Positions 1 to 29,350 of a DNA stretch of 29,350 nt are shown one piece after another. The DNA comes from Bacillota bacterium (GTDB lineage: Bacteria > Bacillota > Clostridia > Tissierellales > Sporanaerobacteraceae), in NCBI GenBank assembly GCA_029779375.1, contig JAKPAR010000402.1, forward strand, positions 1 through 29,350, in the 5' to 3' direction. Made by a program: the position numbers and the translations under genes. The stretch's first letter is position 1. Each line of letters starts with the position of its first letter. The notes beneath the pieces are model-generated. The model did not search any database. It was given only the letters and a program-made list of their open reading frames with translations, and was not told the DNA's origin.

Positions 1-1058
1 TTTGTTCCTTCCATTCTAATTACAAGTGGAATATTTAATGCCAACTCTTTAGTTGCATTTACAATTCCCTTGGCAATAACATCACATTTCATTATTCCGC
101 CAAATATATTGACAAAAATCCCCTTAACTCTGGAATCAGATATTATTATTTTAAATGCATTGGTTACATTTTCTTCTGTTGCTCCTCCTCCAACATCTAA
201 AAAGTTTGCTGGTTCTCCCCCATAATACTTGATAGTATCCATTGTAGCCATTGCCAATCCTGCTCCATTAACTACACATCCAATATTGCCGTCCAAAGAT
301 ATATATGACAATCCATACTTTGATGCTTCTATCTCTTTTTCATTTTCTTCACTTAAATCCCTATAATTATCTATATCCCTATTTCTATATAAACCATTTT
401 CATCAAAATTCATTTTTGCATCTAAAGCTAACAATTGTTTATCTGCTGTTAGTACCAAAGGATTTATTTCTAGGAGTGTACAGTCTTTATCCACAAAGCA
501 TTTATATAAATTCATTACAACTTCTACAAATTGATTTATCAATTCCTGTGGAATATTGATATTAAGACCTATCCTTTTTGTTTGGAATTCTAATACTCCA
601 AGCAATGGATCTATAGATTCTGTAAATATCATATCAGGCTTTTCTTTTGATATTTCTTCAATATCAGTTCCACCTTCTTCAGAAGCTATAAGGGTTATCT
701 TTGACTTTTCTCTATCTAAAACAAAAGCTAAGTAATATTCCTTAAAAATATCGCAACCTTCTTCAATCAAAACAGCCTTTACTTCCTTTCCTTTAGGCCC
801 AGTTTGAGGTGTCACTAAGATTTTACCTATTAATTCTTTAGAATACTTCTTGACATCATCTATTGAATTTGCTATTTTTATACCTCCAGCCTTTCCCCTA
901 CCACCAGCATGAATTTGTGATTTCACTACTGCAATATCAGTACCTATTCTCCAAGCAGCTCTCTCAGCATCTTCTGGATCATAAATAACTCTGCCATTAG
1001 GTACAGGTATACAGTAGCTTCTCAATATTTCTTTTGCTTGATACTCATGAATATTCAT
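1..1058 (-). CDS. sucC: Succinyl-CoA synthetase (ADP/GDP-forming) beta subunit, 3' end cut by window edge
   Basis: This is the beta subunit of succinyl-CoA ligase, which interconverts succinyl-CoA and succinate with formation of a nucleoside triphosphate; it should pair with a SucD subunit beyond the left edge. The minus strand reads open from an ATG at 1058 to the edge, about 352 codons, so roughly the last 35 residues are missing compared with the usual 385-390. The N-terminus [12 protein letters not shown] and the ATP-grasp segment [10 protein letters not shown] are family hallmarks. [22 protein letters not shown] and [13 protein letters not shown] mark the carboxy-terminal CoA-ligase domain. 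A GGGAGG ribosome site sits 6-11 bases upstream of the start. The next upstream features are two terminator-like hairpins and a cobalamin riboswitch on the same strand, so expression is probably B12-controlled (inference). Assignment is near certain; the nucleotide specificity (ADP or GDP) cannot be told. Confidence 0.95.
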
Positions 1059-1086
1059 ACTTTTCCCTCCCATTTCTTTTATATAA

Positions 1087-1117
1087 AATGAAAAACTCAG
1101 CAAAAGTTTGCTGAGTT
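1087..1117 (-). terminator. Terminator-like hairpin directly before sucC
   Basis: On the minus strand an 11-bp stem (AACTCAGCAAA paired with TTTGCTGAGTT, arms 1094-1104 and 1107-1117) is followed by a T-run. It lies only about 30 bases upstream of the sucC start with no obvious promoter between, so sucC transcription must read through it. That is what an attenuator would look like. Confidence 0.7.
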
Positions 1118-1140
1118 ATTACCACGGGATTATAAACATA

Positions 1141-1168
1141 AAAAAATCTTTCTATTGTTATAGAAAGA
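1141..1168 (-). terminator. Terminator between cobalamin riboswitch and sucC
   Basis: Read on the minus strand, a 9-bp stem TCTTTCTAT/ATAGAAAGA with a four-base loop (1147-1168) is followed by seven T residues. It lies about 90 bases downstream of the B12 box and is the best candidate for the riboswitch expression platform. A weak TATAAT lies just downstream of it (1129-1134), so a secondary promoter between the two hairpins cannot be ruled out. Confidence 0.7.
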
Positions 1169-1257
1169 GCATTATTAATAATCAGATTAAGCACACATAT
1201 TTAATACATATGAATAAATCATATGCTTAACCTACTTTTAATAGCATCTCCCCATCC

Positions 1258-1440
1258 TCGTGAGTAATAAACAGCTTTTCCCATTGGCAGGTCTCCTGAC
1301 TTAAGAATAACAAACCTTAAACCTTCCCATACTTTTAAGTACAGTGGCAAACTTAAGGTTCTATCTATCACAGTGGCGGGACCGTGTCGGAATTTAACCG
1401 AACTTCCCTTTTAAACAATCATTAAGATTGTACCAAATGG
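1258..1440 (-). ncRNA. Cobalamin (adenosylcobalamin) riboswitch
   Basis: On the minus strand the segment carries the conserved blocks of the cobalamin aptamer in order: AAAAGGGAA, then a GGTTAAATTCCGAC-type block, CGGTCCCGCCACTGT, and the B12 box AAGTCAGGAGACCTGCC at 1286-1302. The CACGAGG segment after the B12 box (about 1255-1265) may form the kissing-loop or regulatory partner. The family senses adenosyl- or methylcobalamin and usually represses the downstream gene when the vitamin is plentiful. The next gene on this strand is sucC, 200 bases away behind two hairpins. Confidence 0.95.
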
Positions 1441-1463
1441 TCACTATATTAAATTCTAAATAG

Positions 1464-1492
1464 ATACTATCACGAAAAATTACAACTGTCAA
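1464..1492 (-). promoter_or_regulatory. Sigma-A promoter of the riboswitch-sucC transcript
   Basis: On the minus strand a perfect -35 TTGACA (1487-1492) is separated by 17 bases from a -10 TAGTAT (1464-1469). Transcription would start near 1457, about 20 bases before the aptamer. Confidence 0.85.
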
Positions 1493-1595
1493 ATACTAAA
1501 TTTCTGAAAGTTTCATTGCCTTTTACTACTCCTAAACTATATTATTGATTGTAGCAATATAAATTAAATATTGTTTATTACTATGTTTTAAAATG

Positions 1596-1604
1596 TGATA
1601 TAAT
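1596..1604 (+). promoter_or_regulatory. Extended -10 promoter of the MATE gene
   Basis: TGATATAAT at 1596-1604 is an extended -10 element (TG-n-TATAAT) 33 bases before the start codon. No good -35 is seen at standard spacing, which is acceptable for extended -10 promoters. Confidence 0.55.
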
Positions 1605-1637
1605 TTTAGATATATCTTAATTTTTGGAGGGACAAAT

Positions 1638-3023
1638 ATGGGAAATTTAAAAGAATTATTCAAACCAAAGGATCTTACAGAAGGTCCTCCCTGGAAGCGA
1701 ATAATAGAATTTGCAATACCTATGTTAATAGGAAATGTTGCTCAGCAATTATATAATACTGCTGATTCAATTATCGTAGGGAGATATGTTGGTGACAGCG
1801 CCCTTGCTGCAGTTGGTAGCGCTTCTCCAATATTAAATCTTTTGCTAGTACTATTTGTAGGAATTTCTGTAGGAGCAAGTATAATGGTAGCTCAATATTT
1901 TGGAGCTAGAGATCGTGAAAAACTATCTCACACTATTGGCGTTTGTCTATCTCTTACAGCTATAGCCTCTATAGTAATTATGATTATTGGACCAATTGGT
2001 GCTCGTCCGTTGCTCTCACTTCTTGATACACCAGAATCTATTATAGATTGGTGCACAGACTATTTAACCATTTTTTTTATTGGAATTGCAGGATTTGCTT
2101 ATTTTAATATATTATCTGGAGTTTTAAGAGGACTTGGGGATTCAATCTCAGCTCTTATTTTTTTACTGATTTCTACTGTTTTAAATGTAGTACTTGATAT
2201 TATCTTTGTTGCTAAGTTTAATATGGGCGTTCCTGGAGTTGCAATTGCAACTGTTATTGCACAAGGTTTTTCAGCAATTCTCTCCATTATAAAATTAATG
2301 AAATCTAAAAATAGTTTTGATTTAAATCTAGAAATGTTAAAACTAAATAAGGAATATTCTTATAGACTAATAAAACTTGGTTTACCATCGGGATTGACAC
2401 AAGCTATTTTTTCCCTTGCAATGATTATAGTACAATCCTTGACTAATAGCTTTGGTGAAATGGTCATAGCTGCTAACGTAATTATAATGCGTGTAGATGG
2501 ATTTGCCATGATGCCAAATTTCTCATTTGGTAGTGCTATGACAACATATGCTGGTCAAAATATAGGAGCTAGAAAAATGGATAGAGTAGAAAAAGGTACT
2601 AAGGAAGGTACTATGATTGCTGTAGGAATTTCTACTACAATAACTATTTTGCTTTTGATTTTCGGTAAATATCTTATGGGTGTTTTTACTGACACTAAAG
2701 AATTAGTTGATTTAAGTGTACACATGATGAGAATCCTTGCAGTAGGCTATATTGCAATGGCAATAACACAAAGTCTATCTGGTGTAATGCGTGGTGCTGG
2801 TGATACTATGACTCCAATGTGGATTTCACTATTTACAACAGTTCTTGTTCGTGTTCCAATAGCCTATGGTATTGCTTATTTGACTAGAAGTGAAGCATAT
2901 CCTACAGGAAGGCCTGAATCCATTTTTATTTCTCTACTTATGTCTTGGACAATAGGAGCTATTATAACTATTATTTTCTTTAAGAAAGGTAATTGGCGTA
3001 AAAAAGGTTTCATTGATTCATAA
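1638..3023 (+). CDS. MATE family multidrug/cation efflux transporter
   Basis: This is a membrane antiporter of the MATE family (NorM/DinF-like group), predicted to export cationic drugs or toxic metabolites using a Na+ or H+ gradient. The 461 residues are the typical length and are almost entirely hydrophobic. They form two homologous MatE halves of about six membrane helices each, at about residues 15-195 and 235-450. The N-terminal helix region with PMLIGNVAQQLYNTADSIIVG and the internal LRGLGDS and MRGAGDTMTP repeats, one per half, are characteristic. The ATG is preceded by GGAGGGACAAAT, a good ribosome site. The gene stands alone on the plus strand with its own extended -10 promoter. The substrate cannot be predicted; the family assignment is safe. 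Confidence 0.93.
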   Translation: MGNLKELFKPKDLTEGPPWKRIIEFAIPMLIGNVAQQLYNTADSIIVGRYVGDSALAAVGSASPILNLLLVLFVGISVGASIMVAQYFGARDREKLSHTIGVCLSLTAIASIVIMIIGPIGARPLLSLLDTPESIIDWCTDYLTIFFIGIAGFAYFNILSGVLRGLGDSISALIFLLISTVLNVVLDIIFVAKFNMGVPGVAIATVIAQGFSAILSIIKLMKSKNSFDLNLEMLKLNKEYSYRLIKLGLPSGLTQAIFSLAMIIVQSLTNSFGEMVIAANVIIMRVDGFAMMPNFSFGSAMTTYAGQNIGARKMDRVEKGTKEGTMIAVGISTTITILLLIFGKYLMGVFTDTKELVDLSVHMMRILAVGYIAMAITQSLSGVMRGAGDTMTPMWISLFTTVLVRVPIAYGIAYLTRSEAYPTGRPESIFISLLMSWTIGAIITIIFFKKGNWRKKGFIDS

Positions 3024-3306
3024 AGGGACAGAGGCAAAGGTTCATAAGTGCCAAATCTATCCCACATTTTAAAGAAATACTTTCTATGAGATAATACCTT
3101 TAAATATCAACAATAAGGGAAATTATCTCAAATGACTGAAGGAGAAAGAAAAATTTGGACTAAAAAATTGAAGATTGTAGAGCCAATAGTTTAACCGCAA
3201 TGGTTTTTGGCTCTACTACAAAAGATTAGAAAAAGATACACTCAATGTAAAGTTCCTAACAAAGAATAGTATATAATGTATGGCCTCCATTTTTAATAGG
3301 TAGGGG
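3024..3306. repeat. Spacer with three inverted repeats
   Basis: This 283-bp spacer between convergent genes contains no convincing gene but three stem-loops. A nested GGGA...GGCA/TGCC...TCCC structure lies just after the MATE stop (about 3027-3063). A 9-bp perfect stem TGAGATAAT/ATTATCTCA has arms at 3087-3095 and 3122-3130. A 10-bp perfect stem GTAGAGCCAA/TTGGCTCTAC has arms at 3177-3186 and 3207-3216. None has a long T-tail on either strand. They may be RNA processing/termination structures or decayed REP- or IS200-type sequence. Confidence 0.5.
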
Positions 3307-4662
3307 CTATTTTACGCTTACTATAAAAACACCTCCCGAAAATATATCCATACTCTTTTCTGTCTCTAGATGTCCATAAAACCCAAAGGCTCTGCCTTCA
3401 TTGTGATAGTCAAGTATAATATTATCTGCTAATATTTCTTCCTTTCCATCAACTAGCTTTATTAGACTGTAATATCCATTGCCTTTATATCTACTAAATA
3501 ATATTTCATCTTTAGATATACTTATAGGCATGAAATCGAAATAATCCCCTTCTGTTATTTTCTTTGTCTTTGAAGTTTTTATATCTACTTCGTAAATATT
3601 GTGTGGTTGATTTTCCCAATCATCATACGCCTTGTTAAAGTCCATTTCCCAAACATCCTCTAAACTTTTAGTTGCTGAATATAATAATTTTTCTCCATCT
3701 AGCGTAAAACTTGGAGTCATAGCAACCAAATCCTTATCCATAAATTTAATTGTTTTATATGTTTTATCCTCATTTATATCTAATAAAATAACTTCTTTAT
3801 TCATAATCATATCCCTATTGCCACCTTCAATTAGACCAATTAAATTGTTATACTTTGGATTTATAGATAAATGGTTTTTATGAGGTAATGTTGCTATATC
3901 TGTAAACTCTGTATGTGTCTTTTCCTCCACATCATATATCCCTATGCCTATTCCATCTGCACTCAATGAAGCTGAAGCAGGTTTCTCCATAATATAAATA
4001 TACTTTCCATCTTCTGTTACATCCCATATAACAGGGTCATATCCAATCATTTCATCAGTGGATTTCCGGCCCTCTATTATTATATTTGTTGAAAATGTCT
4101 TGTTTTTTGAATCATACTCATTTAAATTTATCTCTATGATACCATTATTGACAGCAAAATCTCCTTCTCCCGTCGTCCATTTGCTTATTTTTATGCCATA
4201 AATAATATTTCTATTAGAAGCTTTAAAATTATCATAGTAGTATTCGTCTAAATGTTCAGTTTTTTCTTTGGTTAATACATTAAACATTGTAAAACCTGGT
4301 TCATTAGTAGCATACACTATAGTTTTATCATCTGTCCAATCATAAGAAGCAATTTTATCTGCTATTTTTTCATACTTCTTTTCTTTCATATCATATATAT
4401 AAAGACTATCTTTATTGGTATAGGCTATGTAATCTCCAGATTTTGAAATAATGGGATAGCTAAATTCTTTTCCTTCATGAACTTCAGTCTCTTCTCCATT
4501 ATTTAAATAAGAAAAATATAGTCCATCTTCTTTGGTATATACTATAAAAGAATCATTCTCTCCTATAGACTTGTTAGGCATATTAGCACAAGCTACAAGA
4601 AATCCAGATACTAACACTAAAATTAAAAGAAAAATTAGAATTTTGTAACGCAAAATAGACAT
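3307..4662 (-). CDS. Lipoprotein with TolB/beta-propeller-like repeats, function unknown
   Basis: The 451-residue protein starts with a lipoprotein signal: MSILRYK, a hydrophobic stretch, and a lipobox LVAC with the acylated Cys at residue 25, so it should sit on the outer face of the cell membrane. The rest has repeated blade-like units of the type G-x-Y-I-A-Y-T-N...LYIYDMKEKK, GKYIYIMEKP, GEKLLYSAT and KDEILFSRYKG. These recall TolB/DPP-IV N-terminal beta-propellers. A perfect GGAGGTG ribosome site precedes the ATG. It follows the phnDCE-like transporter on the same strand after a 124-bp GC-rich spacer, so it could be co-transcribed, but no functional link is evident. The partner or ligand is unknown. 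Confidence 0.8.
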   Translation of the reverse strand: MSILRYKILIFLLILVLVSGFLVACANMPNKSIGENDSFIVYTKEDGLYFSYLNNGEETEVHEGKEFSYPIISKSGDYIAYTNKDSLYIYDMKEKKYEKIADKIASYDWTDDKTIVYATNEPGFTMFNVLTKEKTEHLDEYYYDNFKASNRNIIYGIKISKWTTGEGDFAVNNGIIEINLNEYDSKNKTFSTNIIIEGRKSTDEMIGYDPVIWDVTEDGKYIYIMEKPASASLSADGIGIGIYDVEEKTHTEFTDIATLPHKNHLSINPKYNNLIGLIEGGNRDMIMNKEVILLDINEDKTYKTIKFMDKDLVAMTPSFTLDGEKLLYSATKSLEDVWEMDFNKAYDDWENQPHNIYEVDIKTSKTKKITEGDYFDFMPISISKDEILFSRYKGNGYYSLIKLVDGKEEILADNIILDYHNEGRAFGFYGHLETEKSMDIFSGGVFIVSVK

Positions 4663-4698
4663 ATTAACACCTCCAATCTAAATTTTGTTTTAATACTG

Positions 4699-4730
4699 GG
4701 CGGCATAAAAGCCGCCACATGCACAGGCGG
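4699..4730 (-). repeat. GC-rich mutually exclusive hairpins
   Basis: In a very AT-rich context, GGCGGC (4699-4704) can pair with GCCGCC (4711-4716). The same GCCGCC arm can instead pair with GGCGG at 4726-4730. Either hairpin forms in RNA of either strand. No T-run follows, so it is not a simple terminator. The sequence up to about 4770 has no credible start codon or ribosome site. Confidence 0.55.
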
Positions 4731-4786
4731 GGTCGGATGGAAAACTAGGTTTATGGAAGGCTCCTATATCTATTATTACATCATCT

Positions 4787-6358
4787 TTAATAGTTGGAGA
4801 CCATTTGACTTAATTTATCTATTATTATTATCATTATGGATATACCAAGAAGTAGAAAACCTACCTTTTCCCAATTTCTCCACATTATATTCATAACTAA
4901 TGTAGTACCTATTCCACCTGCACCGATTACTCCTAGAATAGTAGAATTTCTAATATTTGATTCTAATCTATATAATGCCAATCTAATAAATGTTGGGAAT
5001 GTATGAGGTAGTAGTCCATGCCTATAAGACTGCAAATTAGTTGCTCCTGTTGTTGTTATGCTAGCTTGTATGTTTTTCCCCTCATTTTCCAGCACTTCAC
5101 TATACATTTTGGTAAGCACACCTGTTGTATAAATACTAAGAGCCATAGCTCCAGCCATGGGTCCCGGTCCTACTCCTCTAAAAAATATTATTGCTGTTAC
5201 AATTGGCGGAAATGTCCTTAAAATATTTATAACTCCCTTTAAAAATATAGAAACTCCTTTGCTAGGTGATGTATTGTATGCTGTTAGATATGAAAGAACT
5301 AAAGCAAATAATCCCCCTACTATTGTGGCAAATACAGCTATAAAAAAGCTTTCTAATATTCCCTCTATAAGCTTAGAAAAACAACTGGGGTCTATTCTTA
5401 TCATTCTCGATATGACATCTTTGCCCTGCCCTAATCCTAATATAAATCTATCATAGGTAATATTCAAAGAGCTAAAAGCAAATAAAAATAGTATTATTAC
5501 TAAAATAGGTATATAAAAAATCTTAAATAGCTGAAATTTTTTATAGTTATCAATAGATTTAAATCTTACAGCTTTTTTTATAAGATATTTTCTAACAAAT
5601 AAACTTAGTACATCTATAATCAAAATTGTAAAAAATAAAATTAATATTAACGTGGATAAATTGTCATATCTAAGATGATTTAAATCCCTCCACATAATCT
5701 GACCTATTCCTCCAGCACCTACCAATCCTAAAATAGTTGCACCGCGGATATTTGTCTCAAGTACAATAAAAAAAATAGAAATAGATAATTCTAATATATG
5801 AGGTAAAACACAATACCTTAAAACTTGTGTAGAATTAGCACCTACTGATTTGATTGAATTTAATTGATTTTCTTTAATCCCTTCAATATATTCTCTAAAT
5901 AATTTCAGCGCTATCAAAAATGCAATGATAGTAAGGGCAACTATTCCTGAAAATTTTCCTACACTAAATATACTCACTAAAATCGCTGCCCATATTAAAC
6001 TTGGTATAGTTCTAAGAAAAGAAAACACTCCGCTTAGTATGGCTGATATATACCTATTTGGAGCAATATTGTCTGCAATTAAAAGAGAAAAAGGTAATGC
6101 TACCAATACACCTAAAATAGATGATACTATAGCAATTTGAATTGTTTCAATTAGTTTGTCAAATGCTTCTACCCCATAAGATATATTTGGCTTTAGCATT
6201 CTCTGAAAAAGATTAAGCATGCTAGGTATACCTTTATGTAGTTTTACAAAATCAAATTCTACCTTAAATCCAAGAAAAATCAAAATAGCAATCGCTCCTA
6301 AAAAATATAAGCTTTTATGTATTTTATTCTTGGCTATATAATTCTTTAAGGAGTTCAT
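4787..6358 (-). CDS. phnE: Phosphonate/phosphite-type ABC transporter permease, two PhnE domains fused
   Basis: This is the membrane component of a PhnCDE-type importer. The 523 residues equal two complete PhnE permeases (normally about 260-280 residues each) joined head to tail. Half one (about 1-265) carries the ATPase-contact EAA-type loop YIEGIKENQLNSIKSVGA...VLPH and the helix GLVGAGGIGQIM. Half two (about 270-523) repeats it as VLENEGKNIQASITTTGA...LLPH and GVIGAGGIGTTL. The fused protein could therefore supply the entire permease dimer as one chain. Its start overlaps the 3' end of the ATPase gene by 35 bases, indicating translational coupling. The substrate may be phosphonate, phosphite or another small phosphorus oxyanion; no C-P lyase or phosphite dehydrogenase gene is nearby. 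Confidence 0.88.
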   Translation of the reverse strand: MNSLKNYIAKNKIHKSLYFLGAIAILIFLGFKVEFDFVKLHKGIPSMLNLFQRMLKPNISYGVEAFDKLIETIQIAIVSSILGVLVALPFSLLIADNIAPNRYISAILSGVFSFLRTIPSLIWAAILVSIFSVGKFSGIVALTIIAFLIALKLFREYIEGIKENQLNSIKSVGANSTQVLRYCVLPHILELSISIFFIVLETNIRGATILGLVGAGGIGQIMWRDLNHLRYDNLSTLILILFFTILIIDVLSLFVRKYLIKKAVRFKSIDNYKKFQLFKIFYIPILVIILFLFAFSSLNITYDRFILGLGQGKDVISRMIRIDPSCFSKLIEGILESFFIAVFATIVGGLFALVLSYLTAYNTSPSKGVSIFLKGVINILRTFPPIVTAIIFFRGVGPGPMAGAMALSIYTTGVLTKMYSEVLENEGKNIQASITTTGATNLQSYRHGLLPHTFPTFIRLALYRLESNIRNSTILGVIGAGGIGTTLVMNIMWRNWEKVGFLLLGISIMIIIIDKLSQMVSNY

Positions 6359-7061
6359 CTCTCAAATCACCTACTTTCCCATCATAGAGAATTTTACCAT
6401 TTTTAAGAGCTATAATCCTATGACAGTACTTTTTTGCCAGATTTACATCATGAAGATTAATCATTATAGTAATATTTTTCTCATCATTAATAACCTTAAA
6501 ATAATCCATTATACTTTGAGAAGTAGCTATGTCTAAGCTAGATACTGGCTCATCTGCTAAAATAATCTTTGGTTTCTGACAAAGAGTCTTAGCAATAGCT
6601 ACTCTTTGCTTTTGCCCTCCACTCAACTCTTCTGCCCTTTCAAACATTTTTTTGCTTAAACCTACTTGTCTTAATGCATTGCTTGCACTTTCATAGTCTT
6701 CATCATTGAACAATCCAAAAAAAGACTTTAGGGAAGACTTGTATCCAAGCCTTCCAATTAATACATTGTCTATGACGGTAGACTTTTCAATTAAGTTATA
6801 ATCTTGAAAAATAAATCCTATCTGTCTTCTTATATTTCTAAGCTGAGAATTATTTAGCTTTGTAATATCTACATCATCTATGTATACCTTACCACTTAGA
6901 GGTGTAACTAATAAGTTTATAGACTTTAGTAAAGTAGATTTTCCACTACCAGAAGAACCTATTATACCTACAAATTCTCCTTGCTTAATTTCTGTATTTA
7001 TATTATCTATTGCTAATGTTTTGCCATCATAGGAAACAGTTAAATCTTCTATTTTAAGCAT
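6324..7061 (-). CDS. phnC: Phosphonate/phosphite-type ABC transporter ATP-binding protein
   Basis: This is the cytoplasmic ATPase that powers the PhnCDE-type importer. It shows Walker A GSSGSGKST near the N-terminus, the Q-loop IGFIFQDYNLI, the signature LSGGQKQR, Walker B IILADEPVSSLD and the H-loop region MINLHDV. The FQDYNLI and MINLHDVNLAKKY segments are characteristic of PhnC. The frame is open to a GTG at 7070, but the ATG at 7061 has AGGAG at 8-base spacing while the GTG abuts it, so I start at 7061 (245 residues, normal length). Eleven bases separate it from phnD, and its 3' end overlaps phnE, so the three form one operon. Confidence 0.92.
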   Translation of the reverse strand: MLKIEDLTVSYDGKTLAIDNINTEIKQGEFVGIIGSSGSGKSTLLKSINLLVTPLSGKVYIDDVDITKLNNSQLRNIRRQIGFIFQDYNLIEKSTVIDNVLIGRLGYKSSLKSFFGLFNDEDYESASNALRQVGLSKKMFERAEELSGGQKQRVAIAKTLCQKPKIILADEPVSSLDIATSQSIMDYFKVINDEKNITIMINLHDVNLAKKYCHRIIALKNGKILYDGKVGDLRDELLKELYSQE

Positions 7062-7072
7062 TGCACTCACTC

Positions 7073-7945
7073 CTATTCGGCTTCTTTTAAGTCAATATTC
7101 ATCGTCTTTGCTGTAGTTCTTATAATATCATAATCTGCATCTGTTGCCTCTTCAAATCCATACATATTGAATAAAGTCTTTAAAAGTTCTGAACCTTCTT
7201 CAGTTTTTGCAATGTTTAATAATGCAACTTTTATCTTGTCTTTAAGCTCTTCTTCCATGTCTCCTTTAACAGTTACAGATATATTTGGGATATAATCAGT
7301 ATAGCCTAATACTTCAGTCTTTTCCATAGCTTCTGGAAAATCTTCCTTATATCTGTCTCTTGCATCTACAAAAGTAGTTGCCACATCTACGTCACCATTT
7401 AATAGCAATTGCAATGCCTTGTCATGTCCTCCAGCATATACATATTCTATATCTTTTTCTATATCTATCCCTTCGTTTATCAAATGTGCTCCTGGAAATA
7501 AATATCCAGATGTTGAAGATGGGTCTACAAAAGCTACTTTTTTACCCTTTATATCTGAAAAACTGGTTATATCGCTATCCTTTCTTACTAGAAATTGTGA
7601 ACGATATTTTGCCTCTCCTGATTTGTTTAATGCTGTTAATATAACTTCTGCATTGCTTTCCTCATTTGCTAATACATAAGCAAATGGTGGAATAAAACCA
7701 AAATCAACTTGACCTGAGCCTAATCCTTCTACTACTCCTACATAATTTGTAGCAGTAAATCCTTCTACTTTAACACCTAATTCCTTAGATAGCATTTCTG
7801 TCAATGGCTCTACAGATTCTATTAATGAATCTCCATCTTTCATAGGAACAAATCCCATTTTAATGACTTCCTCTTCCTTAGATGTACAACCAACAATTGA
7901 AATAGCTAAAACTACTATTAACAATAAAGCAATTGCTCTTTTCAT
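7073..7945 (-). CDS. phnD: Phosphonate/phosphite-type ABC transporter substrate-binding lipoprotein
   Basis: This is a solute-binding lipoprotein of the PhnD/PtxB/HtxB family. The signal peptide ends in the lipobox IVGC with Cys20 as the lipid anchor. The mature domain shows family motifs: IKMGFVPMKDGDS, the loop GQVDFGFIPPFAYVLA, and KKVAFVDPSSTSGYLFP, where the Ser/Thr-rich loop normally binds the phosphorus oxyanion. The length of 290 residues is typical. An AGGGGGA ribosome site precedes the ATG, and a good sigma-A promoter lies just upstream. It is the first gene of the transporter operon. Whether the ligand is phosphonate, phosphite, hypophosphite or another compound cannot be settled from the sequence. 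Confidence 0.9.
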   Translation of the reverse strand: MKRAIALLLIVVLAISIVGCTSKEEEVIKMGFVPMKDGDSLIESVEPLTEMLSKELGVKVEGFTATNYVGVVEGLGSGQVDFGFIPPFAYVLANEESNAEVILTALNKSGEAKYRSQFLVRKDSDITSFSDIKGKKVAFVDPSSTSGYLFPGAHLINEGIDIEKDIEYVYAGGHDKALQLLLNGDVDVATTFVDARDRYKEDFPEAMEKTEVLGYTDYIPNISVTVKGDMEEELKDKIKVALLNIAKTEEGSELLKTLFNMYGFEEATDADYDIIRTTAKTMNIDLKEAE

Positions 7946-7978
7946 TTTGCATCCCCCTTACAATTTGATTTCTAATAT

Positions 7979-8007
7979 ACAATATAACAATTTTGATAAA
8001 ATTGCAA
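7979..8007 (-). promoter_or_regulatory. Sigma-A promoter of the phnDCE-type operon
   Basis: On the minus strand TTGCAA (8002-8007) and TATTGT (7979-7984) are separated by 17 bases. They lie 34 bases upstream of the phnD start. No Pho box repeat was recognised. Confidence 0.7.
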
Positions 8008-8050
8008 TACACTTTTAGAAAAAACAAAAGCATATTGGTTGTGTATGGGG

Positions 8051-9523
8051 TCACTTTGATAATTCTATAATATCAGTGGCTACTTTTTCAATAAATCTTC
8101 TGTCATGTTCTACTAAAATCATTGTTGGTGAGTATTCCAAAATCATATTCTCTATCTGAATTCTAGAGATTACATCAATATAATTAAGCGGTTCATCCCA
8201 TATAAATAAATGTGCTTCTTCACATATGGACTTAGCCAAGAATATCTTTTTCTTTTGTCCCATACTAAAATTCTCAATAGGAATTTCAAATTGATTTCTT
8301 GAAAAACCTAGCTTCCTTAGAATAGTTAGAAATTTTGTTTTGTCTAATTGCTCTTCATTGACAAATTCATTTATATTTCCATTAACATAATTGAATTTCT
8401 GTGGAACATAGGAAATAGTAATTCCCTTTGCAATTTCAAATCTACCTTGCCAAGGCACACCTTCTCCTAAGATTGCTTTTATAATGCTAGATTTACCACT
8501 TCCGTTATCCCCTTTAAATACAATGCAATCTCCCTTTTCAACTGTGAATTGTATAGGTTTGAAAATATTGTTGTTTTCATATGCAATTGTAAAATCTTCT
8601 GCATTTATATATTGTTTTGCATGATGATTTAATACATTCATCTGTAATTTATCTATGGTTTCTATATTTTTTAATAATTTTTCCTTTTCCTCTATAGCTT
8701 TTTCATATCTTTTTTCTATGGTCTTGGAACGTTTCATCATCTTAGCTGCCATATGACCTATATAACCTCTATCTGTTGGGCCCGAACCAATTTTAGTTGC
8801 CTCTACCTTGTCAGACCACGTAGACTTTTCCCTTGCCGACTGTTTCAACCTTCTAATTTCTTTTCTGAGCTTTTGATTTTGTTCTAATTCATATTTGTCT
8901 TCTAAGTTCTTGTTTTGTTCCCAAGTATCGTAGGTTCCCCTCTGGAGAACTATTTTACTCTTCTCTATAGTTAATATATGGTCTACTATACTATTGATAA
9001 ATTCCCTATCATGGGATACAAGTATAAATCCCTTCTTACTTTCTAAATATTTTGCCACTACATCTCTACCATGGATATCTAAATGATTCGTAGGTTCATC
9101 AATAAGTAAAAACCTTTCTTCTTCTGCAAATAGTAAAGCCAAAAGGATTTTAGTTTGTTCTCCACCGCTTAATATTGAAAATGGGCGGTATAAAGTCTCT
9201 TCTTCCACTTCTAATAGATTCATTTCCCTTTGCAATCTCCACAGTTCAAAATTGGGTTGTAATGTCTCCAATAAATCTAAAGTCATAATACTATAATCAT
9301 CAATAGAAAAAGGAAAATAAGCCATGGGAAGCGATTTAGTAATTGAACCTTTATAAGGATATTGATCCATTAGAAGTTTTAAAAAAGTGGTTTTCCCGTA
9401 CCCGTTCCTTCCTATAAATCCCAATTTCCAATCTGTATCCAATTGTAAATCTAAATCTTTGAATACAGGTTCTAAGCTTCCTGGGTATTCAAAGGTTAAA
9501 TTACGAATATCAATCAATGCCAT
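8051..9523 (-). CDS. ABC-F protein of the antibiotic-resistance (Lsa/Vga-like) ribosomal protection type
   Basis: ABC-F proteins have two ATPase domains and no membrane part. Members of this branch bind the ribosomal E site and dislodge lincosamides, streptogramin A and pleuromutilins. Domain one has Walker A GRNGYGKTT (residues 38-46), LSGGEQ and LLIDEPTNHLD. A charged linker of about 100 residues follows. Domain two has GDNGSGKSS, the degenerate signature FSMGQKKK, and FIWDEPLNYID. The WDEPLNYID and VEHDRRFI wording and a length near 490 recall Lsa/Vga rather than the 630-residue housekeeping forms. The frame is open to 9541, but the ATG at 9523 has GGGAGA at 7-base spacing, so I use it. 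A structured leader RNA with a terminator and a group II intron remnant lie upstream. The drug spectrum is inferred, not shown. Confidence 0.85.
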   Translation of the reverse strand: MALIDIRNLTFEYPGSLEPVFKDLDLQLDTDWKLGFIGRNGYGKTTFLKLLMDQYPYKGSITKSLPMAYFPFSIDDYSIMTLDLLETLQPNFELWRLQREMNLLEVEEETLYRPFSILSGGEQTKILLALLFAEEERFLLIDEPTNHLDIHGRDVVAKYLESKKGFILVSHDREFINSIVDHILTIEKSKIVLQRGTYDTWEQNKNLEDKYELEQNQKLRKEIRRLKQSAREKSTWSDKVEATKIGSGPTDRGYIGHMAAKMMKRSKTIEKRYEKAIEEKEKLLKNIETIDKLQMNVLNHHAKQYINAEDFTIAYENNNIFKPIQFTVEKGDCIVFKGDNGSGKSSIIKAILGEGVPWQGRFEIAKGITISYVPQKFNYVNGNINEFVNEEQLDKTKFLTILRKLGFSRNQFEIPIENFSMGQKKKIFLAKSICEEAHLFIWDEPLNYIDVISRIQIENMILEYSPTMILVEHDRRFIEKVATDIIELSK

Positions 9524-9574
9524 ATAAGATTCTCCCTTCATAATTTGATTTTTAGCAAGAATCCATATTTAAAA

Positions 9575-9650
9575 TCGGGTAGGAAGTAGATAATTATTTT
9601 ATCTACTGACCTCCCACACCACCGTACGTACGGTTCTCGTATACGGCGGT
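9575..9650 (-). ncRNA. Group II intron domains V and VI
   Basis: Domain V is about 33 nt (9618-9650). ACCGCCGTA pairs with TACGGTGGT, with one G-U pair and an internal loop. Domain VI follows, with the stem GTAGATAA/TTATCTAC (arms 9599-9606 and 9586-9593) ahead of the terminal CCTACCCGAT. The catalytic core hairpin therefore survives although the rest of the ribozyme is deleted. Confidence 0.75.
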
Positions 9651-9658
9651 TCCATAGT

Positions 9659-10335
9659 TTACACTCTGACTTCAAGGTAATATTTATAAAAGCTTAAATA
9701 TCCTTGTTTTTCAAACCTAGCATTAGTTAGGGTTGTTGCAAGTATATGGCTGTTGGCTATGTGCCAGTAGCCTTTTCTTGTATTTGCCCATTGCCATGCT
9801 TTTCCTTTAGCTACTCCAAGTTTCTGAAGGTTTTCACTTTTTGCTTTAACCTTTTCCATCTTTTCCATGTTATCATTCTAATTCTTCTTCTTAACCATTC
9901 GTCAATATCTTGCATAATACCTTTCATATCTGCTAATTTAAAATATTGTACCCAACCTCTTATTATTTGATTGATTTTTAGTTTTCTTCCTTCTATGCTC
10001 ATTCTGTTACTTCTACCTGTTACAGTTCTTAGTTTATCTTTTAGTCTTTTAATGCTTTTAGGGTGTATCCTAAACCTACATTTCCCTCTGTACTTGTAGA
10101 ATGAATATCCTAGATATTTTATTTGACTTAACTTAGATATTTGGGTCTTTTCTTTATTTATTTTGAGTTTTAATTTACCTTCTATATGTTTACTGGCTCT
10201 TTCATATTGTCTTTCAGCTGCTCTTTTACTTTTTGTAAATATTAAAAGGTCATCTGCGTATCTTACATATAGGTAGCCCCATTCCTCTAATTTCTGGTCT
10301 AGTTCGTTTAGCATAATATTTGCTAGTAGTGGACT
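9659..10335 (-). pseudogene. Group II intron reverse transcriptase/maturase, N-terminally deleted and frameshifted
   Basis: The remnant starts inside the reverse transcriptase at SPLLANIMLNELD, with the catalytic YADD motif (VRYADDLLIF) preserved. It continues through the thumb/maturase (X) region INQIIRGWVQYFK and the C-terminal ANTRKGYWHIANS tail, ending YYLEVRV. About 200 N-terminal residues (fingers and RT blocks 0-4) are missing. The reading frame breaks at a run of five A residues on the minus strand (9838-9842). One further A would rejoin ...RLKQK to SENLQKLGVAKG. A frame that reads open upstream to 10560 is intron 5' end plus leader RNA, not authentic protein. No HNH endonuclease is present, as expected for class C. 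It is non-functional. Confidence 0.9.
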
Positions 10336-10372
10336 TTCACCACCAAGTTGTTGCCCATGCTGGGCACACAAC

Positions 10373-10402
10373 AAAAAAGTTGAGAACAGAAAGCTCTCAA
10401 CT
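10373..10402 (-). terminator. Intrinsic terminator upstream of the intron
   Basis: On the minus strand AGTTGAGA (10395-10402) pairs with TCTCAACT (10378-10385), followed by six T residues. It closes the leader RNA that starts near 10575 and lies 3 bases before the intron 5' end, the preferred target geometry of class C introns. Confidence 0.85.
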
Positions 10403-10454
10403 AATATTGCAAAAATACCATAATTATCTTTGTTAAATAAATATATTGAAAGAG

Positions 10455-10544
10455 ATTTCTCGCTAAAATTGGCACAACAAAATAGATATTGCTTAAAGCA
10501 AGTAAAATAGTTGTGCTTATTTAATTCATTATTTAGCAAGAAAT
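10455..10544 (-). ncRNA. Structured leader RNA with three nested stems
   Basis: Three concentric stems are visible. The outer stem ATTTCTTGCTAAAT/ATTTTAGCGAGAAAT has arms at 10531-10544 and 10455-10469. The middle stem is GCACAAC/GTTGTGC (10510-10516 and 10472-10478). The inner stem is TTGCTT/AAGCAA (10496-10501 and 10489-10494) with a one-base loop. With the promoter at 10582-10590 and the terminator at 10373-10402 this defines a transcript of about 200 nt. Resistance-type ABC-F genes are often controlled by leader attenuation, so this may be the attenuator of the ABC-F gene at 8051-9523 (inference). An independent small RNA is the alternative. Confidence 0.6.
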
Positions 10545-10581
10545 ATATTCTTCTGTACACCCCTTCTATATTCTTAGTTAA

Positions 10582-10590
10582 ATTATATCA
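10582..10590 (-). promoter_or_regulatory. Extended -10 promoter of the leader RNA
   Basis: On the minus strand TGATATAAT forms an extended -10 (10582-10590), with no recognisable -35. Transcription would begin near 10575, just before the nested stems. Confidence 0.5.
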
Positions 10591-10677
10591 TATCTTTTCC
10601 ATATCTTCTGGATATAATATAATACTTACAAATATAATCTCTATTTTTAAATGTTTATAATTTCATTTGCATACTTT

Positions 10678-11508
10678 TTAATATAATAAATCTTCTAGTT
10701 TTTTATAGGATGTTACATTTATCCTCTTAAGACCATATAAATCTTTTGATATATTTGCATATCTATTTCTTGTGGTAAGGGTGACTTTAATATTTAGTTC
10801 TTTTAGTATCTTTTCTGTAGCTCTATTATATTTTCCATAGGGATAAGCATAAACATAAGACTCAGAGCCTAATTTATCCTTTATAATCTGTATAGCTTGT
10901 ATTCCATCTTTTTTGACTCTAGCATAATAAGCACTTTTGTCTTCCCCTTTTCTTTTTAATACTCCGTTTCCATGGCTTTTACTTTCTTTGTAATAGTGTA
11001 GATTGTAAGAATGAGGCTGTATTTCAATAAGTCCGCTATTGTACATTTCTTTTGCTTCATCCCAAGAAAAATAATTGTATTTTGGGTCATTATTAAAATT
11101 TGTTTTCCCAATCCTTGAGCCTATTACAAATATAGCAGCTTTCATATTATTTTCTTTTAATATTGTATAAGCGTATTCATAATTATCCTTATAGCCATCA
11201 TCAAAAGTTATTATAATAGGCTTTTTAGGTAGTTTCCCCTTGCCTTCCTTGTATTTTATTAATTCTTTGAAGGATATCGTCGTATATCCTTCCTTTTTTA
11301 AATACTCCGTATCCTCTTTGAATCTTTCCTTAGTCACTCTAATTTTATCTGTTTTTTCTCCTTCCTCTACAATATGATGATACATGAGTATAGGAATATA
11401 TCTATTGTTCCCTGTTTGACTTATTGCTATCTTAGGAGCTAATACAACACAAGCCACCAGTATAACGACAGATAAAAATACTCTCTTAATTTTTAAGTCC
11501 CCCTTCAC
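10678..11508 (-). CDS. Membrane-anchored polysaccharide deacetylase (CE4, NodB domain)
   Basis: The protein is predicted to remove N-acetyl groups from an extracellular polymer such as peptidoglycan or a surface polysaccharide. A positively charged start and one hydrophobic segment (about residues 9-31) form an uncleaved anchor or signal peptide. The NodB domain shows motif 1 TFDDGY (101-106, catalytic base and metal Asp), motif 2 HSYNLH (166-171, metal histidines) and motif 3 YPYGKY (222-227). The 276 residues suit a small single-domain enzyme. The start is unusual: the only standard codon is a GTG at 11508 without a ribosome site, while AAGGGGG lies just inside the frame and is well spaced from an ATT (11487). 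The true start is therefore uncertain. No sporulation-specific feature is seen. Confidence 0.88.
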   Translation of the reverse strand: MKGDLKIKRVFLSVVILVACVVLAPKIAISQTGNNRYIPILMYHHIVEEGEKTDKIRVTKERFKEDTEYLKKEGYTTISFKELIKYKEGKGKLPKKPIIITFDDGYKDNYEYAYTILKENNMKAAIFVIGSRIGKTNFNNDPKYNYFSWDEAKEMYNSGLIEIQPHSYNLHYYKESKSHGNGVLKRKGEDKSAYYARVKKDGIQAIQIIKDKLGSESYVYAYPYGKYNRATEKILKELNIKVTLTTRNRYANISKDLYGLKRINVTSYKKLEDLLY

Positions 11509-11578
11509 AAATACACGATTAGTATTTCAATCCAAATCATATACCTTGTCCTTTTTCAATTTTCATTAAATGGTATAA

Positions 11579-11614
11579 AAAGCCCTGATAACAGCTAATT
11601 TAGCCATTATCAGG
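11579..11614 (-). terminator. Terminator downstream of guaA region
   Basis: Two stacked perfect stems, CCTGATAA/TTATCAGG and GCTAA/TTAGC, separated by symmetrical 2-base bulges, are followed on the minus strand by GCTTTTTA. It ends transcripts from guaB-guaA and also separates them from the deacetylase. The plus-strand side has TTTTAATTT and may work weakly too. Confidence 0.8.
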
Positions 11615-11640
11615 TTTTAATTTATAATTTGGAGATTGCT

Positions 11641-11726
11641 CTACCTACTCTCGCCGTAGGTTGCGGACTTATAGCTCCCTATAGTCAGTACAAGCCTCGC
11701 CAACCCTGACAGGGGTAGTAACCTAC
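11641..11726 (-). ncRNA. GC-rich structured element with competing pairings, unidentified
   Basis: Beginning 4 bases after the guaA stop, an 86-bp segment much richer in G+C than its surroundings can form several stems. GTAGGTT (11656-11662) pairs with AACCTAC (11720-11726), enclosing GACTTATAG/CTATAGTC (11666-11686, one bulge) and CCCTGACAGGG (11704-11714). The arm 11656-11661 can instead pair with ACCTAC at 11643-11648. Competing stems followed by a terminator (11579-11614) resemble a riboswitch or attenuator, but no known class fits. It could equally be the remnant of a mobile element end. Confidence 0.45.
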
Positions 11727-11730
11727 AGTA

Positions 11731-13251
11731 CTATTCCCACTCGATTGTTGCTGGGGGTTTGCTTGTTATATCGTATACTACTCTGTTTACATGTTCTACT
11801 TCGTTGACTATTCTGTTTGAAATCTTTTCTAGTACGTCTAGTGGTATCTTAGCCCAATCGGCTGTCATACCATCTATACTTGTTACAGCTCTAAGTCCTA
11901 CTGTATAGGAATAGGTTCTTTCGTCTCCCATTACTCCTACACTTCTTATATTAGGTAGTAGGGCAAAGTATTGCCAGATTTCTTTGTCTAGTCCTGCTTT
12001 TTTGATTTCATCTCTAAAGATATAATCTGCTTCTCTTACAATTTTAAGTTTATCTTCATTTACTTCTCCCAATACTCTTATGGCAAGACCTGGGCCTGGG
12101 AATGGTTGCCTTTCTACGACTTCTTCTAAAAGTCCCAATTTTCTTCCTACTTCTCTTACTTCATCTTTAAACAATTGTCTTAGAGGTTCTACAAGTTTAA
12201 AATTTACATCTTCTGGTAGCCCACCTACATTGTGATGGCTTTTTATAACTGAAGATTTGCCTATGCCACTTTCTACTACATCTGGATAGATAGTTCCTTG
12301 AACTAGATAATCTATTTCTTCAAGTTTTCCTTGTTCTTCTTCAAATACTCTTATAAATTCTTCTCCAATAATTTTTCTCTTTCTTTCAGGATCTTCTACA
12401 CCTTTTAATTTATTTAAAAATCTTTCTCTTGCATCTACTGCTATAAGATTCATATGAAATTCTTCTCTAAATACTTTTACTACTTGTTTTGCCTCATCTT
12501 TTCTAAGTAAACCATGATCTACAAATACACAGGTCAAATTGTCTCCTATAGCTTCATGTACAAGTACTGCCGCTACAGATGAATCCACTCCACCTGAAAG
12601 AGCACAAATTGCTTTTCCATCTCCAATTTCTTCTTTGATTTCAGCAACAGTCTTATTGATGAAGTCCTCCATATTCCAGCTTGCATTGCAACTACATATC
12701 TTAAATAAGAAGTTTTTTATGATATCTCTTCCATTTTCCGTATGCTCAACTTCTGGATGAAATTGAACTCCATAGAGTTTCTTATCCAAATTTTCCATAG
12801 CTGCTACAGGGCATATAGGAGTATTTCCTACTACCTTGAACCCTTCTGGAGCCTTTTCTATAAAATCTGTATGACTCATCCAAGCAGTAATACTATTATC
12901 TAAACCACTAAACAATAAGCTACTATTGTCTACGTTTACTTGGGTTTTGCCGTATTCTCTGGTAGTAGCTCTAGATACTTTTCCGCCCAATACTTGAGCC
13001 ATTAGCTGACTACCATAGCATATTCCCAAAATAGGAATTCCTAAATTGAATACTTCACTATCGCATTTAGGAGAATTTTCTCCATATACACTAGCTGGAC
13101 CACCAGAGAAAATAATTCCTTCAGGATTTTTTTCTCTTATCTTTTCAATAGGATAATCATATGGAACTATTTCACAATAAACACTTGCCTCTCTAACTCT
13201 TCTTCCTATGAGTTGGCTATATTGACCACCAAAATCCATTATTAAGATCAA
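11731..13251 (-). CDS. guaA: GMP synthase (glutamine-hydrolysing)
   Basis: It converts XMP to GMP using glutamine and ATP, the last step of guanine nucleotide synthesis. The N-terminal class I amidotransferase domain (about 1-190) has the nucleophile Cys78 in GICYG and the His165/Glu167 pair in QFHPEVE. The ATP-pyrophosphatase domain has the P-loop SGGVDSS (219-225). The C-terminal dimerisation domain ends with the usual [10 protein letters not shown]. The length of 506 is normal. The start is a TTG (13251) with AGGAAGGA upstream; it is the only start that keeps the full [14 protein letters not shown] beginning. It follows guaB by 15 bases, so the two are co-transcribed. Confidence 0.97.
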
Positions 13252-13266
13252 TTTAACACATCCTTC

Positions 13267-14814
<1,548 letters not shown>

Positions 14815-14851
14815 TTAAACTTAACAAAATTTAAACCTTATGTCAAGACAA

Positions 14852-14881
14852 TTGGTACAAATTTAAATTTTATTATATAAT
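14852..14881 (+). promoter_or_regulatory. Sigma-A promoter of the FMN enzyme gene
   Basis: TTGGTA (14852-14857) and TATAAT (14876-14881) are separated by 18 bases, 40 bases before the ATG at 14922. Confidence 0.7.
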
Positions 14882-14921
14882 TGATTTATCAGTATAAAAG
14901 AAAATATAAGGGGTGTGTATT

Positions 14922-15944
14922 ATGGATTTAAAAGAAGTTCAATCTATAGCAAGAGAGAAAATGAAGGGTTATTGTAGAGTTTGCCCTGTTTGCAATGGAG
15001 TAGCCTGTGCTGGAGAAGTGCCAGGAATGGGAGGTTCTCTGACAGGATCTTCTTTCAAAATCAATGTAGAAGATTTAAATAAAGTTAAACTAAAATTGAG
15101 AACTATCCACGATGCAAAAAATCCAGATTTAAATTTCAAGTTTTTCAATACAAATTTAGACTTTCCTATTATAACAGCACCCATAACTGGTAGTGTCTTC
15201 AATATGGGAGGAGCTCTAACTGAAAGAGAATATATAGATAGCGCAGTAAATGGCAGCATCTCTTCAGGAACTATTGCTATGATTGGTGATTCAGCAGATT
15301 TAACTATGTATGAAGAAGGACTTAATATATTGAAAGAAGTTAATGGCAAAGGTGTTCCTATTATCAAACCAAGAGAAAATTCCTTAGTCATTCAAAATAT
15401 AAAAAAGGCTGAAGAGATAAATCCAATAGCTGTAGGAATGGATATAGATGGAGCAGGTTTAGTGACTATGGCTCTTAAAGGACAACCTGTTGGACCAAAG
15501 ACCATTGAAGAATTAAAAGAAATAGTTTCTTCAACCAATTTGCCTTTCATTCTAAAAGGAATCATGACTCCTGAAGAAGCTAAATTGGCTGTAGAAGTCG
15601 GAGCAAAAGCCATAGTAGTTTCAAATCATGGTGGTAGAATACTTGATCATACTCAATCTACCGCAAGAGTACTTCCTGAAATAAAGGAAGCTATAGATGG
15701 ACAAATAATGGTACTTGTAGATGGGGGAATACGTTCTGGAGTTGATGTATTTAAGATGCTAGCTTTAGGAGCAGATGGAGTGTTGATAGGTAGACCTATA
15801 GTCATTGGAGCTTTTGGAGGATATAAAGAAGGAGTTTCACTTGTTCTTAACAATATGAAAAACGAATTATATCAAGCTATGATACTCACAGGCTGTAAAG
15901 ATTTGGCTTCTATTGACAGTTCAAAGATTTCAGTAGAATGGTAA
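14922..15944 (+). CDS. FMN-dependent alpha-hydroxy-acid dehydrogenase/oxidase family protein with N-terminal cysteine cluster
   Basis: The fold is that of the FMN-dependent alpha-hydroxy-acid oxidising enzymes (lactate oxidase, glycolate oxidase, L-lactate dehydrogenase). The active-site signature SNHGGR (234-239, catalytic His and substrate Arg) and the phosphate-binding segment VDGGIRSGVDVFKMLALGADGVLIGRP are clear. The N-terminus carries C18-x2-C21-x2-C24-x4-C29, not part of classical lactate oxidases, which could hold an iron-sulfur cluster or metal. The 340 residues are slightly short of the usual 360-380. I use the ATG at 14922, with AAGGGG 8 bases upstream; an upstream GTG at 14913 is badly spaced. 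It is monocistronic, with its own promoter and terminator. The substrate is unknown, possibly a 2-hydroxy acid, with electrons going to an acceptor other than oxygen. Confidence 0.88.
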   Translation: MDLKEVQSIAREKMKGYCRVCPVCNGVACAGEVPGMGGSLTGSSFKINVEDLNKVKLKLRTIHDAKNPDLNFKFFNTNLDFPIITAPITGSVFNMGGALTEREYIDSAVNGSISSGTIAMIGDSADLTMYEEGLNILKEVNGKGVPIIKPRENSLVIQNIKKAEEINPIAVGMDIDGAGLVTMALKGQPVGPKTIEELKEIVSSTNLPFILKGIMTPEEAKLAVEVGAKAIVVSNHGGRILDHTQSTARVLPEIKEAIDGQIMVLVDGGIRSGVDVFKMLALGADGVLIGRPIVIGAFGGYKEGVSLVLNNMKNELYQAMILTGCKDLASIDSSKISVEW

Positions 15945-15970
15945 AAAGGACTCCTTTAGAGTCCTTTTAT
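15944..15970. terminator. Bidirectional terminator
   Basis: A 10-bp stem AAAAGGACTC/GAGTCCTTTT with a five-base loop sits between convergent genes. Its own A- and T-rich arms supply a T-run on both strands. Confidence 0.85.
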
Positions 15971-16249
15971 TTAGCCGATTTTTTGTTTTAAATCTTGAAT
16001 TTCCAATTCATGTCTTCCTACTATTTCTTTTAATCTTCTATTTTCCTGTTCAATTCTTTTGTTATTTTTGCTGATTTCTTCTTTGAATTCTGTCAAAAAG
16101 GCTGTCTGTTCATATACTGCATTTAGCTTCTTATCCATTTCATCTACTTTTTCTTTTAAGCCCGACACATCTCCTTTTACACTTGACATGTCTTCCCTCA
16201 ATGCCTTTAATTCACTCAATACTATGGTTTGAAACTCTTCATTGGTCAT
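15971..16249 (-). CDS. Small coiled-coil protein, function unknown
   Basis: The 92-residue product is hydrophilic and highly charged, with heptad-like spacing of L, V and I from about residue 10 to the end (LKALREDMSS, GLKEKVDEMDKKL, RRLKEIVGRHELEIQDLKQKI). This indicates a long parallel coiled coil. MTNEEFQ at the start and a QTAFLTEFKEE segment in the middle recall short hypothetical proteins common in Firmicutes. There is no signal peptide or membrane segment. The ATG at 16249 follows GGGGGG at 6-base spacing; an in-frame TTG at 16255 is less likely. It has its own extended -10 promoter (16280-16288). No function can be assigned. Confidence 0.75.
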   Translation of the reverse strand: MTNEEFQTIVLSELKALREDMSSVKGDVSGLKEKVDEMDKKLNAVYEQTAFLTEFKEEISKNNKRIEQENRRLKEIVGRHELEIQDLKQKIG

Positions 16250-16279
16250 TTCCAACCCCCCAAAATATATCTTTTAAAT

Positions 16280-16288
16280 ATTATACCA
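16280..16288 (-). promoter_or_regulatory. Extended -10 promoter of the coiled-coil gene
   Basis: On the minus strand TGGTATAAT (16280-16288) is an extended -10 with perfect TATAAT, about 30 bases upstream of the start. Confidence 0.6.
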
Positions 16289-16326
16289 TATTTAGTGAAA
16301 TTTTAGTTATTTATATTTTCTATTTA

Positions 16327-16638
16327 TTAAAATCTATGTAAATTATTTTTACTGTTTTCGTAGAATCTAACTACAAATATCTTTTTTCTTTTCCAGTCTA
16401 TAGCTTTATTAGCTGCAATTTTGCCTATCCACCCTTTGAAATTCTGAGTTTTATATTCTGGAAGGGAAATATAGATTTGCAAGAAAACTTCTTGTGCTAT
16501 GTTTTCTGCTTCATCATGTTCCTTAATAAAATTTAATATAACAGCAAATATATATCCTTTATATCTATCTATTATTTTGGCAAATGCTTCTTCATTTCCT
16601 AGTAAAGCCTGGTTAATCAATTCTTCATCGCAAATCAT
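16327..16638 (-). CDS. ECF-type sigma factor fragment, region 2 only
   Basis: The 103 residues match sigma-70 region 2. They start with EELINQALLGNEEAFAKIIDRYKGYIF. The polymerase-binding and -10-reading helix HDEAENIAQEVFLQIY follows, then KGWIGKIAANKAIDWKRKK. A normal ECF sigma factor is 160-190 residues, with region 4 reading the -35 element. Here the frame ends 20 residues after region 2, and no region 4 is found downstream in any frame before the next gene. An AGGAGGGGAG ribosome site is intact. It is either a 3'-deleted pseudogene or a shortened sigma-like protein with region 2 alone. No anti-sigma factor gene is adjacent. Confidence 0.75.
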   Translation of the reverse strand: MICDEELINQALLGNEEAFAKIIDRYKGYIFAVILNFIKEHDEAENIAQEVFLQIYISLPEYKTQNFKGWIGKIAANKAIDWKRKKIFVVRFYENSKNNLHRF

Positions 16639-16701
16639 ATCTCCCCTCCTTTCTCTCTCACTAATTATAACGAAGTAAATAAAAAAACTACTGCAAAAAA
16701 T

Positions 16702-16738
16702 AAAAAATCTCTGAGAAAAATTTCTCAGAGATTTTTTT
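16702..16738 (-). terminator. Terminator of groES-groEL
   Basis: A long perfect stem (AATCTCTGAGAAA/TTTCTCAGAGATT, two-base loop) lies immediately after the groEL stop and is followed by a T-run on the minus strand. Confidence 0.9.
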
Positions 16739-16739
16739 A

Positions 16740-18374
<1,635 letters not shown>

Positions 18375-18390
18375 TCACTCTCCTTTATTT

Positions 18391-18672
18391 TTATTCAATA
18401 ACTGCTAAAACATCATTTAACTTAATTATTGTATACTCTACTCCATCAAGTTTAACTTCAGTTCCAGCATATTTTGAAAATATAACCTTGTCTCCTACTT
18501 TTATTTGTTCCTTTTTCTTTTCATCATTTGTGATATCTGGGCCTACAGCCATAACTTCAGCCATTTGTGGTTGTTCTTTCGCTGAACTTGGAAGAACTAT
18601 ACCACTTTTAGTCTTTTCTTCAGCTTCAATCATCTTAATAACTACTCTGTCTCCTAATGGTTTAATATTCAT
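18391..18672 (-). CDS. groES: Co-chaperonin GroES
   Basis: This is the heptameric lid of the GroEL chamber. The 93 residues begin [13 protein letters not shown], with the mobile loop [19 protein letters not shown] and the ending [14 protein letters not shown]. The frame is open further upstream to 18738, but that stretch covers the CIRCE operator. The ATG at 18672 is preceded by AAGGAGGG, so the shorter start is clearly right. Confidence 0.98.
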
Positions 18673-18721
18673 AGTCTTTGCCCTCCTTGTATTTAAATAA
18701 TTATATTCTTCCGAGAATTTG

Positions 18722-18748
18722 TTAGCACTCAACGCCATCGAGTGCTAA
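18722..18748 (-). promoter_or_regulatory. CIRCE operator (HrcA binding site)
   Basis: A perfect inverted repeat TTAGCACTC-N9-GAGTGCTAA lies 50 bases upstream of groES. In Firmicutes this is bound by the HrcA repressor, giving heat-shock control. HrcA itself is not in the window. Confidence 0.97.
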
Positions 18749-18762
18749 CATCTACAGTTTAT

Positions 18763-18791
18763 ATGTTACTTAATATATATTTTGTAATCAA
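18763..18791 (-). promoter_or_regulatory. Sigma-A promoter of groES-groEL
   Basis: On the minus strand TTGATT (18786-18791) and TAACAT (18763-18768) have a 17-base spacer. The start point would fall next to the CIRCE element, as usual for groE operons. Confidence 0.6.
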
Positions 18792-18885
18792 GTCTCTATT
18801 TTGATGTCTTTTAGCTAATATTTGACTTATTTCTTAATTATCTCACTTTATGAATATTTTGCATTAAATATCTTCGTTTTTCTAC

Positions 18886-19767
18886 CTATCTTCCTATTCC
18901 CAATTCTCTTGCATAATAAAATAGATATTGTTGAGCAAATCCTGACAAACTCCCAAATTTATCTTCCCCATATTTTTGTATCATTTTTTCATTTGTATCT
19001 TCATTTAAATAAAAATGTTCCATGACTCTTTTCACCCACACATCTACAGGAAAAGAATCATATTTGCCTATAGAAAATAAAAGTATACAATTAGATACTT
19101 TGGGGCCAACACCCTTTAACGTCATGAGTATTTTTCTCGCTTCTTCTGTGGATAAATTTTTTAAATTGTATATATCAATCTCACCATTGGCTATAGCCTT
19201 TGAAGCAGCTATTATATATTTAGCTCTAAAACCCACCTTACAATCTTCAAGTTCTTCCAATGTAGCTTTTGACAATGCTTCTTTTTCAGGAAAAGAATAA
19301 TATTTCTTCCCTTTGTACTCCCCCAAAAAATTCCCATACTTTTCACTTATAAGCTCAATGGATTTTTTTATTCTTGGAATTCTATTGTTGGCGGAAATGA
19401 TAAAAGAAATAGTAGTTTCAAAAGGCTCTTGATTTAAAATTCTAATACCACTTCCAAATTTCACAGCTTCATTTATCACAGCATCGCCTTCTGAAAGTTT
19501 TGCTTTTATCTTTCCATAGTCTCTGCCCAAATCAAAATAATCATACCAAATATGATTAAAATCTTTTAAATTGGTATTCGAAAAGATAATTTTATCGTTT
19601 TCTTTTTTTACATTGAGTATTCTATCAAATGCAACTCCTGTGAAACTTCCGTCATCTTCTCTGTTCCATCTAAAGCACTGACCGCATTCAAATATATGTA
19701 CAGGCTCAAAATCAGAAACTCCCTCTAATATTACTTTGTTTTTGTATTCTATTATATTGTAGTTCAT
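18886..19767 (-). CDS. ogg: 8-oxoguanine DNA glycosylase, OGG family (HhH-GPD)
   Basis: It should excise 8-oxoguanine from DNA and nick the abasic site. The 293-residue protein has an N-terminal OGG-type domain (residues about 20-115: FECGQCFRWNRE). The helix-hairpin-helix/GPD domain follows, with LKGVGPKVSNCILLF containing the Schiff-base lysine Lys223 and FPVDVWVKRV containing the catalytic Asp242. This order and the GQCFRW motif resemble eukaryotic-type OGG1 (bacterial clostridial Ogg) rather than archaeal AGOG or MutY; no iron-sulfur cysteine loop is present. A GAGGTGATATAG ribosome site precedes the ATG. It stands alone between groES and gdh. Confidence 0.9.
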   Translation of the reverse strand: MNYNIIEYKNKVILEGVSDFEPVHIFECGQCFRWNREDDGSFTGVAFDRILNVKKENDKIIFSNTNLKDFNHIWYDYFDLGRDYGKIKAKLSEGDAVINEAVKFGSGIRILNQEPFETTISFIISANNRIPRIKKSIELISEKYGNFLGEYKGKKYYSFPEKEALSKATLEELEDCKVGFRAKYIIAASKAIANGEIDIYNLKNLSTEEARKILMTLKGVGPKVSNCILLFSIGKYDSFPVDVWVKRVMEHFYLNEDTNEKMIQKYGEDKFGSLSGFAQQYLFYYARELGIGR

Positions 19768-19849
19768 CTATATCACCTCGCCACATAGGATACCCAATCT
19801 AATAGTATCAACACAAGGACACAGAAAAACTGTCCTCTTGTATCCAATG

Positions 19850-19877
19850 AAAAAGCTGGTCAATTGACCAGCTTTTT
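19850..19877. terminator. Terminator downstream of glutamate dehydrogenase
   Basis: A 28-bp perfect palindrome centred on CAATTG with AAAAAGCTGG/CCAGCTTTTT arms lies just after the gdhA stop. It should act on the minus strand and possibly both. A second small hairpin (GGACA/TGTCC, about 19817-19835) follows. Confidence 0.9.
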
Positions 19878-19882
19878 ATATA

Positions 19883-21148
19883 TTAATACCAACCTCTTAA
19901 TTTCATTACTTCTGCTACTTTTTTAACTGAATGCATATATGCAGCTTTTCTCATTGGAACATCATGTTCTTCTTTGATTGCCCAAATTGCATTAAATGCA
20001 TTAACCATAGCAATTTCTTCTTTGTCTTGTACTTCTTCTTCACTCCAATAATATCCATATAGGTTTTGTACCCATTCAAAATATGAAACAGTAACTCCAC
20101 CAGCATTAGTCAAGATATCTGGAGTAACAGTGATTCCTCTTCTTGCAAATACTTCATCTGCATCTGGTGTCAATGGACCATTTGCAGCTTCACAAACAAG
20201 TTTAGCATTGATCTTTTCAGCTACTTCAGCTGTAACAGCATTTTCAAGTGCAGCTGGAATCATGATGTCTACATTTAATGCCCAGAATTCATCAAGAGTG
20301 ATTTCTTTTGCCTTTGGATATCCAACAAGATTTCCATGTTCTCTCATATATTTATCCATATCTTCATAGTCTAGTCCATTTTCATTGTATACAGCATAAG
20401 TTCCTTTTTCTGGAGCCCATTCTCCAACAGCTACAACTTTTGCACCTAGTCTTTGACAGTTTCTAACTGTGTTTGAACCTACATTTCCAAATCCTTGGAT
20501 TGCAACACTTGAACCTTTTAACTCCATTCCAAGTTTTTTAGCTGCTTCTCTAGCTATAACTGCTACACCAAATCCTGTAGCTTCATTTCTTCCTAATGAT
20601 CCACCAAATCCAACTGGTTTACCAGTTATAACACCTATTGAGCTTTCACCCATCAATTTATTGTACTCATCTACCATCCAAGCCATGATTTGTCCATTAG
20701 TATTTACGTCTGGAGCTGGGATATCAACTTTTTCACCTATTAGTTTATATATTCCATCTATGTAGCCCCTGGATAGTCTTTCTAATTCACCCTTTGACAA
20801 TGTTTTTGGGTCTACTGTGATTCCACCTTTAGCTCCGCCATAAGGAATACCAGTTACACAACATTTAAAAGTCATCCATATTGATAGTGCTTTAACTTCA
20901 TCTGGATTTACATTTGGATGGAATCTAACTCCACCTTTTGTTGGTCCTATAGCATCGTTGTGGTAGGATCTGTATCCTTTGAAAACTTTTACAGAACCAT
21001 CATCCATTTTTACTGGAATTGAAACTTCAAGAAATCTTTGTGGCTCTTTTAGTATTTCATATACAGAAGGATCTAATCCTAGTGCATCACAAGCATCCTT
21101 AACTTGTTTTTGAGCATTTTCAAATGGATTAAGTTTTTCCTTTGTCAT
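19883..21148 (-). CDS. gdhA: Glutamate dehydrogenase
   Basis: It oxidatively deaminates glutamate to 2-oxoglutarate and ammonia (or the reverse). The 421 residues have the catalytic segment GPTKGGVRFHP...GIPYGGAKGGI, with the active-site lysine at 107, and the Rossmann motif QGFGNVGSN (218-226). The lengths and motifs match the hexameric NAD-dependent clostridial-type enzymes, consistent with amino-acid fermentation, though cofactor choice is not proved. AAAGGGAGG precedes the ATG. It has its own strong promoter and terminator, with a palindrome in the 5' leader. Confidence 0.95.
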   Translation of the reverse strand: MTKEKLNPFENAQKQVKDACDALGLDPSVYEILKEPQRFLEVSIPVKMDDGSVKVFKGYRSYHNDAIGPTKGGVRFHPNVNPDEVKALSIWMTFKCCVTGIPYGGAKGGITVDPKTLSKGELERLSRGYIDGIYKLIGEKVDIPAPDVNTNGQIMAWMVDEYNKLMGESSIGVITGKPVGFGGSLGRNEATGFGVAVIAREAAKKLGMELKGSSVAIQGFGNVGSNTVRNCQRLGAKVVAVGEWAPEKGTYAVYNENGLDYEDMDKYMREHGNLVGYPKAKEITLDEFWALNVDIMIPAALENAVTAEVAEKINAKLVCEAANGPLTPDADEVFARRGITVTPDILTNAGGVTVSYFEWVQNLYGYYWSEEEVQDKEEIAMVNAFNAIWAIKEEHDVPMRKAAYMHSVKKVAEVMKLRGWY

Positions 21149-21181
21149 TTAAATGACCTCCCTTTAAATTTAAATGGTTTT

Positions 21182-21194
21182 TGAAAACGTTTCA
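21182..21194 (-). promoter_or_regulatory. Palindrome in gdhA leader, near-match to a CcpA cre site
   Basis: TGAAACGTTTTCA on the minus strand lies in the 5' leader about 45 bases downstream of the -10. It is one base shorter than the cre consensus TGWAARCGYTWWCA. A roadblock repressor site is possible but weakly supported. Confidence 0.3.
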
Positions 21195-21232
21195 CTTATT
21201 GAATCAAGCCCCAGTTGCTTCATACAATAGAG

Positions 21233-21261
21233 ATTATAACATAGAGCATCTTTTTTGTAAA
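21233..21261 (-). promoter_or_regulatory. Sigma-A promoter of gdhA
   Basis: On the minus strand TTTACA (21256-21261), a 17-base spacer, and TGTTATAAT with a perfect extended -10 (TATAAT at 21233-21238). This predicts strong expression. Confidence 0.85.
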
Positions 21262-21278
21262 CACACGAAAAAATGAAT

Positions 21279-21310
21279 AAAATGAGACAAAGACATCTTT
21301 GTCTCATTTT
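21279..21310. terminator. Terminator of the acd-etfB-etfA operon
   Basis: A 15-bp perfect stem (AAAATGAGACAAAGA and its complement, two-base loop) begins 4 bases after the etfA stop. The arm ends in TTTTAT on the minus strand. Confidence 0.9.
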
Positions 21311-21314
21311 ATGC

Positions 21315-22538
21315 TTAATTTGCGGAAACTTCCTTTACTGCATCCATTATATCGTCTACATTGTCCAATGCTTCAATTAAAGCAGGTATTACTTCATATA
21401 AGTCGCCAACTATACCATAATCAGCTACTTCAAATATTGGAGCATTTGGATCCTTGTTTATAGCTACTATACATTTTGAATCTTGCATACCAGCTAAATG
21501 CTGAATAGCTCCTGAAATACCACAAGCAACATAAAGTTTTGGTCTAACTGTCTTTCCAGTTTGACCAACTTGATGAGGTTGATCTATCCATTGTGCATCT
21601 ACAGTAGCACGGCTAGCACCCACTACTCCACCTAATTTTTCAGCTAATTCTTCAATTAATTTAAATCCTTCTGCACTTCCCAATCCTCTACCACCAGATA
21701 CAATTATAGGTGCTTCTTCTAAAGCTACTATTGGTTTATCACTCTTAACTACATCTATAACTTTAGCCTTGATATCAGCTTCTGTCAATTTTGGAGCAAA
21801 CTTTTCAACTGTCCCTTTTCTTCCCTCAACAAATTTTGCCTTTTCCATAACTCCAGGTCTAACTGTAGACATTTGTGGTCTATGATTTGGACAAATAATT
21901 GTAGCCATTAAGTTTCCACCAAATGCTGGACGAGTCATCATTAGACGTCTATTTTCCTTGTCTACATCTAGTCTTGTACAGTCAGCTGTAAGGCCAGTAT
22001 GAACTCTTGCTGATAGTCTTGGTCCTAAATCTCTACCTATATTTGTAGCACCAATAAGCAATATTTCTGGCTTTCTCTCTTCAATTAAATCATATATAAC
22101 TTTTGCATATCCATCAGTTGTATACACATCTAAAAGTTCGCTATCTGCATAAATTACTCTATCTGCACCATATTTTATAAGAGTTTCAGCTACATCGTCA
22201 ATATTGTGTCCTAACAATACAGCACTTAGTTCAGTATCTAATTCATCAGCTATCTTTCTTCCTTCGCCCAATAGCTCAATAGCAACATTTAAAAGTTTGC
22301 CACCTCTTTGTTCTGCAAATACCCAAACTCCTCTATATTCGTCAACATTTACTCCGCCTTTTCTTCCTTCTTCTTTCTCAATTGCCTTTACCGGACATTT
22401 TTCTATACATTGACCACAAGCTGTACATTTATCAGTAATGACTGCTTTTTTATCAACCATTTGAATAGCATCAAATGGACATACTCTAATACAAGCTCCA
22501 CAGCCAACACATTTTTCTTTTATGACTTTTACTGCCAT
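21315..22538 (-). CDS. etfA: Electron transfer flavoprotein alpha subunit with N-terminal 2[4Fe-4S] ferredoxin domain
   Basis: It carries electrons to or from the acyl-CoA dehydrogenase of the same operon. Residues 1-57 form a bacterial ferredoxin domain with two full clusters: C10, C13, C16, C20 and C38, C41, C44, C48. Residues about 68-407 are a normal EtfA, with [14 protein letters not shown] and the FAD signature [17 protein letters not shown]. Plain EtfA is 320-340 residues; the added domain is known from CarE (caffeyl-CoA reductase) and LctC (lactate dehydrogenase) of acetogens, which are electron-bifurcating complexes. The extra clusters suggest direct electron exchange with ferredoxin (inference). 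AGGAGG precedes the ATG. It is third in the acd-etfB-etfA operon. Confidence 0.95.
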
Positions 22539-22574
22539 AGCTACATCCTCCTTTTATATTAAAATCACAGATAT

Positions 22575-23366
22575 TTATATAATCTTTCTCTCTTTTAGTC
22601 TTACTACTAGTGCTCTAGCAGCTTCCTTACTACTTCCTTCTAACATTTCCACAGCAGAAGCTTTTCCTTGTGGTGTGAAAGATTTGCTAACTTGAGTTGG
22701 TGATCCATCAAGGCCTATATTGTCTCTATCTACTTCATAATCATTAGCTGTCCATACAGTAACCTTATTTTCCCTATATGCTTTATAAATTCCCTTTATT
22801 GATGGATATCTAGGTTCATTTAATTCCTTAATTGCAGTAAGTAGTACTGGCATTTCTGATTCAATCACAAAATATCCATCTTCTAATGCTCTTTTAGCTC
22901 TAACTTTTCCGTCCAATATTTCTAATTCTTTTACATAAGTAATTTGAGGGATTCCTAAATGTTCGGCAATTTGTGGGCCTACTTGTGCAGTATCTCCATC
23001 AATAGCTTGTCTACCACAGAATATAATGTCATAATCTCCTATATTCTTAATAGCTCCTGCTATTGCTGTGGATGTTGCCCATGTATCAGAACCTGCAAAA
23101 GCTCTGTCACTTAAAAGTATTGCTTCATCAGCACCCATAGCCAATGCTTCTTTTAAAGCTACATCAGCTTGTGGTGGTCCCATACTTAAAATAGTAACTT
23201 TTGTATCAGGATTTGCATCTTTTATTCTCAAAGCTTCTTCTAAAGCATTTCTATCGTCAGGATTTATAATGCTTGGAACTCCTTCACGAATTAAAGTTCC
23301 CTTAACTGGATCAATTTTCACTTCATTTGTATCAGGAACTTGCTTTAAACATACTATGATATTCAT
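22575..23366 (-). CDS. etfB: Electron transfer flavoprotein beta subunit
   Basis: This is the partner of EtfA in the heterodimeric flavoprotein. The 263 residues begin with the usual NIIVCLKQVPDTNEVKIDP. The segment FCGRQAIDGDTAQVGPQIAEHLGIPQ is the signature of EtfB subunits that bind a flavin at the bifurcating site and contact NAD(H). The C-terminus reaches into the AMP/FAD site as AARALVVRLKERKII. AGGAGGAGG precedes the ATG. It lies 18 bases after the acyl-CoA dehydrogenase and 36 bases before etfA. Confidence 0.95.
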   Translation of the reverse strand: MNIIVCLKQVPDTNEVKIDPVKGTLIREGVPSIINPDDRNALEEALRIKDANPDTKVTILSMGPPQADVALKEALAMGADEAILLSDRAFAGSDTWATSTAIAGAIKNIGDYDIIFCGRQAIDGDTAQVGPQIAEHLGIPQITYVKELEILDGKVRAKRALEDGYFVIESEMPVLLTAIKELNEPRYPSIKGIYKAYRENKVTVWTANDYEVDRDNIGLDGSPTQVSKSFTPQGKASAVEMLEGSSKEAARALVVRLKERKII

Positions 23367-23384
23367 AACTTCCTCCTCCTTTAA

Positions 23385-24524
23385 TTATCTTAATAAATTA
23401 CCTGCAATAACCATTTGTTGTACTTGAGAAGTACCTTCATATATTTCAGTTATCTTAGCATCTCTCATCATTCTTTCAATTGGATAATCTTTAGTATATC
23501 CATATCCACCATGTAATTGAACGCATTTAGTAGTTACATCCATAGCAGTATTTGCAGCAAACAATTTTGCCATAGCTGCTTCTTTGTTGTAAGGAAGTCC
23601 ATTGGCCTTGTTGAAAGCTGCTCTATAAACTAAAAATTTAGCTGCTTCAATTTCAGTTGCCATATCTGCAACCATCCATTGCAATCCTTGGAATTTAGAT
23701 AATGGTCTACCAAATTGTTTTCTTTCTTTTAGGTATTTAATAGTTTCTTCCAATGCGCCTTCTGCAATTCCAAGAGCTTGAGAAGCAATTCCTATTCTAC
23801 CGCCATCTAAAGTAGTCATAGCAATTTTAAAACCTTTTCCTAATTCTCCAAGTAAGTTTTCCTTTGGAACTACACAGTTTTGGAAAATAAGCTCTGCAGT
23901 TGAAGATGCTCTAATTCCCATCTTGTCTTCTATCTTCCCGATGCTAAATCCTGGAAAATCTTTTTCTACTATAAACGCACTTATTCCTCTAGTTCCTTTT
24001 GTTCTATCTGTCATAGCAAAAACTATATATACATCTGCCTGTCCACCATTTGTGATAAATATCTTTGACCCATTAAGTATATAGTTGTCTCCGTCTTCCA
24101 CTGCTACAGTTTGTTGTCCAGCTGCATCTGTACCTGCATTTGGTTCAGTTAATGCAAAAGCACCCAATTTTTCGCCCTTTGCCAAAGGTACTAAATATTT
24201 TTGCTTTTGTTCTTCTGTTCCATATTTATATATTGGCCAACATCCTAAAGATGTATGAGCAGATAAAATAACTCCTGTAGTAGCACATACTTTTGACAAT
24301 TCTTCAACAGCTATAGCATAAGCCAGTTCATCTCCACCAGCTCCGCCATATTCTTCAGGGAAAGGTATACCAAGCATATTGTATCTAGCCATTTTTTCTA
24401 CATTTTCTCTTGGGAACCTTTCAGTTTCATCGATTTCCGCTGCAATTGGCTTTACTTCTTTTTCAGCAAAATCCCTCATTACATTTCTAACCATTTCTTG
24501 CTCTTTCGTCAAAGTGAAATTCAT
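23385..24524 (-). CDS. Acyl-CoA dehydrogenase (butyryl-CoA dehydrogenase-like)
   Basis: This FAD enzyme interconverts an acyl-CoA and its enoyl-CoA with Etf as electron partner. The 379 residues are the normal length. Motifs include the FAD/substrate segment [23 protein letters not shown], the [14 protein letters not shown] helix, [22 protein letters not shown], and the catalytic glutamate Glu363 in IYEGTSQ. It is closest in appearance to clostridial Bcd. The gene leads an operon with etfB and etfA and follows rex, whose product usually controls such operons. No crotonase, thiolase or hydroxyacyl-CoA dehydrogenase is adjacent, so the substrate need not be butyryl-CoA; an aryl- or acrylyl-CoA reductase role is possible. 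Confidence 0.93.
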
Positions 24525-24605
24525 ATTATATTTCCCTCCCTATAATATTGGCTAAATATTGTCCAAATATATTATAATTCATTTCCAATTTTATTTCTAC
24601 AACAT

Positions 24606-24623
24606 TTGTTAATTATTTATCTT
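24606..24623 (-). promoter_or_regulatory. Candidate Rex operator upstream of acd-etfB-etfA
   Basis: TTGTTAA-TTAT-TTATCTT on the plus strand has one perfect half of the clostridial Rex site TTGTTAA-N4-TTAACAA and a degenerate second half (4 of 7). It lies about 80 bases upstream of the operon start and about 30 bases upstream of a TATAAT (24571-24576) that may be its -10. Confidence 0.4.
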
Positions 24624-24655
24624 TGTTCGCATTGTATTTTTATAGGTAAATAACA

Positions 24656-24701
24656 AAAAAAGCCAATATATCTATATAAACATATGATATATTGGCTTTT
24701 T
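24656..24701 (-). terminator. Terminator of rex
   Basis: A 15-bp stem AAAAAGCCAATATAT/ATATATTGGCTTTTT (arms 24656-24670 and 24687-24701) is followed by further T residues on the minus strand. It separates rex from the acd operon. Confidence 0.85.
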
Positions 24702-24782
24702 AGAACATATAAGTTTAAATTATTTATGTGAAACAAATAATATAATCACAAATTTTACGTCATTTAGTTAACGATGTTTTCA

Positions 24783-25433
24783 TTAGGATTCAGTATCAAA
24801 ACTAGGATGATTTTTCAAAAAATAAGACAATGTAAATAAACTTTCATTTAAATGCACATTTTCTACAACAATACTGTCTGGCACTATCAAGTCAGCAGGG
24901 GCAAAATTCCATATACCCTTTATACCACTTCTTACATATATATTTGCAACCTCTTGAGCATTGTCTTTAGGCGTTGTTATGATACCAATTTCCACATTAT
25001 TGTCCTTTATGAATTGTTCCAACAAATCTACATCTCTTATCTCAATATCTCTGATTTTTAATCCAATCATTTTAGGATTTTTATCAAACAGTGACAATAC
25101 TTTAAATCCTGCATCTTCAAATCCTTTATAATTTGCTATGGCCTGACCTAAATTGCCTGCACCAGCAATTACGGCATTGTACTTTTTATCTAGACCCAAT
25201 ATTATACCTAATTCTTTGTGCAAATCTTCAACATTGTACCCATACCCTTGTTGGCCAAATCCTCCGAAATTGTTTAAATCTTGTCTTATTTGAGAAGCTG
25301 TAAAACCTGTCAACTTGCTCAATTCCTGTGATGAAATTCTAGTTATTCCTTTGTTAAGAAGTTCTCCCAAATACCTATAATATTTAGGAAGTCTTCTTAT
25401 GACTGTCATTGAAACTCTACTTTCTCTATCCAT
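24783..25433 (-). CDS. rex: Redox-sensing transcriptional repressor Rex
   Basis: Rex binds DNA when the NADH/NAD+ ratio is low and represses fermentation genes. The N-terminal winged-helix domain has IRRLPKYYRYLGELLNKGITRISSQELSK...SQIRQDLNNFGGFGQQGYGY, the strongly conserved DNA-reading segment. The Rossmann domain has VIAGAGNLGQAIANY for NADH, followed by the IGIITTPKDNAQ and WNFAPADLIVP motifs. The 216 residues are normal. The ATG at 25433 lies 7 bases after GGAGAGGAAG; an in-frame TTG just upstream is less likely. It is monocistronic with its own promoter and terminator, directly before the acd-etfBA operon it probably regulates. Confidence 0.97.
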   Translation of the reverse strand: MDRESRVSMTVIRRLPKYYRYLGELLNKGITRISSQELSKLTGFTASQIRQDLNNFGGFGQQGYGYNVEDLHKELGIILGLDKKYNAVIAGAGNLGQAIANYKGFEDAGFKVLSLFDKNPKMIGLKIRDIEIRDVDLLEQFIKDNNVEIGIITTPKDNAQEVANIYVRSGIKGIWNFAPADLIVPDSIVVENVHLNESLFTLSYFLKNHPSFDTES

Positions 25434-25482
25434 ATTCAAACTTCCTCTCCTACTATCGAATTTTAACGAATTACTTTTTCAA

Positions 25483-25511
25483 ATTATATCATTTCTATAT
25501 TTATACGTCAA
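25483..25511 (-). promoter_or_regulatory. Sigma-A promoter of rex
   Basis: On the minus strand TTGACG (25506-25511), a 17-base spacer and a perfect TATAAT (25483-25488) lie about 50 bases upstream of rex. Confidence 0.85.
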
Positions 25512-25663
25512 TTTTAAGTAACAAGCTATATCTCACTTTTTATTATACCTCATTTTTTCATCTTTCTATCATTATTTATTATTTTTATATTATATCCTTT
25601 GAATGAATATATATATTTTTTATTGAAATACTAAAAAATATAATAGTCAAAGGAGGTTTTTTT

Positions 25664-25876
25664 ATGGCAAGTAAAGAACAACTACAAAAAGTGGCAACAC
25701 AATGTGATGAATACAATATGAAGGAAGATTTTTCTGTGGAACTATCCTCTGACTTTAGTGTTGAAAACATAAAAAGTTGTGAAAATTGTATTCATTTCAC
25801 AAGAGATCACAAATGCGACATGAATTTAGTAGATAAAGTTTTATCTAGTATGGCAATGGAATTAGATAAAAAATAG
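25664..25876 (+). CDS. Small cysteine-containing protein, function unknown
   Basis: A 70-residue soluble protein with an excellent AAAGGAGG ribosome site and its own terminator. It has five candidate metal ligands in the second half: C39-x2-C42-x2-H45 (SCENCIHF), H49 and C51, plus C14 near the start. This spacing suggests a small zinc or iron-sulfur site. There is no signal peptide or membrane segment. I do not recognise the family. It lies divergently from rex and ahead of a housekeeping ABC-F gene, which gives no firm hint of function. Confidence 0.8.
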   Translation: MASKEQLQKVATQCDEYNMKEDFSVELSSDFSVENIKSCENCIHFTRDHKCDMNLVDKVLSSMAMELDKK

Positions 25877-25908
25877 TCCTTAATCTTTCATAGGGCTATT
25901 TTTTTTGG
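25871..25908 (+). terminator. Terminator of the small cysteine protein gene
   Basis: A 9-bp stem AAATAGTCC/GGGCTATTT (one G-U pair) is followed by a run of T residues. It overlaps the stop codon. Confidence 0.8.
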
Positions 25909-25934
25909 TAAAATTAAATTAAAGTGTTTATATT
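25905..25934 (+). promoter_or_regulatory. Promoter of the ABC-F gene
   Basis: TTGGTA (25905-25910) and TATATT (25929-25934) are separated by 18 bases. The -35 box starts in the T-run of the preceding terminator. Confidence 0.55.
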
Positions 25935-25948
25935 AGGAGTGAATAAAA

Positions 25949-27865
25949 ATGATAGTACTATCTTGCAGCAATTTATCTAAAACTTTTGGCATCGATACTA
26001 TATTAGATAATATAACTTTTGCTATAAATAGTGGAGAAAAAGTTGGTCTTGTGGGACTAAATGGTTCTGGAAAAACAACTCTTTTCAATATTTTAGCTGG
26101 AGAAATTTCTAAAGATAGTGGAGATATATATGTTCAAAAAGACTTAAAAATAGGATATTTAAAACAACATGTTCAAATTCAAAGTAATAAAACCGTATTT
26201 GAAGAATGCCTAGAAGTATTTGCACCTATAATGGAAATAGAAAAAAATTTAAGAAAACTTGAAAAACTAATAAGTATAGAGGGGGCAAAAGGTGAAACAG
26301 AAAAGCTAAATAAGCTTATGGAAGAATACTCTAATCTACTAGAAGAGTTTTCAAATAAAAATGGATATGGATTTAAAAGTGAAATAAAAGGCGTTTTAAA
26401 AGGTCTTGGCTTTTCTGATGAAGATATGGAAAAAGAAATAAACAAGTTGAGTGGTGGACAAAAAGCTAGATTGTCTTTAGGAAAACTACTTCTTGAAAAG
26501 CCTGATTTGCTTTTATTGGACGAGCCTACCAACCATTTAGATATAGAAGCTGTCTCTTGGCTAGAAAAATTTCTAAAAGAATACAATGGTACTGCCCTCA
26601 TCATCTCTCATGACAGATATTTCTTAGACAATGTTGTAGATAAAATATTTCAACTAGAAAATTTAACCCTTAAAACCTACAATGGAAATTATACAGAATT
26701 TATGAAAAAACGAAAAATAGAAATAGAACTTTTAAAAAAACAATATGACAATCAACAAAAAGAAATAGAAAGACAAGAAGAAATAATCAAGAGATTTTTA
26801 AGCTATGGAGGACAAAGATATATCAAACAAGCTCAAAGCAGGCAAAAACTCCTTGAAAAAATGAAAAAAGTTGATAAACCTATAGCTGATGGGAAAAAAA
26901 CAAAACTTAGATTTGAGCCTAAAATAGAAAGTGGAAGAGAAGTCCTTAAAATAGAAGGAGTAAGTAAATCTTTTGACAATAATGTACTGTTTGAAAATGT
27001 GAATTTCAATGTCTATAGAGGTGAAAAAGTAGGACTTATTGGTCCTAATGGAATAGGTAAAACTACTTTGTTTAAAATAATCTTGGGAAAGATATCTCAA
27101 ACTAATGGAGATATAGTACTTGGGTCTAATGTCCATATTGGATATTTTGATCAAGAGCAGGCAAACTTAGACCCCAACAAAACCGTTATTGATGAAATAT
27201 GGGACGAAAATCCCAATTTAGATTATTATCAAATAAGAACTTATTTAAGCCAGTTTTTATTTTTTGGAGATGATATATTTAAAGAAATAAAAGATTTAAG
27301 CGGTGGTGAGAGAAGCAGAATATCACTACTTAAGCTTATGCTTTCTAAATCCAATTTTCTTTTAATGGACGAACCTACCAACCATTTGGACATAGATTCA
27401 AAAGAAGTTCTAGAAGAGGCTTTAGAAAATTATGATGGGACAATTTTAGTTATTTCTCATGACAGATATTTCTTAAATAAAGTCACAGATAAAATCGTTG
27501 AATTATCTAAAGATGGCACTGAAGAGTTTTTGGGAAATTTTGATTATTATTTAGAAAAGAAAAATCAAATTTTAGAAGAAGATGAAGAAGAAGAAACTAA
27601 GACTAAAACTCAAATGAAAATTGAAAGAAAAAAGGAAAGAGAAAAAAAAGAAAAAGAAAAAGAAAGAAAAAAGGAAATTTCAAAACTAGAAAGTCTAATT
27701 GCAAATGAAGAAGAAAAAATCAAAGAAATAGATGCTATAATGTGCAATCCCCAAATTTATGATGAACCAGAAAAAGTACAAGACTTAGCCATAAAAAGAG
27801 ATGAAATTCAAAGCAAATTAGATATGCTATATGAGGAATGGATAAGTCTTACAGAAGATTCATAG
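25949..27865 (+). CDS. ABC-F ATPase, YdiF/Uup-like housekeeping type
   Basis: This is a cytoplasmic twin-ATPase of the ABC-F family, thought to act on stalled ribosomes in translation. It has two complete ABC domains. The first has GLNGSGKTT (36-44), LSGGQKARLSLG and LLLLDEPTNHLD. The second has GPNGIGKTT, LSGGERSRISLLKL and LLMDEPTNHLD. An arginine/lysine-rich linker (about 235-320, including YGGQRYIKQAQSRQKLL) forms the tRNA-contacting P-site motif region. From about residue 535 to 638 a Lys/Glu-rich coiled coil follows, ending LDMLYEEWISL, as in YdiF/YfmR/Uup. The length of 638 fits these proteins, in contrast to the 490-residue resistance-type ABC-F at 8051-9523. AGGAGTGAATAAAA precedes the ATG. 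Confidence 0.92.
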   Translation: MIVLSCSNLSKTFGIDTILDNITFAINSGEKVGLVGLNGSGKTTLFNILAGEISKDSGDIYVQKDLKIGYLKQHVQIQSNKTVFEECLEVFAPIMEIEKNLRKLEKLISIEGAKGETEKLNKLMEEYSNLLEEFSNKNGYGFKSEIKGVLKGLGFSDEDMEKEINKLSGGQKARLSLGKLLLEKPDLLLLDEPTNHLDIEAVSWLEKFLKEYNGTALIISHDRYFLDNVVDKIFQLENLTLKTYNGNYTEFMKKRKIEIELLKKQYDNQQKEIERQEEIIKRFLSYGGQRYIKQAQSRQKLLEKMKKVDKPIADGKKTKLRFEPKIESGREVLKIEGVSKSFDNNVLFENVNFNVYRGEKVGLIGPNGIGKTTLFKIILGKISQTNGDIVLGSNVHIGYFDQEQANLDPNKTVIDEIWDENPNLDYYQIRTYLSQFLFFGDDIFKEIKDLSGGERSRISLLKLMLSKSNFLLMDEPTNHLDIDSKEVLEEALENYDGTILVISHDRYFLNKVTDKIVELSKDGTEEFLGNFDYYLEKKNQILEEDEEEETKTKTQMKIERKKEREKKEKEKERKKEISKLESLIANEEEKIKEIDAIMCNPQIYDEPEKVQDLAIKRDEIQSKLDMLYEEWISLTEDS

Positions 27866-27881
27866 GAAATTTGTCCCCAAT

Positions 27882-28010
27882 AAATCCACAACTTATTCAC
27901 ATTATCCACATATTTATCCACAAGTATTTTAGCTATTCTAATTTAAATTTTTAGCTTTTTCCACATTATCCACACTTTTTCTTTTGAATTTTTATAAATT
28001 GTGTGGATAA
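27882..28010. promoter_or_regulatory. Cluster of DnaA boxes
   Basis: Five consensus DnaA boxes (TTATNCACA) lie within 120 bp: TTATTCACA at 27893-27901, TTATCCACA at 27902-27910, 27914-27922 and 27966-27974, and the reverse TGTGGATAA at 28002-28010. Two near matches flank them (AAATCCACA at 27882-27890 and TTTTCCACA at 27957-27965). The first group is in direct, nearly back-to-back order. An AT-rich stretch separates the subgroups. The genes on both sides converge here, so promoter control is not expected. No dnaA or dnaN is nearby; a DnaA-titrating or replication-control site is the most natural reading, an origin the alternative. Confidence 0.85.
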
Positions 28011-28014
28011 TGTG
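27962..28014. repeat. Inverted repeat containing DnaA boxes
   Basis: A 14-bp perfect inverted repeat, CACATTATCCACAC (27962-27975) and GTGTGGATAATGTG (28001-28014), has a 25-base AT-rich loop. Each arm holds one DnaA box. It could also act as a transcript-end hairpin between the convergent genes, but no T-run follows on either strand. Confidence 0.8.
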
Positions 28015-28029
28015 TGCAAAATTTGTTGA

Positions 28030-29052
28030 TTATTTAAACCCTAACTCTAAATTTGGTTCTACATTCAAATCAAATTTAGAAGTATATCCACTAATATAGT
28101 TGAAATATGCAGCAGAACCTATCATAGCAGCATTGTCTGTGCATAAAATTGTAGATGGATATTTTATATCTATTCCTTCTTTATTTCCTCTATCTAAAAG
28201 CATGTTTCTAAGTCCTTTATTGGCTGCTACACCACCTGCCACTACTATAGTTTTAGATTTTCTTTCAAGGGCAAGTCTTATGGTTTTTTCTACAAGAACT
28301 TCTGTTGTTGCGGCTTGAAAACTTGCTGCTACATCTTCTATTACTATTTCTTCTCCCATTTGCTTTGCGTGATTTAGATAGTTTAGTACAGCAGTTTTTA
28401 AACCGCTAAAACTAAAATCATAGCTATCTTCTTCTAGGCAAGGTCTTGGAAAGTTTATTGCTTCACTATTTCCCTCCACTGCCAATTTATCTATAAGAGG
28501 CCCTCCTGGATATGGAAGTCCTAGGGATCTAGCTACTTTGTCAAAAGCCTCTCCAGCAGCATCATCTCTTGTCCTGCCTACAAGTTCATACTCAGTATAG
28601 GAGTTGGCTTGTACTAAATAAGTATGCCCTCCTGATACTACAAGGCAAGTAAAAGGTGGCTCTAAATCCTTGTGAGTAATGTAATTGGCACATATATGAC
28701 CTTCTATGTGGTTTACCCCTACAAGAGGCACATCTAACGCATAAGCTATAGCTTTAGCACTGGATATACCCACAAGAAGTGCCCCTACAAGTCCTGGACC
28801 TCTAGTCACCCCTACTATATCAATATCTTTAAATTTAATATTCGCTTCATCAAGAGCTTGTTGTATGATGGAATTTATACTTTCTATATGTTTTCTTGAA
28901 GCAACTTCTGGTACTACTCCACCAAATTTTCTATGAATCTCAATTTGTGATGAGATAATATTTGAAAAAACTTCCCTACCATTTTTAAGCACCGCACAGG
29001 AAGTTTCATCGCAAGAAGTTTCTATTGCCAATGTCATGATGTCCTTTTTCAT
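28030..29052 (-). CDS. tsaD: tRNA N6-adenosine threonylcarbamoyltransferase TsaD
   Basis: TsaD, with TsaB and TsaE, transfers the threonylcarbamoyl group to A37 of tRNAs reading ANN codons. [13 protein letters not shown] near the start, the metal-binding histidines H115 and H119 in NHIEGHI, the ATP-binding VSGGHT and [12 protein letters not shown], and the late CTDNAAMIG segment identify it. The frame is open upstream to 29091, but the ATG at 29052 has GAGGTG at good spacing and gives 340 residues, the family length. It lies 23 bases after rimI on the same strand, the usual rimI-tsaD order. Confidence 0.97.
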
Positions 29053-29075
29053 CTTTTTCACCTCAATCAAATTTC

Positions 29076-29350
29076 TCATATTCTTTTCCACATAATTATT
29101 GCATCCTCATTGTTGTCAGAATAATATCCAGGTCGAATACCATATTCTTTAAATCCATATTTAGTGTATAAAGATTTTGCTATCTCATTAGTCTTTCTCA
29201 CTTCTAAAGTCATAGCAACAATGTTTCTATCACTACATATATCTATCAAAGCTTCCATTATTTTTTTCCCAACCCCAAGACCTCTGTATTTTTCATGAAC
29301 TGCAATATTTGTCACATGCCCTTCATCTATTATAAGCCATATCCCACCAT
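29076..29350 (-). CDS. rimI: Ribosomal-protein-alanine N-acetyltransferase RimI, 5' end cut by window edge
   Basis: This is a GNAT-fold acetyltransferase that modifies the N-terminal alanine of ribosomal protein S18. The visible 91 residues run from the window edge through [27 protein letters not shown], where RGLGVG is the acetyl-CoA pyrophosphate loop. They then pass through [30 protein letters not shown], the RimI-specific C-terminal part, to IIMWKRI. The N-terminal 50-60 residues lie beyond the window. An internal GTG at 29315 is not the start. It lies directly upstream of tsaD, where RimI is normally found. Confidence 0.93.

Follow-up and report, generated by a model that had tools for sequence, protein, structure and literature searches.

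The spacer between a gene for an ABC-F ATPase and tsaD, in the stretch of DNA analysed here (the window, 29,350 nucleotides from a member of the Sporanaerobacteraceae, order Tissierellales), carries an array of DnaA boxes which has the box geometry of some replication origins but not their CTA repeat, and which probably serves to titrate DnaA. Judged by gene order, the site is the positional (syntenic) counterpart of the gcp/ydiF cluster of Bacillus subtilis. DnaA-box clusters outside oriC, that one included, are already known in B. subtilis; what is added here is the depth of conservation across Bacilli and Clostridia-type lineages, and the origin-like spacing without the exact CTA unwinding motif. 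A literature search found no tsaD-linked cluster outside B. subtilis, the primary cluster papers being beyond that search, and an earlier report of the conservation is possible.

The box array between ABC-F and tsaD

The features of the spacer and of the two genes which converge on it are given below, with box positions counted from the box at 27914.

25949..27865, plus strand: ABC-F ATPase (Pfam), positional counterpart of B. subtilis ydiF
27866..28029, no strand: ABC-F/tsaD spacer with the DnaA-box cluster, 164 bp, 26% G+C
27893..27901, plus strand: DnaA box TTATTCACA, position -21, exact match to TTATNCACA
27902..27910, plus strand: DnaA box TTATCCACA, position -12, in tandem with the 27893 box, exact match to TTATNCACA
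27914..27922, plus strand: DnaA box TTATCCACA, position 0, distal box of the 52-bp pair, exact
27957..27965, plus strand: weak DnaA box TTTTCCACA, position +43, one mismatch, common to Bacilli and Tissierellales copies
27966..27974, plus strand: DnaA box TTATCCACA, position +52, in tandem with the weak 27957 box, exact
27962-27975 / 28001-28014, no strand: 14-bp inverted repeat formed by the facing boxes, read by eye
28002..28010, minus strand: inverted DnaA box TTATCCACA, exact
28013..28021, minus strand: weak inverted DnaA box TTTTGCACA, one mismatch
28030..29091, minus strand: tsaD (gcp), tRNA threonylcarbamoyladenosine synthase subunit (Pfam), the companion gene of the cluster in relatives

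The first-pass annotation had described five consensus boxes and two near matches. These are real, the second near match (28013..28021) running just beyond 28014, where that annotation ended. The four boxes of its direct array are the exact plus-strand boxes at 27893, 27902, 27914 and 27966, and the 14-bp inverted repeat in which it placed two boxes is seen at the positions listed. In addition, AAATCCACA at 27882 is two mismatches from TTATNCACA. The judgement that such a group was very unlikely to arise by chance was borne out, as the five exact boxes in 27866-28029 compare with a mean of 0.03 and a maximum of 2 in dinucleotide shuffles, none of the 5000 reaching five. Gene calls and Pfam confirmed that ABC-F and tsaD are convergent; the conclusion drawn from this, that the site is not an operator, holds for the window but not for the class and phylum samples described below, in which the next gene is mostly co-directional. 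A gene for a Rex-type redox repressor (PF02629, PF06971) at 24783-25439 adjoins ABC-F, and the window's gene order presumably matches the order gcp-ydiF-rex in B. subtilis.

A terminator scan gave no terminator-like site in the spacer, and neither a promoter excess nor an Rfam match was found there. A reading of the spacer as an RNA element or a terminator was disfavoured on the basis of the empty terminator scan and the lack of an Rfam match. The strand of the inverted repeat does fold as RNA, with a z of -6.1.

Conservation at the 3' end of tsaD

tsaD was found in all 60 relatives from the order, in 96 of 99 genomes from the class and in 117 of 119 from the phylum, and the 3' flanks of all 266 distinct tsaD loci were fetched. 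Clusters were counted in flanks of at least 300 bp, which numbered 59, 88 and 114 for order, class and phylum respectively. At least two exact boxes within 200 bp were present in 41/59, 20/88 and 63/114 of these flanks, and at least three in 26, 9 and 31; the flanks without two exact boxes within 200 bp were 18/59, 68/88 and 51/114. The reversed motif, used as a control in the 3' flanks, gave 0, 1 and 0 clusters, twenty dinucleotide shuffles per group yielded at most 1 clustered flank, and the 700 bp upstream of tsaD contained no cluster in any of 56 order, 91 class or 114 phylum regions. A sample from the Bacilli, biased towards relatives of Neobacillus in that the best-matching 30 loci of 81 genomes were taken, had clusters in 23 of its 30 tsaD flanks. 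Boxes in tsaD-adjacent spacers are kept, therefore, in relatives from the order, the class, the phylum and the Bacilli, as the first-pass reading would have it. In the one E. coli genome used (K-12), the 10 kb covered contains one exact box, about 4.9 kb from tsaD.

The boxes of the clustered flanks lie predominantly (320 of 364) on the strand opposite tsaD. A convergent ABC-F gene was found in at least 42 of 60 order, at least 5 of 92 class and at least 4 of 114 phylum flanks, all of which are lower bounds because many loci were covered for only about 1.5 kb. A simple ORF caller and BLAST grouping were applied to the gene immediately following tsaD at the 81 clustered class and phylum loci. 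This gene fell into 14 multi-member groups (the largest with 16, 11, 7 and 5 members) and 17 singletons; it was co-directional with tsaD at 67 loci and convergent at 14. The variety of these neighbours suggests that the cluster follows tsaD and not the gene on its other side, although the loci had been collected by tsaD.

Spacing of the boxes

The 52-bp direct pair, TTATNCACA-N43-TTATNCACA, was found 20 times, in 18 genomes, when the 60 relatives were scanned genome-wide, and its reversed control was not found at all. By coordinates, 16 of the 20 pairs sit 3' of tsaD. For direct pairs separated by 0-30 bp, 40 genomes gave 108, with 3 matches altogether for the reversed control. Twenty-three of the 108, in 17 genomes, are at tsaD 3' ends, where 0.04 were expected, and 22 of those 23 point toward tsaD; about 22, give or take one or so, are at oriC in 18 genomes, and 63 are at neither place. 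This uncertainty in the oriC count does not touch the tsaD counts. Among all 266 flanks, boxes on the same strand were most often 9 bp (40 genomes), 21 bp (31), 52 bp (20), 12 bp (16), 42 bp (11), and 64 and 73 bp (10 each) apart. Except for 9 and 12 bp, these spacings fall near whole helical turns.

The pattern TTATNCACA-N35-TTTCCACATTATCCACA was run once against 84,980 genomes and gave 60 matches, 59 of them in genomes with Bacillota names and one in an 'uncultured bacterium'. Of these, 47 are at tsaD/ABC-F, 11 at oriC and 2 elsewhere. The pattern was derived from tsaD copies, so the frequency of other geometries cannot be measured by it, and the weak box at +43 is present in the scanned copies by selection, being part of the pattern. 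A convergent tsaD lies no more than 1.2 kb away in 45 of the 60 matches, and at least 41 of the 45 have ABC-F on the opposite side. The two further matches which complete the 47, L336 and L341, have the cluster beside ABC-F and, by eye, another gene (subtilase-like; GntR-like) where tsaD would be expected. Ten of the other 13 are directly 3' of dnaA, as located by TBLASTN with the DnaA of the window's genome, and dnaN is on the other side in all eight dnaA-adjacent copies with enough sequence (Pfam); L362, which is beside rnpA, was counted as the eleventh oriC copy. The two matches elsewhere are L340 (Evansella) and L349. Nine named Bacilli genomes were selected from those matched by the scan; each has the 52-bp pair at a single locus, which is tsaD in eight. 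Alignment columns lying between boxes show little conservation in the 11 Clostridia-type copies and partial conservation in the 36 Bacilli copies.

DnaA-trios at origins and at tsaD

In the available parts of the relevant papers, the basal unwinding system of the B. subtilis oriC (incC) is described as comprising distal boxes, boxes 6/7 and DnaA-trios (PMC6669920, PMC8287927). The box portion of such a system, a distal box with tandem proximal boxes, was found in the window at 27914 and 27957/27966, with the geometry of the 11 oriC copies. The trios were not. The 40 nt following the +52 box contain at least three exact CTA in 10 of the 11 oriC copies, the eleventh having an imperfect CTA repeat, and in 0 of the 47 tsaD/ABC-F copies. 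None of the eight sites tested in the window has a run of at least two exact CTA in the 40 nt that follow it, and the oriC of the same genome, beside dnaA, has CTACTACTATTACTA after a box. A loose definition of the trios ([CT]T[AT] x3) admits the T-rich stretch after box 27966 and 3 of the 47 tsaD copies, so the absence of trios rests on exact CTA. Nor is TACTACTA enriched 3' of tsaD, where it occurs in 3 of 125 flanks with at least two boxes and in 5 of 266 overall, compared to 7 of 266 upstream regions; in the Bacilli it was found in 1 of 30 tsaD flanks. From its sequence the array resembles an origin reduced to its boxes, the unwinding half being absent.

One of the two scan matches elsewhere, L349 of an uncultured bacterium, has from position 1246 onward ten boxes, the 52-bp geometry and a CTA run of three. 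No dnaA was found in the stretch of L349 examined, and the locus may be a true, possibly relocated, origin.

Other box clusters

The DnaA of the window's genome carries the box-binding domain Bac_DnaA_C. The 1.80-Mb assembly of that genome contains 92 exact copies of TTATNCACA, compared to 58 of the reversed motif. The oriC, on contig C331, has six boxes within 335 bp plus two, and a weaker group on contig C48 has three in 139 bp. The tsaD site, with five boxes in 118 bp, is rivalled in the assembly only by oriC, although further dense clusters could be missing since the assembly is 88.8% complete and divided among 402 contigs. The first-pass annotation had placed the cluster far from dnaA, and dnaA is indeed on C331 whereas the window is on C261. 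It had also taken many equally dense clusters, scattered through the genome, as a sign against its reading; such scattering is not seen in the assembled genome.

A third cluster lies between Amidase_3 (CwlD-like) and iron hydrogenase/PAS genes in the window's genome (L301:1953-2091) and in a genome of the same genus (L308:3896-4034, with genes identified by similarity to L301). A second is seen in several genomes upstream of hpf, the gene for a ribosome hibernation factor (PF02482/PF16321), for example L300:6047-6107, L302:4225-4307 and L442-L471. hpf is present in 58 of 60 genomes of the order; among 30 hpf loci, 27 have at least two boxes within 200 bp and 18 at least three, although a few of the pairs may lie elsewhere than upstream. 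A search of the incomplete assembly of the window's genome did not find the hpf gene itself.

Proposed function and alternatives

Origin spacing without a CTA repeat suggests that the array is likely to keep DnaA from the origin rather than to act as a start site. Cooperative binding of ATP-DnaA would involve both tandem pairs, 27893/27902 and 27957/27966, as well as the distal box at a distance of 52 bp (some five turns of the helix). The origin-like complex so formed would be unable to pass onto single-stranded trios, and the array would thus retain DnaA without opening the DNA and, together with other clusters, delay initiation. Given the hpf cluster in the order, titration would be shared and tsaD would not be its sole site. 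The distance between tsaD and oriC is not conserved: in 36 genomes whose dnaA and tsaD share one large contig, the position of tsaD ranges from 0.13 to 0.96 of the replication arm, which argues against models that need a fixed distance. In its widest form, towards which we are tentative and against which we would lean slightly, the proposal is that the 3' flank of tsaD is an ancient, Bacillota-wide origin decoy, a trio-less platform of the oriC type, kept while the other neighbour was swapped many times, on which DnaA can assemble but not fire and which sets the threshold for initiation. The decoy model is testable, and bears on how Gram-positive bacteria might buffer DnaA; the box geometry without CTA provides a signature by which such sites may be sought in other genomes.

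The first-pass annotation had allowed for a second origin-like region. A second or cryptic origin, opened by DnaA under some conditions, would account for the box geometry common to the 11 oriC copies, the AT-rich spacer and the loosely trio-like tract after box 27966. However, the exact trios are confined to the oriC copies in the comparison above, TACTACTA shows no enrichment 3' of tsaD and is rare in the Bacilli flanks, and the genome already has a trio-bearing oriC beside dnaA, so that this explanation is very unlikely. Some DnaA-dependent control of tsaD (a transcript end, an antisense promoter or a roadblock), by which t6A modification of tRNA would be coupled to replication, is unlikely to a lesser degree. 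It draws on the constancy of tsaD as partner, the downstream gene being from many unrelated families, with the same proviso as to how the loci were collected, and on the strand preference of the boxes. We take ywlC of B. subtilis to be a tsaC-type gene. A cluster by ywlC is likewise recorded in the available part of PMC4447404. Nevertheless the boxes are located past the stop codon of tsaD, the spacer has no terminator or promoter excess, and plain inheritance of the tsaD flank would account for the linkage as well. A general link between t6A and DnaA was dropped, as only 1 of 30 tsaC-family loci (from 43 matches in 41 genomes, with about 1.5 kb taken on each side) had at least two boxes within 200 bp.

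Boxes phased close to the helical repeat and conserved at their site would also suit a structural landmark at which DnaA loops or anchors the chromosome instead of being titrated; the varying position relative to oriC speaks against this, and we regard it as improbable. That the boxes are chance occurrences, or part of an AT-rich transcription terminator without a role for DnaA, is hardly credible. As RNA the inverted repeat does form a good fold, but five boxes were never reached in the shuffles, neither a terminator-like site nor an Rfam match was found, and the conservation of the boxes, with the intervening sequence largely not conserved in the 11 Clostridia-type copies, already contradicts such an explanation.

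Comparison with known systems

The datA locus of E. coli, cited by the first-pass annotation as a precedent, is a compact DnaA-box cluster outside the origin which lowers active DnaA (PMC4585315, available part). It acts through hydrolysis of DnaA-bound ATP with IHF (for the role of IHF, PMC10950094, available part). According to the available part of a 2026 review, B. subtilis is without datA and IHF, and likewise without Hda and SeqA (PMC13220808). The likeness to the window site is that of a compact box cluster outside the origin; the mechanism of datA is IHF-dependent hydrolysis. Clusters of the window's type have no conserved distance from oriC. datA therefore serves as a functional comparison only.

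Compared to the basal unwinding system of oriC, the window cluster shares the distal and tandem proximal boxes, with the 52-bp spacing seen in 11 oriC copies of other Bacillota, but is without exact CTA trios and is not beside dnaA.

The closest counterpart is the gcp/ydiF cluster, where gcp is taken by us to be tsaD and ydiF to be the ABC-F gene. The window site lies between the same two genes, downstream of both, and likewise has many boxes in a short spacer. It differs in belonging to a distant order, the Tissierellales, and in having five exact boxes, and DnaA binding has been measured for B. subtilis only. There, the site 'downstream of gcp; downstream of ydiF' is region 4, one of the top in vitro DnaA-binding regions in Table 1 of PMC4447404, the available part of which gives 10 predicted boxes in 300 bp, a Kd of 0.15 μM for ATP-DnaA and 0.33 μM for ADP-DnaA, and a 16-fold greater recovery of DNA with ATP-DnaA than with ADP-DnaA. 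Removal of six clusters outside oriC leads to early initiation in B. subtilis, in the available accounts (PMC5295017, PMC13220808), the phenotype being strong only with all clusters removed (PMC5295017). The same part of PMC5295017 states that, in this organism, a DnaA-box cluster of significant regulatory importance has yet to be identified. Each cluster alone has little effect in B. subtilis. The first-pass reading of the site as a titration cluster with a precedent in B. subtilis is supported by its counterpart position, its conservation and the scarcity of equally dense clusters.
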